Virus record (IMG/VR): IMGVR_UViG_3300030328_002398
Span: 1-55,003 of that record
Direction: 5' to 3' (one strand)
DNA length: 55,003 nt
Origin: a virus
Below, piece by piece: positions 1-55,003 of this stretch. The notes below the pieces were generated by a model that was not told the origin of the DNA, ran no database searches, and was given only the letters and a program-made list of their open reading frames with translations. Position numbers and translations under genes: made by a program. Each line of letters opens with the position of its first letter. Positions within the stretch are counted from its first letter, which is position 1.

Positions 1-120
1 CAGGGTTTCCTGATCAATTATACTCTTCCCGTTTAACCAAGACCTATGGGAAGTAAAATACGTCTTTATCCTACCTTCAGGTCTAGGGTTCTGAAGGATC
101 TTAGTTTCGCTGTTACCCTG
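1..120 (+). promoter_or_regulatory. structured 5' leader RNA of psbA (PhotoRC-like)
   Basis: Three paired elements are visible. CAGGG (1-5) can pair with CCCTG (116-120) and would close a junction that encloses two perfect hairpins: CTTCCC (25-30)/GGGAAG (48-53) and CCTTCAG (74-80)/CTGAAGG (91-97). The two loops are also complementary: AACC (35-38) with GGTT (87-90), and AGAC (40-43) with GTCT (81-84), a possible 8-bp kissing contact. Structured RNAs called PhotoRC motifs are known upstream of psbA in marine cyanobacteria and their phages, and position and compactness fit that class. The class name comes from memory, not from a covariance search. No coding frame crosses the segment; the first 56 bases could hold the last codons of an upstream gene. 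Confidence 0.55.
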
Positions 121-143
121 CAGCCCTACTAAAAGTTGGACTA

Positions 144-1133
144 ATGACAACTCTACAAAAAAGAGAGCAAGGCCTCCTATCTGGATGGTCTGAGTTCTGC
201 GAGTGGGTTACAAGTACTGACAACCGCATTTATGTTGGTTGGTTCGGTGTCTTGATGATCCCTTGCCTATTAGCTGCTGCTACATGCTTCATCATAGCAT
301 TCATTGCAGCACCTCCTGTCGATATCGACGGAATCAGAGAACCTGTTGCAGGTTCATTCTTATATGGAAACAACATCATTTCTGGTGCTGTAGTTCCATC
401 TTCTAACGCAATTGGATTGCACTTCTATCCCATCTGGGAAGCTGCTACTCTAGACGAGTGGTTGTATAACGGTGGTCCTTATCAGTTAGTAATTTTCCAC
501 TTCCTTATCGGAATCTCTGCTTATATGGGCAGACAGTGGGAATTATCATATCGTTTAGGTATGAGACCTTGGATCTGTGTTGCTTACTCAGCTCCTGTAT
601 CTGCTGCTTTCGCAGTATTTTTAGTATATCCTTTCGGACAAGGAAGTTTCTCAGATGGTATGCCTCTAGGAATATCAGGTACGTTTAACTTCATGTTTGT
701 GTTCCAGGCAGAACATAACATCCTAATGCACCCATTCCATATGGCTGGTGTTGCAGGTATGTTTGGTGGTGCTTTATTCAGTGCTATGCATGGATCACTT
801 GTTACCTCTTCTCTAATCAGAGAAACTACTGACAATGAGTCACAGAACTACGGTTACAAGTTCGGACAAGAAGAAGAGACATACAACATTGTTGCTGCTC
901 ATGGATACTTCGGTAGATTAATCTTCCAGTATGCATCATTCAACAACTCTCGTTCATTGCACTTCTTCCTTGCTACATTCCCAGTTGTTTGTATCTGGCT
1001 TACCTCTATGGGTATATGCACGATGGCATTTAACTTGAATGGATTCAACTTCAACCAGTCGGTTGTTGATGCATCAGGTAAGGTTGTTCCTACATGGGGT
1101 GACGTTCTTAACAGGTATGGAAGTTATGCATGA
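144..1133 (+). CDS. psbA: photosystem II D1 protein, frameshifted and truncated near the C-terminus
   Basis: D1 is the PSII reaction-centre core subunit of the thylakoid membrane. Phages carry psbA to replace the fast-turning-over host D1 and sustain light reactions during infection. The five membrane helices and the Q/plastoquinone-site region are intact, including [14 protein letters not shown] and the HGYFGRL segment. This frame gives 329 residues against about 360 for the family. After GDVLNR it runs into YGSYA and stops, because about 11 bases that should encode ANLG are missing. The rest of D1 lies in the +1 frame (1117-1215). The lost tail holds the manganese-cluster ligands His332, Glu333, Asp342 and Ala344 (standard numbering), so this product should not support oxygen evolution. 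A sequencing or assembly indel is possible. Confidence 0.95.
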
Positions 1134-1215
1134 AAGAAATGCACACAACTTCCCACTTGATCTTGCTGCTGCTGAGACATCTGAAGTTGCATTGATTGCT
1201 CCTTCAATTGGTTGA
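1117..1215 (+). pseudogene. psbA: detached 3' end of psbA (D1 C-terminal tail, +1 frame)
   Basis: Starting at ATG 1117 this frame encodes 32 residues that are recognisably the end of D1: [17 protein letters not shown] followed by the C-terminal extension ending APSIG. It includes the CtpA processing site after the LDLA alanine and the Mn-cluster ligands. It is intact but shifted +1 relative to the upstream frame. The join lacks the codons for Ala-Asn-Leu-Gly, and GG flanks both sides of the inferred gap. No ribosome binding site suggests separate translation. Confidence 0.85.
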
Positions 1216-1240
1216 TATAATCAATACAATCTGATATAAT
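1212..1240 (+). promoter_or_regulatory. sigma-70-type promoter for the Mom-like gene
   Basis: TTGATA (1212-1217) and TATAAT (1235-1240) lie 17 bases apart, a near-consensus sigma-70 promoter. Transcription would begin about 1247, inside the loop of the psbA terminator, so its transcript would carry only the 3' arm of that hairpin and escape termination. A second candidate, TTGATT (1192-1197) with TATAAT (1216-1221) at 18 bases, lies just upstream. Confidence 0.5.
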
Positions 1241-1263
1241 GAGGGGGCAACCCCTCATTTTTT
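1239..1263 (+). terminator. intrinsic terminator after psbA
   Basis: A perfect 8-bp stem, ATGAGGGG (1239-1246) with CCCCTCAT (1251-1258), is closed by a GCAA tetraloop and followed by six T residues. It ends psbA transcription immediately before the next start codon at 1264. Confidence 0.9.
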
Positions 1264-1866
1264 ATGCTTGATTATAGGGATAAAAAGGTAACTGACTTTG
1301 AAGTCAAACTAATAACCCGAAAAGATGTCAAGGATTTTGTGGAGAACTGGCACTATTCACAGAGTATTAATGGGTTAAGAATATCTTATGTGTTTGGTTT
1401 GTTTTGTGATGGTAATCTTATAGGTGCAATGATATATGGCCCTCTAGGAATGGCAAACACATGGAAGAAGTATGGTAAAGAAGAGAGTGATGTAATAGAA
1501 CTAAGGAGACTTTGTTGTATTGATAATACTCCTAAATGTACAGAGAGTTACTTCATAGGTAAGACGCAGAGATGGTTGAAAAAATATACAAAACATCAGA
1601 TTATAGTTTCCTATGCAGATGCACACTATAATCATACAGGTATAATCTATCGTGCTACTAATTTTAAGTATGAAGGATTAACTTCTAAAGGTAGAGTGAT
1701 AGAATATGATGGAAGAACCTATCATGATAAGGCAATTAGAACTAAGTATAAAGGTAAGTTGAAACCTTTTGCACAGAGATTGAAAGATGCTTTGGATATT
1801 GGAGAAGCAAAGTATATTCAAACTCCAGGCAAACACATCTATACCTTTAGGTTGATTAGAAAATAA
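1264..1866 (+). CDS. Mom-family GNAT-fold DNA adenine modification protein (putative)
   Basis: This 200-residue protein has the signature of the Mom-like acyltransferase family found in many phages: ELRRLCC, a PKCTESYFIGK stretch, then VSYADAHYNHTGIIYRATNFKYEG. In phage Mu, Mom converts adenine in viral DNA to a carbamoylmethyl form that resists restriction. By analogy this gene may modify phage DNA; enzyme activity is inferred from family resemblance only. No dedicated regulator such as Mu com is visible nearby. It is a single-gene unit with its own promoter at 1212-1240, set between psbA and purC. It could instead be a general GNAT acetyltransferase. ATG 1264 directly follows the T-run of the psbA terminator and has no clear ribosome binding site. 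Confidence 0.65.
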   Translation: MLDYRDKKVTDFEVKLITRKDVKDFVENWHYSQSINGLRISYVFGLFCDGNLIGAMIYGPLGMANTWKKYGKEESDVIELRRLCCIDNTPKCTESYFIGKTQRWLKKYTKHQIIVSYADAHYNHTGIIYRATNFKYEGLTSKGRVIEYDGRTYHDKAIRTKYKGKLKPFAQRLKDALDIGEAKYIQTPGKHIYTFRLIRK

Positions 1867-1880
1867 CATTATGTTATAAT
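1852..1880 (+). promoter_or_regulatory. sigma-70 promoter upstream of purC
   Basis: TTGATT (1852-1857) and TATAAT (1875-1880) are separated by 17 bases. The -35 lies in the last codons of the Mom-like gene. The start codon at 1902 follows after a GAGAGAAA purine stretch. Confidence 0.6.
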
Positions 1881-1901
1881 AACAAAAGAGAGAAACACTT
1901 T

Positions 1902-2669
1902 ATGTCTGGAGATACTGGTAGTACAGAACAACCTAAGATTTTTTATACAAAAGTGCCTCAGACTGAAGCACATGATACCTTATTACTTGAAGGTAAGGTA
2001 AAGTCTGTTTATCAGATTGCAGATGAATCTGATAAGGTTTATATACATTTTCATGATAAAGTAACAGCAGGTAATGGTAGGAGAGTAGATTTTCCTGAAG
2101 GTAAGGGTAAGACTTGTTGTCTTATATCTGCATTACTCTTTGAGTTGATGGAGAGGAGAGGAATTAAGACACATTATATTGATTGTCCTTCTTTGGATAC
2201 ATTACTTTGTAAAAAATTGACAATCATACCAGTAGAAGTTATAGTAAGGAACATTGCTGCTGGTAGCATAGTTAAAAACACTACCATCACTGAAGGAATC
2301 AATATCTCACCACCTATAGTAGAATACTTCTTAAAGGATGATGAGAAAGATGATCCATTACTTACACATGACCGTGTTAGATTGATGGGTATTGATCCTG
2401 AACCCATGAAAGAGGTAGCAATTGAAGTAAATACACATCTTCAAATGTTATTCACTCTCATGGGTATAGACCTTGTAGATTTTAAATTGGAGTTTGGTTA
2501 CGATGCTCACGGCGATTTATTCTTGGCTGATGAATTATCACCTGACAACATGCGACTCTGGAAGAAGGGTACGAAAGAGAGATTCGATAAGGATCTTTTT
2601 AGAAAAGATCAAGGTGATATAGTGGAAGCATACCAATATATACTACAACAATTACGACAATTCGCATGA
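1902..2669 (+). CDS. purC: SAICAR synthetase (phosphoribosylaminoimidazole-succinocarboxamide synthase)
   Basis: PurC condenses CAIR with aspartate using ATP in de novo purine synthesis. At 255 residues the length is normal. Family motifs are present: LLEGKVKSVY (about 28-37) matches the ATP-binding LYEGKAK segment, PVEVIVRNIAAGS (110-122) is near-diagnostic, LVDFKLEFG follows, and DELSPDNMRLW lies near the C-terminus. Purine genes are common auxiliary genes in cyanophages and would supply dNTPs for replication. The stop overlaps the next start as ATGA. Confidence 0.96.
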   Translation: MSGDTGSTEQPKIFYTKVPQTEAHDTLLLEGKVKSVYQIADESDKVYIHFHDKVTAGNGRRVDFPEGKGKTCCLISALLFELMERRGIKTHYIDCPSLDTLLCKKLTIIPVEVIVRNIAAGSIVKNTTITEGINISPPIVEYFLKDDEKDDPLLTHDRVRLMGIDPEPMKEVAIEVNTHLQMLFTLMGIDLVDFKLEFGYDAHGDLFLADELSPDNMRLWKKGTKERFDKDLFRKDQGDIVEAYQYILQQLRQFA

Positions 2670-2950
2670 ATTTCTTAATAGCAATAATGTCATTTGCAAA
2701 TTTTGTATTTTATCCTTTAGTGGTAGGTACAATTGTTGCAGTCATTATAGAACAGATTTTAAGAGCAAGAGGGGATGAAGATAATCCTAAAGATGTGAAG
2801 AATGTTTTTGTTGCTATGGGTGTAAGAAAGTATCTCTGGAGACAAGCATGGTTGTTTAATATCATCTGGTTTGTTGGGTATTTTATTCTTATGCTGACAA
2901 TTGGCAGACAACAACCTGCATCTATGCCTGATATGATATGGCAAGGCTAA
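2666..2950 (+). CDS. small membrane protein, unknown function
   Basis: A 94-residue protein with an N-terminal hydrophobic helix (about 2-28) and a second one around 62-80 (FNIIWFVGYFILMLTIG), joined by a charged loop. It is translationally coupled to purC by a 4-base ATGA overlap. No family is recognised. Confidence 0.75.
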   Translation: MNFLIAIMSFANFVFYPLVVGTIVAVIIEQILRARGDEDNPKDVKNVFVAMGVRKYLWRQAWLFNIIWFVGYFILMLTIGRQQPASMPDMIWQG

Positions 2951-2953
2951 ATA
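2947..2953 (+). promoter_or_regulatory. T4-type late promoter (CTAAATA)
   Basis: CTAAATA spans the stop codon of the preceding gene and lies about 20 bases before ATG 2973. It matches the motif that precedes structural genes elsewhere in this window, the -10 site read by gp55/gp33. Confidence 0.5.
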
Positions 2954-2972
2954 GTTTTTTTCTACTACAATT

Positions 2973-3128
2973 ATGTGGAATTTAAATATTAAAGAAACAT
3001 TTCATAATCTCAAGGAGTGGGATAAGAAATGGGCAAGGAGGATACAAGATAAATTTAATCTAACTGATTATCAGATGTTATGTCTCGCTTTTGGTAAGGG
3101 ATTCATAATTGGAGCTATCCTTCTATGA
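2973..3128 (+). CDS. conserved-looking 51-residue protein
   Basis: This short gene encodes an amphipathic, Trp- and Lys-rich N-terminal half (KEWDKKWARRIQ) and a hydrophobic C-terminal segment (MLCLAFGKGFIIGAILL), consistent with a single-pass or peripheral membrane peptide. It follows a late-promoter motif, and its stop overlaps the glutaredoxin start as ATGA, which supports real translation. Function unknown. Confidence 0.7.
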   Translation: MWNLNIKETFHNLKEWDKKWARRIQDKFNLTDYQMLCLAFGKGFIIGAILL

Positions 3129-3361
3129 ATTTTACCGTATATTCTAAGGAAGGCTGTCCTTATTGCGAAAAGGTAGTTTCTGTGTTACAATTGGCTGAGT
3201 TGAAGTATGTACGGTACGAATTAGATAGAGATTTCACTAGTGAGGCCTTTTATGGTCAGTTTGGTGATGATTCTACTTTCCCACAAGTTGTTTGTGACGT
3301 AACTAACATCGGTGGGTGTTCTGATACTGTTAAATACCTTCAAGAACAAAATCTTGTTTAA
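3125..3361 (+). CDS. glutaredoxin
   Basis: A 78-residue single-domain glutaredoxin with the dithiol active site CPYC (residues 11-14), the cis-proline motif TFPQV and a glutathione-binding GGCSD turn. It would reduce disulfides, most likely supplying electrons to phage or host ribonucleotide reductase as T4 NrdC does. A second glutaredoxin with a different active site is at 12544. Confidence 0.93.
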   Translation: MNFTVYSKEGCPYCEKVVSVLQLAELKYVRYELDRDFTSEAFYGQFGDDSTFPQVVCDVTNIGGCSDTVKYLQEQNLV

Positions 3362-3363
3362 AT

Positions 3364-3579
3364 ATGTTACACATGAGAGATCAATTACTGAGAGCAGTCC
3401 AAGCACATGCCAAAGGTGAGATCGCAAAACACCAAGCAAATGTAGAAGTATATCTTGAGCATCCAATGGGTATTGGAGAACACTCAGATATAACTGAAGC
3501 GATTCAAGTTGAACTTGACAAGATCGCACGATATCATGATCAATTAGAAGTTATAGAACATTACTTTAAAAAGAGATAG
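3364..3579 (+). CDS. hypothetical helical protein
   Basis: This 71-residue, highly charged and probably all-helical protein is rich in His, Glu and Gln. It starts 2 bases after the glutaredoxin stop and is followed directly by another small gene, so it belongs to the same transcription unit. No domain is recognised. Confidence 0.75.
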   Translation: MLHMRDQLLRAVQAHAKGEIAKHQANVEVYLEHPMGIGEHSDITEAIQVELDKIARYHDQLEVIEHYFKKR

Positions 3580-3580
3580 T

Positions 3581-3757
3581 ATGGAACCCGAAGAAAATCC
3601 ATTCTGGGGGGAGCCTACTCCCACTGATTTGTGGGATGATATGAAAAAACTAGATGCTCTTTATGAGGAACTGGATTGGGATCATAGAGATTATCTTGAA
3701 TTTACTATTGAAGATAATCATATAACTATTAGAAACAAATCACGAGAAGGACGTTAA
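3581..3757 (+). CDS. hypothetical acidic 58-residue protein
   Basis: An acidic protein with a Pro/Trp-rich start (MEPEENPFWGEPTPTDLW) and a possible small beta segment (YLEFTIEDNHITIRN). It begins 1 base after the preceding stop and ends 1 base before the next start, which supports it as a real operon member. Function unknown. Confidence 0.7.
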   Translation: MEPEENPFWGEPTPTDLWDDMKKLDALYEELDWDHRDYLEFTIEDNHITIRNKSREGR

Positions 3758-3758
3758 A

Positions 3759-4046
3759 ATGGAAGAAAAAATTGATTTACTCCTTATTGAAGTTAAAAGA
3801 ATGAGAAAGGAACTTAAAGAAGTTTCTGATTTGTTAGAACTTCATAGATCAGAGCATTCCATTGGTGGCCAAGGAGGATCTACTTCAGGATCTGGACAAT
3901 ATCAAGGTGGTCACATGCAACAACCTCAACAGGGTATGGGGCCAGGTATGGGAGGACAATTCCCAGGCGGTCAAGGTATGGGCCCAGGCATGGGTGGAAT
4001 GCCAGGTATGGGAGGTACTCCAGACTTTGCTGGTCCTGGCATGTAA
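3759..4046 (+). CDS. coiled-coil protein with Gly/Met/Pro/Gln-rich tail
   Basis: A 95-residue protein in two parts. Residues 1-31 form a charged helical coiled-coil segment. From about residue 34 the tail is low complexity, built from repeats of the type GMGPGMGG and GGQFPGGQ. Such tails are often disordered and self-associating, and a virion or assembly role is possible but unproven. After the stop, AGCTTTT (4051-4057) and AAAAGCT (4066-4072) form an inverted repeat without a T-run. Confidence 0.75.
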   Translation: MEEKIDLLLIEVKRMRKELKEVSDLLELHRSEHSIGGQGGSTSGSGQYQGGHMQQPQQGMGPGMGGQFPGGQGMGPGMGGMPGMGGTPDFAGPGM

Positions 4047-4113
4047 AATCAGCTTTTAATTCCAAAAAAGCTCGGAAAAAAACTCAGGCTATTTTTTAAG
4101 CCACAAGGTCGTT

Positions 4114-5616
4114 ATGAAATTATTGGCACTTCGTTTATGTGCTCACGACTCAAATATTACATATTTTGATGGTGATCGAATAAAATACAAATCATTTGAA
4201 AGGGACTTTCAAGTCAAACACTTTGGCTTTGAAGGTCTTTATGGTTGGACACGTATATTGCAAGAATGGGATATTACACCACAGGACGTTGGTGCTGTAG
4301 GTATCGTTATGGACACTCATGCCCATAATGAGGTATATTGCGAACCAGAGAAAATTGAAGAAGATGTGGAAATTGCCCCTTTTCGTGATTTGGGGTTTAA
4401 TTGTCCAATTCATAGAATTGACCATCATTACGCTCATTCTCTAAGTTTTTGGCCTTTGGGAATTGAACCAAATCTCCATTTTGTGTTTGATGGGTTTGGT
4501 GATGATTGGATGTATAGAAGTGTTTGGAGAGATGGAAAGCTAATTGACAGTTCTAAGTCAAATGGTCAAATGATGCATTATTCCCCAAGTTTGGGGTTTA
4601 TAATGACCAGATTGGGTGCTTTGCTTGATATGCAAGGTCATTATTTGGATCAGGCAGGTAAAATAATGGCTTTGAAAGCATTTGGTCCTACTGATTGTCC
4701 AGATGTTCCAGATGTTGATAATATTGATAAATTAAATGATCTATGGGATTTTAATATACTTGAAAGATCTGTACATGATCAAAATTATACTTTAGGTTTT
4801 ATTGCAACTGCTCATGAGAAAACAGAGCAGTTATTCTTAAAACATTTTCAAGAATTTGCTCAGGATGGTGATGTTATAGGTTATTCTGGTGGTATTGCAC
4901 AGAATACTATTATTAATAAGGTACTAAAAGATAGATTCCCTAATCTTGTTATACCACCACATGCCAATGATCAGGGATTGAGTTTAGGTGTTATTGAATA
5001 TTTAAGAAAGAGATATAATTTGGATCCATTTGACAGAAGTGGATTTCCTTTTTGGCAAGATGATGAAACAGTACCACCACCATCCGATAAGACTATTAAA
5101 GATACAGCTGAACTATTAGCACAAGGAAAGATAGTTGGATGGCATCAGGGACATGGAGAAGTGGGTCCTAGAGCATTAGGTAATAGGAGTATATTGATGA
5201 GACCTGATGAACCAGAAGGAAAGGAATGGATTAATGGTAAAGTTAAGAAGAGGGAACCATATAGGCCATTTGGTGCTTCTGTATTAGAGGATAAGGTATC
5301 TCAACATTTTTATTGGAATGGACCTTCTCCTCATATGTTATATGTTACAGATGTATTGGAACCAGAGAAATACCCTGCAATTACTCATAATGATGGAACA
5401 TGTAGAATTAATACAGTATCTAAAGAACAGGAGTATTATTATGAATTAATTCTTAAATTTGAGAAGCTTACTGGGTTACCCGTACTTTTGAATACTTCTT
5501 TAAACGTAAATGGAAAACCAATTGCAGGCAGGGTTATTGATAGTTTAGAGACTTTTTATAAGAGTGATTTAGATGTTTTGGTATATGGTGATACACTAAG
5601 ACAAAAGGATATATAA
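4114..5616 (+). CDS. carbamoyltransferase, NodU/CmcH/TobZ family
   Basis: These enzymes make carbamoyl-adenylate from carbamoyl phosphate and ATP, then carbamoylate a hydroxyl of a sugar or antibiotic. The 500 residues cover both domains. The N-terminal ASKHA-like domain has RLCAHDSN and the metal-binding HHYAH (104-108). The C-terminal domain has GPRALGNRSIL (about 351-361), REPYRPFGASVLED and LNTSLNVNGKPI. The acceptor is unknown; surface glycans, modified nucleotides or virion glycans are possible. It is the first of two in the window (the other at 38009), with low similarity between them. It is followed by an HNH nuclease gene. Confidence 0.92.
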   Translation: MKLLALRLCAHDSNITYFDGDRIKYKSFERDFQVKHFGFEGLYGWTRILQEWDITPQDVGAVGIVMDTHAHNEVYCEPEKIEEDVEIAPFRDLGFNCPIHRIDHHYAHSLSFWPLGIEPNLHFVFDGFGDDWMYRSVWRDGKLIDSSKSNGQMMHYSPSLGFIMTRLGALLDMQGHYLDQAGKIMALKAFGPTDCPDVPDVDNIDKLNDLWDFNILERSVHDQNYTLGFIATAHEKTEQLFLKHFQEFAQDGDVIGYSGGIAQNTIINKVLKDRFPNLVIPPHANDQGLSLGVIEYLRKRYNLDPFDRSGFPFWQDDETVPPPSDKTIKDTAELLAQGKIVGWHQGHGEVGPRALGNRSILMRPDEPEGKEWINGKVKKREPYRPFGASVLEDKVSQHFYWNGPSPHMLYVTDVLEPEKYPAITHNDGTCRINTVSKEQEYYYELILKFEKLTGLPVLLNTSLNVNGKPIAGRVIDSLETFYKSDLDVLVYGDTLRQKDI

Positions 5617-5640
5617 TTTTATAGTTGCTAGATTTGCCTT

Positions 5641-6042
5641 TTGCAAGTTTTTAGTTCCCCTGACGATTATTTGTTTAATCTTCACACATGTTCACCTGCT
5701 GAAGCTAAGAAAATATGGAAATTATCCATTAAGGAAGAATTTAATCACAAATGCGCTTATTGTGGATCAAGAGAGAATTTAACTCTCGACCATTTAATAC
5801 CAAGATATTCTGGGGGTACTAACGAGAATACCAATCTCGTGTGTGCCTGTTTTTTATGCAATAGTGATAAATCCCATGAACCTTGGCAAGAATGGTATCG
5901 GAAACAGGATTTCTACGATCCATATAAAGAACAACGCATATTAAAGTGGCAACAACAGAATAAGAAGAAAGAGTATGAGGATAGAGCTGGGGTAATCCTG
6001 ACTCGCAACAACTTCATATACAAAAGATTAAAAAATTCTTAA
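5641..6042 (+). CDS. HNH endonuclease
   Basis: A 133-residue protein with a zinc-type HNH fold: CAYC (38-41), LDHLIPRYSGG with Asp50-His51, NLV and a CFLCN knuckle (70-73) followed by DKSHEPW. HNH proteins in T4-like phages are often free-standing homing nucleases, though some act in packaging or recombination. There is no in-frame ATG before the domain and a stop at 5629, so translation must begin at TTG 5641 or ATT 5632; TTG is preferred because it gives MQVFSSP. Confidence 0.88.
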   Translation: MQVFSSPDDYLFNLHTCSPAEAKKIWKLSIKEEFNHKCAYCGSRENLTLDHLIPRYSGGTNENTNLVCACFLCNSDKSHEPWQEWYRKQDFYDPYKEQRILKWQQQNKKKEYEDRAGVILTRNNFIYKRLKNS

Positions 6043-6104
6043 ACTGTATCAAAACGAACACCATTACTTGCATATATAATAAAAGTGTGTTATTATTAAC
6101 ACAT

Positions 6105-6166
6105 ATCGTTCAACCTGATACATTCAGGTCGCAAGTAAGCCGACTCGGAACGGAATCGTTCATCCC
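6105..6166 (+). promoter_or_regulatory. probable glutamine riboswitch (Downstream-peptide / glnA-II type)
   Basis: The segment has a P1 pairing CGTTC (6107-6111) with GAACG (6148-6152), an internal hairpin ACCTGA/TCAGGT (6113-6118 with 6124-6129), the conserved core GTCGCAAGTAAGCC and the CGGAACGG motif. This is the arrangement of the Downstream-peptide class described in cyanobacteria and marine phages, related to glnA RNA, which binds L-glutamine. A second CGTTC (6157-6161) next to the start codon can compete for the same GAACG strand, giving a plausible switch. It sits immediately before a short gene, as the class name implies. Upstream are a TATAAT (6075-6080) and a 7-bp inverted repeat (6086-6103). 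Identification is by recall of the consensus. Confidence 0.78.
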
Positions 6167-6331
6167 ATGTTTCATCTAGCAGTTATTGCAACCGCCTTTA
6201 CTTGTATCGAAGCTCAGACTCTTTTAGATAAGATGGATGAGTTTAAGATAGATGAAGAGACACGAGCTGAGATGATCAGCGTAGTGATAGAAGAAACACC
6301 TCATTGTGAGTGGGACGCAAAAGCCGACTAA
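6167..6331 (+). CDS. riboswitch-controlled 54-residue acidic protein
   Basis: It starts directly at the 3' edge of the riboswitch. The peptide has a hydrophobic or alpha-helical start (MFHLAVIATAFTCIEAQTLL), two cysteines (13 and 47) and an acidic C-terminal half. Genes downstream of this RNA class encode short peptides of mostly unknown role. Because related glnA-type RNAs control glutamine synthetase inactivating factors in cyanobacteria, a nitrogen-metabolism role is an attractive but untested inference; the acidic sequence does not look like those basic factors. Confidence 0.8.
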   Translation: MFHLAVIATAFTCIEAQTLLDKMDEFKIDEETRAEMISVVIEETPHCEWDAKAD

Positions 6332-6374
6332 AGGAACGGACTTAAAAAACCCAACTACTTTAGGAGTTAATCCA

Positions 6375-6518
6375 ATGGCAAAAGTCACATACAGAGGTGT
6401 CGAGTATGACACCGCAGAGTACAACAAAAAGGTACTCGATGAAGCAGCTCAATTAAGAAATCACGATCTAATGTATCGTGGTATCAGACACGAACATAAG
6501 TTCGCATCTAAGAGCTAG
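6375..6518 (+). CDS. DUF4278-like small protein
   Basis: A 47-residue protein with two copies of the YRG signature (VTYRGVEYD at 4-12 and LMYRGIRHE near 31-39), typical of the cyanobacterial and cyanophage DUF4278 family. Function unknown. ATG 6375 is chosen over an in-frame upstream GTG (6306), which would overlap the preceding gene, because AGGAGTT (about 6361-6367) lies at the right distance. It is followed by a strong terminator. Confidence 0.8.
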   Translation: MAKVTYRGVEYDTAEYNKKVLDEAAQLRNHDLMYRGIRHEHKFASKS

Positions 6519-6540
6519 ATTCGCTTGCACTCAAGACACT

Positions 6541-6567
6541 AAAGAGACCCTAGGGTCTCTTTTTTTG
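6541..6567 (+). terminator. intrinsic terminator
   Basis: A perfect stem AAAGAGACCC with GGGTCTCTTT, interrupted only by TA at the apex, leads into a run of T residues. It closes the riboswitch unit. Confidence 0.93.
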
Positions 6568-6600
6568 TGTTATAATATATAAAAAGACTGCTATTCTCAG

Positions 6601-6783
6601 ATGAAAACAGATGAAGTGATGGGACATCCATTGTGGATGTTACCAGTCATGTTACTATCAGTTCTCTTATTGATAGAAGGTCTTCATACTTCTGCTCATT
6701 TACATCAAGAGATTGATGTTCATGGTATTTGCAGACAAAATAAAGAATTTATTCAAAGTTTAGAAGAAGGTGACGATTACTAA
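6601..6783 (+). CDS. single-pass membrane protein, 60 residues
   Basis: One strong transmembrane helix (about residues 11-26, LWMLPVMLLSVLLLIEG) is followed by a His-rich segment and an acidic tail. A TATAAT (6571-6576) lies just upstream but without a recognisable -35. Function unknown. Confidence 0.7.
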   Translation: MKTDEVMGHPLWMLPVMLLSVLLLIEGLHTSAHLHQEIDVHGICRQNKEFIQSLEEGDDY

Positions 6784-6789
6784 TAAATA
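6782..6789 (+). promoter_or_regulatory. T4-type late promoter (AATAAATA)
   Basis: AATAAATA overlaps the stop of the preceding gene and precedes ATG 6813 by 23 bases. A TATAAT (6793-6798) is embedded in the same gap, so the site could be read by either polymerase form. Confidence 0.4.
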
Positions 6790-6812
6790 TGATATAATAC
6801 AAGGAACAAATA

Positions 6813-6950
6813 ATGGCTGATACCCCTAAACCAGCTACCGAATATGACTCATCAAAAGATGACAGGATTTCTCGTCCTACGAGTAAATCAGTTGTTAAAG
6901 GAGCATATGACCCAAAAGCTGACGATAGAATTACTAGACCAACAAAATAA
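6813..6950 (+). CDS. 45-residue protein made of a two-fold repeat
   Basis: The whole peptide is nearly two copies of one unit: YDSSKDDRISRPTSK (11-25) and YDPKADDRITRPTK (32-45). It is hydrophilic, charged and probably disordered. A TATAAT (6793-6798) and a late-promoter-like site precede it. Likely a minor virion or assembly peptide; no family known. Confidence 0.7.
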   Translation: MADTPKPATEYDSSKDDRISRPTSKSVVKGAYDPKADDRITRPTK

Positions 6951-6958
6951 GAAAAACT

Positions 6959-7267
6959 ATGACAACTTCATATAACTATGATGGCACCGAACATATTGGT
7001 GCTGGAAGTACTGCTTCCTATGATGCTACTATTCACAATATATCCATTGATGATTATGCAGCTACTGTTGATTTTAATGTAGATACTATGAATACAGGTA
7101 CTACATATCCAGTTCCAACCGCAACTGTCGATCTTTCGGAAGTTCTTGCTAAACTAGACGATCTTAGTCGTAAAGTAGAACATTTACTTGAACATGCTCA
7201 TCAACCACTTCATGGTACGGTTAATTTAGAACCACCAGCTAAGGTAGGAGCAGGTTATACTACCTAA
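6959..7267 (+). CDS. hypothetical protein with C-terminal helix
   Basis: A 102-residue protein. The first 55 residues are Thr/Ser/Asp/Tyr-rich and beta-like (NYDGTEHIGAGSTASYDAT), followed by an amphipathic helix LSEVLAKLDDLSRKVEHLLEH and a His/Pro tail. The composition resembles a small virion decoration or fibre-associated protein. It begins 8 bases after the preceding gene. Confidence 0.7.
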   Translation: MTTSYNYDGTEHIGAGSTASYDATIHNISIDDYAATVDFNVDTMNTGTTYPVPTATVDLSEVLAKLDDLSRKVEHLLEHAHQPLHGTVNLEPPAKVGAGYTT

Positions 7268-7323
7268 GTAAAATTACGCCTTTAAGAATTGTTTAGATAT
7301 CGCTAAATTTGAGGATATCCTGA

Positions 7324-7330
7324 CTAAATA
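7324..7330 (+). promoter_or_regulatory. T4-type late promoter (CTAAATA)
   Basis: CTAAATA in a true intergenic gap, downstream of an inverted repeat GATATC/GATATC (about 7294-7318) and 80 bases before the next start at 7412. Confidence 0.5.
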
Positions 7331-7411
7331 GTGGTAGAATCGAAGGAAACAAGATGCACTGAAAACTCATCTAAATTATGGTTTCAATTGTTCTTTATGG
7401 AGGGCCCCAGT

Positions 7412-7591
7412 ATGCGTAACCTAATGTCACATAATCAAATGGCAGAATGGATACACCACGAAGATAGTCTGGACTCATTAACTTTTAGTGATTCCGATCA
7501 ACGTATGGATGAATATTTTGACTGTCTCATAGATTGTGATGACAATGCAAACCAATCGTGTCGAAGAGTGTGTAGCGATATCTTACGATAA
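7412..7591 (+). CDS. 59-residue acidic protein with four cysteines
   Basis: A small acidic protein with C-terminal cysteines in the pattern CLIDC...CRRVC, which could bind metal or form disulfides. ATG 7412 is chosen because GGAGGG (7399-7404) gives a strong ribosome binding site at normal spacing; an in-frame GTG at 7331 would add 27 residues of unlikely sequence. It ends before a strong terminator. Function unknown. Confidence 0.7.
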   Translation: MRNLMSHNQMAEWIHHEDSLDSLTFSDSDQRMDEYFDCLIDCDDNANQSCRRVCSDILR

Positions 7592-7625
7592 AAACTTAAT
7601 AGTAAACCCGTCTGTTTAAAAATAG

Positions 7626-7652
7626 AACCCCGACCAAAAATCGGGGTTTTTC
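7626..7652 (+). terminator. intrinsic terminator
   Basis: AACCCCGA (7626-7633) pairs perfectly with TCGGGGTT (7641-7648) around a CCAAAAA loop and runs into TTTTT. Confidence 0.93.
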
Positions 7653-7659
7653 AATTCAT

Positions 7660-7815
7660 ATGAGTATTATCATTTACCAAGAACACTGTGAGTTTTTAGA
7701 AAAAGAAAATGAACGGTTGAAAGAGGAGAATCTTTTTTTAAAAACACTACTAGAGTATAAGACTTTAGGACTTCCCTTGACAGAACAGTCAAAGGAAGGT
7801 ATAATCGAGCCGTAA
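7660..7815 (+). CDS. 51-residue coiled-coil peptide
   Basis: Residues 8-36 form a leucine-zipper-like coiled coil (EFLEKENERLKEENLFLKTL). It starts 8 bases after a terminator, so its own promoter is not obvious. A perfect sigma-70 promoter for the next genes lies inside its 3' end. Possibly a small protein-protein interaction factor; no family recognised. Confidence 0.65.
   Translation: MSIIIYQEHCEFLEKENERLKEENLFLKTLLEYKTLGLPLTEQSKEGIIEP
7777..7805 (+). promoter_or_regulatory. perfect-consensus sigma-70 promoter
   Basis: TTGACA (7777-7782) and TATAAT (7800-7805) are separated by exactly 17 bases, matching the bacterial housekeeping consensus at all 12 positions. It would start transcripts at about 7812 for the run of small genes beginning at 7827 and possibly on to def and ho1. 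Confidence 0.85.
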
Positions 7816-7826
7816 TTAACAGGATC

Positions 7827-7916
7827 ATGCCTTTTCTAATAATACCTGCTGCTCTTGCAGTCTATTCTGCATGGGTTATAATTAAATATGACCCCAATTC
7901 TCGTTTTAACCTATGA
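7827..7916 (+). CDS. 29-residue membrane peptide
   Basis: One hydrophobic helix (FLIIPAALAVYSAWVII) with a short polar tail. It is the first start after the consensus promoter and overlaps the next start as ATGA, which argues for translation. Function unknown. Confidence 0.6.
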   Translation: MPFLIIPAALAVYSAWVIIKYDPNSRFNL

Positions 7917-8101
7917 CGGAAGACGAAAAAGCTCAGATGTTCTTGGATGAAGTTCAAGAACAGGCAGGACTACCAAAGATTAAGTTGAGTCCTACTGGAA
8001 GTTGTTACAACTATAATAGACTTAAAAAAGAAGGTTTAGTTGATCAGTCCGAAGATGATGATGAAACTCAAGCCTATGATAAGATTCCTCATAGATATTG
8101 A
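7913..8101 (+). CDS. hypothetical acidic 62-residue protein
   Basis: A soluble acidic protein with a helical N-terminus (TEDEKAQMFLDEVQEQAG) and a Tyr/Asn-rich middle. It is coupled by ATGA to the preceding peptide. No domain recognised. Confidence 0.7.
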   Translation: MTEDEKAQMFLDEVQEQAGLPKIKLSPTGSCYNYNRLKKEGLVDQSEDDDETQAYDKIPHRY

Positions 8102-8110
8102 GTAATCTAA

Positions 8111-8117
8111 CTAAATA
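8111..8117 (+). promoter_or_regulatory. T4-type late promoter (CTAAATA)
   Basis: CTAAATA in the 22-base gap before ATG 8124. The short distance means the transcript leader would be minimal. Confidence 0.45.
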
Positions 8118-8123
8118 TAGATT

Positions 8124-8450
8124 ATGAGCCCAGATAGACATGACATACCATTTATAGGAGACTTCTATACCAAAGATGAAGTTGATGGTATGATTTCTGC
8201 TGCTCTTGCTGAAGCAAAAGCAATAGATGAAGCATCGATGCGTAAGCATAATAGAGATGCAACAATAATTAGTATGATTTTGGGATTTACTTGCTTAGCT
8301 CTCTTTCTCGACGGAACTTTAAGATTGTTAGGTATCATCCCACCTTTCATGGATATTGACATAAGTATCATTGATAAGGTTGCTGATAAAGTTGAAAATG
8401 AAATCATGCCATTAGTAAATCAAGCAAAAGGATACATACCAAGAATATGA
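8124..8450 (+). CDS. membrane protein, unknown function
   Basis: A 108-residue protein with a soluble N-terminal segment, an alanine-rich helix, a strong transmembrane helix (about 48-70, TIISMILGFTCLALFLDG) and an amphipathic C-terminal helix. It overlaps the next gene by ATGA. Unknown role; membrane proteins of this size occur throughout this early-gene block. Confidence 0.7.
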   Translation: MSPDRHDIPFIGDFYTKDEVDGMISAALAEAKAIDEASMRKHNRDATIISMILGFTCLALFLDGTLRLLGIIPPFMDIDISIIDKVADKVENEIMPLVNQAKGYIPRI

Positions 8451-8707
8451 TTTTTCTAGCAAAACCATCAGTTTATACATTGCCTGGAACATGGGAGAAA
8501 CAACCTTTGATTGAGCCAGGTCTTGCTATTCCAATTTTCATAGGAGCGATTGTTATTGGATTATTGGGTTATGGTATATACATGACCTTTGGTGCAGGTA
8601 AGGAAGGACTTAGGGATGAGATCGATGAACATGCTAAGATGCATGAACTAGGAATTGCTCATGGACATGAAGGTAGGAAAGCATCCATAAAACATAGTCA
8701 TGATTGA
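8447..8707 (+). CDS. PsbN-like small membrane protein
   Basis: Of 86 residues, the segment FIGAIVIGLLGYGIYMTFGAGKEGLRDEIDEH (described here by its ends, about residues 31-62) resembles PsbN, which is a single helix followed by GYALYTAFG and then LRDPFEEH. PsbN is needed for PSII assembly and repair in chloroplasts. The phage version has a longer N-terminus and a His-rich tail. Given psbA and ho1 nearby, a photosynthesis-related role is plausible, but the match is short and could be convergent. Confidence 0.5.
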   Translation: MIFLAKPSVYTLPGTWEKQPLIEPGLAIPIFIGAIVIGLLGYGIYMTFGAGKEGLRDEIDEHAKMHELGIAHGHEGRKASIKHSHD

Positions 8708-8804
8708 CACTTCATGGGAATCAATACGATTGTTTCTTATTATAGTGTTGGGTGTTGTTTGGTTTTATCTTTTGAATGTAGAACTTAGGAGTGGAGACGA
8801 TTAA
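8700..8804 (+). CDS. 34-residue membrane peptide
   Basis: One helix (SIRLFLIIVLGVVWFYLLNV) with acidic flanks. It starts within the end of the PsbN-like gene and its stop overlaps the next start by one base (TAATG), giving continuous coupling. Function unknown. Confidence 0.6.
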   Translation: MIDTSWESIRLFLIIVLGVVWFYLLNVELRSGDD

Positions 8805-9127
8805 TGGCAATATTTTTTATAATTACTTGGTTTGTTTTATTGTTCTATGCTGTTAGACTAATATCACAAGGATGGTCTGCTGCAGCTGATTTATCTAAAC
8901 CAATTATAGAGGAAAAGAAGAGGACTGTTCAAAGACCAATGCATCCAGAAATGGCAGAAGTTAAGACTGGTGATGAACTTTTAGTAGTTAATTTTAATAA
9001 ACAACCTGAACCCCAAGACCCATTATATAAGTCCTTACAGGATCGTATGGATAGTGGTCAGGTAGAAGATCCTTGGGAAGATGAAGAAGAAGATGATGAT
9101 GGGGATATAGTAATAGGAAGAAAATGA
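8804..9127 (+). CDS. membrane-anchored protein with acidic tail
   Basis: A 107-residue protein with an N-terminal transmembrane anchor (2-24), a soluble middle with TGDELLVVNFN and a strongly acidic stretch (EDPWEDEEEDDDGD) near the end. It is coupled to def by ATGA. Unknown function. Confidence 0.72.
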   Translation: MAIFFIITWFVLLFYAVRLISQGWSAAADLSKPIIEEKKRTVQRPMHPEMAEVKTGDELLVVNFNKQPEPQDPLYKSLQDRMDSGQVEDPWEDEEEDDDGDIVIGRK

Positions 9128-9570
9128 TTAGAACAATAGGAGATGATGTCCTTAGAGTAGTATCTACTGAGATCGATGTAATAGACGATACTATCGAGGA
9201 ATTATATGATAAAATGTCCGATGCAATGTATAAATATGAGGGCATTGGTTTAGCCGCACCACAGATAGGTATTAACAAACGTGTTATTACTATTGACGAG
9301 GACGGAAAAGCCTATATGATGATAAATCCAAGGATAACTTGGAAGAGTAAGGAGGAGTGTCTATTTGATGAAGCTTGTTTAAGTGTTCCTGATGAACATG
9401 GAGAAGTTTCAAGACCCAAAGAGATCAAAGTTAAATTTCAAGATAAATCAGGAAAGTATAAAGCATGGAAACTTACTGATTTACCTGCAAGGGTTGTTCA
9501 ACATGAGATTGATCATTTAGATGGTATCCTATTTGTAGATTATTTGGAGGAAAATGAACACAGTAACTAA
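9124..9570 (+). CDS. def: peptide deformylase
   Basis: It removes the N-formyl group from nascent proteins. All three motifs are present in 148 residues: GIGLAAPQ (40-47), EACLS (83-87, metal ligand Cys85; the usual form is EGCLS) and HEIDH (127-131). Cyanophage deformylases are short, lacking C-terminal extensions, and are thought to act on D1 and other host and phage proteins made during infection. It overlaps the next gene by 17 bases. Confidence 0.97.
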   Translation: MIRTIGDDVLRVVSTEIDVIDDTIEELYDKMSDAMYKYEGIGLAAPQIGINKRVITIDEDGKAYMMINPRITWKSKEECLFDEACLSVPDEHGEVSRPKEIKVKFQDKSGKYKAWKLTDLPARVVQHEIDHLDGILFVDYLEENEHSN

Positions 9571-9796
9571 GTTTCATCTTGATGAAGCACAAAAACATTT
9601 AAGAAAAGCATTGGGTTATTCATCTGAGGATGAAAACACAGAAGAATTACAGAAGATGACAGACATCCTTAGTACCTTGGATGGGTGGAAGGGTGACAAA
9701 CCTGTTAAACATGTATTAAACAATTCAGGATTGAGATGGGATAATGAATATGCATTTTTTCCCTCTTTACAAGAAGAAGATTCTGATGTACAATAA
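9554..9796 (+). CDS. hypothetical protein overlapping def
   Basis: An 80-residue acidic helical protein (FHLDEAQKHLRKALGYSSEDE) with a Trp-containing middle. It begins inside the last six codons of def. No family recognised. Confidence 0.7.
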   Translation: MNTVTKFHLDEAQKHLRKALGYSSEDENTEELQKMTDILSTLDGWKGDKPVKHVLNNSGLRWDNEYAFFPSLQEEDSDVQ

Positions 9797-9816
9797 TAAT
9801 ATTACTCCTTAAGGAT

Positions 9817-10539
9817 ATGGCAGTAGTTGATTTTGCAAAACAATTAAAAGAGGGTACTAAAACTTCACATACAGCGGCCGAAAACACTAAATTTGTTAAG
9901 GGTTTTCTTAAAGGTTGTGTTGATAAGGATAGTTACGGTCAATTAATTGCTAACTTCTATTTCATATATCATGCTTTAGAATCTGAAGTAGATAGATTAA
10001 AAGAAGAAGACCAAGTAATAGGACAGATTGCATTTGACGATCTGAAACGTCATGATGCACTTGCAGAAGACTGTAAGTATTACTGGGGCGAGACTTGGCA
10101 AGATAAGATACGTCCGACTATAGAAACACAGAAGTATGTTGATCGTATTAGAGAAGTAGCTCATAAAGATCCATACCTTCTTGTAGGACACCATTATACT
10201 CGATATCTTGGTGATCTATCTGGAGGACAGATTCTTAAGGGAATTGCAGAAAGAGCTTTGAATATTCAAGTTGGTGATGGTGGATTGGATTTCTATGAAT
10301 TCCCAACCATTTCTGATAAGAAAGCATTTAAAACAAAATATCGTGCAACCTTAGATGCTTTGCCTATTGATGAATCACAGGCAAATGCTATTGTTACTGA
10401 GGCAAACTATGCATTTCGTTTGAACATGTTTATGTTTGATGAGATACAAGGCAATGCAGGTAAATCATTCTTACAATTACTGAATAGTTATTTTCAGGAT
10501 TTTGTTAGGGAGATGACAGTTTCGGCTAGATATAGATGA
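9817..10539 (+). CDS. ho1: heme oxygenase (biliverdin-producing)
   Basis: It opens heme to biliverdin IX-alpha, the precursor of phycobilins, using ferredoxin as electron donor. The 240 residues match cyanobacterial HO1: proximal heme ligand His18 in TSHTAAEN, and the distal helix YLGDLSGGQIL (130-140). Cyanophage ho1 usually travels with bilin reductases such as pebS or pcyA; none is visible here. The stop overlaps the next start by ATGA. Confidence 0.96.
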   Translation: MAVVDFAKQLKEGTKTSHTAAENTKFVKGFLKGCVDKDSYGQLIANFYFIYHALESEVDRLKEEDQVIGQIAFDDLKRHDALAEDCKYYWGETWQDKIRPTIETQKYVDRIREVAHKDPYLLVGHHYTRYLGDLSGGQILKGIAERALNIQVGDGGLDFYEFPTISDKKAFKTKYRATLDALPIDESQANAIVTEANYAFRLNMFMFDEIQGNAGKSFLQLLNSYFQDFVREMTVSARYR

Positions 10540-10805
10540 CTTTTTTATTGATTCTAATTAGTAACTTGATACTATATGCAGTATTGAGAATACATCTAGT
10601 TAAGAAGTTTCGTAATACTTATTCAATCTATCTTAAGGATAGTGATGGTAATAGACAAACCCTATCAGATACTATTGCATACATACTGGAACAGAGAGAT
10701 ATTCTTGATCAGAAAGTAATGTATGTTGCTGGTGAGATGGAAAAGCAGTGGCTTGAAATCGAAAAGGTCAAGATGGTAACTGGTACAGACAAATACGATA
10801 CTTAA
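10536..10805 (+). CDS. membrane-anchored coiled-coil protein
   Basis: An 89-residue protein with an N-terminal helix anchor (2-22) and a helical, coiled-coil-like soluble part (DTIAYILEQRDILDQKVMY). It is coupled to ho1 by ATGA. Unknown. Confidence 0.7.
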   Translation: MTFLLILISNLILYAVLRIHLVKKFRNTYSIYLKDSDGNRQTLSDTIAYILEQRDILDQKVMYVAGEMEKQWLEIEKVKMVTGTDKYDT

Positions 10806-10806
10806 T

Positions 10807-10998
10807 ATGAACGATAGATTATCCCTAGATGATAACGAGTCATTTGAAGAGAAAAGAGATCGTGCAAAATCTCTATTCTTAGAATCCCTCTATAAAGCAG
10901 ATCATCAACTTAGAGGATGTGCTCATAATCAAAAGTGTTTTCATGAACTGATGCAGATCAGGGAAGAAATCATTGAACATGTTCGGGGCATGAAATGA
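10807..10998 (+). CDS. hypothetical 63-residue helical protein
   Basis: A charged helical protein with two cysteines (38 and 44) and a His-rich middle. It starts one base after the preceding stop and overlaps the next start by ATGA. Confidence 0.68.
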   Translation: MNDRLSLDDNESFEEKRDRAKSLFLESLYKADHQLRGCAHNQKCFHELMQIREEIIEHVRGMK

Positions 10999-11141
10999 CC
11001 CTATTAGAGAGGCAACTCCTAGTAGTTCAGAAACTCAGATCTTCAATGCCTGATGTTGATCGTACGTATTTCTACTTAAGTGAAACGCTAAATATAAAAG
11101 CACACTTGAGGAATACGAAGGAACAATTTAATGGTAAATGA
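10995..11141 (+). CDS. hypothetical 48-residue protein
   Basis: An amphipathic helical N-terminus (TLLERQLLVVQKLRSSM) and a basic tail. It is coupled by overlaps at both ends. A CTAAATA (11088-11094) lies inside it and might serve the next two genes. Confidence 0.62.
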   Translation: MTLLERQLLVVQKLRSSMPDVDRTYFYLSETLNIKAHLRNTKEQFNGK

Positions 11142-11298
11142 GTCAGAGAGAAAGGATTTGAGGAAAACCGCAAAAAGGTTAATTAAGATTGCAAAAAAAC
11201 ACCCAGAATGGTACAATGATTCTGAGGTTAGATACGCTAAGATGATAAAGCGTGCAAACAAAAAAATTAAGAATAAAAACGATGAAAATCTTCCTTGA
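11131..11298 (+). CDS. 55-residue very basic protein
   Basis: A Lys/Arg-rich helical peptide (RKTAKRLIKIAKKHPEWY ... KMIKRANKKIKNKN) that could bind nucleic acid. It begins 11 bases before the previous stop and ends 17 bases into talC. Function unknown. Confidence 0.65.
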   Translation: MVNESERKDLRKTAKRLIKIAKKHPEWYNDSEVRYAKMIKRANKKIKNKNDENLP

Positions 11299-11932
11299 TA
11301 CTGCCGACTTTGACCTGATTAATGAAAGGGTTCAGACAGGTCTTATAGACGGTGTGACAACAAACCCATCACTTATACTTAAAAGTGGCGGAGACCCAGT
11401 AGAGACGATTAAGAAGATCTCTGGAGAGTTTCCTTATTTCGAGTCCATTTCTGCTGAGGTAGTTGCAGATAATGCTCCAGAGATGATGGAACAGGCACAG
11501 GCATTTAAAGATCTTAAGAATGTTACTATTAAGGTTCCATTGACAACTGAAGGATTGAAGGCATGTAAGATGCTTGCATCCGATGGTTTTACTGTAAATG
11601 TAACTCTATGTTTTTCAGTTGCACAGGCAGTTCTTGCAGCAAAAGCTGATGCCACATATGTTTCACCATTTGTAGGTAGGGTTGATGATAACTCTTTTGA
11701 TGGTGTAGGATTGGTTAATGATATTTCCTCTCTATATAAAGAGCACCTATCAAGGACACAAGTTCTTGCAGCATCTCTCAGGAATGTAGCTGATGTTGCT
11801 AAGTGTTTCTCTGTGGGAGCAGATGTAGTAACAATGCCTCCTACAATTTTCGATAAGATGTATAATCACATCTTAACTGACAAGGGACTTGAATTGTTCC
11901 AAAATGATTGGAATTCTATTAATACAAAATAA
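11282..11932 (+). CDS. talC: transaldolase-family protein TalC
   Basis: At 216 residues it is the short transaldolase / fructose-6-phosphate aldolase type that is a hallmark of cyanophages. Visible are FLDTADF (4-10), DGVTTNPSLI (23-32), the Schiff-base Lys84 in VTIKVPLT, and TLCFSVAQA. It drives the pentose phosphate pathway to make NADPH and ribose for nucleotide synthesis, together with cp12 (30719), which inhibits the Calvin cycle. ATG 11282 matches the family start; an in-frame ATG at 11252 would add ten basic residues. Confidence 0.96.
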   Translation: MKIFLDTADFDLINERVQTGLIDGVTTNPSLILKSGGDPVETIKKISGEFPYFESISAEVVADNAPEMMEQAQAFKDLKNVTIKVPLTTEGLKACKMLASDGFTVNVTLCFSVAQAVLAAKADATYVSPFVGRVDDNSFDGVGLVNDISSLYKEHLSRTQVLAASLRNVADVAKCFSVGADVVTMPPTIFDKMYNHILTDKGLELFQNDWNSINTK

Positions 11933-12144
11933 TGGCATTATCGACACAAGTAGAAGAGGGATTACGAGCTGCTGAAAAGGAACTTCGTGAGACTCTCGCT
12001 TTTGCTGCTAGAGCAGAAAAACCTTATATTGTTAGAGAGATTGGAGGTATGATTTCTCATATCGATAATTTACTCTCAACAGACAATCTGTTTGATAGAA
12101 TGGATAAGGTCATCGGTGATCTGGAAAAGGAGAGAGATGACTGA
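11932..12144 (+). CDS. hypothetical 70-residue helical protein
   Basis: A fully helical, charged protein (VEEGLRAAEKELRETLAFAARAEK). It is coupled to talC by a TAATG overlap. No known domain. Confidence 0.72.
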   Translation: MALSTQVEEGLRAAEKELRETLAFAARAEKPYIVREIGGMISHIDNLLSTDNLFDRMDKVIGDLEKERDD

Positions 12145-12334
12145 CTGGAGGTACAATGATGAACGTATGAAAATACGTCAAGAATCTTTTTTAGCCCTTA
12201 AAAATTACAATGATTTAGATCATGTCAGGTTCCTCTATGAATTTTGCCACCTCTGGGTATCGCAGGGGAGAAAGGACACAATCGGAATCGAAGACAGTTT
12301 TCTTAGATTCTACGAAGACTCGAAAAGTACGTGA
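12137..12334 (+). CDS. hypothetical 65-residue protein
   Basis: An aromatic-rich helical protein (MTDWRYNDERMKIRQESFLA) that starts 8 bases before the preceding stop. Its last 113 bases overlap the next gene in another frame, which is long for this genome, so one of the two may be mis-started or not translated. Confidence 0.55.
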   Translation: MTDWRYNDERMKIRQESFLALKNYNDLDHVRFLYEFCHLWVSQGRKDTIGIEDSFLRFYEDSKST

Positions 12335-12539
12335 AGATTCCATAGTACGAGTTCCTGATGCTCTAAGTTGCGGTAAAGCACTAGAAGGTCGGGTTCTTTT
12401 TATAGGTGATCGTTCAAGTCGTTCTTTAAATGGAACAAAACATGCGGTATATCTTACTGTCTGTATAAACGAAAAATCCCTTACAGGACTTTTAGTATTT
12501 GAACACGAGTGGCCCACTTTAGAAGTCGTTAAGTATTAA
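12222..12539 (+). CDS. hypothetical protein, beta-rich C-terminus
   Basis: A 105-residue frame. From about residue 27 it looks like a compact beta protein (SIVRVPDAL, RVLFIGD, HAVYLTVCI, LTGLLVFEHEWP). The first 38 codons overlap the preceding gene, so the true start may be downstream at a non-ATG codon. Function unknown. Confidence 0.55.
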   Translation: MSGSSMNFATSGYRRGERTQSESKTVFLDSTKTRKVREDSIVRVPDALSCGKALEGRVLFIGDRSSRSLNGTKHAVYLTVCINEKSLTGLLVFEHEWPTLEVVKY

Positions 12540-12543
12540 ATTT

Positions 12544-12777
12544 ATGTTTACAATATACGGAAAAGAAGGATGTGGTGTCTGTAACAAGCTTATAATGGTT
12601 ATGGATATGATTGGGAAGGATTATGAGTATAAACTTCTTGGTGTGGATTACACTGAAGAAGATTTTGAAACTAAATTTCCCAATAAAAATATGTTCCCCC
12701 AAGTAGAATTGGACGGTGAATATATTGGAGATTGTAAAAAGACTATTAATTATTTAAAAGAACATAGGGTCATTTGA
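12544..12777 (+). CDS. glutaredoxin-like protein with CGVC active site
   Basis: A 77-residue thioredoxin-fold protein with CGVC (10-13), MFPQV cis-proline motif and DGEYIGD. The CGVC site differs from the CPYC of the glutaredoxin at 3125, and only 4 bases separate it from the preceding gene. It is probably a redox partner for ribonucleotide reductase or another phage enzyme. Confidence 0.88.
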   Translation: MFTIYGKEGCGVCNKLIMVMDMIGKDYEYKLLGVDYTEEDFETKFPNKNMFPQVELDGEYIGDCKKTINYLKEHRVI

Positions 12778-12778
12778 T

Positions 12779-12931
12779 ATGGCACTTGGAGACATCGACA
12801 TAAATAAGGGCGTTGAACTTTTACTAAAAGGAGAACCTAAAAAACCAGAACCCAAAAAGACTTTTGAGTTAAGATTTGAAGTCCTGAACAGGGAAGTCAA
12901 TCTTTCTCTAGACATTAAAAAGAAGACATAA
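12779..12931 (+). CDS. hypothetical 50-residue protein
   Basis: A short basic protein with a Lys/Pro hinge (GEPKKPEPKKTFELRFEV) and a predicted beta hairpin. It starts one base after the previous stop. Unknown. Confidence 0.65.
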   Translation: MALGDIDINKGVELLLKGEPKKPEPKKTFELRFEVLNREVNLSLDIKKKT

Positions 12932-12946
12932 CCACGGAGAGGAGCT

Positions 12947-13189
12947 ATGGAAGCTACAGCACTTGTTATAATGACTTTATTGTGCGTGACATTTCTGATG
13001 ATTGGTGGTATAATAGGCTGGTTAGCACAACAAAATAAATTACTCTATCCTCATCAATACGAGCAGGTTGCATATGCACATCCAGAAATGTTTGATGAAC
13101 ATGGTAATTTGATCCCAGATGAGATTTTAGCACTTCGATTTGAAAACAACTATGACGACAGCGAAGAAGACACCGACGAAGAGGAGTAA
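12947..13189 (+). CDS. membrane-anchored acidic protein
   Basis: An 80-residue protein with an N-terminal transmembrane helix (3-26, MTLLCVTFLMIGGIIGWL) and a cytosolic acidic tail ending DDSEEDTDEEE. The strong site GGAGAGGAG precedes the start. Unknown. Confidence 0.75.
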   Translation: MEATALVIMTLLCVTFLMIGGIIGWLAQQNKLLYPHQYEQVAYAHPEMFDEHGNLIPDEILALRFENNYDDSEEDTDEEE

Positions 13190-13739
13190 AACTACAGCGA
13201 CTCGTAAAAGGGCTACTACAAAGAAGCCCACAGCTACACGAAAACCAAGAACAGTGGCAGTTAAAAAACGGGAACTGCCACCCAACCCCTTGGTTCATGA
13301 GATTCTAGAAGCAGTTGATTCTGAAAAGGTTCATACTAAAAAGGTAGATCTAATTAAGACTCATTGTAACAATGATGGCATGAAGATGCTTTTCATTTGG
13401 AATTTTGACGAAAGTGTCATATCCATGCTTCCTGATGGACCTGTTCCTTACCAACCAGTTGATGGTGATCAACAGGCAGATCCAGAAAAGGGAATGCCTC
13501 AGAGAACTACTATTCGTAATGGTGGAAGACAATTCTATCGTTTTGTCAAAGGTGGTGATGATGCTTTGAATAAGATAAAGAGAGAAAGTATGTTTATTAA
13601 TTTACTTGAAACTCTTCATCAAGAAGAAGCAGAGATTCTTATATTGGTTAAGGATAAACAACTGGGTTCAAAGTTTGGTATTACTAAAGAACTAGTTTCA
13701 GAAGCTTTTCCAGAGATTACTTGGGGGAACAGAAGTTGA
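13152..13739 (+). CDS. cyanophage protein with histone-H1-like N-terminus (DUF6433-like)
   Basis: A 195-residue protein in two parts. Residues 1-40 are Lys/Thr/Arg/Pro-rich and resemble histone H1 tails (KKTPTKRSKTTATRKRATTK). The remainder is a folded domain (PLVHEILEAVDSEK, MLFIWNFDESV, ETLHQEEAEILILVKD). The folded part looks like a conserved cyanophage family of unknown role that I would tentatively place in DUF6433. ATG 13152 reduces the overlap with the upstream gene; ATG 13140 is also possible. The basic tail suggests DNA or RNA binding. Confidence 0.7.
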   Translation: MTTAKKTPTKRSKTTATRKRATTKKPTATRKPRTVAVKKRELPPNPLVHEILEAVDSEKVHTKKVDLIKTHCNNDGMKMLFIWNFDESVISMLPDGPVPYQPVDGDQQADPEKGMPQRTTIRNGGRQFYRFVKGGDDALNKIKRESMFINLLETLHQEEAEILILVKDKQLGSKFGITKELVSEAFPEITWGNRS

Positions 13740-14038
13740 AGATAATTCACGAAAACTGTGATCCTAAATTAGCACAGGATAAGAAACTTCCCTATACAGC
13801 ATATCTTGTCGAATATCGTAATGAGGAAAAAACTTGTTACGATATTGCTTTAGGCGATAGTACAGTTGAGATGTTTGACTATTACTATGATAAGTACAAG
13901 AATGTCGTAGCATGGAAACAGTCTGATGGTCAGGTCAATCCCAAATTGTGGAGAGAGAATATGATCAAGAAGTCTGAACCTAAAGCACCTGAGAGGAAGA
14001 CTAGAAAAAGAAAACCAAAAGATGGTGAGGAGAAATAA
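13736..14038 (+). CDS. hypothetical protein with basic C-terminus, TTG start
   Basis: A 100-residue protein: a conserved-looking domain (IIHENCDPKLAQDKKLPYTA, then YDIALGDSTVEMFDYYYDKY) and a Lys/Arg-rich tail. No ATG is available. TTG 13736, 8 bases after GGGGG and overlapping the upstream stop as TTGA, is the best start; TTG 13721 is the alternative. Function unknown. Confidence 0.7.
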   Translation: MKIIHENCDPKLAQDKKLPYTAYLVEYRNEEKTCYDIALGDSTVEMFDYYYDKYKNVVAWKQSDGQVNPKLWRENMIKKSEPKAPERKTRKRKPKDGEEK

Positions 14039-14244
14039 TGGGACAAAAAACTATTGTATATCGTATCCGTCAGGATGGTATTGTTGAAGAAAGGGTCGAA
14101 GGAGTTTTCGGTGCAGAATGTGAAGAACTCACTAAGAATATCGAAAATAAACTAGGAGATGTTTCTTTCAGACAACATCAACCACAGTATTATCAAAAAG
14201 CTACTACAGAAGAAAATGTCACACTTAAGCACCATCAGGACTAA
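14038..14244 (+). CDS. DUF2997 family protein
   Basis: A 68-residue protein with the family pattern: TIVYRIRQDGIVEERVEGVFG, ECEELTKNIENKLG and a QPQYY end. In cyanobacteria DUF2997 genes neighbour ycf35, as here, where the two overlap by 29 bases. Role unknown. The overlap with the preceding stop is a single base. Confidence 0.82.
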   Translation: MGQKTIVYRIRQDGIVEERVEGVFGAECEELTKNIENKLGDVSFRQHQPQYYQKATTEENVTLKHHQD

Positions 14245-14599
14245 AATTAAAGATAAGGATGCCCTGTTGGAAGCTCTTCAAGTACTCAATTATGAGGTTG
14301 AAGTTGATAAGACTATGGTAAATCCAGCCAATCACCAGCATGAAGAATTGACTGTTCATGTTTCAGCTGGAAAGGATATTGGATTTAGGTTGAATCCAAC
14401 AACAGAGACATATGAGTTAGTAACAGATCTTCAGACATGGAATCAACCTATTCCTGTTGAAAGGTTCCTTGATAAATTGTCACAACAATATGCAAGGACT
14501 ATATTACATGCAGCTGTTAAAGAGGAAGGATTCCAAATTGCAGAAGAATGGGAGATGGATGATAATTCCATAGAACTTACAGTTACGAGGTGGGATTAA
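14216..14599 (+). CDS. Ycf35-like protein (DUF1257)
   Basis: A 127-residue protein beginning MSHLSTIRTKIKDKDALLEAL, the characteristic DUF1257/Ycf35 start shared by cyanobacteria and red-algal plastids, followed by the YEVEVD and RFLDKLSQQYARTIL segments. Function is not established. Together with the adjacent DUF2997 gene it appears to be a host-derived two-gene cassette kept intact by the phage. ATG 14216 is chosen because it gives the family N-terminus. Confidence 0.85.
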   Translation: MSHLSTIRTKIKDKDALLEALQVLNYEVEVDKTMVNPANHQHEELTVHVSAGKDIGFRLNPTTETYELVTDLQTWNQPIPVERFLDKLSQQYARTILHAAVKEEGFQIAEEWEMDDNSIELTVTRWD

Positions 14600-14802
14600 T
14601 GGATGAAGTAAGACAAGATCATGTTGGCCAACAAGGTAAGGTCGATATCAATGCCGAAGAATATAAGAAGGTAATGAAGAAGTATAAGAAGATTAAGAAA
14701 TATATGAAGTCCTCGATATTTGCCGTGAAAACAATGGATGAGACCGAAACCTTGGTATCTGGTCTATTGAAAGAGGCGGGTGAAATCGAAGATGAAGTAT
14801 GA
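14599..14802 (+). CDS. hypothetical 67-residue Lys-rich protein
   Basis: A helical basic protein (EEYKKVMKKYKKIKKYMKSS) starting on the ycf35-like stop (TAATG). Its end overlaps the next start by 11 bases. Unknown. Confidence 0.68.
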   Translation: MDEVRQDHVGQQGKVDINAEEYKKVMKKYKKIKKYMKSSIFAVKTMDETETLVSGLLKEAGEIEDEV

Positions 14803-15271
14803 ACTAATTGATAATTTTCTGTCAGAAGAACAATTCCGACCAATCTACGATGCCTTTATGGGTATGGAGATATTTTGGCATTGTTACGATGGTGTAGTAA
14901 TGCCTGGTGATGGAAAGATTCAATTTGTTCATCCTTTATATTCTGATTTTCAACCACAGAGTCCATATTGGATGAAGTTACAACCTATATTTGATAAACT
15001 GGAACCAGTTTCATTTGTTAGGAGTAAAGCTAATCTAAATATGAAAACACCTGTTCATGATGAACATTCCTTTCACAGTGATGTTGACGATTGTATAACT
15101 TCCATTTACTATATTAATAGTAATAATGGATATACTGAATTTGAGGATGGCACTAAAATAGAGAGTGTTGAAAACCGTATGCTTGTTTTTAATTCAAATT
15201 CTAAGCATAGAGGAGTAACCTCTACTGATACCTTGAAAAGGGTGTTAATTAACTTTAACTACTTCATATAA
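14792..15271 (+). CDS. 2OG-Fe(II) dioxygenase family protein
   Basis: A 159-residue double-stranded beta-helix protein with a full facial triad: His95 and Asp97 in HSDVDD, His139 in KHRGVTS, and a 2OG-binding Arg150. Family enzymes hydroxylate proteins, sugars or small molecules using 2-oxoglutarate and O2. The substrate is unknown. This is the only member of this family upstream of the structural genes; eight others lie after 36562. Confidence 0.85.
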   Translation: MKYELIDNFLSEEQFRPIYDAFMGMEIFWHCYDGVVMPGDGKIQFVHPLYSDFQPQSPYWMKLQPIFDKLEPVSFVRSKANLNMKTPVHDEHSFHSDVDDCITSIYYINSNNGYTEFEDGTKIESVENRMLVFNSNSKHRGVTSTDTLKRVLINFNYFI

Positions 15272-15272
15272 T

Positions 15273-15440
15273 ATGGAAAAGGAAAAACTTAAAGCCGTTG
15301 TTAAAAACTTGAAATCTCTGGTAAATGTGTTAGAATCGGAAGTCTATTCTGATATAGATGCATACACCACTAAGATTACTGATCATTTAAAAGGACCACA
15401 TTATGGAAACAGTGAAGACGACGACGGATACACCGACTAA
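15273..15440 (+). CDS. hypothetical 55-residue protein
   Basis: A helical N-terminus (EKEKLKAVVKNLKSLVNVLE) and an acidic C-terminus. It begins one base after the 2OG gene and overlaps the likely thyX start by 38 bases. Unknown. Confidence 0.6.
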   Translation: MEKEKLKAVVKNLKSLVNVLESEVYSDIDAYTTKITDHLKGPHYGNSEDDDGYTD

Positions 15441-16104
15441 TTGTATGGCGAAAAATGTATCTTTAGTATCAGTTACCCCTGATGCGGAAAAACTGATGGC
15501 TTATATTGCCCGAGTTTCTAATCCGTCTAATCAGGATAACGATAAGTTTGCTGGTTTGCTCAGATATTGTATCAAGCATAATCATTGGTCAGTTTTTGAA
15601 CAGTCCTCTATGACATTAGAGATTGAGACTACTCGTGCTATTGCTGCACAGATATTACGTCACAGGTCATTTACTTTCCAAGAATTCTCTCAGAGATATG
15701 CTAGTACAAGTGAGTTAAAGGAGATTGAACTACCAGAACTCAGGAGACAGGATTTAAAGAATCGTCAAAACTCGACAGACGATTTGGATCCTGACGATAT
15801 AGAGAAATTAAATAGACAGATGAATACTCTGTTTAGTTCTGCAACTAATCTGTATCAGCAGATGTTGGAATTGGGTGTTGCTAAAGAATGTGCTAGAATG
15901 GTATTACCACTCTGCACTCCTACTAAGATCTATATGACTGGATCTTGTCGTTCTTGGATACACTATATAAATTTACGTTCTGCACATGGAACACAGAAGG
16001 AACATATGCAGATTGCAGAAGCATGTAGAGATGTTTTTGTTGAAACATTCCCAATAGTGTCGGAAGCTTTGGAATGGATTACCACTGAAGAGGAACAAGA
16101 TTAA
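15403..16104 (+). CDS. thyX: flavin-dependent thymidylate synthase
   Basis: ThyX makes dTMP from dUMP with FAD, methylene-THF and NADPH. The signature RHRSFTFQEFSQRY (86-99) matches the family RHR...S..RY motif. FAD- and dUMP-binding segments such as CIKHNHWSVFEQ and the C-terminal RSWIHYINLR are present. ATG 15403 has AAAGGA at good spacing; ATG 15445 would avoid the 38-base overlap and remove 14 non-conserved residues. Confidence 0.95.
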   Translation: METVKTTTDTPTNCMAKNVSLVSVTPDAEKLMAYIARVSNPSNQDNDKFAGLLRYCIKHNHWSVFEQSSMTLEIETTRAIAAQILRHRSFTFQEFSQRYASTSELKEIELPELRRQDLKNRQNSTDDLDPDDIEKLNRQMNTLFSSATNLYQQMLELGVAKECARMVLPLCTPTKIYMTGSCRSWIHYINLRSAHGTQKEHMQIAEACRDVFVETFPIVSEALEWITTEEEQD

Positions 16105-16379
16105 TGGCTACCTATCCTGTGAAAAATACGGAAACTGGGGAGACAAAAGAAGTTATTATGAGTATCCATGATTGGGATAAGTGGAAGGAAGACAATCCCC
16201 TTTGGATTCGTGATTTCTCTGATCCTAGTACATGTCCAGGCGTTGGAGAAGTTGGTGAGTGGAGAGATAAACTTCATAATAAGAATCCTGGCTGGTCTGA
16301 GGTCTTGAAGAAAGCAGAGAAGTCTGCTGGTATTCAAGGAAGACTTGCAGGTCGTGGTATCAATACGAGGAACGGATAG
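16104..16379 (+). CDS. conserved-looking 91-residue protein
   Basis: It begins TYPVKNTETGETKEV and contains WKEDNPLWIRDFSDPSTCPGVG, a pattern I associate with a small cyanophage family of unknown role. It resembles the start of FmdB-type zinc ribbons but lacks the cysteine pairs. It starts on the last base of the thyX stop. Confidence 0.72.
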   Translation: MATYPVKNTETGETKEVIMSIHDWDKWKEDNPLWIRDFSDPSTCPGVGEVGEWRDKLHNKNPGWSEVLKKAEKSAGIQGRLAGRGINTRNG

Positions 16380-16380
16380 T

Positions 16381-17145
16381 ATGGCAAGAAGGAAAAGAGC
16401 ATCAAGTAACTCTGATCCTATTGGAGTGGGGATGACTGCGAAACAAATGCGTCGCAAGAAACCTATTAATGATGGTATGTTGGTTCCTGTAGAACCAATT
16501 ACTGATAATCAGAAGATTTTATTTGATCATTATGCCAAAGGTAAGAATCTTTTTGCATATGGAGCTGCTGGAACTGGTAAGACATTTATCAGTCTATATC
16601 TAGCTCTTAAGGACGTTCTAAATGAAACTACTCCTTATGAAAAAATTTATATTGTTAGGTCTCTTGTTAGTACCCGTGAAATTGGCTTTCTTCCTGGCGA
16701 TCATGAAGACAAGTCCTCACTTTATCAGATACCTTACAAAAACATGGTGAAGTACATGTTTGAGATGCCTACAGATGCAGACTTTGAGATGCTCTATGGG
16801 AATCTTAAAACACAGGAGACTATTTCCTTCTGGAGTACTTCATTTATTAGAGGAACAACACTTGATAATTGCATTGTCTTAGTTGATGAGATGCAAAACT
16901 TGAACTTTCACGAGTTAGATAGTATAATAACAAGAGTAGGAGATAATTGTAAAATAGTATTTTGCGGTGACTCTACTCAAACGGATCTTACAAAATCCAA
17001 TGAGAAGAATGGCATATTAGACTTTAAACGTATCATTGAAATCATGGAAGATGATTTTGGTGTTGTTGAATTTGGTCTTGATGATATTGTTCGATCTGGT
17101 TTAGTAAGAAACTACTTGGTTACTAAACTCGCTCTTTCTTTATGA
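16381..17145 (+). CDS. phoH: PhoH-like ATPase
   Basis: A 254-residue ATPase of the PhoH family with Walker A GAAGTGKT (61-68) and Walker B VLVDE (166-170), then FCGDSTQTD. PhoH is linked to the phosphate-stress regulon and is a marker gene of marine phages; its function may be RNA-related. ATG 16381 starts two bases after the preceding stop; an in-frame start at 16345 is unlikely. It overlaps the next gene by ATGA. Confidence 0.95.
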   Translation: MARRKRASSNSDPIGVGMTAKQMRRKKPINDGMLVPVEPITDNQKILFDHYAKGKNLFAYGAAGTGKTFISLYLALKDVLNETTPYEKIYIVRSLVSTREIGFLPGDHEDKSSLYQIPYKNMVKYMFEMPTDADFEMLYGNLKTQETISFWSTSFIRGTTLDNCIVLVDEMQNLNFHELDSIITRVGDNCKIVFCGDSTQTDLTKSNEKNGILDFKRIIEIMEDDFGVVEFGLDDIVRSGLVRNYLVTKLALSL

Positions 17146-17831
17146 CGTTTGTTCATTTAAATAAACTCGGTGATTTTGAGTTAGAAGCCAATCAGATTGA
17201 TGGAGTGAGGTATTATACCCTTCCCAGTGGGAAGAAAGCTCCATCAATAACTTCAATAACAAGTTTCTATAATCGTCAAATTTTTGTGAATTGGCGTAAG
17301 AAAGTTGGTGAAGAAGAAGCGAATAAGATCACTAAAGTATCTACGGACAGAGGAACTAGATTCCATGAGTTGGTTGAAAAATACCTCTTAAATCAGGACA
17401 TAGATACCTTAGACGATGTATTGCCATCGACCAAAGCATTGTTTCTTGCAGCTAAGGATTCCTTAGATAAAATAAACAATATTCACGCTCTAGAGAAACC
17501 ACTATATAGTGAGTACTTTGGTATTGCTGGTAGGGTCGACTGCATTGCAGAGTATGATGGCGGATTAGCCATCATTGATTTCAAGACTTCTAAAAAAATC
17601 AAACCAGAGAAGTGGATTCAACAGTACTTCGTACAAGAAACCGCTTATGCTTGCATGTATTATGAGATGACAGGCACTGTAGTTGATAAAATTGTAACTA
17701 TAATGGTCGCTGAAAATGGCGATGTGAAAGTCTATGAAAAGTCGAACAAACGTGACTATATTAAACTTCTTACAAAATATGTCGAAGAATTTGTCACAAG
17801 TAAGCTCGGGGAATATGGAGAAAGACGTTGA
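17142..17831 (+). CDS. PD-(D/E)XK nuclease (RecB/Cas4-like exonuclease)
   Basis: A 229-residue protein with the catalytic core GRVDC (Asp133), IIDFKTSK (Asp146, Lys148) and QETAYACMYY, preceded by TDRGTRFHELVE (His75). The arrangement fits single-domain RecB-type exonucleases used in DNA degradation or recombination. It overlaps phoH by 4 bases and gp33 by 17, in a replication/transcription cluster with gp32. Confidence 0.87.
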   Translation: MTFVHLNKLGDFELEANQIDGVRYYTLPSGKKAPSITSITSFYNRQIFVNWRKKVGEEEANKITKVSTDRGTRFHELVEKYLLNQDIDTLDDVLPSTKALFLAAKDSLDKINNIHALEKPLYSEYFGIAGRVDCIAEYDGGLAIIDFKTSKKIKPEKWIQQYFVQETAYACMYYEMTGTVVDKIVTIMVAENGDVKVYEKSNKRDYIKLLTKYVEEFVTSKLGEYGERR

Positions 17832-18069
17832 TGTACTGCTCAAAGAGAAATTCCTTTGTCAGAATAAGTTTACTAGTGACATAGAATCACTTGTACAACA
17901 ATCTAAACTAAATTATATTGAAGCAATAATTAGTTATTGTGAAGATAATAATATAGAATTTGAGTCAGTAGGTAAATTAATTACCAAACCCCTTAAGGAG
18001 AAACTTAAGGCACAAGCTACGGAACTGAACTATCTTAAAAGGACTTCTAGATCTAAATTACCAATATGA
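17815..18069 (+). CDS. 33: late-transcription coactivator gp33
   Basis: gp33 links the sliding clamp to RNA polymerase carrying gp55 and switches on late promoters. This 84-residue protein has the cyanophage gp33 pattern: KFLCQNKFTSDIESLVQQ, LNYIEAIISYCEDNNIEFESV and KPLKEKLKAQATELN. ATG 17815 removes a spurious in-frame extension. It would serve the CTAAATA promoters seen before the structural genes. Confidence 0.85.
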   Translation: MEKDVDVLLKEKFLCQNKFTSDIESLVQQSKLNYIEAIISYCEDNNIEFESVGKLITKPLKEKLKAQATELNYLKRTSRSKLPI

Positions 18070-18359
18070 TTTTTTGGATTGGGTTTATAATAATGTTCCT
18101 CAATGAGGGGTTCGTTATGATGAGACACGTATCACCATTCTTTGCAGAACAAAGAGATAAGTTGATCGAAAGATTTGGTGAAGGGTGGCAGTATTTTCAT
18201 GGATTGCTAGATTACTTATGGGTAATTGTGGTAGTTCTTGGGTTTATATTTTCACCACATAGGGTTGCTCATTTGGTTGTCTTTACTGCCTTTTGGAGTG
18301 CTGCCCTTTTCGGAATTTACGTCCCTATGTGGGTCAAAAATAACGCTAAACCCTTATAA
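18066..18359 (+). CDS. multi-pass membrane protein
   Basis: A 97-residue protein with hydrophobic helices at about 2-20, 48-65 and 69-86 and a charged loop between the first two. Translation is coupled to gp33 by ATGA. Function unknown; a holin-like role cannot be excluded. Confidence 0.72.
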   Translation: MIFWIGFIIMFLNEGFVMMRHVSPFFAEQRDKLIERFGEGWQYFHGLLDYLWVIVVVLGFIFSPHRVAHLVVFTAFWSAALFGIYVPMWVKNNAKPL

Positions 18360-18362
18360 ATA
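18355..18362 (+). promoter_or_regulatory. T4-type late promoter (TATAAATA)
   Basis: An exact match to the T4 late -10 element, overlapping the preceding stop and 27 bases before ATG 18389. Confidence 0.55.
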
Positions 18363-18388
18363 CCTATAGTTGAAAGCTAGGTTTAACC

Positions 18389-18736
18389 ATGAGTGAATTC
18401 TTTAAATCGCCTGTTGTTAGAGCCTCAATGGCCGAAATACAGACATTACAAGAAGACTTGATGGATGTTATGGCAAAGAAGGGATTCAATCCTTATTCGC
18501 CATTTACTAGGAGTCATCTTGAGTTGATGAAGAAACTTGTTGAAAAACAAAAGAACTTCATGTTTAGATTATCACTTGAAAAAGATGATCCTGATGCTCA
18601 GAAGATGAGAGAGCAAGCTCTTGAATCTGCTAAGTTTCTAGGCCTCCAACCAGGCCAGAATGTTGATGCTTTCTTCGATCATTTGTCCCAAACACTAGAA
18701 CGATTAGAAGGTCAGATCCCCACACAAGAGGATTGA
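18389..18736 (+). CDS. DUF1825-like protein
   Basis: A 115-residue helical protein with the layout of the cyanobacterial DUF1825 family: FFKSPVVRASMAEIQTLQED, a central HLELMKKLVEKQKNFMFRLSL and a SAKFLGLQPGQ segment. Function unknown. A host origin is likely. Its stop codon lies within the -35 of the gp32 promoter. Confidence 0.7.
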   Translation: MSEFFKSPVVRASMAEIQTLQEDLMDVMAKKGFNPYSPFTRSHLELMKKLVEKQKNFMFRLSLEKDDPDAQKMREQALESAKFLGLQPGQNVDAFFDHLSQTLERLEGQIPTQED

Positions 18737-18761
18737 CAATTCTAACTAATACGATTATAAT
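18733..18761 (+). promoter_or_regulatory. perfect-consensus sigma-70 promoter of gp32
   Basis: TTGACA (18733-18738), a 17-base spacer and TATAAT (18756-18761) match the consensus at all 12 positions. The leader to ATG 18807 contains CGGAGA as a ribosome binding site. Strong expression of the single-stranded DNA-binding protein fits its stoichiometric role. Confidence 0.88.
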
Positions 18762-18806
18762 AATACGGACAATACAATCCAAATACCAAAATACGGAGAA
18801 TATTAA

Positions 18807-19706
18807 ATGTCATTTGCTGACTTAAAAAAACAGTCCCGCTCTGGGTCTCTCACAGAGAGATTGATGAAGAAAGTTGAGAAACTCAACGAGAAGGGTAATA
18901 ATACTGATGAACGTCTGTGGAAACCAGCTGTAGATAAGGCAGGTAACGGTTATGCCGTTGTTAGATTCCTTCCTCAACATGCTAACATGGATCTTCCTTG
19001 GGTTCAGGTTTGGAGTCATGCCTTCCAAGGACCAGGCGGTTGGTATATTGAGAACTCTTTAACCACAGTAGGTAAAGATGATCCTGTTGGAGAACTAAAT
19101 CGTAGTCTCTGGAACAGTGGTCGTGAATCAGATAAGGATATTGCACGTAAGCAGAAGCGTAAGCTTTCTTACTATGCAAATGTATATGTTGTTAAGGATG
19201 CTTCCAATCCTGAGAATGAAGGTAAAGTTTTCATTTACAAGTTTGGTAAGAAGATCTTTGATAAGATTACTGCTGCAATGCAACCAGAATTTGAGGATGA
19301 GGATCCAATCAATCCATTTGATTTCTGGAAAGGTGCAAACTTCAAGTTGAAGATCAAACAGGTTGCAGGGTTCTGGAACTATGATAGTTCAGAGTTTGGT
19401 AAGGTAGAAGCACTACTAGATGATGATAAGGCACTTGAAGGAATTTATGATAAGGTTAATGACCTAAGTGAATTCGTTGCTCCTGATCAGTTCAAGGACT
19501 ACGAGGCTCTTAAGAAGCGTCTTGATACAGTTCTTGGTGCTAAACAGAGAGTAGTGCCATTTGTAGAAGAAGAGGACAATACTCGTGAAGAGGCTGCTCC
19601 TGTTGCAACAGACGATGAACTAAGTAAAGTTCCTGTTGCTGCTACTGCAAATACAGATGAAGAAGATGATGCGCTTAAATACTTCCAGCAGTTAGCTGAG
19701 GAGTAA
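18807..19706 (+). CDS. 32: single-stranded DNA-binding protein gp32
   Basis: gp32 coats single-stranded DNA during replication and recombination. Of 299 residues, the N-terminus is the basic LAST-like region (SFADLKKQSRSGSL), the middle is the OB-type core (AVVRFLPQH, WYIENSLTTVGKDDP, YYANVYVVKD), and the C-terminus is acidic (EEEDNTRE ... TDEEDDAL) for protein contacts. No cysteine is present anywhere, so the T4 zinc site (one His, three Cys) is absent. It is transcribed from a perfect sigma-70 promoter and terminated at 19801-19827. Confidence 0.95.
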   Translation: MSFADLKKQSRSGSLTERLMKKVEKLNEKGNNTDERLWKPAVDKAGNGYAVVRFLPQHANMDLPWVQVWSHAFQGPGGWYIENSLTTVGKDDPVGELNRSLWNSGRESDKDIARKQKRKLSYYANVYVVKDASNPENEGKVFIYKFGKKIFDKITAAMQPEFEDEDPINPFDFWKGANFKLKIKQVAGFWNYDSSEFGKVEALLDDDKALEGIYDKVNDLSEFVAPDQFKDYEALKKRLDTVLGAKQRVVPFVEEEDNTREEAAPVATDDELSKVPVAATANTDEEDDALKYFQQLAEE

Positions 19707-19853
19707 ATGGAGCTAAAAAAACCGCTGATGCATGTTAGATTGCACCAGCTTGGTTTCTTTTGGTGGGATCCTAGGATCGACCCTAGAGAACCAGAATATT
19801 GGGGCCCCGATGGGGGCTCCTTTTTTTATGATCCGCTAAGTCTTGGATTGTGA
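19707..19853 (+). CDS. doubtful 48-residue frame spanning the gp32 terminator
   Basis: It starts immediately after the gp32 stop (TAAATG) with GAGGAG at 6-base spacing. It encodes an aromatic-rich peptide (LGFFWWDPRIDPREP). The frame runs through the terminator hairpin and 28 bases into the convergent gp53 gene, so full-length translation would need readthrough. It is plausible only as a small leader-type or conserved tail peptide. Confidence 0.35.
   Translation: MELKKPLMHVRLHQLGFFWWDPRIDPREPEYWGPDGGSFFYDPLSLGL
19801..19827 (+). terminator. intrinsic terminator between gp32 and the convergent gp53
   Basis: GGGGCCCC (19801-19808) pairs with GGGGCTCC (19813-19820; one G-T pair) around GATG and is followed by seven T residues. 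There is no T-run on the minus strand, so it acts on gp32 transcripts only. Confidence 0.9.
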
Positions 19854-20593
19854 GCCTGTTTTAAGTAAGTTGTTTTGAATTGACTGGACTGTTTATATTT
19901 GAATATTCTCTTCATATCATTATATACAACATCTAAGTAATCTCTCTTAAGAACTTTAATTCTCCTCTTAGAATTATTAAGGTCAGTCTCATAATCCAAA
20001 TTTGTTACTTTTTTAACATTATTGTTTCTAATAACATTTCCAGAAGAATCCCTTGCAGTTCCCACTGAATCTACAGATGTTGCAGTAGGTACATTTGTAT
20101 TTGCCACACCACTACTATAACTTAATTCTTGTTGGTACTCAGCATTATATGCAATGAAATTAAAGTCAAAGTTTGAATCTACTGTTAATCCAGATGGTAT
20201 TACTATTCTTGAATAGTTATCTACCATATAGAGAGTTTCATAGTGATGTACGTCGTTTAATTTCTCATCATTACCATACTTCTCCATTAGAAAATTTCTA
20301 AAGTCATTACTTCCTAATGGCCATTCATCTCTGATATTAATTATATTATTACAAGTTAGAACAACCCAATCAAGTCTAGGATCTCCATAGAGTTCATTTG
20401 CAACTTGTGATGGTCTAAGATCTTCACCAATAACATAATCATTAAATGCAGTAAATACTGAACTTAAGTCAGAACGAAGTCTGCCTCTCTTAAATAAATT
20501 CTTTACCTGAATAAATTCATCATTAGAACTTCTATCAGTCGTTCTAGAGACGTAGTTTATATTTGGTAAGTGTGAAAAGTATCCTCTAGCCAT
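19826..20593 (-). CDS. 53: baseplate wedge protein gp53
   Basis: A 255-residue protein starting MARGYFSHLPNINYVSR, the usual gp53 N-terminal pattern, with RPSQVANELYGDPRLDWVVL in the LysM-like baseplate region. It forms the outer wedge that joins neighbouring baseplate wedges. Minus strand, last gene of a gp4-gp2-like-gp48-gp53 operon; it converges on gp32. Confidence 0.87.
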   Translation of the reverse strand: MARGYFSHLPNINYVSRTTDRSSNDEFIQVKNLFKRGRLRSDLSSVFTAFNDYVIGEDLRPSQVANELYGDPRLDWVVLTCNNIINIRDEWPLGSNDFRNFLMEKYGNDEKLNDVHHYETLYMVDNYSRIVIPSGLTVDSNFDFNFIAYNAEYQQELSYSSGVANTNVPTATSVDSVGTARDSSGNVIRNNNVKKVTNLDYETDLNNSKRRIKVLKRDYLDVVYNDMKRIFKYKQSSQFKTTYLKQAHNPRLSGS

Positions 20594-20594
20594 T

Positions 20595-22280
20595 TTAGTA
20601 ACCTACGTCTGAACTTGATGGAACGTCTTGTTTTACAATGCTTATTGGCATTAAATCTCCAAGGGAGTTTGGATCACTAGGGTCAAATGCTCTACCTTCT
20701 TGAACGTTGTCTTGATAATCAGTATTATATATTGGTTCTAGTTCTGCAAATTGCAGATCCATAGTTACAGATATTGGTTGCCCACCATCATAGGCATTCC
20801 ATGTATTGTCTGGTGTATATACCACAGATATACCAGTTAGAGCGCATGGTTTAAACTTATTTGCTCCTAATATAGTTCTTCCACCACCAGTCATATACCT
20901 CAGTCTGAAGACGTTTGGAGTACCTAGGAAGTATGATGGAGATCCAGCTTTACCTATGGTATCTCCAGCTTGTTCTCCTGAATTTAGTTTTACTAGTTTT
21001 CTAGGAGCAGACCATTGTTTAAATGCACGAATAATCATTCTTATATTATGAGCTTCCATTTCGTCTCTTGGAGTCATTCTCCAATTAAAACCAAATGATC
21101 TTAATTTTACTCCAGAGAACATAAGTTCAGTATTAGAGTTGGCAACAACACCACCAGCTCTACTTAATATTGTTTCTGGTGTTATATCGTATCCAAGTTT
21201 TCCAGTTAATTGACTTAGTAAGTTAGCACCTATTTCTCCTCTACCTGCTTCTTTAGTACCTATAGCTGTATAGATTGCTGCTTGACCAGTTAATCTATTA
21301 AAAGCATCTGCTGTGTTGATGCCTCTCATCATATCACCAGTTATAGTACCACCGATTGCACCTGCTAATAGAGTTCCTGCTTTACTGGTAAATGTTTTAT
21401 TGACATGTTGTAAGGCTCCCATTGCCATGGTCGACATATTATCATCAACCCATTGAGTTTCATTTTTATCAGCAACCATGTTGGGCATTGGTAATATTAT
21501 TCCTGCTCCCAATCTCTTTCTATATGGTGATTGTCTTGATAATCCATATCCAAGACTAGTTTCTCCATCATCATCACCAAAACTTCTTTCCATAGAAGCT
21601 TCATATGGAGGTTGATATGAATAACAATCAATCTTCATATAGTCTTGTTGAGGTGATATATCCATAGGGTATGCTACGACCCTTTTCATAAATGAATCGT
21701 TCTCAACATCATAACTTCCACCTTGTATTCCAGATTTCTCAACAAAAGATGCTGGTCCTTCTGTTAGTAATTGCCATCCTACTTGTGCAGTTTGAACAGT
21801 ACCCTTAATAATATTAGCACCCCACCTTATAGGTGCTGGAACAAGATGGTTCCATACGAAAGAACCTAGATCGAATCCAGAAGCTTCATTCTCTGCTATA
21901 CTCTGTGCTATTTGATTATCTGTAGTTGCAACTCCAAATCCTTGTTGATCCGAATCAGCCCATTGTGGGACTTCTTGATTTGTTCTGGTGGTATGTTCCC
22001 TTACTCCTGTTTGTACTTTACCATGAATAACTTCTTGCGTACTAGTATCTAATCCTTCAAATTGAGTTGTATCCCATACTCCGTTTGTGTATATTGGTTT
22101 AGCGTCTATTAATATTTCTCCAGTTGAATCTACTGGTAATACCTGTGCAGTTCTTGTATCACCAAAATAAAATAGTTTATAGTTTTGGGTTTTATTTGTA
22201 TTACTATTAGTCGCTGTGATTCCTGGCGTACCATCAGGTCCGATATAGTTTGGATTTACTTCTTGTCTTAATGCTGACAT
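20595..22280 (-). CDS. 48: baseplate tail-tube cap protein gp48
   Basis: 561 residues, longer than T4 gp48 (364). The C-terminal part carries the gp48/gp54-type fold signature (NTELMFSGVKLRSFGFNWRM and FKPCALTGISVVYTPDNTW, with ISVTMDLQFAELEPI). The N-terminal part has large Gly/Thr/Asn-rich insertions. gp48 sits on the baseplate hub and starts tail-tube assembly with gp54 (23242). Its start shares one base with the next gene in the operon. Confidence 0.75.
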   Translation of the reverse strand: MSALRQEVNPNYIGPDGTPGITATNSNTNKTQNYKLFYFGDTRTAQVLPVDSTGEILIDAKPIYTNGVWDTTQFEGLDTSTQEVIHGKVQTGVREHTTRTNQEVPQWADSDQQGFGVATTDNQIAQSIAENEASGFDLGSFVWNHLVPAPIRWGANIIKGTVQTAQVGWQLLTEGPASFVEKSGIQGGSYDVENDSFMKRVVAYPMDISPQQDYMKIDCYSYQPPYEASMERSFGDDDGETSLGYGLSRQSPYRKRLGAGIILPMPNMVADKNETQWVDDNMSTMAMGALQHVNKTFTSKAGTLLAGAIGGTITGDMMRGINTADAFNRLTGQAAIYTAIGTKEAGRGEIGANLLSQLTGKLGYDITPETILSRAGGVVANSNTELMFSGVKLRSFGFNWRMTPRDEMEAHNIRMIIRAFKQWSAPRKLVKLNSGEQAGDTIGKAGSPSYFLGTPNVFRLRYMTGGGRTILGANKFKPCALTGISVVYTPDNTWNAYDGGQPISVTMDLQFAELEPIYNTDYQDNVQEGRAFDPSDPNSLGDLMPISIVKQDVPSSSDVGY

Positions 22281-22774
22281 TATTTTTTCCAGTTCCAGGC
22301 TTTGTGTTTAGGATATTTCATTCCCCGTGGATCATAAAATTTCTCGGTTGGAAGAAGAGATATCTCTTCCCAATCTTCATTGTCTGGGACTTTATATAAA
22401 TTGCCTATACCTTCATAGAGGTATTTGTGTAGGCTATTTTTTGGTACAGTAGTACCTCCGCCACTATTTAGAAGACTTTTTGCAACTTGGTCTCGATATT
22501 GTGGATTTATATAGTGCAAGTTGCATCCAAGGAACCCATCTTTATAAAAACTAAGAGCAACTGCTAGTGGTTGTATATCCCAAAATTCATATCTTTCAGG
22601 GTATTTTGCACCATATGAAAAGAAGAACATATTCCCAATTTCAATTCCACCAGTATCAGTAGAACTGATGTTTCTTTCTTGTAGAGGACCTAAAGAAGTT
22701 TCTAATTCGGAGATAAACCAGTCTCCACTTCTCTTCTTTTTACCAGCCTTTTTTCGTATTTCTGCTCCAATCAT
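22280..22774 (-). CDS. probable DNA end-protector-like protein (gp2 position)
   Basis: A 164-residue basic protein with the central segment FFFSYGAKYPERYEFWDIQP and then LSFYKDGFLGCNLHYINPQYR, a pattern I associate with a phage family in this locus. In T4, gene 2 lies beside gene 4, and gp2 protects DNA ends in filled heads. Assignment rests on position and a remembered pattern; it is shorter than T4 gp2 (274). It may instead be an uncharacterised virion protein. Confidence 0.5.
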   Translation of the reverse strand: MIGAEIRKKAGKKKRSGDWFISELETSLGPLQERNISSTDTGGIEIGNMFFFSYGAKYPERYEFWDIQPLAVALSFYKDGFLGCNLHYINPQYRDQVAKSLLNSGGGTTVPKNSLHKYLYEGIGNLYKVPDNEDWEEISLLPTEKFYDPRGMKYPKHKAWNWKK

Positions 22775-23214
22775 ATTCCTAGATCATCCTCGGTCATGAT
22801 TTTGAATTCATACTTTCTATCATCACAGTAGTTTTTTGCTGCTTCCCACTTTGCTTGATTGATAACGTATGTTTGTACTTCATATGCCCATGATTTAGTT
22901 CTTTTCTTTGGGTTCTTTTTGGGCATTAGTAGTTGTTTCTTTGGTTTAACTTCAATTACAACAGATCTTTTTATACCTTTAGCATCCTTATATTTGATAA
23001 AGAAGTCTGGGAAGTACCTATGTGTCCTATTATCTATGGGACTCTTATATGGAATCCAGAATTCTTCTGATTGCCATTGACTTATACTTTCATTTAAGTC
23101 ACAGTATTCCATAAACTTTCTTTCCCATAATGATCTATAAACGATCTGTGTTGGGTCACCTTTATACTTTTTAGTATGTTTAGGTCTGTATTTTCCCTTA
23201 TAAGCCATATACAT
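22771..23214 (-). CDS. 4: head completion protein gp4
   Basis: 147 residues matching gp4 of T4-like phages, with a Vsr/MutH-like nuclease fold: VYRSLWERKFMEYCD, HRYFPDFFIKYKD and VVIEVKPKKQ. It closes the head before tail joining. It is first in the minus-strand operon, with a late promoter CTAAATA (23235-23241, minus strand). Two possible ATGs (23214 and 23208) differ by two codons. Confidence 0.88.
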   Translation of the reverse strand: MYMAYKGKYRPKHTKKYKGDPTQIVYRSLWERKFMEYCDLNESISQWQSEEFWIPYKSPIDNRTHRYFPDFFIKYKDAKGIKRSVVIEVKPKKQLLMPKKNPKKRTKSWAYEVQTYVINQAKWEAAKNYCDDRKYEFKIMTEDDLGI

Positions 23215-23234
23215 AGTATGTGGGGATCATGCAT

Positions 23235-23241
23235 TATTTAG
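23235..23241 (-). promoter_or_regulatory. T4-type late promoter, minus strand (CTAAATA)
   Basis: The plus-strand TATTTAG reads CTAAATA on the minus strand, 21 bases before the gp4 start at 23214. It directly abuts the gp54 start codon at 23242 on the opposite strand. No comparable plus-strand site was found for gp54. Confidence 0.6.
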
Positions 23242-24204
23242 ATGTCGGCAAACAATTTAGTAGATAGGAATTTAGAAGCTAATCCTACCGTAGCTGCGGT
23301 TGATGGTGCTGCTGCAGCTCAATCTTTTCAAAATTTCTTATCTTCTCCTGCTCTTTCCAATACTTTTAAAGTATCTTTAGGTCTTGGTCAAGCTGGAGGA
23401 GATGCAGATAGAGATTTGAGTGCTTGGCTCACTAGTGCTGGAGTATTCAGACAATCTTCCCCAGAAAGGTTTAATTTTCTATGTTCTGATGCAAGTTTGC
23501 CTGGAACTAATCTAGCTTCATTTGAAGAGACTGGTGCTAGACAAGGTGTAACAGAATTCTTTGCAAATAATAGAGCATATGTTGATCTGAATTTAAAATT
23601 TTATCTTTCATCTGATTATCAAGTTCTTAAAGTATTTCAAGAGTGGATTAACTTTATTAATCCAATATATGCTGCTAATGGTGGTATGAGAAATAGAGCT
23701 GGTAATCCTAGAGGATATGGTCATCAAGCAGAACGCAATGGATTTAAGAGGTTTAGATATCCCAATAGTTATAAGAGAAATATGATGGTTACTAAATTTG
23801 AGAGAAATTTAGATGTTAAGAGTAGAACTACTAAGGATACTTTCTATCAACATTCTTCAGGCCTGACAGGATCAAGGTCTGGAGTAGTAGCACCAATTCA
23901 ACCACCTGATAAACCAAATCCATTAACATATATTTTCACCAATGCATTTCCAGAGAGTGTTGATAGTATTCCATTATCTTATGGTGATGCTCAGATTCTT
24001 CAGGTAACTGTTAATTTTAAATATGATAGGTATGTTATATCACAACCAGAGAATGATGGAGAACCACCTCAATTTGCAAATTCAATAGCTCGGGGTAAAG
24101 ACGGATCTACGAATTTATCTGGAGCATTTTCAGATTACCCTACCCAGTACAACAGTGGTACGGATATGACAGGCTATACTTTACAAAACGAAGTTCAAAC
24201 CTAA
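23242..24204 (+). CDS. 54: baseplate tail-tube initiator gp54
   Basis: 320 residues, the same length as T4 gp54. The C-terminal tail-tube-like fold is visible: NNRAYVDLNLKFYLSSDYQV, FQEWINFINPIY and ALTYIFTNAF-like LTYIFTNAFPESVDSIPLSY with ILQVTVNFKYDRYVI. It initiates tube polymerisation on gp48. It diverges from gp4 and lacks an evident plus-strand promoter; the closest plus-strand late motif is at its own end (24201). Confidence 0.88.
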   Translation: MSANNLVDRNLEANPTVAAVDGAAAAQSFQNFLSSPALSNTFKVSLGLGQAGGDADRDLSAWLTSAGVFRQSSPERFNFLCSDASLPGTNLASFEETGARQGVTEFFANNRAYVDLNLKFYLSSDYQVLKVFQEWINFINPIYAANGGMRNRAGNPRGYGHQAERNGFKRFRYPNSYKRNMMVTKFERNLDVKSRTTKDTFYQHSSGLTGSRSGVVAPIQPPDKPNPLTYIFTNAFPESVDSIPLSYGDAQILQVTVNFKYDRYVISQPENDGEPPQFANSIARGKDGSTNLSGAFSDYPTQYNSGTDMTGYTLQNEVQT

Positions 24205-24207
24205 ATA
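24201..24207 (+). promoter_or_regulatory. T4-type late promoter (CTAAATA)
   Basis: CTAAATA overlaps the gp54 stop and precedes ATG 24239 by about 31 bases. Confidence 0.6.
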
Positions 24208-24238
24208 CAGGTGTGCCACATTACAAAGTGTCCATAAT

Positions 24239-24769
24239 ATGAAGACTTTTCCCGAATTTATGTTAGAATGTAGCTCTCTTAATGAGGGTGGAATGTCTCG
24301 TGTCGTTTCTCATTCTAAGAGTCGCAACACGGCAGTTCTAACTGCAACAAGAGGTGATAAGTCAAAAAAGGAGAATAAAAAGAGTAACAAGGAGTTACGC
24401 AAGAAGATCCGTAGTCACGGCTATGGATATAAAGAAGTCAAGGGAGAATATCCTGAGAAGGATGATAAGGGTAACACTAAAACAGTGAGCGAACCATCTG
24501 TTGTTGTTAATGCTCCTAAGAAAAAGTATAGAACTTTTAAGAAAAGGATGAAAAGACTTGGTAAAGAATATAACCAAGATTCAGTAATCACTAAGAAGGG
24601 TAAAGGCAAAGCGACTTTACATCCCACTACCAAGAGAGGTAAAAAGACCTCAACTGGAGTTTCTAATAAAGGTTCTAAACTAGGACAAGTAAGACCAGGC
24701 AAAACTGGCGAATATGGACACACTAAAGTTGGGAAGAAAACTTACACCTATGAACAAATCATACGATGA
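24239..24769 (+). CDS. basic protein with prohead-targeting-like N-terminus
   Basis: A 176-residue Lys-rich protein. The N-terminus MKTFPEFMLECSSLNEGG resembles the capsid-targeting sequence of T4 internal proteins (MKTYQEFIAE), and LNE-G fits the L/I-x-E cleavage rule of the gp21 protease. The remainder (MSRVVSHSKSRNTAVLTAT, HGYGYKEVKGEYPE, YNQDSVIT) resembles a small phage family I would tentatively place near DUF3293. A protein packaged in the head and injected with DNA is therefore plausible. Late-promoter control (24201) fits. Confidence 0.7.
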   Translation: MKTFPEFMLECSSLNEGGMSRVVSHSKSRNTAVLTATRGDKSKKENKKSNKELRKKIRSHGYGYKEVKGEYPEKDDKGNTKTVSEPSVVVNAPKKKYRTFKKRMKRLGKEYNQDSVITKKGKGKATLHPTTKRGKKTSTGVSNKGSKLGQVRPGKTGEYGHTKVGKKTYTYEQIIR

Positions 24770-24983
24770 CTCCAATTGGAGAGAAGAGTTTAAGGGATAC
24801 GTTAATAGTCCCTATCAAGCAGAACTACTAGAGAATGGACCTAAGAGTCTGTCTCAGTCATGGATGATGGGAGCATTATATAATAAATGGAAGAAGATGA
24901 AAGGATATGTGGATCCAGAACCGCCTGATTGTCAGAGCAGTATGAAAGAGTGGGAAGAGAGTATAAAAAAGTATCAAAAGTAA
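24750..24983 (+). CDS. hypothetical 77-residue protein
   Basis: A soluble protein with many aromatic and charged residues (SYDDSNWREEFKGYVNSPYQ). ATG 24750 is preferred to an in-frame start at 24714; either overlaps the upstream gene (by 20 bases for 24750). Unknown, probably late-expressed. Confidence 0.68.
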   Translation: MNKSYDDSNWREEFKGYVNSPYQAELLENGPKSLSQSWMMGALYNKWKKMKGYVDPEPPDCQSSMKEWEESIKKYQK

Positions 24984-25000
24984 AAGTCCCAAAAAACCGT

Positions 25001-25007
25001 CTAAATA
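25001..25007 (+). promoter_or_regulatory. T4-type late promoter (CTAAATA)
   Basis: CTAAATA in the 55-base gap before gp26, 38 bases upstream of its start. Confidence 0.65.
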
Positions 25008-25038
25008 ACTTTATAATGAAATGACTTGATAACTTATC

Positions 25039-25758
25039 ATGCCTTTACCAAAGATTAGTACTTCTCAACATGAGCTGACTTTACCTTCTACTGGTAAGAA
25101 GATTAAATTTAGACCTTTTTTAGTTAGGGAAGAGAAGATTCTAATTCTCGCTTTAGAATCACAAAATCAAAAACAAATATCAAACGCAGTTAAACAGGTA
25201 TTAAAGGATTGTATTTTAACTAGAGGTATCAAAGTTGATACTTTACCTAGTTTTGATATAGAGTATATCTTTTTAAATGTTCGTGGTAAATCTGTTGGAG
25301 AACAGATTGAGATTGTTGTTACCTGTGGTGATGATGGTGAGACCCAAGTTCCTGTATCAATTGGTATTGATGAAGTACAGGTTAAGACTGATCCCAACCA
25401 TACTCCAGAAATTCAATTGGGAGAAGGATATACTTTAAAAATGAAGTATCCTTCATTAAATCAATTCTTAGAAGATAATTTCTCAGAAGAAGATGAATCT
25501 GGTGTAGAGAAGTCTTTCCAGATTATAGCATCTGCTATTGATACTGTTTATAATGAAGAAAATGTGTGGGGTGCAGCTGATTGTAGTAAGAAAGAACTTG
25601 TAGAATGGCTTGAATCTCTGACATCAGAACAGTTCAAGAAGATTGAGTCTTTCTTTGAGACAATGCCTAAACTTACTCATGAAATAACAGTTACTAATCC
25701 TAAAACTGGTAAGGAAAATAAAGTAGTATTGGAGGGATTGTCGGATTTTTTCGCCTAA
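25039..25758 (+). CDS. 26: baseplate hub protein gp26
   Basis: 239 residues matching the T4 gp26-type baseplate family: PLPKISTSQHELTLPSTGKK, KFRPFLVREEKILILA and an IEYIFLNVRGKSVGEQIE segment. It acts in hub assembly together with gp51, which follows 2 bases later. A late promoter lies just upstream. Confidence 0.88.
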   Translation: MPLPKISTSQHELTLPSTGKKIKFRPFLVREEKILILALESQNQKQISNAVKQVLKDCILTRGIKVDTLPSFDIEYIFLNVRGKSVGEQIEIVVTCGDDGETQVPVSIGIDEVQVKTDPNHTPEIQLGEGYTLKMKYPSLNQFLEDNFSEEDESGVEKSFQIIASAIDTVYNEENVWGAADCSKKELVEWLESLTSEQFKKIESFFETMPKLTHEITVTNPKTGKENKVVLEGLSDFFA

Positions 25759-25760
25759 GT

Positions 25761-25949
25761 ATGGCTCATGTAGATCTTGAGACATACTTCCGAATTAATT
25801 TTGCTTTGATGCAGTTCCATAAATATTCATTGACTGAAATAGAGAATATGGTTTCGTGGGAACGAGACATTTATGTTGGATTGCTCAGACAACATATTGA
25901 GGATGAGAATCTAAAAGCACAACAAAAAGCAGCACAACAAAGGGCTTAG
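25761..25949 (+). CDS. 51: baseplate hub assembly protein gp51
   Basis: A 62-residue helical protein (FRINFALMQFHKYSLTEIEN, MVSWERDIYVGLLRQHIEDE) that occupies the gp51 place after gp26 and fits cyanophage gp51 in size. In T4, gp51 catalyses hub assembly. The next gene starts directly after its stop. Confidence 0.75.
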   Translation: MAHVDLETYFRINFALMQFHKYSLTEIENMVSWERDIYVGLLRQHIEDENLKAQQKAAQQRA

Positions 25950-27548
25950 ATGGCAGTACTATCTTCTCCAATTAAATCTACAAGTTCCCTTGCAAGAAAG
26001 CAAAAGACTGAGGGAAAAGTAAAAGGAGCGGATTCGGTACTTAAAGCTTCTTCTAAGAAGTTGCAATTACCAGAGAATGATGATACTCCAGTAACAGTAA
26101 CTAAAGTCAATAAGATTGTAGAGACTAAGGTTAAGAGGTTACAACCAAAGATAACTAAGAAGGTTCGTTCTGCAATAAAACCATTTGATCCAAGAAAGAT
26201 GTTATCTGACATCTTTAAAGGTGGTTTGGGACAATTAGAGAAATTTGCAAAGAGTTTAGCTGGTCTTAAGAAACCACTTGGAGAGATATTTAAGTTTATT
26301 AACAAGGCCAAGAATATATTCCTTAGTCTTCTTAAGAAACTTACTAAGATAAAGTTAGCTCCTAAGACTGAGCCTGGCAAGAAAGAGAAGAAAAAGAAAG
26401 GTGGTTTGATTGGAAACATACTTAAGGGTGCTGCAACTCTTGGGTTAATTGCATTGACAACTTGGGGTATTAGTAAATTATTGGACAAAGGTAAAGAAGA
26501 TAAAGGAGTTAAACCTGGCGAGAGTACAGTAAAATCAGTAGAACCATTAGAAGGAACTGAATTACTTAATAAGAAGGAAGTAAAGAAATTTAATAAAGCT
26601 CTTAAAGTTTTCCAACAAGCTCTTTGGGATTTTAAAGATCAAGTAAAGAAAGCTGCTGATTCAAAACCAAAGACAGAAGAAGAGACGACAGAAGATGAAC
26701 CCACAACTGATAATGAGAAGGTTCAAAGTTTAGCAGGTACAACACAAACTGCTTTGATTCCAGGCGACATAGCACCATCAGAACTTAATGTGTTGGTTCC
26801 TTCTGCTGGTGGAGAAACAAGTACAGATGGAAAGAAGAAGAAACTTAGTCAGCTATCGCAAGCTCATATTCCATTAAATCCACACCTACAAAAGATAATA
26901 GCTGAACAGAATAATAGTTCTGGAGGAACAACTGGTGGTGGTGGAACTCAAGGTAGTGGTGATGGAAGTACTGTAACTAAGAAATCAAAACCTCTAGGAG
27001 AAGAAAATGTAGGTGTTCAAGTAGGTAATACTAATATCAGTTATAATAAAACAGAACATGAAGATGGTAGTATAACAGAAAGCTATTCATCATTTACTAA
27101 TGACATTATTGAAACTGGTAGTATGGATGATGTGAAGATTGAAGTAGATGGCAAAATGCTTAAGAAAGGAGATCCAGGCTGGGAGGAGGCAGTAAGAGCT
27201 CAGAAGAAGAAACTATTTGAAGGAAAAGCTGGAAAAGCATTGTTAAAGGATAATCCACACCTACAGTCTAAGGTGGAAGCTAATAAAAAAGAATCTGATT
27301 TAAGAAAAGAAAATTCTCTTGGAGTTTCTAAAACAGTTGAAGGAGGATTTCAAACAAATGAGACTGTTATTAATGTTCCGCCTGGAACATCTACTGAACA
27401 GGCACTACCAAAATCTGGCAACCAAGTAGCTAGAACTCCTGATGATGCTTCTGCATCAGTAAGAGTTCCGTTTTTTATTGCTGTTGATGGCAGTAATTTT
27501 GCGTTGTTGCATAGTAAGAGTCAGTATAATATAGTGGATGCATTATGA
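25950..27548 (+). CDS. virion protein in the gp28/gp29 (tape-measure) locus
   Basis: A 532-residue protein. The N-terminal half is Lys-rich and helical, with amphipathic helices (LGQLEKFAKSLAGLKKPLGEIF) and a membrane-like helix (GAATLGLIALTTWGISKLL, about 153-172). The C-terminal half is low complexity (Gly/Thr/Ser/Glu). Together with the next gene it lies between gp51 and gp27, where T4 encodes gp29, which fixes tail length. A hydrophobic segment in a tape measure could insert in the host membrane. Not identified by sequence alone. Confidence 0.6.
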   Translation: MAVLSSPIKSTSSLARKQKTEGKVKGADSVLKASSKKLQLPENDDTPVTVTKVNKIVETKVKRLQPKITKKVRSAIKPFDPRKMLSDIFKGGLGQLEKFAKSLAGLKKPLGEIFKFINKAKNIFLSLLKKLTKIKLAPKTEPGKKEKKKKGGLIGNILKGAATLGLIALTTWGISKLLDKGKEDKGVKPGESTVKSVEPLEGTELLNKKEVKKFNKALKVFQQALWDFKDQVKKAADSKPKTEEETTEDEPTTDNEKVQSLAGTTQTALIPGDIAPSELNVLVPSAGGETSTDGKKKKLSQLSQAHIPLNPHLQKIIAEQNNSSGGTTGGGGTQGSGDGSTVTKKSKPLGEENVGVQVGNTNISYNKTEHEDGSITESYSSFTNDIIETGSMDDVKIEVDGKMLKKGDPGWEEAVRAQKKKLFEGKAGKALLKDNPHLQSKVEANKKESDLRKENSLGVSKTVEGGFQTNETVINVPPGTSTEQALPKSGNQVARTPDDASASVRVPFFIAVDGSNFALLHSKSQYNIVDAL

Positions 27549-29332
27549 AACCTACTGTTGCTGTTCTTAAAGTAGAAAATAAGGTAAAGAAGACGGTTAA
27601 AAGAGCTGATGATCGTATCAAATCTTTTAACAAGTTTATTGTTGGTAAGACTATTGATTTTAAGAAGATAAAGTTACCAGAACCTATTACTTTCTTTAAA
27701 GCTAAATCCTTTATTAAGAGTCTTGATAGACTTCAAGGTGCTAAAGGATTAGGTGGAGGTGGAGGTGGTAACCCTATGGATAAATTATTACCTATTGCTG
27801 CTGGTAGTGCAATAATTACTATGGGAGCATTAATTTTTTCTCCTAATACAAAGGCTGGAGAAAGTCAAACTGCAACTGATCAGGTATTGCAAGAGCAATA
27901 TGGTGGTGATAAGAATAAGATGAAGAGGGATCTTAAGAAAGAGAAGAAGGAAGCTCAAAAAGGTTCAGATGAATATAAAAAAGTTGCAGATCAAAAAAAG
28001 AATGATATAGACAAGACAGTAGATAATTTATCAAAGAGTACTAGTACTAGTGGTGTTATGGGATCTGGAGTATTACCTAAGAAAGAAGAAGAATCGGGTA
28101 TTAAAAAGAAAGAGAAGTTAGATGTTAATAAATTTAAAAATCTATCAGATCAAGTCGCAGAACTTGTTGAAAGTGGATTATTAAAGAGAGCAATGGGACC
28201 ATCATTCTGGGAATGGGCTGGAGATAGAACTAAAGATCTTGTTGAAGGTACAAAGAGAGTTGCAGGTGGTACTTTAGATGTACTTACATTTAATGTATTT
28301 GATTTTGATAAGAAGAATGAACCAGAGAGAACAGTTGATGAAGATGGATTCCCTCGTGCTGATGGAGCTCTTGATGAGGAGAGATTTGCGAAGATCAAAA
28401 TAAATTATGTCAAAGAAGAACTTCTGACTGAGCAGAAACCACAAACTAAATTTGAACCAAAGACTGAATTTGTACCTCAGAAGGAAACATTAATAGCTTC
28501 TACAAATCTTTCTGGTATGGGAATAGAACATACTAAAGAATCTACTGGATCTACATTTGGATCTACCGATGGTGGAACTGGAAGAGTAAGTAATGCTGCT
28601 GGATGGGTTCATGGACATTTCCAGACTAATACTGGTACTGTTGATGATCTAATATCGGATGTTACTCCTATAATAGAGAAGTTAATTGCACAAGATATAC
28701 CAACAGAATTGAGTGGTGGTCAGAAGTTTAAGAAAGGAATGACTAAAGCTGAGATTTTTGAATTAATAAAACTAGGTATTAGACAACATGGTCACAGTGG
28801 TGATGGTAGATCAATAGATATATTTGTACCAGAAGGTACTAAGGTTCCTGTAGATCTAAGTGATGTGAGAGCTTATGGTGGTGCAGAGGGTGTAAGTGGT
28901 ATATTGCCTGGATCTGGTCATAGTTGGGTAGGTCATTTGACTGAAGATTCCAAGTCTGGTGGTCATCAAGCAGTCCATGATCAGTTTCCTGATTTATCTT
29001 TAAGTGGAGATGAGTCTGATTCTGAGGTGATGAGAAAGTTGATAAAAGCTCGAGATCCTGATTATAAGTTTAGTTGGGATGCTGGTTCAAGAAATATGAT
29101 GGAAGGTATAGGTTCATTCGAGACTTATCCTAGTTACAATAACCCTAATTCAAATGTGGTAAATAATATAGCCTATCTTGTTCAACAACCAAGTGCTGGT
29201 AATGTTGGAGGAGATACGGTAGTTATTAATCAAGGTAGTGGTGGCCACACAACAATGATGTTACCTAGTAGTGGAGCTGGTCCTGGCGATGTCCAGCAAG
29301 TATTTACTTTACATAGATTGAGTGGAGCATAA
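27545..29332 (+). CDS. virion protein with membrane helix and peptidase-like C-terminal domain
   Basis: 595 residues (T4 gp29 has 590). The N-terminus is basic and helical with a hydrophobic helix (LLPIAAGSAIITMGALIF, about 80-97). The middle is charged helix. From about residue 350 there is a separate domain with HGHFQTNTG, RQHGHSGDGRSIDIFVPEG and GSGHSWVGHL. The His/Asp pattern resembles zinc D,D-peptidases (M15/M23-type), so this could be a tail-associated peptidoglycan hydrolase. It overlaps the previous gene by ATGA and the next start by one base. Confidence 0.6.
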   Translation: MKPTVAVLKVENKVKKTVKRADDRIKSFNKFIVGKTIDFKKIKLPEPITFFKAKSFIKSLDRLQGAKGLGGGGGGNPMDKLLPIAAGSAIITMGALIFSPNTKAGESQTATDQVLQEQYGGDKNKMKRDLKKEKKEAQKGSDEYKKVADQKKNDIDKTVDNLSKSTSTSGVMGSGVLPKKEEESGIKKKEKLDVNKFKNLSDQVAELVESGLLKRAMGPSFWEWAGDRTKDLVEGTKRVAGGTLDVLTFNVFDFDKKNEPERTVDEDGFPRADGALDEERFAKIKINYVKEELLTEQKPQTKFEPKTEFVPQKETLIASTNLSGMGIEHTKESTGSTFGSTDGGTGRVSNAAGWVHGHFQTNTGTVDDLISDVTPIIEKLIAQDIPTELSGGQKFKKGMTKAEIFELIKLGIRQHGHSGDGRSIDIFVPEGTKVPVDLSDVRAYGGAEGVSGILPGSGHSWVGHLTEDSKSGGHQAVHDQFPDLSLSGDESDSEVMRKLIKARDPDYKFSWDAGSRNMMEGIGSFETYPSYNNPNSNVVNNIAYLVQQPSAGNVGGDTVVINQGSGGHTTMMLPSSGAGPGDVQQVFTLHRLSGA

Positions 29333-30696
29333 TGTCTACATTACAAGATATCACAATTAAAAAGGCAATTCTCACTCCATGTAAGGGTAGTGAGGAAGGT
29401 GCTAAACCAGCAGATGGTATTGGTATAGAGAGAGCTGTAGTTAAAATAGATTATTTTGAAGATATATTATCTCCCAATGTAACATGTTACCTAAAGATTA
29501 ATAGTTCATCCAATGTTTATGGCAAGACTCCATTAAGGGGATTTGAAAGACTTGATCTTAATGTAGGTACTGGTAATGGGGATCTGATTTTTGATGAAAC
29601 AGAAGAGAGACCTCCTCTTTATGTTTCTGCTGTAAAGGATTTAATACAGTCGGAAGGAAATGAATCATTCACTTTAGTCTGCAAAACTAAAGAATGTTTT
29701 GATAATGAGGTTAGTAGGTGTGGTAAGAGATATGGTAAAGTGCCTATTAGTGCTCATGTTAGAGATATATTGACAAATACATTAAAAGTAAAGGATGATA
29801 GAATAAAAGAAATTGAGGATTGTGCTACTTCATATAGTTTTATGGGTAACATGAAAAAACCTTTTCATACTTTGATTTGGTTATCACCTAAAGCATCGGT
29901 TGCAAAACAAGGTACTTCTGGTACTTCTGGACAAGGTAAAGAAGCAAAAGCAAAAGGAACCTCTGGATATTTCTTTTATGAGAATTATGATGGATTCCAT
30001 TTCAGATCTATTGAGTCTATGCTTTCTGGAAAGAAGAATGTAAAATCAGCTGATGATAAAGAGATACCTCAATATACTGCAACTAATGTAGCTGATAGAG
30101 AAAGTACAAATAAACAGATCATTCATTTCTTTGTGGATAAGAACACAGATTTACAGAAGAATCTTAGAATAGGATTGTATAATAACTTACAATATTTCTT
30201 TGATCCTATTAATTGGCAATTAGATGCTATTAGATTTCAATTGAAAGATGAAAGAAATAATCTTGAAAAGACTGCTGGTCAGTCTTCATATATACCTCTT
30301 CCAGGCGAAGGGGATGATGCTCCATTGACTAATTTTTCATCAAGAATTATGTCAAGAATTGGCGATACAGGTATGTTAGATGGTAGTGTAAGTGAGGATA
30401 CCCAATCATCAGGTAGGGATCCCTCGGATATGTGTAAATCATTTTCGAGGTATAATTTACTTCTAACACAGTCACTAAATATAGTGATACCATGTAACAC
30501 TGCATTGAGGGCTGGTGATTTAATACACATTACCCTACCCTCTTCGACTCCCACTGAAGGAAACTTAAAGGAGGCGGATAAAGCTCAAGGTGGAAACTAT
30601 CTAATAAGATCGCTTCGACATCACTTTGAGATTGCAGGTGGTACTAATACTACATCATTGAATCTCATTAGAGATTCATATGGTACTGAAAACTAA
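29332..30696 (+). CDS. 27: baseplate hub protein, gp27-like
   Basis: 454 residues. Features fitting gp27 are the N-terminal tail-tube-like domain (ITIKKAILTPCKG, VVKIDYFEDILSPNVTCYLKI, FERLDLNVGTG), the SFMGNMKKPFHTLIWLSPK segment and the C-terminal ALRAGDLIHITLPSS, with HFEIAGGTNTTSLNLIRDSYG at the end. gp27 forms the trimeric ring that holds the gp5 spike (30947). Assignment is by pattern and position. Confidence 0.7.
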   Translation: MSTLQDITIKKAILTPCKGSEEGAKPADGIGIERAVVKIDYFEDILSPNVTCYLKINSSSNVYGKTPLRGFERLDLNVGTGNGDLIFDETEERPPLYVSAVKDLIQSEGNESFTLVCKTKECFDNEVSRCGKRYGKVPISAHVRDILTNTLKVKDDRIKEIEDCATSYSFMGNMKKPFHTLIWLSPKASVAKQGTSGTSGQGKEAKAKGTSGYFFYENYDGFHFRSIESMLSGKKNVKSADDKEIPQYTATNVADRESTNKQIIHFFVDKNTDLQKNLRIGLYNNLQYFFDPINWQLDAIRFQLKDERNNLEKTAGQSSYIPLPGEGDDAPLTNFSSRIMSRIGDTGMLDGSVSEDTQSSGRDPSDMCKSFSRYNLLLTQSLNIVIPCNTALRAGDLIHITLPSSTPTEGNLKEADKAQGGNYLIRSLRHHFEIAGGTNTTSLNLIRDSYGTEN

Positions 30697-30718
30697 ACCT
30701 ATAGACGAGGTTACTATT

Positions 30719-30946
30719 ATGGAATCTATCGAAGCACACATTAAAAAAGACCAAGAGATCTTACAAGATCCTCAAACAAATCCTCAGATGCGTCGGCATG
30801 TTGAAGGCGAATTGCACGATCTAGAAGATTATGCTTCCCATCATGCTGCAGAGATTAAAGCAGGAGATCATCACGATCCTAACACTATAGAACTATGGTG
30901 TGACCAACATCCAGACGAGCCTGAGTGCTTAGTATACGACGATTAA
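30719..30946 (+). CDS. cp12: CP12-like Calvin-cycle inhibitor
   Basis: A 75-residue protein whose C-terminus ELWCDQHPDEPECLVYDD matches the CP12 GAPDH-binding tail, with the redox Cys pair. CP12 clamps GAPDH and PRK together and inactivates carbon fixation; phage copies pair with talC (11282) to divert flux to the pentose phosphate pathway. The N-terminal half is helical, with HLEEEL-like HVEGELHDLEDYASHH. ATG 30719 is preferred over 30680 because GAGG precedes it and it restores family length. It sits inside the late baseplate operon. Confidence 0.88.
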   Translation: MESIEAHIKKDQEILQDPQTNPQMRRHVEGELHDLEDYASHHAAEIKAGDHHDPNTIELWCDQHPDEPECLVYDD

Positions 30947-33457
30947 ATGATTGACAATTCCCTATTTACTACCAATTATGTTGGTAGAGACGGTTTCGTT
31001 TGGTGGATCGGCAAAGTTGCCAATGCTATCCACTGGAAAAATAGTGCAACCGATTTAGAAAAGGGATGGGCGTATAGATGTAAGGTCAGAATTATTGGTC
31101 ATCATCCATTTGATGAGGCTGAGTTGCCAGATAAAGATCTGCCTTGGGCTCATGTGATGGTTGATGCTACCTCTGGTTCTGGCCAGTCATGTTATGGTGA
31201 GAGTTCTAGAATGGTAGGTGGAGAAACTGTATTTGGTTTCTTCATGGACGGGGAGGATGCACAACAACCCGTTGTATTTGGTGCATTAGCTAGAAGTGTT
31301 AATGACACTAATTCTCCAACTAATGTATTATCATTATCTACAGAAGGTAAGAAAGCTGAGTCTGGTGCTTTTGGTACAATATCTGGAAGACTAGCAGGTG
31401 GATATGGTGCAACTACTCAACCAATAGCTAAAAAGAAAACAGTTGCAACCCCAACAGGAAATGCAGAACAGAAAGCAGGAGAAGATGGTGATACAGGAGA
31501 GAAAGAGGGATTAAGAAGAGAAACTAAGGGTGATGTAGAATTTGGTAATATTACTGCCGATCCCCATACTGCTTCTAATGGTTGTGAAGATGATGCAATC
31601 TCTACTATAACCCACACAATAGGAAGTTTTATTAAAACTATTAACTCTCTAACTGAGTTTGCTGGAACGTATATTAATGCTGCTCAAAACTTTGTTGCTG
31701 ATTTAAATAGACTTATTGGTAAGGCTACAAGAATAATTCTCGGTGCAATTAAGAGTATCATTAGAAGACTAAGAGATAAAGTAATGAAGTATCTTGGTAA
31801 GATATTTCGTAACTTAATAGGTCTAATTGTACCAGAACCACAAAAGAACCCTATCATTCAAGCTTTCAAGAGAATCATGGATTTGATTTTCTGTCTCTTC
31901 GAGAAGGCTGGTTTTGATATTATGGGTTTCATTAAGGGTCTTTTGAAAGATTTGATTGGAAAAACTATTAACGCAAGTGTCTGTGCAATAGAACAGGCTA
32001 TCTCTTCAATACTTGGTAAGTTATTAGGTACTATTTCTAAACTCCTAAAACCAATTCTAGACGGATTAGATTGGTTATCTGGGATGCTTAATAATGTCAT
32101 GAGTCTATTCAGTAAGATAACTTCTTATATGAATATGATTTTGAGTTTCTTATCTTGTGATTCCTTAAAATGTAAGGAATATGATGATTGGACACAGAGT
32201 ATGGGATTGAATACCAAAGGTGCTGGTAAGATGTCCAATGTTCTTAAGAATCTTGATTACATAGACAATCTAACTTATGAGGCTGGAGATGGATCTTTAT
32301 CCTTCTTAAGTCTGCTTGGTGGTGATTTGGATCAATTCTTTGATTGTACTGAGAAAACTAATAATCCTAAGACTCAAGATGATATTGGAAATAGTATTCC
32401 GCCAGGATTTATATTCCCTAAATGTGTCCCACCAAAAATAGATGTATTTGGTGATTGTACTAAGAAGGCGGAATTGATACCAGTAGTATCTGCTGTTGAT
32501 GGTAGTATTTTAACTATAGTTATAGCTCAGGCTGGTCTTGGTTATGAAGATGCCCCAAGTCTTAGTATTATTGATAAAACCAATCATGGTGGTGGTGCAA
32601 TTGCTAGAACAGTTATTGATGATAAGGGAAGAGTAGTTCAAGTTTATATGCTTCGTGGTGGTAGTGGATATTGTCAGACGAATGGTATTATACCTCCTAA
32701 GTTCCCTGTTACGGAAGAACCTATAGATGATCAATCACCATATATTACCTTTACAACTCCTGCTGATAATGCAGTAGGTGTTCAGACTTCTGTATCTCTA
32801 TCTGTTACATTCAATGAACCTATTATTAGAGGAGATGGTGATTTAGTTATCGTTGAATCTGCTACTAATGCTACTCATGAGACTATACCTGTAGAAGATA
32901 GTAGAATATCTTTCTTATCTTCTACTATAATTAAGATTGATCCATCACTTGACTTAAAACATAATACAGAGTATCATCTTACTATAACCTCTGGTGCATT
33001 TGAAGATTTAACTGGTAATATATTTGCTGGAATTGCAAGGACAGATACTTATAACTTTACTACAAGAGGTGTTGCTGGTATAGGAAGTGAACCTGTTGGT
33101 ATAGTTACTGATATTAGACCTGAAAAGCCTGGAATTGGTTATACCTCTGGTGATAATGGTCAGGTTGGTAATTGTAGTTTCGATTTAGTTACTACTCCAG
33201 CTGGATCTATTGTTGGTGTTAAGAATATCAAGTGTTCAGATAAACATAAGACTATTCCTGAAGTAATAATCAATACTACAACAGGTAGAGGCGCTGAATT
33301 GTTACCAGTTATTTCATATTCACCAGACTTTGTACAAGACATTGGTGAGAAACCAAATCAATATGATGAGAATGGAAATAGAATTTATGGTCCTGACGGA
33401 AAGGCTCTTGTCATTGATGTCATTGACTGTGTTGGTAAGGAGGTAATTAGAGAATAA
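30947..33457 (+). CDS. 5: baseplate hub protein gp5 (OB-fold, Big_5 domain, no lysozyme)
   Basis: 836 residues. The N-terminal OB-fold of gp5 is clear (FTTNYVGRDGFVWWIGKV, RCKVRIIGHHPFD, LPDKDLPWAHVM). A long helical middle part replaces the T4 lysozyme domain (KTINSLTEFAGTYINAAQNF, LGAIKSIIRRLRDKVMKYLG). Residues about 600-710 form an Ig-like Big_5 domain (ITFTTPADNAVGVQTSVSLS, YHLTITSGAFEDLTGN). The peptidoglycan hydrolase may be supplied by another protein, such as 27545. Confidence 0.85.
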   Translation: MIDNSLFTTNYVGRDGFVWWIGKVANAIHWKNSATDLEKGWAYRCKVRIIGHHPFDEAELPDKDLPWAHVMVDATSGSGQSCYGESSRMVGGETVFGFFMDGEDAQQPVVFGALARSVNDTNSPTNVLSLSTEGKKAESGAFGTISGRLAGGYGATTQPIAKKKTVATPTGNAEQKAGEDGDTGEKEGLRRETKGDVEFGNITADPHTASNGCEDDAISTITHTIGSFIKTINSLTEFAGTYINAAQNFVADLNRLIGKATRIILGAIKSIIRRLRDKVMKYLGKIFRNLIGLIVPEPQKNPIIQAFKRIMDLIFCLFEKAGFDIMGFIKGLLKDLIGKTINASVCAIEQAISSILGKLLGTISKLLKPILDGLDWLSGMLNNVMSLFSKITSYMNMILSFLSCDSLKCKEYDDWTQSMGLNTKGAGKMSNVLKNLDYIDNLTYEAGDGSLSFLSLLGGDLDQFFDCTEKTNNPKTQDDIGNSIPPGFIFPKCVPPKIDVFGDCTKKAELIPVVSAVDGSILTIVIAQAGLGYEDAPSLSIIDKTNHGGGAIARTVIDDKGRVVQVYMLRGGSGYCQTNGIIPPKFPVTEEPIDDQSPYITFTTPADNAVGVQTSVSLSVTFNEPIIRGDGDLVIVESATNATHETIPVEDSRISFLSSTIIKIDPSLDLKHNTEYHLTITSGAFEDLTGNIFAGIARTDTYNFTTRGVAGIGSEPVGIVTDIRPEKPGIGYTSGDNGQVGNCSFDLVTTPAGSIVGVKNIKCSDKHKTIPEVIINTTTGRGAELLPVISYSPDFVQDIGEKPNQYDENGNRIYGPDGKALVIDVIDCVGKEVIRE

Positions 33458-34047
33458 TGCCAGAAGAAATTCCACCACAGTCGGTACAGACTAAAGAATA
33501 TATTGCCAATTATCCTGGCTTTCGTATTCATTCAGGTATAACAGTCCCAGATGGAGACATGAAAGGTCGTGTTGTTGATCTTTCAATGTATACGGATGAG
33601 GGTCAGGGTTGGTCATTTTATAAAGATGGATATCATAAACAGGTTGTGCTGGGTACATCATATGATTTGAGTGGTGTGCGACTTGAAAATAAAGGACCTG
33701 TTAATGTATATGCAAAGATAATTACTGCTGCCCAAGGACATATATTACTAGATGCTAAGGATGGTGATGTTATTATAAAGGGACATAATGTAAGATTGGA
33801 AGCTACTGGTGGAGATGGTGAGATTACATTAAAGAGTACTAAGTTTATTCAACTTGATGGATCTGTTCTTAACTTTAGAGGTACTAATATCAATGTGCTT
33901 GCAACAAATAATATAAGTATGGGTGGAAACTTCATTGAACTATCTGGTGGTGTTGGTGTTGAAGCAGGAACACAGACTGATATATTCCAAGCACCATTCT
34001 TTGGTTCTATTATGAAATTCCTAGACAAATTTAAAGACTTCTTATAA
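33457..34047 (+). CDS. baseplate spike / beta-helix needle protein
   Basis: 196 residues. After an N-terminal domain (GRVVDLSMYTDEGQGWSFYK) the chain is a series of short beta strands typical of a triple-stranded beta-helix (NVYAKIITAAQGHILLDAKD, DVIIKGHNVRLEATGGDG, FIQLDGSVLNFRGTNIN). In T4 this needle is the C-terminus of gp5; here it is encoded separately, one base after gp5 ends. Confidence 0.72.
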   Translation: MPEEIPPQSVQTKEYIANYPGFRIHSGITVPDGDMKGRVVDLSMYTDEGQGWSFYKDGYHKQVVLGTSYDLSGVRLENKGPVNVYAKIITAAQGHILLDAKDGDVIIKGHNVRLEATGGDGEITLKSTKFIQLDGSVLNFRGTNINVLATNNISMGGNFIELSGGVGVEAGTQTDIFQAPFFGSIMKFLDKFKDFL

Positions 34048-34889
34048 TGGCATTTACCGCATCCATCATAATGGCAGGTGATAAGGTAGTCATTGGCGCC
34101 TTGGATATGTCATTCCTTTCTGCTACTAGTAGATTATTTCCAGGCACGTTAGTTGCTAATGGTCCCTGTTACTTTGGTACTGCAATTTCGCCTGGCATAC
34201 CTACTGCCACAGTGATGATTGGCCCTCCTATGGGTATATCTGCACCATTATCACTTAGATGTGATGGTATTGCTAACTTTCATGGTGTAGTTAATGTCAT
34301 TGCAGTCAGTACTTTTGTGGGATTATGTACCAAACTTGGTACTACCATTAAGAATGCTTTGAGTCTCAAGAATGGTATTGAGATTAAAAATGCATTGTCT
34401 GTTGGTAATGCAATAGCACAACAGAATGGTAATTTGAATGTCTCTGGGTTTGTTACTATTCAGGGATTACTTGCAGTTGGTGGTAATATAACTTGTGCAA
34501 AGATATTTGCAGGTTTTGGTGCTTTTGCTGCTGTCGCTGCACCGTTTAAGAAATTTGATATTCCTCATCCTACTAAAGAAGGTATGAGACTTAGACATGC
34601 TTGTATTGAGGGTGCAGAGATAGGTGTATATCATAGAGGCACAGTACAAGGTAATGTAATTAATCTACCAGAATACTGGAAAGGATTGGTAGATCATGAT
34701 ACAATAACAGTTACATTAACACCTATTCAAACTTATCAAGAATTGTCTTATGAAGTTATTGATTGGGGCACTAAAATTAAGGTTTTAAATAGTGCTGGAG
34801 GTCCAGTAAATTGCAGTTTCGTTGTCTATGGAGAACGGAAAGACGTTGATAAACTAGAGATCGAATATGAAGGTGATGAAATCCGATGA
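34047..34889 (+). CDS. virion tip or fibre protein
   Basis: 280 residues. The N-terminal and central parts are Gly/Ala/Val-rich beta repeats (LGTTIKNALSLKNGIEIKNA). The C-terminal segment IPHPTKEGMRLRHACIEGAEIGVYHRG, given here by its ends (about 178-204), belongs to a C-terminal module seen in many phage tail fibre and spike proteins. The gene sits directly after the spike gene, so a tip or adhesin-like role is likely. Confidence 0.65.
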   Translation: MAFTASIIMAGDKVVIGALDMSFLSATSRLFPGTLVANGPCYFGTAISPGIPTATVMIGPPMGISAPLSLRCDGIANFHGVVNVIAVSTFVGLCTKLGTTIKNALSLKNGIEIKNALSVGNAIAQQNGNLNVSGFVTIQGLLAVGGNITCAKIFAGFGAFAAVAAPFKKFDIPHPTKEGMRLRHACIEGAEIGVYHRGTVQGNVINLPEYWKGLVDHDTITVTLTPIQTYQELSYEVIDWGTKIKVLNSAGGPVNCSFVVYGERKDVDKLEIEYEGDEIR

Positions 34890-36526
34890 CTAAACCAAGA
34901 GATATAACAAAAAGACTTAGAGAGTCTAGAGAACAGAAGAAGGATCAAGTTGATCAGATGCAAGAGCAACTGACTATAATTGATGCTGTCATTGATGAAT
35001 ATGATGAATTGATTCTTAAGATGGATGGTAAGATACCTCCATTAATTAAACCAATCAACGTTGATATTACGGCAGTAGAGACTGCTTATAAGAATAGAAT
35101 TTCTCATGGATGTAGGTCTGATCTTGCTTGGCGACAGAATTCTGTTTGGGATGACGATGATGGTAGTAGTTATCAGTCATGGACTGTAGTAAAAGATCCA
35201 AGTACTAGAGTTACTATTGGATATTATGGTGGAAAGTATTGGAGATATCCTAAGAATATGGAGTATGGATCCAATGTAGTTACTGATATAACCAGTGCAA
35301 GTGTTGGTATTATGTCAGTCACCAGTGGTGGTGTTGCTCCAATGGCGATATTTGATACAAGAGGTGCTCAATTTACTGGATTCAATACTGATGGACAACC
35401 TAGTGGATATAATGCAGTAATTAAAGTTGGTGATTATGTAACTGATGCTCTTGAGAATCCTTCCATTTATACTACTGGTAACCTTCCAACTGTTGTTGGA
35501 TTAGGAACTACATCTTGGCCTGGAATGAGATATGCTTTGAGTGGATTCTGTACATCTAGTGATAATAAGATATATGGTGATAAGAATGTTGGAATATTCA
35601 CTCATGCTAATATAGGAGATTTTGTTTATGATACTGATACTACAGGTATTACCTCATTCAGTACTGGTGGAGTTTTACCAAATGGAGCAAGGATAACAGG
35701 ATTTGGAACTGCTGTGGGAATTAAGACAGTAGTTAGTGCTGGTGGTACTAGTATTGGTGTTCCTGTGGTATATGATTTCATGACTCTTAATAAGACAGTT
35801 ACCGCAAGTATTGCTGCAACAACTGGATATACATTCAACGTTGGTATAGTATCTACATATAATGCTTTATTCTTAAGTACAACAACATCTATTGGTGCTG
35901 CACTTAGTTCTTTCTTGGTTGTTCGTGGTCCTGATAATAGTGATCTTGTTTTTGACTCTACTAAGAACCCGATAGATCCTGTTGAAATAGGTATGTTGAA
36001 TGAATATAAGGTTGGTAGAGGACATAAGTTAGAACTTATTAATAATAAGGATCCAGATATTGTTGCACAGTGGCATGAAGTACAACAGGATCCAGAACCA
36101 TTAGTTGGGGCTGGATTTGCAGAGTATTGGGTGGGTGATTTAAATTGGCCAATCTTTGACGATGATGGTACTGAATCTTATGTTTATGAAGGACAAACAA
36201 TATCTTTTGCTAGTACATCAGGTAATATTGGATACAAACAAGTTCCTCCAACTGGCAGTATTCCAGGCGATTGCGGTGATTTTGATCAGGCAATATTAGA
36301 TGCTGAAACACAACTGAGTACTAGACTTGCAACTGATCTTCCAAAGATTAGACATTATATTAATGGTGCATCTTCTCTTAGAGAGATAAGAAATGATGAT
36401 GAAACGCAAGCATGGTCAATGTTGCAGGGAATTGGTTATATAAATGAGGATAGAAAGAATTTAAAAATAAGAGCTGATCAAATTGATGACTTCGATTGGA
36501 AAGGAGTTGGTGTTGACAACGACTGA
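34886..36526 (+). CDS. virion structural protein, unknown
   Basis: 546 residues: an N-terminal coiled coil (LRESREQKKDQVDQMQEQLT), then a Gly/Thr/Ser-rich beta part with recurrent VGI-, TTSIG- and SGG-type strands, and a C-terminal helical part (LNWPIF ... IRHYINGASSLREIRNDDET). It overlaps the previous gene by ATGA. Baseplate-proximal location suggests a short-tail-fibre or wedge component. Confidence 0.6.
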   Translation: MTKPRDITKRLRESREQKKDQVDQMQEQLTIIDAVIDEYDELILKMDGKIPPLIKPINVDITAVETAYKNRISHGCRSDLAWRQNSVWDDDDGSSYQSWTVVKDPSTRVTIGYYGGKYWRYPKNMEYGSNVVTDITSASVGIMSVTSGGVAPMAIFDTRGAQFTGFNTDGQPSGYNAVIKVGDYVTDALENPSIYTTGNLPTVVGLGTTSWPGMRYALSGFCTSSDNKIYGDKNVGIFTHANIGDFVYDTDTTGITSFSTGGVLPNGARITGFGTAVGIKTVVSAGGTSIGVPVVYDFMTLNKTVTASIAATTGYTFNVGIVSTYNALFLSTTTSIGAALSSFLVVRGPDNSDLVFDSTKNPIDPVEIGMLNEYKVGRGHKLELINNKDPDIVAQWHEVQQDPEPLVGAGFAEYWVGDLNWPIFDDDGTESYVYEGQTISFASTSGNIGYKQVPPTGSIPGDCGDFDQAILDAETQLSTRLATDLPKIRHYINGASSLREIRNDDETQAWSMLQGIGYINEDRKNLKIRADQIDDFDWKGVGVDND

Positions 36527-36561
36527 GTTATCAATTAAAATGTAATCACTAGGGCAAAATT

Positions 36562-37164
36562 ATGGATCAAGGACCTGCACCGAATCTGAAACAGATATTC
36601 GGTATTCCCATATTTGAAGACAAAGTAGATCTAAATATATTCCAAATTCCTGATGAACCAGAAGAGGATCTCCAACCTACATGGGATTCTGGTGTCAGGA
36701 CAACTTTTAATACTAAATTAGAGTTGCCTCAACCAGTTTGGGAACATATAGGTGAAATTGTTGGTAATAATTTGGGACCTGTTGGATTAATGGGGTTGGA
36801 ACCACATATAGGACATGTGTGGAGGAATAGATATCAGGAACATGATTATCAGGATCCTCATATACATCCTAATTCTCAGTGGAGTTTTATTGTATATGAA
36901 ACTGTAGAAAATGCTAGAACATCGTTCTTTAATCCTTCTATGGGTTTGATTCAGAATCAGTTGGGTAATTGCCATGGTGCATTTCCTTTGGATTATAAAC
37001 CAAAGCTCAAAAAAGGTGATATAATTATATTCCCATCTTTCCTAATGCACAGTGTCAATTCTGGACAGGTAGGAACTACTATTTCAGGTAATATATACAT
37101 GAAATATCAAACCCCAGAAGAAGAGGGTGTGGTTCGTATGGAAAGGGAGGAACAAAATGGATAA
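36562..37164 (+). CDS. 2OG-Fe(II) oxygenase family protein (PF13759-type)
   Basis: 200 residues with the H-x-H metal pair at 100-102 (DPHIHPNSQWSF) and a distal His in FPSFLMHSVNSG, plus a LKKGDIIIFPSF strand. This subfamily uses HxH rather than HxD in the first motif. It lies just before the RNA gene cluster. Substrate unknown. Confidence 0.78.
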   Translation: MDQGPAPNLKQIFGIPIFEDKVDLNIFQIPDEPEEDLQPTWDSGVRTTFNTKLELPQPVWEHIGEIVGNNLGPVGLMGLEPHIGHVWRNRYQEHDYQDPHIHPNSQWSFIVYETVENARTSFFNPSMGLIQNQLGNCHGAFPLDYKPKLKKGDIIIFPSFLMHSVNSGQVGTTISGNIYMKYQTPEEEGVVRMEREEQNG

Positions 37165-37414
37165 AGAAGAGTATCAAAAAAGATGTGATGCAGTAGAAGA
37201 TACTGCATATGCTGAGAAAGGCCATCCCCAAGCCTTTGGAAATGAATTACTACTTCAGAACATAGATGCTTTTGGAGCGGCAATAGCCGATATTCATCAT
37301 CGTGTTAAGAAACTAGAGGATAAATTCCGTGAGATGGAAATAAGTCAATCTCTCTTGGATACAACTGTAAATGATCTAATTAAGGAGAAAGGTGATGGTA
37401 CTAAGAACGTTTAA
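37157..37414 (+). CDS. hypothetical helical protein
   Basis: An 85-residue, charged helical coiled-coil protein (DIHHRVKKLEDKFREMEISQ). ATG 37157 removes an unlikely ten-residue extension; the gene overlaps the preceding one by 8 bases. Unknown. Confidence 0.65.
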   Translation: MDKEEYQKRCDAVEDTAYAEKGHPQAFGNELLLQNIDAFGAAIADIHHRVKKLEDKFREMEISQSLLDTTVNDLIKEKGDGTKNV

Positions 37415-37538
37415 AAAGATCGACAAGAAAGGTCGTGAAGAAGAGTGGAGTTGGGAAGAGACACCTGAACTCGCTGAATATATCTCTAAGCAATCAGGGA
37501 AACCACATCTGAACGAACCTCCTCATAAGAAGGAGTAA
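37395..37538 (+). CDS. hypothetical 47-residue protein
   Basis: A basic and Trp/Glu-rich short protein (RTFKKIDKKGREEEWSWEET). It overlaps the previous gene by 20 bases and ends 2 bases before tRNA-Thr. Confidence 0.6.
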   Translation: MVLRTFKKIDKKGREEEWSWEETPELAEYISKQSGKPHLNEPPHKKE

Positions 37539-37540
37539 TC

Positions 37541-37612
37541 GCCTCTATAGCACAGCGGTAGTGCAGGGCTTTTGTAAAGCCAAGGTCGGCGGTTCAAATC
37601 CGTCTGGAGGCA
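37541..37612 (+). tRNA. tRNA-Thr (TGT)
   Basis: A 72-nt cloverleaf: acceptor GCCTCTA/TGGAGGC (one T-G pair), D arm GCAC/GTGC, anticodon loop TTTGTAA with TGT, and T arm GGCGG/CCGTC around TTCAAAT. One G-A mismatch sits in the anticodon stem. The 3' CCA is not encoded. It lies directly before the tmRNA acceptor piece. It reads ACA codons. Confidence 0.93.
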
Positions 37613-37679
37613 TCCTCTTTTGAGGATAGGTGATGTCACCTACATTCTGGACAGGAGTTCGACTCTCCTCACCTCCACC
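37613..37679 (+). ncRNA. ssrA: tmRNA acceptor piece (permuted two-piece tmRNA)
   Basis: The 3' half of a tmRNA placed first. The tRNA-like T arm AGGAG/CTCCT around TTCGACT (37653-37669) is preceded by TCTGGAC as in bacterial tmRNA ends. The acceptor strand is CACCTCC (37670-37676), the discriminator A37677, and partial CC follows. CACCTCC pairs with GGGGGTG at 37759-37765, about 80 bases downstream, which would complete the acceptor stem. A TCCTC/GAGGA hairpin (37613-37626) and TAGGTGA/TCACCTA inverted repeat (37627-37642) precede it. Such permuted tmRNAs are known in marine cyanobacteria. The 5' boundary is uncertain. Confidence 0.85.
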
Positions 37680-37681
37680 TT

Positions 37682-37754
37682 TGCTCCTTAGCTCAGTTGG
37701 TAGAGCGGTTGACTGTTAATCAATTTGTCGCTGGTTCGAGCCCAGCAGGAGCAG
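37682..37754 (+). tRNA. tRNA-Asn (GTT), embedded between the tmRNA pieces
   Basis: A complete 73-nt cloverleaf: acceptor TGCTCCT/AGGAGCA, D arm GCTC/GAGC, anticodon stem GTTGA/TCAAT with loop CTGTTAA, T arm GCTGG/CCAGC around TTCGAGC, discriminator G. It begins 2 bases after the acceptor piece and ends 4 bases before the coding piece, so it fills the intervening segment of the permuted tmRNA. Its processing ends could release the tmRNA pieces. Confidence 0.93.
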
Positions 37755-37758
37755 TCAT

Positions 37759-37990
37759 GGGGGTGCCAAGGTTTCGACAGGGTATAAGGAACATGACTGA
37801 AGACCTGCTTGGATAAGCAAACACAGATGCTAAAGACATCGACACCGCTGCGAATAACATCGTAGCATTCTCTCGTGTTCTCACAAGAGAATTCTCCCGC
37901 ACTAGCGAACTCGCTACTGCCTAAGGGGAGATGGGGGTTTAGATCAACCTTCTTAACCAACTGATCCTTGGGGGTGCAATGCCCCCTCTA
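37759..37990 (+). ncRNA. ssrA: tmRNA coding piece with proteolysis tag
   Basis: It starts GGGGGTGCC, followed by GGTTTCGACAGG, the conserved 5' tmRNA segment. The tag frame begins at GCG 37850 and ends at TAA 37922-37924. It encodes 24 residues, starting ANNIVAFSR (the cyanobacterial tag start) and ending SELATA. The C-terminus differs from the LAA or VAA that proteases recognise. After the tag, AUCCUU (37964-37969) can pair with GAGGAU (37622-37627) of the acceptor piece. A GGGGG/CCCCC hairpin (37970-37986) may end or stabilise the RNA. The 3' end is uncertain. Confidence 0.9.
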
Positions 37991-38008
37991 TTACTATGTT
38001 TTTAGGTA

Positions 38009-39676
38009 ATGAGAGTAGTTGGTATTAGTCCTAGTCATGATGCTTCCGTTTGTGTATTAAACGATGGAGTTATAGAAGGTTTTTATAAAGAAGAGAGATA
38101 TTGGCGTGAGAAGAAAGCGGATAGACCATACCTTTCATTAATTGAAGCAAAGAATAACTTAAAGGGTCCAGTAGATAAGGTAGTAATTGCATCACCAGAT
38201 CCCCCAGATTCATATAGTATAGATGAGATCGCAAGGAGATTATTTGGTTGTGAAGTTCTTGATATGTCTCAGGTGCATCACCTACAACATGCTGCACTTG
38301 GATTTGAGAATAGTAAGTTTGATCAGGCTTTAATATTTGTGTTAGATAGACAGGGATCTCTTATAGGTGATTGTTTAACTGAATCCGAGACTGTTCTTGT
38401 AGGAGAGAGGGATCCATATTCAATTATGGAGATCTATAAAAACTATTGGGCTCCTGTATCTGGTTTTGAACATTCTTTAAAGATTAATAAGGTATTAGAA
38501 GAACTTAATAATAGTGGAACTACTAAACATATTTGTAGAAGTCAGTTTTGTTTAACTAAAGTTTATGAGTCTGCAACTACTTTAATAGGACAACACCCAT
38601 TAGAGAATGGTAAGACTATGGGATTGACTGCTTATGGTAATCCTGACGGATTTCCAGATCTATTTGTTAAGGCATTGGATCCAGACATCCAAATGATTCC
38701 AAACGATTCCTATTTTAATAAGATAGAACCCATAACTCATACACCAGAACCCGTATGTTTTAGGGATTTTACTCATATGATTGTTAAGAATGTCCCTCAA
38801 GATTATTATCAAGTATATGCTGATTATGCAAAGCATGTTCAGAATCAAACTCAAGAGGCAGTATCAGAATGTATTGCATACTATTCTAATAAGACAGGTA
38901 TTAAGAATATAGTGGTGACAGGTGGTTTTGGTATGAATGTAGTTGCAAATTCATATTATGTTCAGACTAATCCAGATCTAAATTTCTTCTTTGAACCACT
39001 TGCAGATGATACTGGTAATAGTATTGGTGGTGCCATGCTTGTATATAAACAAACATCAAAAGATATTAGAAATTATGCTTTATGTGATACCTTCTATCAT
39101 GGAACTCCTACTTCTGCTGGAGATCTAGGACAGGATGTTGATTTATCTGAGGTTGTAGAGTTACTCTTACAGCAGAAGTCTATTGGAGTATTTCAAGGAT
39201 ATGCAGAGGCAGGACAACGTGCATTAGGTAATAGATCTATACTATTTGATGCTACTAATCCAGAGTGCAAGAATATTCTTAATCGTATTAAGAAGAGGGA
39301 ATGGTATCGTCCTTTTGCTGCAATGGTACTTGAAGAAGACGCTGATATATATTTTGATATGTTAGGATCATCTCGTAGTGAGTTTATGACTCAATCATAT
39401 CAGGTTAGGAGTGAATATAGAGAATTACTAAAGGGTATTGTACATGTGGATGGTTCTTGTCGATTACAGACAATAAATAAAGGACATTCATTATATGATT
39501 TCCTTAAGGAATTGAAGAGTAATGACCATATTGGTGTTATTGCCAATACATCATTTAACCTTGCTGGAGAACCACTTGTAGAAACAGTGGATCAGGCTCT
39601 TAAAACACTAAATGAATCAGAGTTGGATTATCTCTGGTTTCCTGAACATTCTAGGATTATTAAAGACAATGTTTGA
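38009..39676 (+). CDS. carbamoyltransferase, NodU/CmcH family (second copy)
   Basis: 555 residues with N-terminal ISPSHDASVCVL, metal-binding VHHLQHAALGF (His90, His91, His94), GKTMGLTAYGNP, GGFGMNVVAN, then C-terminal AEAGQRALGNRSIL and REWYRPFAAMVLEED. It carbamoylates an unknown hydroxyl acceptor. It is clearly diverged from the copy at 4114, so not a recent duplicate. It leads the oxygenase cluster, and the next gene overlaps it by 8 bases. Confidence 0.92.
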   Translation: MRVVGISPSHDASVCVLNDGVIEGFYKEERYWREKKADRPYLSLIEAKNNLKGPVDKVVIASPDPPDSYSIDEIARRLFGCEVLDMSQVHHLQHAALGFENSKFDQALIFVLDRQGSLIGDCLTESETVLVGERDPYSIMEIYKNYWAPVSGFEHSLKINKVLEELNNSGTTKHICRSQFCLTKVYESATTLIGQHPLENGKTMGLTAYGNPDGFPDLFVKALDPDIQMIPNDSYFNKIEPITHTPEPVCFRDFTHMIVKNVPQDYYQVYADYAKHVQNQTQEAVSECIAYYSNKTGIKNIVVTGGFGMNVVANSYYVQTNPDLNFFFEPLADDTGNSIGGAMLVYKQTSKDIRNYALCDTFYHGTPTSAGDLGQDVDLSEVVELLLQQKSIGVFQGYAEAGQRALGNRSILFDATNPECKNILNRIKKREWYRPFAAMVLEEDADIYFDMLGSSRSEFMTQSYQVRSEYRELLKGIVHVDGSCRLQTINKGHSLYDFLKELKSNDHIGVIANTSFNLAGEPLVETVDQALKTLNESELDYLWFPEHSRIIKDNV

Positions 39677-40388
39677 ATTAAGTGAAGAGATTGACATTAT
39701 AGGGGTTACAGAGATAGGCCCTGATAATAATAGTTGTGTTATTTTTGACAACTTCTATAAAGATCCAGAACCAATTCGTAGATTGGCATTACATAAGATG
39801 GAGAGTGAGTGGAAGGTTAAGAAACCTCCTGTAAAGAATCCTGAACATTCAAAAGAACTTCAAAGATATTTGAAACCATTATTTGATCAGATATGTTTTG
39901 CAAAAGAACAGTGGAGTGGGATAGAGACAGATTATTCCGTTTATGAACATCATTGGAAAAACTGTGATTTTATGTGTGACTATGTTCTTGAGCAGGATTT
40001 TATGAAAGAACCATTGAGGATAGTGCCGACTCAGGATAGTTATCCAATGATGCCTACTATGTTTCAGTTTAATCTTGAGGTATTTTTAAATAAACCATCG
40101 GATTATTTGACTCATGATAATAAAGTTATGGGCGGTACATGTTTGTATAGTTATTTGGGTTCTATGACGGTAAAAGATCCTAGTCATTTAAAATCATTTA
40201 AAGATATGACTAATTTTGATGATATGAATATGTCATTGAAGACTTCTATTGCTTATAAGGTAGAACATTCTATTCCTATGAAATATAATAGAGCAATATT
40301 ATATAAATCTCAGATATTAAGTGCTCCAGAACTTCAGAAGCATTGGTATGCGGAGAATCCTCGTGTATCTCAAGTAATGTTTATGTGA
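39669..40388 (+). CDS. degenerate 2OG oxygenase paralogue (DUF6445-like)
   Basis: 239 residues, clearly homologous to the gene at 41061: both begin MFELS-[ED]-E-[IL]-DI, share DNFYK-P and end with PR-QV-F. Here the active-site HxD is replaced by T-Q-D (Thr121, Asp123) and the distal His by Ser (ILSAPEL), so the iron ligands are lost. It may be a structural or regulatory partner of its intact neighbour rather than an enzyme. Overlap with the upstream carbamoyltransferase suggests translational coupling. Confidence 0.75.
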   Translation: MFELSEEIDIIGVTEIGPDNNSCVIFDNFYKDPEPIRRLALHKMESEWKVKKPPVKNPEHSKELQRYLKPLFDQICFAKEQWSGIETDYSVYEHHWKNCDFMCDYVLEQDFMKEPLRIVPTQDSYPMMPTMFQFNLEVFLNKPSDYLTHDNKVMGGTCLYSYLGSMTVKDPSHLKSFKDMTNFDDMNMSLKTSIAYKVEHSIPMKYNRAILYKSQILSAPELQKHWYAENPRVSQVMFM

Positions 40389-41068
40389 TGTCATATAATG
40401 TGAATTGTCCATTTGGACCTTTGATTTATACAACAGATATATCAGGACAGTTTCATCAATTCCTTCTTGATGGTTTGGATAAATGTAGGAATACGCAAGA
40501 TGCTAGGGAATATTTGCTTGGTAATATAGAGAAACAGAGATATGCTCCATATGATCCAACGAAGTTTATTGATTTTATCAATCCACATGTAATGAATTAT
40601 ATGAAGGAAAAGAATGAACGTAGCAATAAAACAAAAGAAACTTGTAATTGGGATACAACGGTAGGATCACCTGTTATTAAAGAATCAGATATTAGGTATA
40701 ATTTGGGTGCAGGACCTTGGGTTAATTTTCAACAGAAAGGAGAATTTAATCCATTACATAATCATGGTGGAATAGTAAGTGCTGTTGTTTTTATAAAAAT
40801 ACCTGAAGAACTCAAACAAGAAAGACTGGAGAGTACGTTTAGTGCTAAGGCTGCTGGATGTCTTGAATTTGTTTATATGGATCAACATATTGTTGTTAGA
40901 CCAAAGGAAGCAATGATGTATTTGTTTCCAGCATATCTTAAACATACTGTATATCCATATCAAAGTGATGTTGAAAGAATTTCTATGTCTTTTAATCTTT
41001 ATGAGGTAATGGTTGATAATGTTCCAGTACGTCCAGCTGATGATATAGTTTGTTATAGTGATGTTTGA
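40388..41068 (+). CDS. 2OG-Fe(II) oxygenase family protein (HxH type)
   Basis: 226 residues, PF13759-type: the H-N-H pair at 124-126 (NPLHNHGGIVS) and the distal FPAYLKHTVYP with an Arg soon after. It starts on the last base of the preceding stop. It lies between two DUF6445-like genes. Substrate unknown. Confidence 0.8.
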   Translation: MSYNVNCPFGPLIYTTDISGQFHQFLLDGLDKCRNTQDAREYLLGNIEKQRYAPYDPTKFIDFINPHVMNYMKEKNERSNKTKETCNWDTTVGSPVIKESDIRYNLGAGPWVNFQQKGEFNPLHNHGGIVSAVVFIKIPEELKQERLESTFSAKAAGCLEFVYMDQHIVVRPKEAMMYLFPAYLKHTVYPYQSDVERISMSFNLYEVMVDNVPVRPADDIVCYSDV

Positions 41069-41750
41069 ATTAAGTGATGAGTTAGATATTACTGTTGTAA
41101 GTGATATTGGAATAGATAAGAGATCTGCTGTTATTATTGATAATTTCTATAAGAACCCAGATGAGATTCGTTCTATTCGTGGTCAAGATGGTGGTATGAG
41201 GGGTGGTATGCCTGGAGATAGGGTGTGCTTTCCTACTAATGAAATAAGGAATATTAAACCAATATTTGATGAACTATGTTTGGATGAGGAGATATGGGGT
41301 AGGCCTATTGATAGAGATAAGTATGAATCATCATGGGGTAGAGCATCATATATGTGCAATTTCATTACTTCCAAATCAATAGTTGAAATGCCTGGAGGAC
41401 TTATACCACATCAAGATACATATGAACTGAGTCCTCATCCTAATCAATTTGGTGTGGTGATATATTTGAATACACCAGAGGAATGTAATGGTGGTACAAG
41501 TATGTGGAGTTATCAGGGTAAGATGACTGTTAAAGATAGATTACATGGAATTTTATCTACACTTGAGAAGGAAAGGGCAACATATGAAAGAGTACAGGGT
41601 GTATTGAATAGTGATTTTAATAAAGAATATGTACTTGAAATGAAATATAATCGTGCAGTAGTTTATCCTACTGATATATTACACTCTGCTGAACTTAAAT
41701 CGGAATGGTTTAAAGAGTATCCTAGGATTGCACAGGTTCTCTTTCTTTGA
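41061..41750 (+). CDS. 2OG oxygenase family protein (DUF6445-like)
   Basis: 229 residues with intact ligands His117 and Asp119 (IPHQDTYELS) and distal His208 (ILHSAEL), plus GGTSMW and MKYNRAVVYP. Related to 39669 (inactive-looking) and 48792. ATG 41061 is preferred to GTG 41058. It ends just before a late promoter and the giant fibre. Confidence 0.8.
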   Translation: MFELSDELDITVVSDIGIDKRSAVIIDNFYKNPDEIRSIRGQDGGMRGGMPGDRVCFPTNEIRNIKPIFDELCLDEEIWGRPIDRDKYESSWGRASYMCNFITSKSIVEMPGGLIPHQDTYELSPHPNQFGVVIYLNTPEECNGGTSMWSYQGKMTVKDRLHGILSTLEKERATYERVQGVLNSDFNKEYVLEMKYNRAVVYPTDILHSAELKSEWFKEYPRIAQVLFL

Positions 41751-41754
41751 GTGT

Positions 41755-41761
41755 CTAAATA
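41755..41761 (+). promoter_or_regulatory. T4-type late promoter (CTAAATA)
   Basis: CTAAATA 33 bases before the fibre gene start, in a clean intergenic gap. Confidence 0.68.
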
Positions 41762-41793
41762 GGTAAAGAAGAAATCCTATAGGTTGAAGGTCA

Positions 41794-44700
41794 ATGCCTC
41801 TATCAAGATTAGAAAACTTTCTGAAGAATGCTGAAGGTAACATTCTATATGTTAATCCCAGTGATTTTGATGCTACTGATAGTATCGAGAACAGAGGTAA
41901 TTCACAAACTCGTCCTTTTAAAACTATACAGAGGGCACTGATTGAAGCGGCAAGATTTTCATATCAGAGTGGTCAGAATAACGATAAGATAGACAGAACA
42001 ACTATACTTGCATATCCAGGCGTACATTATATTGATAACAGGCCTGGGCTTACTGTAACAAATAATAATGGAACGGCAGAATATAAAGTAAGAAAGAACG
42101 CAGCATGGCAGGCATCAACACTTAGTCAATTCACAAATGAAACTAACTTTGATGTATTAGATCCTAATAACGAATTATATAAGTATAACTCTACTGAAGG
42201 TGGTGCTATCCTACCTAGGGGTACATCTATTATTGGTTTTGACCTTCGTAAAACAAAACTAAGACCATTATATGTACCAGATCCAGAAGATGATAACATG
42301 CAGTACTCTGGAGTACTTCGTGTAACTGGTACTTGTTACTTTACTGCTTTCACTATCTTTGATGCTGATATTAGTAAGGTTGCATACTATGACTATGATA
42401 GTAATACTAAGACACCTACATTCTCACACCATAAACTAGCGACATTTACGTTTGCTGATGGTATGAATAATGTGCTTATTAATGGCACAGACAGTCAGCT
42501 TACTGACCTTGATATGTATTACTTCAAGGTTGCAAAAGCCTATGGAGATTCATCTGGTCGTCCTCTTGGTGATTACCCAACATTTACTGACTTTGAACCT
42601 AATGTAGATGAGTTTAGAATTGTTGGTGACCTTGCTGCTGACCCTGTTGGTATCACTTCTATTAAGGCTGGTGACGGTAATACACCTACAAGTATCATTA
42701 CTGTTGATACTGATAGAAAGCATGGATTATTCAAGGATACTCCTGTCTTAATTGCTGGTATTACTACTGCTATTAATTCATATAATGGTTCTTTCTTAGT
42801 TGATGAGGTACTTAGTGATACTGAGTTTAGGTTTGTTACTCCTGCTATACCTGGCAATGCACTACCTACTGCACAAGAAATTCAGAACTCATCTGTTATA
42901 GTTGAACCTGATACTGTAGGATCTGCATCACCATATGTCTTTAACTGTTCATTGAGATCAGTTTATGGTATGAATGGTTTGGATTGTGATGGTGATAAGG
43001 CGACTGGTTTCAAATCTATGGTTTGTGCCCAGTTCACTGGTATATCAATTCAGAAGGATGATAATGCTTTCGTATTATATAATCCTACAACTGCAATCTT
43101 TAATGATACCAGTACAGTATCAGAAGCAGAGAAACCATTGCACTCTAACTCTCGTGCAATTTATAAACCAAATTATGAAACCTCCCACATGAGGGTAAGG
43201 AACAACGCTGTTGTTCAGTTGGTTTCTGTGTTCGCTATTGCATATGCTCGTCACTTCCATGCAGAGAGAGGTGGTGACGCATCTATTACTAACTCTAACA
43301 GTAACTTTGGTCAGACTGCTCTTGAAGCATCAGGATTTAGACCAAGTGCATTTGATAGAGACGATGTTGGTTATATTACACATATTATTCCACCAAGAGA
43401 ACTCCAGAATGAAGAGAGTACATCATCTTGGTTGACTCTTGATGTTGCAAAAACTATTGGTGTTGGTGTAACAGATAGATTATATCTTAATAGTTACAAT
43501 AGTATTGATATTGTACCACCAGCAGAGGTGGATTCATTCAGTATTGGTGCAAGAAAAGGAGAGACATTATATCTAAGTTTGGTCAATACTTTATCTGGTC
43601 AGGCAGTACAGGAAACATATGAGACTCCAATTCTCATGCAGGTTCCTAGTGGTATTGGTACATCATATAAGAAGGAGTATCAAGTTATTAGAAACTCTGG
43701 TGTTAATGCCATTATTTCTAACGTACTTCAATTTACTGCTAATCATCAGTTAGTTAATGGTGAGAAAATTAGAGTCTTTAGTAACACTGGTGAGACTCCA
43801 AATGGTATTGTAAATGATAAGGTATATTATGCCATTGCTGGTGGTAACCTTGCTGCTGATAGAATCCAGTTGGCATCTACATTCAATGATGCTGCTTCTA
43901 GACGACCTATAACTGGACTTGCAAATAATGGTGGTAAATTAACAGTTACATCTACAGTTAGTGATAAGAATCCAGGCGATCCAGGCCATCCAATACAATG
44001 GGACTCTGGTAATAACAACTGGTATATACTTGCTCACCCAAGTACAACGTATAATACTATATTCCCTGCAATCAATACTATTGGTTTAGGTGTTATTGGT
44101 TCAGAGACAGGTACAACATATATCAAACGTAGAGTTGATAATAGATCCTTGCTGGATAGACTCTATAGAATGAGATATGTTCTACCTAAAGAACATACAA
44201 ATGCTCGTGCTCCTAAGCCTGGTTTCATTCTACAGGAATCTAAGACTGTTGGTGTAAGTAGTGCATCTTTCTTGACTGCTGATTTGAGTAACCCAACTCA
44301 ACTTAAGAACGTTAAGATTGTTAAAAATGCTACATTTGGATCACAGACACTTACATTTACAACTGAACAACAACATAGATTACAGAAGGGTGACCTAGTA
44401 ACTCTTAGAAATATTGATAGTGTTAATAATAGTACAGGCGTATTTAATGTTGGATATAATGGAGAACATTTAATTGATACTATACCAACTGCAAAGTCAT
44501 TTACTGTTGCTGGTATATCAACTGATCCTGGCGCTTTCTTAAATCAGATCAACCAGAGAACTACTCAACAACAGATTGATGCACTACCTACAGTGCAGAG
44601 ATCTAAGTCTGCTGATACCTTCTCTGTGTATAGGGTACAAGAGTCTAGACCACACGTTCCAGGCACATCTGGACAAGACGGTGTATATAACCTAACTGTT

Positions 44701-47700
44701 GTTTGTGGATCAATTCCACTGGACAAAGACCTTGGATTTGGTGTATCCATGAAGTCGTTCGCTCAGGACGTAAGGAACCTATATCCACAACAGGATAGAG
44801 ATAACTATCTGTCTGATCCAGAACCTTCAATTACTTATTCTAGTGCTGCTGTTGTTGGTGAAGTTGTCACTAATGATAAGAAGAGATCTATTACTCGTGA
44901 AGCATTATCCTACTTCATGCAGGGTCAACAAGTAGGTTTCGCTGTTACTGGTGCTGTGATAACTGGTACTGGTAATACTACTATCACACTTTATACTGAT
45001 GTAGAACATAAACTCAATCAGGTTCAATCTCTTTCTTTAATTAATCCAGGCTCTGGATATAATAATGGATCTGGTATTGCTACAGTATTATATGCTGCAG
45101 ACCTTGAGAATAACCAGTTATCTGGTAAGAACGCTGCTGCAGAGGTTACTGTTTCTGCTGCTGGTACTGTCACTAACGTAGAACTTATTGATGGTGGTTG
45201 TACTTATGGTATAGGAAATACCATGACGATTTCTGCTTTCCCAGCAGGATCTCCTACTACAAATGCAGTAGTTAGAGTTGATTCTATCTTCCAAAATGCA
45301 GGTGATGGACTAACATTATCTGGATTTGAGACTTCAGAACTCAATGGTACATTTAAGATTGTAGATATTCCAACTGCAAGGACTGTTTCTGTTGAGATAG
45401 GAACATCAAGAACTCTAGCGCCTTACTTCGTTGGGAGGGATGACAGGAGACAGGCGACATATACTCTTGCAAACGTAGGTGCTGGTATTACTTGGATTGA
45501 TGTAGATCGTTCATCTGGTATTGCAACTATAAGAACGGATACTAATCATACTCTAGTTTCTGGTAACGTATTTACAATCTGGGGATCGAAGAACCCATTA
45601 TTTGAAGATAGACTATTAGTTGTTGATGATGTTGAGAGTAATATTCCTTTAAGGAGTATTGTATGTAATGTTGGTATTATTACTGCTGGTATTGATACTT
45701 CATACTCAATTAGTGATGCAACTCTATTTGGAACAGGTATTAGTGCAAATGCTAAGACATTAGGTTTAGGTGAGAATAATCTTGCAGGCAGGGCAACATA
45801 CTTCTATGCAGGTATATCAACCTCAATAGATGCACCATTAACATCTACTGATACTTCAATCACACTAACATCCACTGAAGGATTCAAACGTGGTGATTAC
45901 TGCATGATTAATGGTGAGGTTGTCAGATTTGTTAATAGTAACATTAACAAGATCCTTCGTGGTCAGTTTGGTACTCTTGCTTCTACTGCTATTGTAGGAA
46001 CTACTATCAAGAAGATAGATGTTCTACCAATGGAACTACGCAGACCATCTATCCTTCGTGCTTCTGGTCATACATTTGAATACCTTGGATATGGTTCTGG
46101 TAACTATTCAACTTCATTACCACAGAAACAAGATAGAGTTCTATCCGATCAGGAAACACTTGCTGCTCAGAAGAAAGAACTAGACGGTGGTACTGTTGTT
46201 TATACTGGTATGAACGACTCTGGTGACTTCTTCACAGGATATAAGAAGTTATCATCTATTACTGGTGAGGAAGAAGTTCTTGAGGCACCTGTATTCACAT
46301 ATACTGGTGATGATGCAGAGGCAGAATCTACTAAGAGAGTATCTGGTGTATTTGATGAAGTTCTAGTTAGAGAATCACTAACTGTTGAAGGTGGAGATAA
46401 TAACAACAGAACATCACAGTTCTATGGTCCTGTTAATTTCACTGAGAAACTAACAAGTAACTCCAATGAGGGTATTGAGACTATCAATATGTACCTCAGA
46501 GGTGATGCACCACAGGGTAAATTAATAACAGTTGGTATTTCTACTCCTGTTGGAGTTAAGAGATCTGGAGACTTATCATTTGTTGGTATTCCTGATGCTG
46601 GTGGTTACTTAGGACACATATATGCTGAAGGTGAGTGGAGAAGGTTTGGTGTAATATCTCAGGAAAGAGATAGGAACTTCCTTAAGGTAGATCAGATTGG
46701 TATTGGTCAGTCTAATGTTGGTGTATTCAACTTTAAAGATTCACTAGAAGTTAATGGTGTTGTTAAAGTTAAAGACCTATTTGTATCAGGTATTGTTACC
46801 TTTGCATCTAACCAGTCATTCGCTGGTGTGTCTTATGACACCTTAGTTGTTAAGAAGGTAGTTAATCTCTGGGGATATAATACTACTGGTGGTATTTCAC
46901 CACAGGGTATTCCTTGGGAGACATATGGATATTATACTATTGTAGATGAAGGTGGAACATCAAGACTTAATAATGTAGAAGTTGTTGGTACTTATGTATC
47001 CTTCAAACCTTCTGCACACATTAAGAATGAGTCTTCATGGCATTCTACATGGTCAGGTATCAGTACATTTAATGGACAACTTAATGTTGGAGATCTTAGT
47101 TGTGGTGTTGGTTCTATTACTGTTAATAAGTTTGAAGCAAGAACTGCATATGCTGAGACACTTACAGTACCTAAGAATCTATATGCAACTAATGGTATTG
47201 TTACTGACTTCAAGGCAACTGACGCATCCATCACTAGAAATTACAGTGATGTAGGTATTACTACATTGTCCCATGTTGGTACTTCTTATGTAAATGAGAC
47301 CAATATCTACACAGGTATTGCAACTCAGATAAGAATATCTAATCATATTATTTCACCTCAGTTATATGCTCTTGCTGGTGTTGTTACTAACCTGAACTCT
47401 ACCAATATTTGGTCTGCTAACGTATCGGGTGCTGCTGTTACTGCAACTGATTTACACTTTACAGATGACCTTTATGGTCCTGACATGTATGTCAATACTG
47501 GTGTTGTTACTGCTATCAAGTCACAGTACATTGGTGGTCTAGGTAATGCAGGTTCAGGACAACCTGAAATAAGTGTCAATCTTAACTCTGGTATTGTTAC
47601 CTCTCTGACTGGTTACGCCATGACGATGGAGAGGATCAACATGAAGACTGGTGGAGACGGTGTTTGTTCTCCTAAGATCTACGCTGACGTTGGTATTGTT

Positions 47701-48768
47701 ACCAACCTATCTGCTGGATCTAACAAGTCTATGGTTATTGAGGCGGGTTCTACTGGTATGATCAAGTCTTATAGATTTGAGTCTACTGCATCCGCTGGTA
47801 GTAATGTATCTCCATTCGTTGTTGCTTCAAATACTAAGGTTGCTAACCTTAACGCTGATTTCCTCGATGGAATGAACGCAGAAGCAAATACTCAAAACGC
47901 AGCAAGTATTGTTTCAAGAGACTCTGCTGGTAGTTTCAAGGCAAATACTATTGTTGCGAACTCCTTTAATGGTGGTGCATTGAGTGGTAATGGCGGATTA
48001 ACTATCAGTAACGCTGGTACTGGTGATGCCATTGATTGTAATGGTACAATGAATGTATCAACTACATTGACAGTTGGTACTAAGGTAATTTGCCCAGACT
48101 TTGAAGGTAAGGCAGATGCTGCTGGTCTTGCAGATGACTGTAAGGGTGCTGCAGGTCAGGTTCTTTACAACTCTAGTCAGAATAATACTACTACAAGTAG
48201 TAACATGCAGTTTAATGGTACTAAACTGAGTGTTAAAGACTTTGAGTGTAATGGTACATTTACTGCTTCTGGTACTGCACAGGTTAATGCTGCTACTGCA
48301 CAGAAGGCAACAAACCTTGCTGGTGGTTCTTCATGGGCAATTCCATACTGGTCTTCAGCAAACGTAACGGATTACAATAGTTCCTTTAAGATCACCAGCG
48401 GACAGAATCTTTCAGTTCCAGGCGATATTACTGCATTTGCTTCTGATATTAGACTTAAGACAAGTATCCAACAGATTGACAACGCAGTTGCTAAGGTATG
48501 TTCCTTGAGTGGATTCACTTATACTCATAATGAGATAGGTAAGAAATTATTAGGTGGATCTGGTAACAGAAGATTTGCTGGTGTATCTGCACAGGCAGTA
48601 CAGGATGTTCTACCAGAGGCAGTTAGACCTGCTCCTACTGATGAGAACTATCTAACAGTACAGTATGAGAAACTTGTTCCTCTATTAATTGAGGCGATCA
48701 AGGAACTCAAAGATGAGATAGATGATCTAAAATCTAATAAGGTTGAGAGGATCTACAAACCCCAATAA
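41794..48768 (+). CDS. large tail fibre protein with C-terminal S74 chaperone
   Basis: 2324 residues. The N-terminus (LENFLKNAEGNILYVNPSDF, TIQRALIEAARFSYQSG) is a virion-attachment region seen in cyanophage fibres. The body is Thr/Gly/Ser-rich beta structure. Residues about 1790-1970 hold at least four copies of a Y-x3-GIVT-type repeat (YATNGIVTDF, YALAGVVTNL, YVNTGVVTAI, YADVGIVTNL). NLNADFLDG (about 2015) is a common fibre motif. The S74 intramolecular chaperone begins at SDIRLK (2217) and is normally self-cleaved after trimer folding. It is read from the late promoter at 41755. Confidence 0.9.
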   Translation: MPLSRLENFLKNAEGNILYVNPSDFDATDSIENRGNSQTRPFKTIQRALIEAARFSYQSGQNNDKIDRTTILAYPGVHYIDNRPGLTVTNNNGTAEYKVRKNAAWQASTLSQFTNETNFDVLDPNNELYKYNSTEGGAILPRGTSIIGFDLRKTKLRPLYVPDPEDDNMQYSGVLRVTGTCYFTAFTIFDADISKVAYYDYDSNTKTPTFSHHKLATFTFADGMNNVLINGTDSQLTDLDMYYFKVAKAYGDSSGRPLGDYPTFTDFEPNVDEFRIVGDLAADPVGITSIKAGDGNTPTSIITVDTDRKHGLFKDTPVLIAGITTAINSYNGSFLVDEVLSDTEFRFVTPAIPGNALPTAQEIQNSSVIVEPDTVGSASPYVFNCSLRSVYGMNGLDCDGDKATGFKSMVCAQFTGISIQKDDNAFVLYNPTTAIFNDTSTVSEAEKPLHSNSRAIYKPNYETSHMRVRNNAVVQLVSVFAIAYARHFHAERGGDASITNSNSNFGQTALEASGFRPSAFDRDDVGYITHIIPPRELQNEESTSSWLTLDVAKTIGVGVTDRLYLNSYNSIDIVPPAEVDSFSIGARKGETLYLSLVNTLSGQAVQETYETPILMQVPSGIGTSYKKEYQVIRNSGVNAIISNVLQFTANHQLVNGEKIRVFSNTGETPNGIVNDKVYYAIAGGNLAADRIQLASTFNDAASRRPITGLANNGGKLTVTSTVSDKNPGDPGHPIQWDSGNNNWYILAHPSTTYNTIFPAINTIGLGVIGSETGTTYIKRRVDNRSLLDRLYRMRYVLPKEHTNARAPKPGFILQESKTVGVSSASFLTADLSNPTQLKNVKIVKNATFGSQTLTFTTEQQHRLQKGDLVTLRNIDSVNNSTGVFNVGYNGEHLIDTIPTAKSFTVAGISTDPGAFLNQINQRTTQQQIDALPTVQRSKSADTFSVYRVQESRPHVPGTSGQDGVYNLTVVCGSIPLDKDLGFGVSMKSFAQDVRNLYPQQDRDNYLSDPEPSITYSSAAVVGEVVTNDKKRSITREALSYFMQGQQVGFAVTGAVITGTGNTTITLYTDVEHKLNQVQSLSLINPGSGYNNGSGIATVLYAADLENNQLSGKNAAAEVTVSAAGTVTNVELIDGGCTYGIGNTMTISAFPAGSPTTNAVVRVDSIFQNAGDGLTLSGFETSELNGTFKIVDIPTARTVSVEIGTSRTLAPYFVGRDDRRQATYTLANVGAGITWIDVDRSSGIATIRTDTNHTLVSGNVFTIWGSKNPLFEDRLLVVDDVESNIPLRSIVCNVGIITAGIDTSYSISDATLFGTGISANAKTLGLGENNLAGRATYFYAGISTSIDAPLTSTDTSITLTSTEGFKRGDYCMINGEVVRFVNSNINKILRGQFGTLASTAIVGTTIKKIDVLPMELRRPSILRASGHTFEYLGYGSGNYSTSLPQKQDRVLSDQETLAAQKKELDGGTVVYTGMNDSGDFFTGYKKLSSITGEEEVLEAPVFTYTGDDAEAESTKRVSGVFDEVLVRESLTVEGGDNNNRTSQFYGPVNFTEKLTSNSNEGIETINMYLRGDAPQGKLITVGISTPVGVKRSGDLSFVGIPDAGGYLGHIYAEGEWRRFGVISQERDRNFLKVDQIGIGQSNVGVFNFKDSLEVNGVVKVKDLFVSGIVTFASNQSFAGVSYDTLVVKKVVNLWGYNTTGGISPQGIPWETYGYYTIVDEGGTSRLNNVEVVGTYVSFKPSAHIKNESSWHSTWSGISTFNGQLNVGDLSCGVGSITVNKFEARTAYAETLTVPKNLYATNGIVTDFKATDASITRNYSDVGITTLSHVGTSYVNETNIYTGIATQIRISNHIISPQLYALAGVVTNLNSTNIWSANVSGAAVTATDLHFTDDLYGPDMYVNTGVVTAIKSQYIGGLGNAGSGQPEISVNLNSGIVTSLTGYAMTMERINMKTGGDGVCSPKIYADVGIVTNLSAGSNKSMVIEAGSTGMIKSYRFESTASAGSNVSPFVVASNTKVANLNADFLDGMNAEANTQNAASIVSRDSAGSFKANTIVANSFNGGALSGNGGLTISNAGTGDAIDCNGTMNVSTTLTVGTKVICPDFEGKADAAGLADDCKGAAGQVLYNSSQNNTTTSSNMQFNGTKLSVKDFECNGTFTASGTAQVNAATAQKATNLAGGSSWAIPYWSSANVTDYNSSFKITSGQNLSVPGDITAFASDIRLKTSIQQIDNAVAKVCSLSGFTYTHNEIGKKLLGGSGNRRFAGVSAQAVQDVLPEAVRPAPTDENYLTVQYEKLVPLLIEAIKELKDEIDDLKSNKVERIYKPQ

Positions 48769-48771
48769 ATA
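48764..48771 (+). promoter_or_regulatory. T4-type late promoter (AATAAATA)
   Basis: AATAAATA at the fibre stop codon, 20 bases before the next start. Confidence 0.4.
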
Positions 48772-48791
48772 TTAAAAAATGGGATTATTGA

Positions 48792-49589
48792 ATGAATTAC
48801 ATTGATGAATCGTGGATTAAAGTATCGGACAATATCAAATATCAAAACCGTAGGATTGGTGAAAGGGACAATCACCCTATTGTTGTAGTTGATAATGTCC
48901 TTGATAATCCCGACCTATTTGTAGAGAATATAATAAAAAAGACTCCTCTTGAGAAGGTAATTCACGAGACGATAGTATTTCCAGGCAATCAAGGTGCATG
49001 TTCCATATTATTACAGGAATTGCACACCTTGGTTGCTTGGTTTATTAATAATTTTAGTGATTTTAAAGGTGTAGTAGGTAATTCAAATGATCTTGATATA
49101 ACAGATCAAGTTAATGTAGTTCGTGGTGGGATGAAATGTCCTAGAGTTAGTGCTCAACCACATATTGATAATGCAATGTTTGCTTATGTTCTTTATTTGA
49201 ATAAAGAGGAAGATTGTGTTGGTGGTACTTCATTCTTTAAACATGAATCTACTGGTGAAACTAATATGGAATATGTTGATAATTCATATAAGAGAACAGA
49301 AGAGTATTGGAATCTTAAAGAATGGAGATATGAATTTGATAGGAAGAAGAGACTAGAAGAGGTTACATTAGACTCTGGATTTATTGAAGATGCTTATGAA
49401 GAGTATCATCATGTACCTATGAAGTACAATAGAATGATATTATATCCTGCTTATCTTTGGCATCACCCTATCATTAAAAATGATATGTTTAATGAACCAA
49501 AAGAACCAAGATTTAGCATTTCTGGTTTTGTGAATCAGGAGTATTTTATTAACCCACCAGATGATGAAGTCTTCACGCCAGTTAACTGA
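48792..49589 (+). CDS. 2OG oxygenase family protein (DUF6445-like)
   Basis: 265 residues with His124 and Asp126 (AQPHIDNAMFAYVLYLN), GGTSFF and distal HHP in LYPAYLWHHPIIKN, followed by PRFSISGF. It has a longer insertion than 41061. It overlaps the next gene by 29 bases. Confidence 0.8.
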   Translation: MNYIDESWIKVSDNIKYQNRRIGERDNHPIVVVDNVLDNPDLFVENIIKKTPLEKVIHETIVFPGNQGACSILLQELHTLVAWFINNFSDFKGVVGNSNDLDITDQVNVVRGGMKCPRVSAQPHIDNAMFAYVLYLNKEEDCVGGTSFFKHESTGETNMEYVDNSYKRTEEYWNLKEWRYEFDRKKRLEEVTLDSGFIEDAYEEYHHVPMKYNRMILYPAYLWHHPIIKNDMFNEPKEPRFSISGFVNQEYFINPPDDEVFTPVN

Positions 49590-50142
49590 TTATATATTTA
49601 ATTATCAGGATGTCTTACCCCAAGAGAGTCATAAAAAGTTGTTAGACTTATGCGACTCATATGAGTGGCCTGAGTATGATAATTGTAGAGAGGATAATTT
49701 ATATAATTTGCATGGATATAGGTCACATAAGTTATTATCAGAGGATGATGGTGAGATATATGGTCTAATTCATAGAGCAATGATGAGAGTTATGCCTAAG
49801 ATATATAAAGACTATTCTGTGATTAATCCACCAGATTCTCCAGAGTATGATAAATACTCAGGATACTGGTTATGTAAATATCCTGAGAATGGATACCTAT
49901 CTATTCATACGGATGCTGATGGTGATGCTGGTTCTGTAACTGCATCATATAATATTAATGATAACTATGAAGGTGGTGAGATTTGCTTCTGGGGTGATAC
50001 TAACTTAGATAAACATAGTAACTCTATACATGTATATCCAAGTAACTTATTATATCCACATGAAGTGAAACCAGTAACTAAGGGTACAAGATACTCTGTT
50101 ATTGTATGGTTATCATATCAAAAAGGACAACCTTGGATCTAA
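49561..50142 (+). CDS. prolyl-4-hydroxylase-like 2OG-Fe(II) oxygenase
   Basis: 193 residues with His116 and Asp118 (IHTDADGDAG), a GGEICFWGD strand and the YPHEVKPVTKGTRYSVIVWL segment with the distal His and 2OG-binding Arg. This layout fits P4H-type enzymes, which hydroxylate proline or other side chains; a virion fibre is a possible substrate. Two adjacent ATGs (49561, 49564) are both usable. Confidence 0.83.
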   Translation: MMKSSRQLTDYIFNYQDVLPQESHKKLLDLCDSYEWPEYDNCREDNLYNLHGYRSHKLLSEDDGEIYGLIHRAMMRVMPKIYKDYSVINPPDSPEYDKYSGYWLCKYPENGYLSIHTDADGDAGSVTASYNINDNYEGGEICFWGDTNLDKHSNSIHVYPSNLLYPHEVKPVTKGTRYSVIVWLSYQKGQPWI

Positions 50143-50146
50143 AGAA

Positions 50147-51211
50147 ATGACAGTAGATTTTGACAGTATATCAAAAGCAGTTAATAATCAACCCAAGTTG
50201 TTGAATGATACTGATGTGACAAATATCAGGAAGATTGTTGATGCTAACCCATCATTATTTGAATCTTCATGGGATCAACCTAAGACTAAACGTAGGGATG
50301 CTGGTGTATATTTTAAGAAAACAATAAAGGATGGAGTTGAAGTAGATAGTCCTAAGTATGCTTTTCTATTCTATTGTCCAACAGCAATAGATCAGTACCA
50401 ATTACAAGATGGAACTATATTAAATTGTCCCCTCTTTAAATATAATGATGGCACTAAAGGATTGTGGTTTGATGCTGATGGTAATATTGAGTGGGAGTTA
50501 TTACATTTATCAGATGAACCTCCAGTATTATCAGTAACTATTGATGCAATATGCCAACTTGCTTCTGATATTACTGGTAATCAAGATACACAGTCATTGA
50601 GAGAATATTTTAATACAGTAGATAACATAGAGACAGATAGACATGACTGGAGTTTTAATACTTTATGGATAAGTACTAAACATAAGTCTATAAAAATAGG
50701 TTTGAGTAAGACTGATGCTGCGTGGATTCCTGAAGATGTATATGGAATACTTGATAAAGTATGTGGATCTAAGAATAGTAATGCTTATAAGAATACTGAA
50801 CAGATGTTCAATACATTGGGTATAATGCAAGTAGAAACAACTCATACAATATTGACAACTAATGTTGAGTTTGATTCAACAGGATTAAAGAAAGAGATTG
50901 GATTTGAAATGGGTACATCATATAGTTTGGATGCACCACATGGTACTAATCCAATGGATAATTTTGGTGCCTTTAATAGCAAACAATCTTCATATAAGGA
51001 AGGTGTTCGTTTAATTATGGCAGATAGTAAAGATTATAATTGGATTAGTGATGAGTGGAGAGAACAGTTAGAAGTATGGGATACAAATACACACGTTGAT
51101 GCAGTCTTTGGCGATGTAATGGTTACATCATCCAAAGAAGGATGGAAAACTGATTTATTCTACGGGTTGTCTGGTTCCAAGACGGGACAACAACCTACTA
51201 ATTTAATATAA
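50147..51211 (+). CDS. unknown protein convergent with the adhesin gene
   Basis: 354 residues, no family recognised. Beta-rich with an N-terminal domain (GVYFKKTIKDGVEVDSPKYA) and a C-terminal domain (TILTTNVEFDSTGLKKEIGF, SSYKEGVRLIMADSKDYNW). Its 3' end overlaps the convergent glycine-rich adhesin by 9 bases. ATG 50147 starts after the P4H-like stop. Possibly a tail-associated protein. Confidence 0.6.
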   Translation: MTVDFDSISKAVNNQPKLLNDTDVTNIRKIVDANPSLFESSWDQPKTKRRDAGVYFKKTIKDGVEVDSPKYAFLFYCPTAIDQYQLQDGTILNCPLFKYNDGTKGLWFDADGNIEWELLHLSDEPPVLSVTIDAICQLASDITGNQDTQSLREYFNTVDNIETDRHDWSFNTLWISTKHKSIKIGLSKTDAAWIPEDVYGILDKVCGSKNSNAYKNTEQMFNTLGIMQVETTHTILTTNVEFDSTGLKKEIGFEMGTSYSLDAPHGTNPMDNFGAFNSKQSSYKEGVRLIMADSKDYNWISDEWREQLEVWDTNTHVDAVFGDVMVTSSKEGWKTDLFYGLSGSKTGQQPTNLI

Positions 51212-52873
51212 GTATCCGTTTCCACTTGTAGTATATTTGGTAGCACCACTACCACCTGATGTACCGCCTTGTCCTTGAGCACCAGTTTGACCGCAAGGGA
51301 ATCCACATCCATCATAGTCACCACCGCCACCTACTCCAGTTTGTCCTTGCTGACCACTCTGACCACTTGCTGAGTAACTTCCACCACCTCCACCAGTACC
51401 GCCTGTTCCTCCCTGACCTGCGTTGGTTCCACCTGCTGCTCCTGCTGCACCGCCACCTGCTCCTGTCAAATGAGTTCCAGAAATATTAACCCACCAACCT
51501 GCGGATGGATCCCAAGAGTATCCTAGACCCCACGCACCTCTTCCTCCTTGTCCGCCTTCTCCACCTGCTCCACCATCATTGTTACAATGTCTCTTTCTTC
51601 TCCAACAGAAAGTGCTGTTGCATCTACGACCACCGCCATGACCACCGCAACCACCTTGACCGCCTTTTCCTCCTTTTCCTCCTCCACCACCGCCACCTTC
51701 AGCGGAACTTAATGCACCTGCACCTTGACATGGAGTTGCAACGTGCATAGAAACTCCACCAGGCCCCCCACTACTGAGAGTACCACTACCATCTACGGGT
51801 CCTTGACTTAAGTTATATCCTGCTGGTGATCCTGCCCAACCATACGCACGACCTCCACTTGTTATTTGGAATACTATAGTATTTCCCTGTGCTCCTGAAC
51901 TAATGGTAACTGCTGGACTTCCCTGACTTCTTGAACCTGCATGACCACTCAATGTAATAGTCTTATTGATTTTTGCTCCCCATTCACCACCAAATATACT
52001 TGATGTACTCAACTGGTTCCAGTTACCAGAACAGTTTGCTTCAATCTTATTGCAAGAATTACGGAAACTACTGAAACTTATTTGACCACTTGTAGGAACA
52101 CCATTATTCTGAGATATATTTGCTATCTCACCGCCTCTATAGTAACTTGATATATTGTTTCTATTAGAACCAAAGGCACTCTTCAAAGCACTAACAGAGA
52201 TAGAACCACTACCAAATACTGTATTATAACTTTTACTTGTACTTCCAAAGGTTTGAACTGGTTCTCCTAATACATTATTACCCCACGCCTTTATAGGAGC
52301 ATCATCAGGTATTGTATTAGGATATGTTTGTTCTAATGTTAGTGGTGCAGATGAATCAGAACATGCCATTGACAGATCATTTTCATCATATACCATAGTA
52401 TATGTTGCCTCGTTATTATCCCTATCTACAAGTTTGATCTCATCCTTCCTACCATTGTACTTACCAATACATGATGAAAGGAACTTAACACAGTCCTTGA
52501 GATCCCTGTTGGCATAAGGTAAGTCAGTTAATTCTCTTCTGAATTTTGCATTGACAAATACTGTACCATTTTCATTGAAATATCTACTAAGTAATAAACT
52601 ATCATCTATAAATGGGTCATCATCATTTGTACCCACTAATATGACATTTCTTACACCAATATCTCTATCCTCATCAAACTCTTCCTTTCTAAACCATATC
52701 TTACAATAGAAATCACCAACAGTTGATAGACTTTTGTACAGATGTACATCATTCTCTGTAGTGTATTGGGAGTATTTAAACCCATCCACCTCAAGGTATG
52801 CTTCTGGATTCTTTGAGATCTCTAGATCTCTAAGCATACCTTCTTCTGAATAATTAGTAGGGAGTGATGTCAT
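51203..52873 (-). CDS. glycine-rich adhesin, gp38-like (polyglycine-sandwich type)
   Basis: 556 residues on the minus strand. Residues 1-about 280 are ordinary, with a virion-attachment-like domain and SFSSFRNSCN-type segments common in phage tail proteins. Residues from about 388 to the end are dominated by glycine (EGGGGGGGKGGKGGQGG, GAGGGAAGAAGGTNAGQGGT), interrupted by polar and aromatic loops. This matches the polyglycine-II sandwich that carries host-binding loops in the gp38 adhesin of Salmonella phage S16. A Cys/Arg cluster (RRCNSTFCWRRKRHC) is unusual. It probably caps a fibre and sets host range; the assignment rests on composition. Confidence 0.72.
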   Translation of the reverse strand: MTSLPTNYSEEGMLRDLEISKNPEAYLEVDGFKYSQYTTENDVHLYKSLSTVGDFYCKIWFRKEEFDEDRDIGVRNVILVGTNDDDPFIDDSLLLSRYFNENGTVFVNAKFRRELTDLPYANRDLKDCVKFLSSCIGKYNGRKDEIKLVDRDNNEATYTMVYDENDLSMACSDSSAPLTLEQTYPNTIPDDAPIKAWGNNVLGEPVQTFGSTSKSYNTVFGSGSISVSALKSAFGSNRNNISSYYRGGEIANISQNNGVPTSGQISFSSFRNSCNKIEANCSGNWNQLSTSSIFGGEWGAKINKTITLSGHAGSRSQGSPAVTISSGAQGNTIVFQITSGGRAYGWAGSPAGYNLSQGPVDGSGTLSSGGPGGVSMHVATPCQGAGALSSAEGGGGGGGKGGKGGQGGCGGHGGGRRCNSTFCWRRKRHCNNDGGAGGEGGQGGRGAWGLGYSWDPSAGWWVNISGTHLTGAGGGAAGAAGGTNAGQGGTGGTGGGGGSYSASGQSGQQGQTGVGGGGDYDGCGFPCGQTGAQGQGGTSGGSGATKYTTSGNGYLY

Positions 52874-52899
52874 GTACGGAAGATACTATTTCACATCTT

Positions 52900-52917
52900 T
52901 ATTTAGTTCTCTAAATA
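52900..52917. promoter_or_regulatory. back-to-back divergent late promoters
   Basis: TATTTAG (52900-52906, CTAAATA on the minus strand) and CTAAATA (52911-52917) form a perfect 7-bp inverted repeat with a 4-base centre. The minus copy drives the adhesin (start 52873) and the plus copy drives the genes from 52950. A TATAAT at 52921-52926 follows. Confidence 0.65.
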
Positions 52918-52949
52918 TGGTATAATAGATATTATGTTGCATCAATTCA

Positions 52950-53129
52950 ATGGCAAATCATCAAGAGTCTCTCGCACAAAGAGCAGAAGTCCTTCAAAAA
53001 GAGATTGTGGAATTACAAAAGCAGTTTGAATTAAAGAAGGAAGAGTTCCTTAAGGTACAAGGTGCTTTGGAAATGTTACAAGTATTAGAGAATGAAAAGA
53101 ACAATGAAGGATCTAGTGAAGGAGATTGA
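52950..53129 (+). CDS. 59-residue coiled-coil protein
   Basis: A continuous charged coiled coil (AQRAEVLQKEIVELQKQFEL, KKEEFLKVQGALEMLQVLE). It follows the divergent late promoters. Overlaps the next gene by 26 bases. Unknown. Confidence 0.68.
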   Translation: MANHQESLAQRAEVLQKEIVELQKQFELKKEEFLKVQGALEMLQVLENEKNNEGSSEGD

Positions 53130-53280
53130 TAATATTATCTTGAACCTAGACAATAAACCAGATCAGAATTATTTAAAGCATCGTGATAAAGAAGAAATTC
53201 AAATAGATGCCATTACAGATATTCCTTCTGGAATGAAAGATGCTCTTGATGTTATTGACATTAAGAACAGACAGAGATAG
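53104..53280 (+). CDS. hypothetical 58-residue protein
   Basis: A soluble charged protein (MKDLVKEIDNIILNLDNKPD). ATG 53104 shortens the overlap with the coiled-coil gene to 26 bases; ATG 53092 is the alternative. Unknown. Confidence 0.6.
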   Translation: MKDLVKEIDNIILNLDNKPDQNYLKHRDKEEIQIDAITDIPSGMKDALDVIDIKNRQR

Positions 53281-53289
53281 ACTATTGTT

Positions 53290-53895
53290 ATGAATGTATT
53301 TCCAACTCTGGTGGAAGAGTATGATTTATCTACTCATCCAAATCTAAAAGATTTTACAGAACATATAAAGAATAATGGTAAGAATAACTCACACTCATTA
53401 GCAGTTAATGGTGTGAGTTCTCATGGTGGATGGGATCCATTACAGGATGAAGTTGCTCACCCCATGTTATTTGCATTTCAACAATGTATTGATGACTATG
53501 GTGATAAGACAGGGTACTGGCCTTCAATGTTAAGTGGTTCGTGGTATAATATACTTCCTAAAGGTGGATTTACTCACAGACATAGACATGAAGGTAGTGT
53601 AATTAGTGGAGCATTCTATTGGGATTTGCCTGAAGGAGATCATGGTAACCTGTATATGATCTCACCATTAATTCCTTATAAAATGTGTGAAACACATTTG
53701 AAGCAAACTCCCTACACATTGTATGAGTTTGATGTACCTATTAAGAGTAATCATCTTTATATCTTTCCATCATGGTTAGAACATGGTAGCAGAGTTAATA
53801 ATACAAATCAAGATAGATTTACTGTTAGTTTTAATACTATTCCATTTCCTATGGAACACATGGATGAGAAAAGATTGGAAAAGGTTAAGAACTGA
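53290..53895 (+). CDS. 2OG-Fe(II) oxygenase family protein (HxH type)
   Basis: 201 residues, PF13759-type: THRHRHEGSVISGAFYW (His cluster 96-100) and the distal FPSWLEHGSRVNN with RFTVSFN. Its neighbour at 53895 is of the same type, and the two share one base. Substrate unknown. Confidence 0.82.
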   Translation: MNVFPTLVEEYDLSTHPNLKDFTEHIKNNGKNNSHSLAVNGVSSHGGWDPLQDEVAHPMLFAFQQCIDDYGDKTGYWPSMLSGSWYNILPKGGFTHRHRHEGSVISGAFYWDLPEGDHGNLYMISPLIPYKMCETHLKQTPYTLYEFDVPIKSNHLYIFPSWLEHGSRVNNTNQDRFTVSFNTIPFPMEHMDEKRLEKVKN

Positions 53896-54614
53896 TGGAT
53901 GTATTTCCTATTTTACCCACACCTTTGGGTGTAGTTTCATGTCCTTTTCATAAAGACATAAAATCGCTAGTTTTAAAAGAAATCGCTATGAAGTCTGGGT
54001 CATCCCATACAAATCAAAGTGGCGATTTTTTGTACCATTTAGACTACTATTCATTATTACATGAAGAGAAGTTTGAAAGATTGAAATATTGGATAGAAGA
54101 ACAGGGTGAAATCTTTGTAAAAGATGTAATGGGACATTATTTACAAGATACAATGATTGCTACAGATAGTTGGGTGAATATTTGTGAGAGAGGTGGAAAC
54201 CAACATGCACATAATCATGTTAATTCTTTAATCTCTGGAGTATATTATGTAAGTAAAAGTGATGCTCACTCTTCAACATATTTTGTAAGGAAAGAATCAA
54301 TGGGAGCAATTAACAGTGCTACTGCTACTTCTCCTACAATATCAATTCCATTTGAACAGAAAACAGAATTTAATCAGGAAGGCGAAATGCAAGTAAATGA
54401 AGGTGATCTAGTATTGTTCCCTTCAACCGTACTTCATGGATATAAGACAAATCGTGAAGATGATCGGGTTACTATTGCCATGAACCTCATGCCTAATGTA
54501 GTATGTGGATGGGATTATGGGTGGAGAGTCGATACTCTTACCAATAATCAAAGAATGAAAATGCACAAGAAGAGAAATCAAGGAGATCTCTTCTTATATC
54601 CAGATCTGGAGTAA
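53895..54614 (+). CDS. 2OG-Fe(II) oxygenase family protein (HxH type)
   Basis: 239 residues with QHAHNHVNSLISGVYYV (His104, 106, 108), a LVLFPSTVLHGYKTN segment and RVTIAMNLMP. Longer than its neighbour, with a C-terminal extension (DYGWRVDTLTNNQRMKMHKK). Substrate unknown. Confidence 0.8.
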   Translation: MDVFPILPTPLGVVSCPFHKDIKSLVLKEIAMKSGSSHTNQSGDFLYHLDYYSLLHEEKFERLKYWIEEQGEIFVKDVMGHYLQDTMIATDSWVNICERGGNQHAHNHVNSLISGVYYVSKSDAHSSTYFVRKESMGAINSATATSPTISIPFEQKTEFNQEGEMQVNEGDLVLFPSTVLHGYKTNREDDRVTIAMNLMPNVVCGWDYGWRVDTLTNNQRMKMHKKRNQGDLFLYPDLE

Positions 54615-54617
54615 ATT

Positions 54618-54932
54618 ATGCTTTGGGAATTATTTCACACAACTAAGTCAGGAACTAGAATATCCACTCTCTTTGAAAGTTTAACTGATAAGAGAACTGA
54701 TGCACTATCAGAAGCAAGTGCTAGATATGGTACTTCTAATTTACATGTAGTTCCTAAGTTAAAAGATAGTAGATCCACTCTTGGTTCCACTATTATTCAG
54801 GGTGTTGGTGGTTCTGAACCAGTATGGACAGTATTGGGTATAATTATGGTAATGACATTATATTACTGGTGGGGTTTGATAGTACCATTAGTAGCATGGT
54901 GGGGATTCAAGAAGTGGATAGGTGTCGATTGA
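54618..54932 (+). CDS. membrane protein, unknown
   Basis: 104 residues with a Ser/Arg-rich soluble N-terminus and two C-terminal hydrophobic helices (about 68-83 VWTVLGIIMVMTLYYWWG and 85-97 LIVPLVAWWGF). The architecture could suit a holin-like or envelope protein, but the sequence does not decide. Confidence 0.68.
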   Translation: MLWELFHTTKSGTRISTLFESLTDKRTDALSEASARYGTSNLHVVPKLKDSRSTLGSTIIQGVGGSEPVWTVLGIIMVMTLYYWWGLIVPLVAWWGFKKWIGVD

Positions 54933-54949
54933 TGAAGTGGCACATGGTA

Positions 54950-54979
54950 TTGTCACAACCCTAGAATATGGGTTATACT
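54950..54979 (+). promoter_or_regulatory. sigma-70-type promoter at the window edge
   Basis: TTGTCA (54950-54955) and TATACT (54974-54979) lie 18 bases apart. AAGAAAAGG near the end could be the ribosome binding site of a gene beyond the window. Confidence 0.5.
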
Positions 54980-55003
54980 AATAAAGTAATCAAGAAAAGG
55001 ACT

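What the first reader, a model, noticed from the sequence alone, without database searches (positions are those of the whole stretch)
6075..6331. Glutamine-type riboswitch ahead of a 54-residue phage protein
The Downstream-peptide layout is visible (P1 CGTTC/GAACG, ACCTGA/TCAGGT hairpin, CGCAAGTAAGCC core). A second CGTTC near the start codon competes for the same GAACG strand. This would let the phage gauge host nitrogen status. The peptide is short, acidic and of unknown role.
Basis: partly seen in the sequence, partly recalled or inferred. Interest (0 to 1): 0.76.

Follow-up and report, generated by a model that had tools for sequence, protein, structure and literature searches.

The report
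Phage riboswitch with a gene inside
In viruses of ocean cyanobacteria, an RNA sensor of the glutamine-sensing kind turns out to be two interlocked copies folded into each other, and a small protein-coding gene is threaded through one of the sensor's own loops, so sensing a nutrient and reading the gene should exclude each other.

Summary
The motif is real, but the element is about twice as long as reported and is arranged differently. The 54-codon ORF is not downstream of a riboswitch. It lies inside one. The second CGTTC before the start codon and an unnoticed GGGACGCAAAAGCCGACTAAAGGAACGG across the stop codon are the halves of a second element. Both elements fold into one nested structure: the first CGTTC pairs with the last GAACG, a P3 helix joins the elements across the ORF, and the ORF fills the P2b hairpin loop. 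Relatives support this strongly. In 66 ORF-bearing loci 99.5% of pairs hold with 66 double changes (0/500 shuffles). The long-range pocket pair is crossed in 156 of 156 informative loci. Rfam's glutamine model spans a whole ORF-less relative. The outer junction has glutamine-I anatomy, not Downstream-peptide. ORF starts and stops sit at fixed places (160 and 157 of 178); the ORFs encode a conserved two-cysteine protein. The next gene is DUF4278-like in 440 of 456 loci, as in glutamine riboswitches of cyanobacteria. Some phages carry ORFs in both loops. Structure is well supported. Glutamine binding and the direction of control are inferred. I found no earlier description in the library searched.

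The parts
6068..6096 (+). Predicted sigma-70-type promoter TTGCAT-17-TATTAT; transcription would start about 6103, at the aptamer
   Evidence: Sequence; in 420 relatives TTGAC clusters at -36..-38 and TAnnnT at -13..-15 relative to P1
6107..6111 (+). P1 5' strand CGUUC, pairs with 6334-6338 (outer P1)
   Evidence: Nested topology: 156/156 discriminating loci; RNAalifold; Rfam alignment of L007
6113..6129 (+). P2a hairpin ACCTGA/TCAGGT
   Evidence: Covarying helix in relatives; holds an ORF instead in 61 distinct loci
6130..6137 (+). Linking strand CGC plus 5' half of loop E, AAGUA; C6132 pairs with G6339
   Evidence: Glutamine-I consensus; crossed long-range pair
6138..6145 (+). P3 5' strand AGCCGACU
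   Evidence: Pairs across the ORF with 6322-6329, with compensatory changes in relatives
6148..6161 (+). Inner hairpin P4: GAACG-GAAU-CGUUC (the second P1)
   Evidence: Linker 3-6 nt in 333 loci, never 2; RNAalifold
6163..6166 (+). P2b 5' strand UCCC, directly abutting the start codon
   Evidence: Pairs with GGGA 6312-6315; 100% paired with both-side changes in 66 ORF-type loci
6167..6331 (+). ORF of 54 codons in the P2b loop (phrog_504); two invariant Cys; stop TAA 6329-6331 lies in P3/loop E
6312..6318 (+). P2b 3' strand GGGA and second linking strand CGC; C6318 pairs with G6153
6322..6329 (+). P3 3' strand AGCCGACU (inside the ORF)
6330..6339 (+). 3' half of loop E (AAA; GAA in most relatives), P1 3' strand GAACG, and G6339
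6358..6366 (+). CUUUAG overlapping the Shine-Dalgarno AGGAG; complementary to CUAAAG 6328-6333: candidate expression platform
   Evidence: loop-E A never meets a C at the facing base (0 of 71); loop-E G meets C or U
6375..6518 (+). DUF4278 protein, 47 aa (phrog_5049), the gene after the riboswitch
   Evidence: Pfam E 3.7e-5, just below cut-off; phrog_5049 E 3.7e-23; same gene type in 440/456 loci

Best explanation
It is a nested ('interlocked twin') glutamine-I-type riboswitch of cyanophages with a protein gene inside the aptamer. Shown by sequence and covariation: two P1-P2 modules share one P3 helix. The outer P1 joins the first strand of module 1 to the last strand of module 2, giving the glutamine-I three-way junction with its loop E split between modules. 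The inner P1 is a small hairpin. A conserved two-cysteine protein is encoded in the P2b loop, with its start codon abutting P2b and its stop codon inside P3/loop E. Inferred: each junction is a glutamine pocket. With abundant glutamine the 3' half closes onto the 5' half, which occludes the internal start codon and frees the Shine-Dalgarno sequence of the following DUF4278 gene. With scarce glutamine, or while ribosomes read the ORF, the aptamer is open, the internal protein is made, and loop E can pair with the Shine-Dalgarno region. The two genes would then be controlled in opposite directions.
For: P3 across the ORF: 330/330 pairs in 66 dereplicated ORF-type loci, with G-C/A-U, U-A/A-U and G-C/A-U/U-A exchanges; 0/2000 shuffles reach this. 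Whole structure: 99.5% paired, 66 double changes, 0/500 shuffles, collapse on sliding. Long-range pocket pair crossed in 156/156 discriminating loci, and in 76/76 after dereplication, 39 of them with an ORF. RF01739 aligns to a whole ORF-less relative at 41 bits with a 39-nt insert in P3. RNAalifold finds outer P1 and inner hairpin unaided. Nested fold lower in energy than local in 136/138. Stop codon at the same place in loop E in 157/178, start codon at a fixed offset in 160/178. ORF under purifying selection, median dN/dS 0.25-0.50, exactly two Cys in 156/156. DUF4278-like gene downstream in 440/456. In cyanobacteria DUF4278 genes lie behind glutamine riboswitches that turn on with glutamine (PMC6316151; glutamine-II as ON switch, PMC6698751).
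Against: No ligand binding or expression data exist for this element. The window's own score is just below Rfam's cut-off. P1 strands are invariant, partly because the search patterns fixed them, so P1 itself shows no covariation. The proposed Shine-Dalgarno switch fits only about half of the loci with 6 of 6 pairs (201 of 390), and folding gave no difference in Shine-Dalgarno accessibility between topologies. The window's P3 has two C-A mismatches (mostly kept as A-C or C-A in relatives with the long P3).
Confidence: 0.78

Rival explanations
1. A conventional glutamine-II (Downstream-peptide) riboswitch in the 5' leader controls the 54-residue ORF; the sequence after the ORF is unrelated.
For: RF01704 gives 29.1 bits; the motif precedes a short ORF, as in the original description (PMC2864571).
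Against: RF01739 scores higher. The 3' half after the ORF is conserved and covaries with the 5' half. ORF-less relatives keep the complete second element. Pocket pairs are crossed between elements.
Confidence: 0.04
2. Two ordinary tandem aptamers, each closing its own P1, with an ORF that happens to lie in the second.
For: Tandem glnA RNAs are known (PMC2864571); each element can form a local P1 on paper.
Against: 156/156 informative loci favour crossed over local pocket pairs. AGUA occurs only in element 1 and GAA only in element 2, so neither is a complete glutamine-I aptamer. The P3 helix joins the elements. Local folds are less stable in 136/138.
Confidence: 0.04
3. The structured RNA is as described, but its ligand is not glutamine, or it is a ligand-free scaffold, for example a translational feedback element for the internal ORF.
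For: No binding data; the inner junction lacks loop E; ORFs vary between phages.
Against: Both modules keep the CGUUC, CGC and GAACGG pocket residues, including the covarying 19:41 pair of known glutamine riboswitches (PMC6698751). The downstream gene is the DUF4278 class found behind glutamine riboswitches of hosts.
Confidence: 0.11
4. The conserved flanks are DNA-level parts of a mobile cassette (homing or recombination sites) and the RNA fold is secondary.
For: An endonuclease ORF sits in the P2a loop of a cassette inserted into another element's last P1 strand in L251 and L243; ORFs come and go between relatives.
Against: DNA target sites would be conserved in sequence, yet helices change in pairs, and the cassette occupies the same pre-DUF4278 position throughout.
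Confidence: 0.03

Closest known systems
Glutamine-I riboswitch (glnA RNA, RF01739)
   Same: P1-P2-P3 junction, CG(C/G)AAGUA linking strand with loop E, GAA-GGAACG 3' strand, long-range 19:41 pair, DUF4278 gene downstream
   Different: P3 is not capped by a small loop but by a second P1-P2 module; loop E halves lie in different modules; P2 loops can hold whole genes
Glutamine-II riboswitch (Downstream-peptide, RF01704)
   Same: Shared pocket residues and first hairpin; small genes in the neighbourhood; DUF4278 association in picocyanobacteria
   Different: No pseudoknot-forming P2; score below cut-off; the ORF is inside, not downstream
Tandem riboswitches
   Same: Two aptamer modules in one leader
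   Different: Modules are interlocked through a shared helix and exchanged P1 strands rather than side by side
Group I introns with homing-endonuclease ORFs in peripheral loops (own knowledge)
   Same: A protein gene lodged in a loop of a structured RNA; an HNH/endonuclease-VII-like ORF is found in one loop class
   Different: No splicing; the RNA is a regulatory leader in a riboswitch family
Reported phage glutamine riboswitches (S-CREM1, PMC9964418; Melnitz, PMC9004378)
   Same: Glutamine riboswitch predicted in marine phages
   Different: Single Rfam-type predictions; no nested structure or internal ORF described in the passages read

Membership tests
Glutamine-I riboswitch (RF01739) | Score at or above Rfam gathering cut-off | tested here: inconclusive
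   Window 34.2 vs 35; nested ORF-less relative L007 41.0 over the whole tandem
Glutamine-I riboswitch (RF01739) | Three-way junction P1, P2, P3 with loop E (AGUA opposite GAA) | tested here: met
   Met by the nested parse: P3 covariation and crossed pocket pair; window has AAA in place of GAA
Glutamine-I riboswitch (RF01739) | Pocket residues: CGUUC/GAACG P1, CGC or CGG linking strand, complementary base after GAACG | tested here: met
   Window C6132:G6339 and C6318:G6153; covariation in relatives
Glutamine-I riboswitch (RF01739) | Binds L-glutamine and switches expression | not testable with these tools
   Needs in-line probing, calorimetry and reporters
Glutamine-II riboswitch (RF01704) | Score at or above Rfam gathering cut-off | tested here: not met
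   29.1 vs 33
Glutamine-II riboswitch (RF01704) | P2 hairpin whose loop supplies the GAACG strand as a local pseudoknot | tested here: not met
   Crossed pairing in 156/156 informative relatives; the Rfam alignment of the window leaves P2 with non-standard pairs
phrog_504 (internal ORF) | HMM match | tested here: met
   E 2.6e-11; 63 of the 64 members scanned match
DUF4278 (downstream gene) | Pfam PF14105 match | tested here: inconclusive
   24.4 vs cut-off 25.3, E 3.7e-5; YRGVxYD motif present

The most novel reading that the evidence does not exclude
A riboswitch class in which protein genes are encoded inside the aptamer: two glutamine pockets share one helix, translation of the internal gene and ligand binding exclude each other, and the internal gene and the following DUF4278 gene are controlled in opposite directions by glutamine.
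Probability: 0.45. Interest if true: 0.9.

Novelty: new variant of a known kind. Interest (0 to 1): 0.8.

Why it matters
Riboswitch aptamers are normally treated as non-coding leaders. Here the aptamer of a very common family of ocean viruses contains genes, with start and stop codons built into its helices, and in some phages one gene in each of two loops. That gives a natural case of direct competition between ribosomes and ligand for the same RNA, and a nested two-pocket aptamer that could be tested for cooperativity. It also ties cyanophage gene control to glutamine, a nitrogen signal of the host, through DUF4278, the domain that forms the N-terminus of the host's glutamine synthetase inactivator IF17. 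Annotation pipelines see a weak or partial Rfam hit and separate hypothetical proteins, so the arrangement has been easy to miss.

Tried and rejected
Downstream-peptide class: rejected on score and topology. Independent tandem aptamers: rejected by the crossed pocket pair. Chance match of the 3' core: none in 100 shuffles. Conservation at the ORF end as a purely protein-level effect: rejected because the same RNA is kept where there is no ORF and where the ORF stops earlier or reads past. Host origin of the nested form: the pattern hit only 7 contigs in 84,980 species genomes; the two tested, L126 and L129, resemble cyanophages P-TIM40 and MED4-213/P-HM1. Structure search of the 54-aa model (two helices, pLDDT 79) gave no significant match. 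Folding did not show which topology exposes the downstream Shine-Dalgarno sequence. No describing paper found; two key papers (Ames and Breaker 2011, Klahn 2018) were not held, so prior mention there is not excluded.

Full report
What was checked. The window is a 55-kb virus record with cyanophage genes: psbA with PhotoRC-II RNA at its start and a two-piece tmRNA. Rfam reports the 5' motif as RF01739 (34.2 bits, cut-off 35) and RF01704 (29.1, cut-off 33), both just below threshold but with E-values near 1e-5.

What was missed. A second core, CGCAAAAGCCGACTAAAGGAACGG, spans the stop codon of the 54-codon ORF at 6316-6339 and is not expected by chance. Together with CGTTCATCCC just before the start codon it forms a second element with the ORF in its hairpin loop. 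A pattern scan of viral contigs returned 120 loci and stopped at its limit. About a third have a short hairpin in place of the ORF: 35 of 106 distinct loci.

One nested structure. In 333 distinct loci (178 with an ORF in the second hairpin, 155 without) the strand after CGCAAGTA in element 1 is, with few exceptions, complementary to the strand before (G/A)AAGGAACG in element 2. Examples with the ORF in between: AGUCG/CGACU, AAUCG/CGAUU, AAUCU/AGAUU, AUUCG/CGAAU, AGACU/AGUCU, AGUCA/UGACU. In 66 dereplicated ORF-type loci all 330 pairs hold, and none of 2000 shuffles reaches that. An alignment-based count of the whole structure gives 99.5% paired cells, 11 pairs with changes on both sides, 66 such cells and 0/500 shuffles; sliding the partners collapses it. 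P2b is 100% paired across the ORF, with all four pairs covarying.

Which P1 strands pair. All P1 strands read CGUUC or GAACG, so P1 cannot decide. Known glutamine riboswitches have a long-range pair between the third base of the linking strand (CGC or CGG) and the base after GAACG (PMC6698751). In 482 loci, 156 can tell crossed from local pairing, and all 156 are crossed: 88 loci read G,G,C,C and 46 read C,C,G,G. After dereplication it is 76 of 76, 39 with an ORF. Independent support: RF01739 aligns to the whole ORF-less tandem of L007 at 41 bits with a 39-nt insert in P3; RNAalifold returns outer P1 plus inner hairpin; nested folds are more stable than local ones in 136 of 138, although the unconstrained minimum-energy fold of most sequences has neither P1 fully formed; and the linker in the inner hairpin is never shorter than 3 nt, though 2 was allowed. 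The AGUA half of loop E is only in element 1 and the GAA half only in element 2, so only the nested parse completes the glutamine-I junction. Caveat: loci were found with patterns that fix the core letters, and they are related to each other.

The internal gene. In 160 of 178 loci the ATG is at the same offset behind the second CGTTC, and in 157 of 178 the stop codon (UGA or UAA) starts one base before loop E. The proteins belong to phrog_504 (63 of 64 scanned), show purifying selection (median dN/dS 0.25-0.50 outside the RNA element), and have exactly two cysteines in 156 of 156. AlphaFold gives two helices, residues 13-25 and 30-43 (mean pLDDT 79), with no significant structural match. The hydrophobic N-terminus and two cysteines suggest a small exported or membrane-attached, disulphide-stapled hairpin; that is inference.

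More genes in loops. At least 61 distinct loci have an ORF in the P2a loop, 35 of them together with one in P2b. Their stops fall in the P2a 3' strand or in the UAA of CGCAAGUAA. In 39 of 61 the P2a stem reaches the start codon. Isolates P-SSM4 and P-HM1 show the double form: PSSM4_169.2, 169.3 and 170; PHM1_179, 180 and 181, all annotated as hypothetical. In L251 and L243 an endonuclease-VII/HNH-like ORF occupies the P2a loop of a cassette inserted into the last P1 strand of another nested element.

The gene behind. The next gene is DUF4278-like in 440 of 456 loci. DUF4278 is the N-terminal part of IF17, the glutamine synthetase inactivating factor, and glutamine riboswitches precede DUF4278 genes in cyanobacteria (PMC6316151).

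Likely mechanism. Shown: nested fold, ORF position, conservation of both genes. Supported but not shown: CUAAAG at 6328-6333 (stop codon, loop E, P1) is complementary to CUUUAG at 6358-6363, which overlaps the Shine-Dalgarno sequence; across loci a loop-E A is never faced by C (0 of 71) while a G is faced by C or U, but only about half of the loci have six of six pairs. Inferred: glutamine closes the aptamer, blocks re-initiation at the internal start codon next to P2b, and frees the DUF4278 ribosome site; ribosomes on the ORF open the aptamer and may expose the second gene by displacing the anti-Shine-Dalgarno strand. Direction of control is the weakest step.

Known or new. The pocket and the DUF4278 link are known, and glutamine riboswitches in cyanophages have been reported (PMC9964418, PMC9602691). 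Tandem glnA RNAs are known (PMC2864571). I found no description of exchanged, interlocked modules or of genes inside the aptamer, but two central papers were not in the library. The nested form appears confined to phages: it hit 7 contigs among 84,980 species genomes, and the two examined match cyanophages.

Noticed in passing
window 6086-6103 and the same place in relatives: An inverted repeat (TGTGTTA-TTAT-TAACACA) flanks the -10 box just before the element. Arms differ between loci but stay complementary: stems of 5 or more in 300 of 420 loci against 71 of 420 shuffled. Predicted transcription start lies behind it, so its role as DNA or RNA hairpin is unexplained.
   Followed up: partly
L251:5504-6430, L243 (minus strand): An endonuclease-VII/HNH-like ORF in the P2a loop of a complete element inserted into GGAACG^G of another element, with AAGGAACG at both ends and a TATAAATA late-promoter-like hairpin; a candidate homing riboswitch cassette.
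   Followed up: partly
L011, L043, L048, L064, L089, L108, L251 between element 2 and the DUF4278 gene: A further insert of the type CGGATCC-hairpin-GAGAAGGTT (or similar) lies in the leader just before the Shine-Dalgarno region.
   Followed up: no
window 37541-38015: Two-piece (permuted) tmRNA with a tRNA-Asn gene inside its intervening segment and a tRNA-Thr overlapping its start.
   Followed up: no
window 5641-6042: HNH endonuclease ORF (PF14279, PF01844) directly upstream of the promoter of the element.
   Followed up: no
L022, L044, L079, L080, L093: Single, canonical glutamine-I aptamers with their own P3 also occur in phage contigs (RF01739 46-49 bits for L022 and L093), before other genes.
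   Followed up: no

What the first reader, a model, noticed from the sequence alone, without database searches (positions are those of the whole stretch)
37613..37990. Permuted two-piece tmRNA with a whole tRNA-Asn between its halves
The 3' acceptor half (T arm TTCGACT, acceptor CACCTCC, discriminator A) comes first; the 5' coding half, starting GGGGGTG and GGTTTCGACAGG, comes 80 bases later. CACCTCC and GGGGGTG pair over 7 positions (one G-U). A complete 73-nt tRNA-Asn fills the intervening segment with only 2 and 4 spare bases. Permuted tmRNA is known in marine cyanobacteria. A tRNA used as the processed linker is, to my knowledge, not a described arrangement; RNase P and 3' tRNase cleavage of the tRNA could free both tmRNA pieces.
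Basis: partly seen in the sequence, partly recalled or inferred. Interest (0 to 1): 0.92.

Follow-up and report, generated by a model that had tools for sequence, protein, structure and literature searches.

The report
tRNA nested inside split tmRNA
In this ocean cyanophage, a complete tRNA gene sits exactly in the throw-away gap of a two-piece ribosome-rescue RNA (tmRNA) gene, and related phages have gained or lost tRNAs at that same spot several times, so cutting out the tRNA probably also frees the two tmRNA halves.

Summary
Window 37613-37990 is an intact permuted cyanobacterial-type tmRNA (Rfam cyano_tmRNA, 113 bits). Its 81-nt intervening segment (37678-37758) holds one canonical tRNA-Asn(GUU), 37682-37754 (Rfam tRNA, 68.7 bits), with 4 spare bases on each side. 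A tRNA-Thr abuts the 5' side.

It is recurrent. Of 42 viral contigs matching a tRNA-in-gap pattern, 14 hold a whole tRNA in the gap (7 Asn, 7 Tyr). The pattern matched once in the genome collection of 84,980 species, an ordinary tRNA cluster.

The gap is bimodal. Among 123 cyanophage-type tmRNAs, 110 have a 4-9 nt gap and 13 an 81-90 nt gap, each one tRNA. A tree needs at least 9 changes between empty, Asn and Tyr. All 16 public phage records matching the coding piece have 5-nt gaps, so the form is known only from metagenomes.

Best reading: one transcript in which ordinary tRNA processing releases the tRNA and both tmRNA pieces. Cleavage is inferred, not shown. A 2025 database paper mentions one permuted tmRNA with a tRNA-Ala in its gap (PMC11915505). 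New variant of a known kind.

The parts
37541..37612 (+). tRNA-Thr (TGT) gene, abutting the tmRNA acceptor piece with no spare base
   Evidence: ARAGORN; Rfam tRNA 64.4 bits
37613..37677 (+). tmRNA acceptor (3') piece: 5' hairpin, T arm 37653-37669, acceptor strand CACCTCC 37670-37676, discriminator A 37677; the 5' end is inferred from the tRNA-Thr end
   Evidence: Rfam RF01851 and RF04321 alignments; letters
37678..37758 (+). Intervening segment: CCTT + tRNA-Asn + TCAT (81 nt)
37682..37754 (+). tRNA-Asn (GTT), 73 nt, discriminator G, no encoded CCA; acceptor TGCTCCT/AGGAGCA
   Evidence: ARAGORN (ends given as 37681-37756); Rfam tRNA 68.7 bits at 37682-37754; stems 7/7, 5/5, 5/5 complementary
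37759..37990 (+). tmRNA coding (5') piece: acceptor strand GGGGGTG 37759-37765, then GGTTTCGACAGG, tag frame, 3' structured region and final hairpin; the model match ends at 37985, the mature 3' end is not known
   Evidence: Rfam RF01851
37829..37924 (+). Tag reading frame AKDIDTAANNIVAFSRVLTREFSRTSELATA*
   Evidence: ARAGORN; translation

Best explanation
This is a functional cyanophage two-piece tmRNA gene whose intervening segment has been taken over by a functional tRNA-Asn gene. It is read as one chain: tRNA-Thr, tmRNA acceptor piece, tRNA-Asn, tmRNA coding piece. Host RNase P cuts at the 5' end of tRNA-Asn and so frees the 3' end of the acceptor piece (leaving CCTT to be trimmed and CCA to be added). 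The 3'-end tRNA enzymes (tRNase Z or exonucleases) cut behind tRNA-Asn, and RNase P removes the last 4 bases to make the 5' end of the coding piece. The two tmRNA pieces stay joined by the 7-bp acceptor stem and the long helix below it, are charged with alanine and tag stalled proteins with the phage's 31-residue tag. Shown: the sequence anatomy, the recurrence, the two-peaked gap length, the preserved complementarity. Inferred: expression, each cleavage, charging, tagging.
For: tmRNA intact: 113 bits for cyano_tmRNA, within the 109-143 of three cyanophage isolates, with an open tag frame. tRNA intact: 68.7 bits, better than the neighbouring tRNA-Thr at 64.4. In all 15 tRNA-bearing cases (window plus 14 contigs) the checked stems are fully complementary: tRNA acceptor 7/7, anticodon 5/5, T 5/5, and tmRNA acceptor 7/7 across the tRNA, one tmRNA pair being C-G in some and T-A in others. 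Spacers are only 2-5 nt each side. The tRNA-Asn is identical over 73 nt in 7 records (window and 6 contigs) whose tmRNA pieces are 78-99% identical. A second tRNA-Asn of different sequence sits in the gap of a cyanophage tmRNA beside psbA (L017/L501). The tree needs at least 9 changes; for tRNA against empty, 8 are forced by well-supported branches.
Against: No RNA evidence of expression or cleavage. None of the 16 phage records that match the coding piece at E 0.01 or better has the arrangement; all have 5-nt gaps. Folding alone does not single out the proposed structure: z -1.18 and a shifted anticodon hairpin for 37613-37800, and none of the tmRNA or tRNA acceptor pairs in the minimum-energy fold of 37541-37990. 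No promoter above chance was seen. Identity of the tRNA among 7 records could reflect recombination instead of selection.
Confidence: 0.78

Rival explanations
1. Passenger in a safe place: the gap is discarded RNA next to a tRNA cluster, so recombination now and then drops a tRNA gene there and it is tolerated because it processes itself; it gives the tmRNA no benefit. (Compatible with the best explanation's cuts; it differs on whether the tRNA matters to the tmRNA.)
For: Most relatives presumably mature with a 4-9 nt gap (110 of 123), so a tRNA is not needed. Changes of state are frequent. The tmRNA lies in or next to a tRNA cluster in several phages. Short gaps CCTTTGCAA (L108, L112) and CCTTGCAA (L419) look like scars of a lost tRNA-Asn (inference).
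Against: In four of the Asn records (L008, L020, L041, L043) the tmRNA half before the tRNA encodes CCA plus one base, which none of the 110 short-gap forms does; this hints at adaptation of the junction to tRNA processing.
Confidence: 0.5
2. The tRNA insertion has killed the tmRNA and the locus is a tRNA gene inside a tmRNA pseudogene.
For: Rfam score 113 is lower than 143 in Sf-FS3 and 131 in S-CAM1.
Against: S-SSM7, with a short gap, scores 109. Open tag frames in the 13 of 15 tRNA-bearing copies that are long enough to read; full acceptor complementarity in 15 of 15.
Confidence: 0.06
3. Assembly artefact or chance adjacency.
For: All 14 other examples are metagenomic contigs.
Against: 14 contigs from 12 different metagenome data sets, two tRNA kinds, six distinct tRNA sequences, several tmRNA lineages.
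Confidence: 0.01

Closest known systems
Two-piece (permuted) cyanobacterial tmRNA, Rfam RF01851
   Same: Order of halves, T arm, 7-bp acceptor stem with G-U at pair 3, A-N-N-I-V tag core, 3' structure
   Different: Gap is a whole tRNA; the RF01851 consensus shows a loop of about a dozen bases there
Permuted tmRNA with tRNA-Ala in the intervening sequence, nominally archaeal GCA-2688965 (PMC11915505, passage read)
   Same: An intact tRNA gene lies in the intervening sequence of a permuted tmRNA
   Different: Single case, other tRNA, not a phage record, called unique; here recurrent in cyanophages with Asn and Tyr.
Cyanophage permuted tmRNAs of S-SSM7, Sf-FS3, S-CAM1, S-CAM3 and the single-cell virus AG-345-P14
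   Same: Same tmRNA family; S-SSM7 and Sf-FS3 match the window best at the tmRNA locus
   Different: 5-nt gaps such as CTCAG, CTCAT, TTCTT and TTCAG instead of a tRNA
Two-piece tmRNA of methylophage Melnitz and pelagiphages (PMC9004378, passages read)
   Same: Phage-borne two-piece tmRNA
   Different: Alphaproteobacterial type; the passages read mention a riboswitch, not a tRNA in the gap

Membership tests
Permuted cyanobacterial tmRNA (RF01851) | Score above the family's curated cut-off | tested here: met
   113 bits against 70
Permuted cyanobacterial tmRNA (RF01851) | Acceptor half before coding half, 7-bp acceptor stem, G-U at pair 3 and discriminator A (alanine identity, recalled) | tested here: met
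Permuted cyanobacterial tmRNA (RF01851) | Tag reading frame with stop | tested here: met
   the tag ends in ATA instead of the usual AA (recalled)
Permuted cyanobacterial tmRNA (RF01851) | Short loop as intervening segment (a usual, not a defining, feature) | tested here: not met
   81 nt with a tRNA
Permuted cyanobacterial tmRNA (RF01851) | Transcript cut into two RNAs held by base pairing | not testable with these tools
   Northern blots confirmed it for Prochlorococcus (PMC1242208, passage); not for this phage
tRNA-Asn | Cloverleaf above Rfam tRNA cut-off, anticodon GTT | tested here: met
   68.7 bits against 29
tRNA-Asn | Charged with asparagine and used in decoding | not testable with these tools
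   No call bears on it

The most novel reading that the evidence does not exclude
The gap of viral two-piece tmRNA genes is a cargo bay: anything that the tRNA-processing enzymes cut out cleanly can be carried there. In cyanophages the cargo is a whole tRNA-Asn or tRNA-Tyr that acts as the maturation module of the tmRNA, coupling the supply of a tRNA to the supply of ribosome rescue; in other phages the bay carries a one-helix microprotein gene.
Probability: 0.3. Interest if true: 0.8.

Novelty: new variant of a known kind. Interest (0 to 1): 0.62.

Why it matters
It is a natural series of paired genes, with and without a tRNA at the same site, that makes the maturation of two-piece tmRNA testable: how can a 4-9 nt loop be cut out at all, and does a tRNA in its place make cutting better? 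It also shows a compact RNA operon in which the ends of one RNA define the ends of another, and a hot spot at which phage tRNA genes come and go. It is easily overlooked: in the 15 annotated phage records looked at, no tmRNA is annotated at the locus, and in most of them a hypothetical protein is drawn across it.

Tried and rejected
Rejected: a one-piece tmRNA (no second 3' end found); chance; assembly error (12 data sets).

Tried with little gain: promoter scan (1 found, 1.4 expected); folding energy and minimum-energy folds. Tested whether the T-arm-like stretches in 24 of the 42 contigs (mostly beta_tmRNA type) are tRNAs too: ARAGORN called none within the gap (in L033 it drew a tRNA-Tyr over the acceptor half that only touches the gap), ARAGORN on the gaps alone called tRNAs only in the 15 cases reported, and Rfam's tRNA model gave no hit over its cut-off there in the 19 of those 24 records searched. 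So I do not count them, although L033 and L036 look by eye like tRNAs with an enlarged anticodon loop. Three of the 42 (L026, L037, L045) are a tRNA-Ala followed by a short-gap tmRNA (in L037 the tRNA is cut by the contig end and only its 3' part is seen); one (L015) is a plain tRNA cluster, as is the only genome hit (L048). I could not rescan the genome collection with a looser pattern, so the negative in genomes rests on one pattern, and the one published tRNA-Ala case was not found with it. The scans may leave out records very near the window, so viral counts are lower bounds; a gap of exactly 43 bases between the fixed parts was not covered.

Rows dropped: one search parsed 145 tmRNAs; 22 lacked the A-N-[NK]-I-V tag. 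One search lists them: 7 cut off by a contig end before the tag (5 with short gaps; L008 and L046 with a tRNA), 13 of another type with A-N-D tags (gaps 27-90 nt, no tRNA), and L168 and L433, unclassified, with 27-nt gaps. The tree uses the 89 distinct rows with a tag. In one search the count for the D stem used a wrong motif and is not used.

Papers: passages read in PMC11915505, PMC9004378, PMC1242208, PMC3037559, PMC4131195; search listings with abstract starts only for the rest. Gaudin 2002 and Sharkady and Williams 2004 were not held and are recalled. 'Only one earlier mention' rests on the searches, in a library that lacks most subscription journals.

Full report
What is there. Window 37541-37990 reads tRNA-Thr, tmRNA acceptor half, tRNA-Asn, tmRNA coding half, all on the + strand. 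Rfam places cyano_tmRNA (RF01851) over 37596-37985 at 113 bits and tmRNA_permuted (RF04321) over 37629-37870 at 80 bits, both above their cut-offs. The two acceptor strands, CACCTCC and GGGGGTG, are complementary at all 7 positions across the tRNA; the only G-U is pair 3, which in tRNA-Ala and tmRNA is the alanine identity mark (recalled), next to discriminator A. The tRNA-Asn at 37682-37754 scores 68.7 bits with Rfam's tRNA model and has anticodon GTT and discriminator G. Spare bases are CCTT before and TCAT behind it.

Folding. The minimum-energy fold of 37613-37800 forms the tmRNA acceptor stem (7/7) and inside it the tRNA acceptor (7/7) and T (5/5) stems, with a D-arm hairpin (read by eye); the anticodon hairpin is shifted (0/5 canonical pairs) and z is -1.18. 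For 37541-37990 the minimum-energy fold (z -4.16) has the tRNA-Asn anticodon stem (5/5) but none of the tmRNA acceptor, tRNA acceptor or T pairs. So the structural case rests on family models and comparison, not on folding energy.

Where it is. The window is a 55-kb virus record. It carries psbA, a baseplate hub with tail lysozyme, a large tail fibre and a 2OG-Fe(II) oxygenase gene, and for 26000-50000 the best-matching phage record is Synechococcus phage S-SSM7. At the tmRNA locus its nearest public relatives, Sf-FS3 and S-SSM7, have an intact permuted tmRNA with a gap of only 5 nt, CTCAT and CTCAG. All 16 phage records that match the coding piece at E 0.01 or better (15 of named cyanophages, including RefSeq duplicates, and the single-cell virus AG-345-P14) have 5-nt gaps.

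How common it is. A pattern for 'tmRNA acceptor end, tRNA T arm, tmRNA coding start' matched 42 viral contigs. By ARAGORN, Rfam and inspection 14 of 42 hold a whole tRNA in the gap: Asn in L008, L017, L020, L025, L041, L042, L043; Tyr in L016, L021, L024, L027, L035, L044, L046. Of the other 28, 3 are a tRNA followed by a short-gap tmRNA, 1 is a tRNA cluster, and 24 are other permuted tmRNAs without a recognised tRNA in the gap. The same pattern matched 1 stretch in the genome collection (84,980 species), an ordinary tRNA cluster.

Constraint on the gap. Parsing all loci held then gave 145 tmRNAs with a paired acceptor stem; 123 have the A-N-[NK]-I-V tag (119 viral contigs, 3 public phage records and the window; 89 distinct sequences). 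Of these, 110 have a gap of 4-9 nt and 13 a gap of 81-90 nt; all 13 long gaps are one tRNA (7 Asn including the window, 6 Tyr). With L008 (Asn) and L046 (Tyr), which are cut off before the tag, that makes 15 tRNA-bearing cases. The 22 rows without the tag are listed and described under Tried and rejected; two of them, L168 and L433, remain unclassified with 27-nt gaps. So in this tmRNA type the gap seems to be either minimal or a tRNA.

Function of both genes. In all 15 cases the tRNA acceptor (7/7), anticodon (5/5) and T (5/5) stems and the tmRNA acceptor (7/7) are fully complementary; there are six distinct tRNA sequences, and one tmRNA acceptor pair is C-G in some and T-A in others. Seven records (window and six contigs) share an identical 73-nt tRNA-Asn while their tmRNA pieces are 78-99% identical, which suggests selection on the tRNA, or recent exchange. 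L017 has a different tRNA-Asn and lies beside psbA in another cyanophage contig, whereas the window's tmRNA is 36 kb from its psbA, so it is probably an independent case.

History. On a tree of 89 distinct tmRNAs built without the gap, the states empty, Asn and Tyr need at least 9 changes; for tRNA against empty, 8 are forced by well-supported branches. Asn occurs in two distant parts and Tyr in three. Sister pairs differ: L025 (Asn) and L112 (empty), L035 (Tyr) and L136 (empty). The empty gap of L112 and L108, CCTTTGCAA, begins like the Asn-bearing gap CCTTTGC..., which looks like a scar of tRNA loss; this is inference.

Mechanism. In a short-gap tmRNA both cuts must be made in a loop of 4-9 nt. 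With the tRNA in place, RNase P and the 3' enzymes have a normal tRNA substrate, and the tRNA's own ends lie 2-5 nt from the tmRNA ends. Four Asn records encode CCA plus one base between the tmRNA discriminator and the tRNA, so one cut and one trimmed base would finish the tmRNA 3' end; the window has CCTT and would need trimming and CCA addition. That two-piece tmRNA is two separate molecules was confirmed by Northern blot in Prochlorococcus (PMC1242208, passage). Nothing here shows cleavage in this phage.

What is known. PMC11915505 (passages) lists 97,179 unique tmRNA sequences, 79 of them from phages, and reports as a unique feature one permuted tmRNA with a tRNA-Ala in its intervening sequence. 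PMC9004378 (passages) counts 53 two-piece forms among 133 distinct phage tmRNA structures. Neither the passages read nor the listings mention the cyanophage form. I file it as a new variant of permuted cyanobacterial tmRNA.

A wider hint. In other viral permuted tmRNAs the gap can carry a small gene: 11 of 160 distinct gaps of 50 nt or more (a sample) hold a ribosome-binding-site-like motif and an ATG frame of 21-24 codons, hydrophobic, whose stop codon ends 1 nt before the end of the gap; letter-shuffled gaps give 0.16%. Single-base codon differences among ten of them, counted over pairs of equal length and so not independent, are 127 silent and 71 not. Together with the tRNAs this suggests that the gap is used as a cargo site.

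Noticed in passing
Gaps of viral permuted tmRNAs in L309, L324, L326, L339, L341, L354, L365, L367, L370, L391, L394: A 21-24 codon frame with a ribosome-binding-site-like motif and one hydrophobic span (such as MNDDLTPLAIGVVVVLVVFAIVLL) lies inside the tmRNA intervening segment, its stop 1 nt before the end of the segment; 11 of 160 distinct gaps against 0.16% of shuffles.
   Followed up: partly
L499, minus strand, gap of the permuted tmRNA: The gap holds a longer frame, about 44 codons (MTDIEKMQ...), again behind a ribosome-binding-site-like motif (sequence, read by eye).
   Followed up: no
L033 and L036, tmRNA gaps: By eye the gaps resemble tRNAs with intact acceptor, D and T arms but an enlarged anticodon loop; Rfam's tRNA model does not call them.
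   Followed up: partly
window 37829-37924 and relatives: Several cyanophage tmRNA tags are long and end in ATA, VTA or ATV instead of the usual AA, which may change how tagged proteins are degraded.
   Followed up: no
L002 2504-2722, L003 2443-2568, L503 405-566, L509 322-462; L001 2836-3045: Public records of S-SSM7, S-CAM1, S-SSM6a and S-CAM3 annotate hypothetical proteins across the unannotated permuted tmRNA; in Sf-FS3 one overlaps its last few bases.
   Followed up: no
window 4114-5616 and 38009-39676: Two different Nol-like carbamoyltransferase genes in one 55-kb phage fragment, the second directly behind the tmRNA.
   Followed up: no
window 12-111: PhotoRC-II RNA element (50.1 bits) in front of the phage psbA gene.
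   Followed up: no
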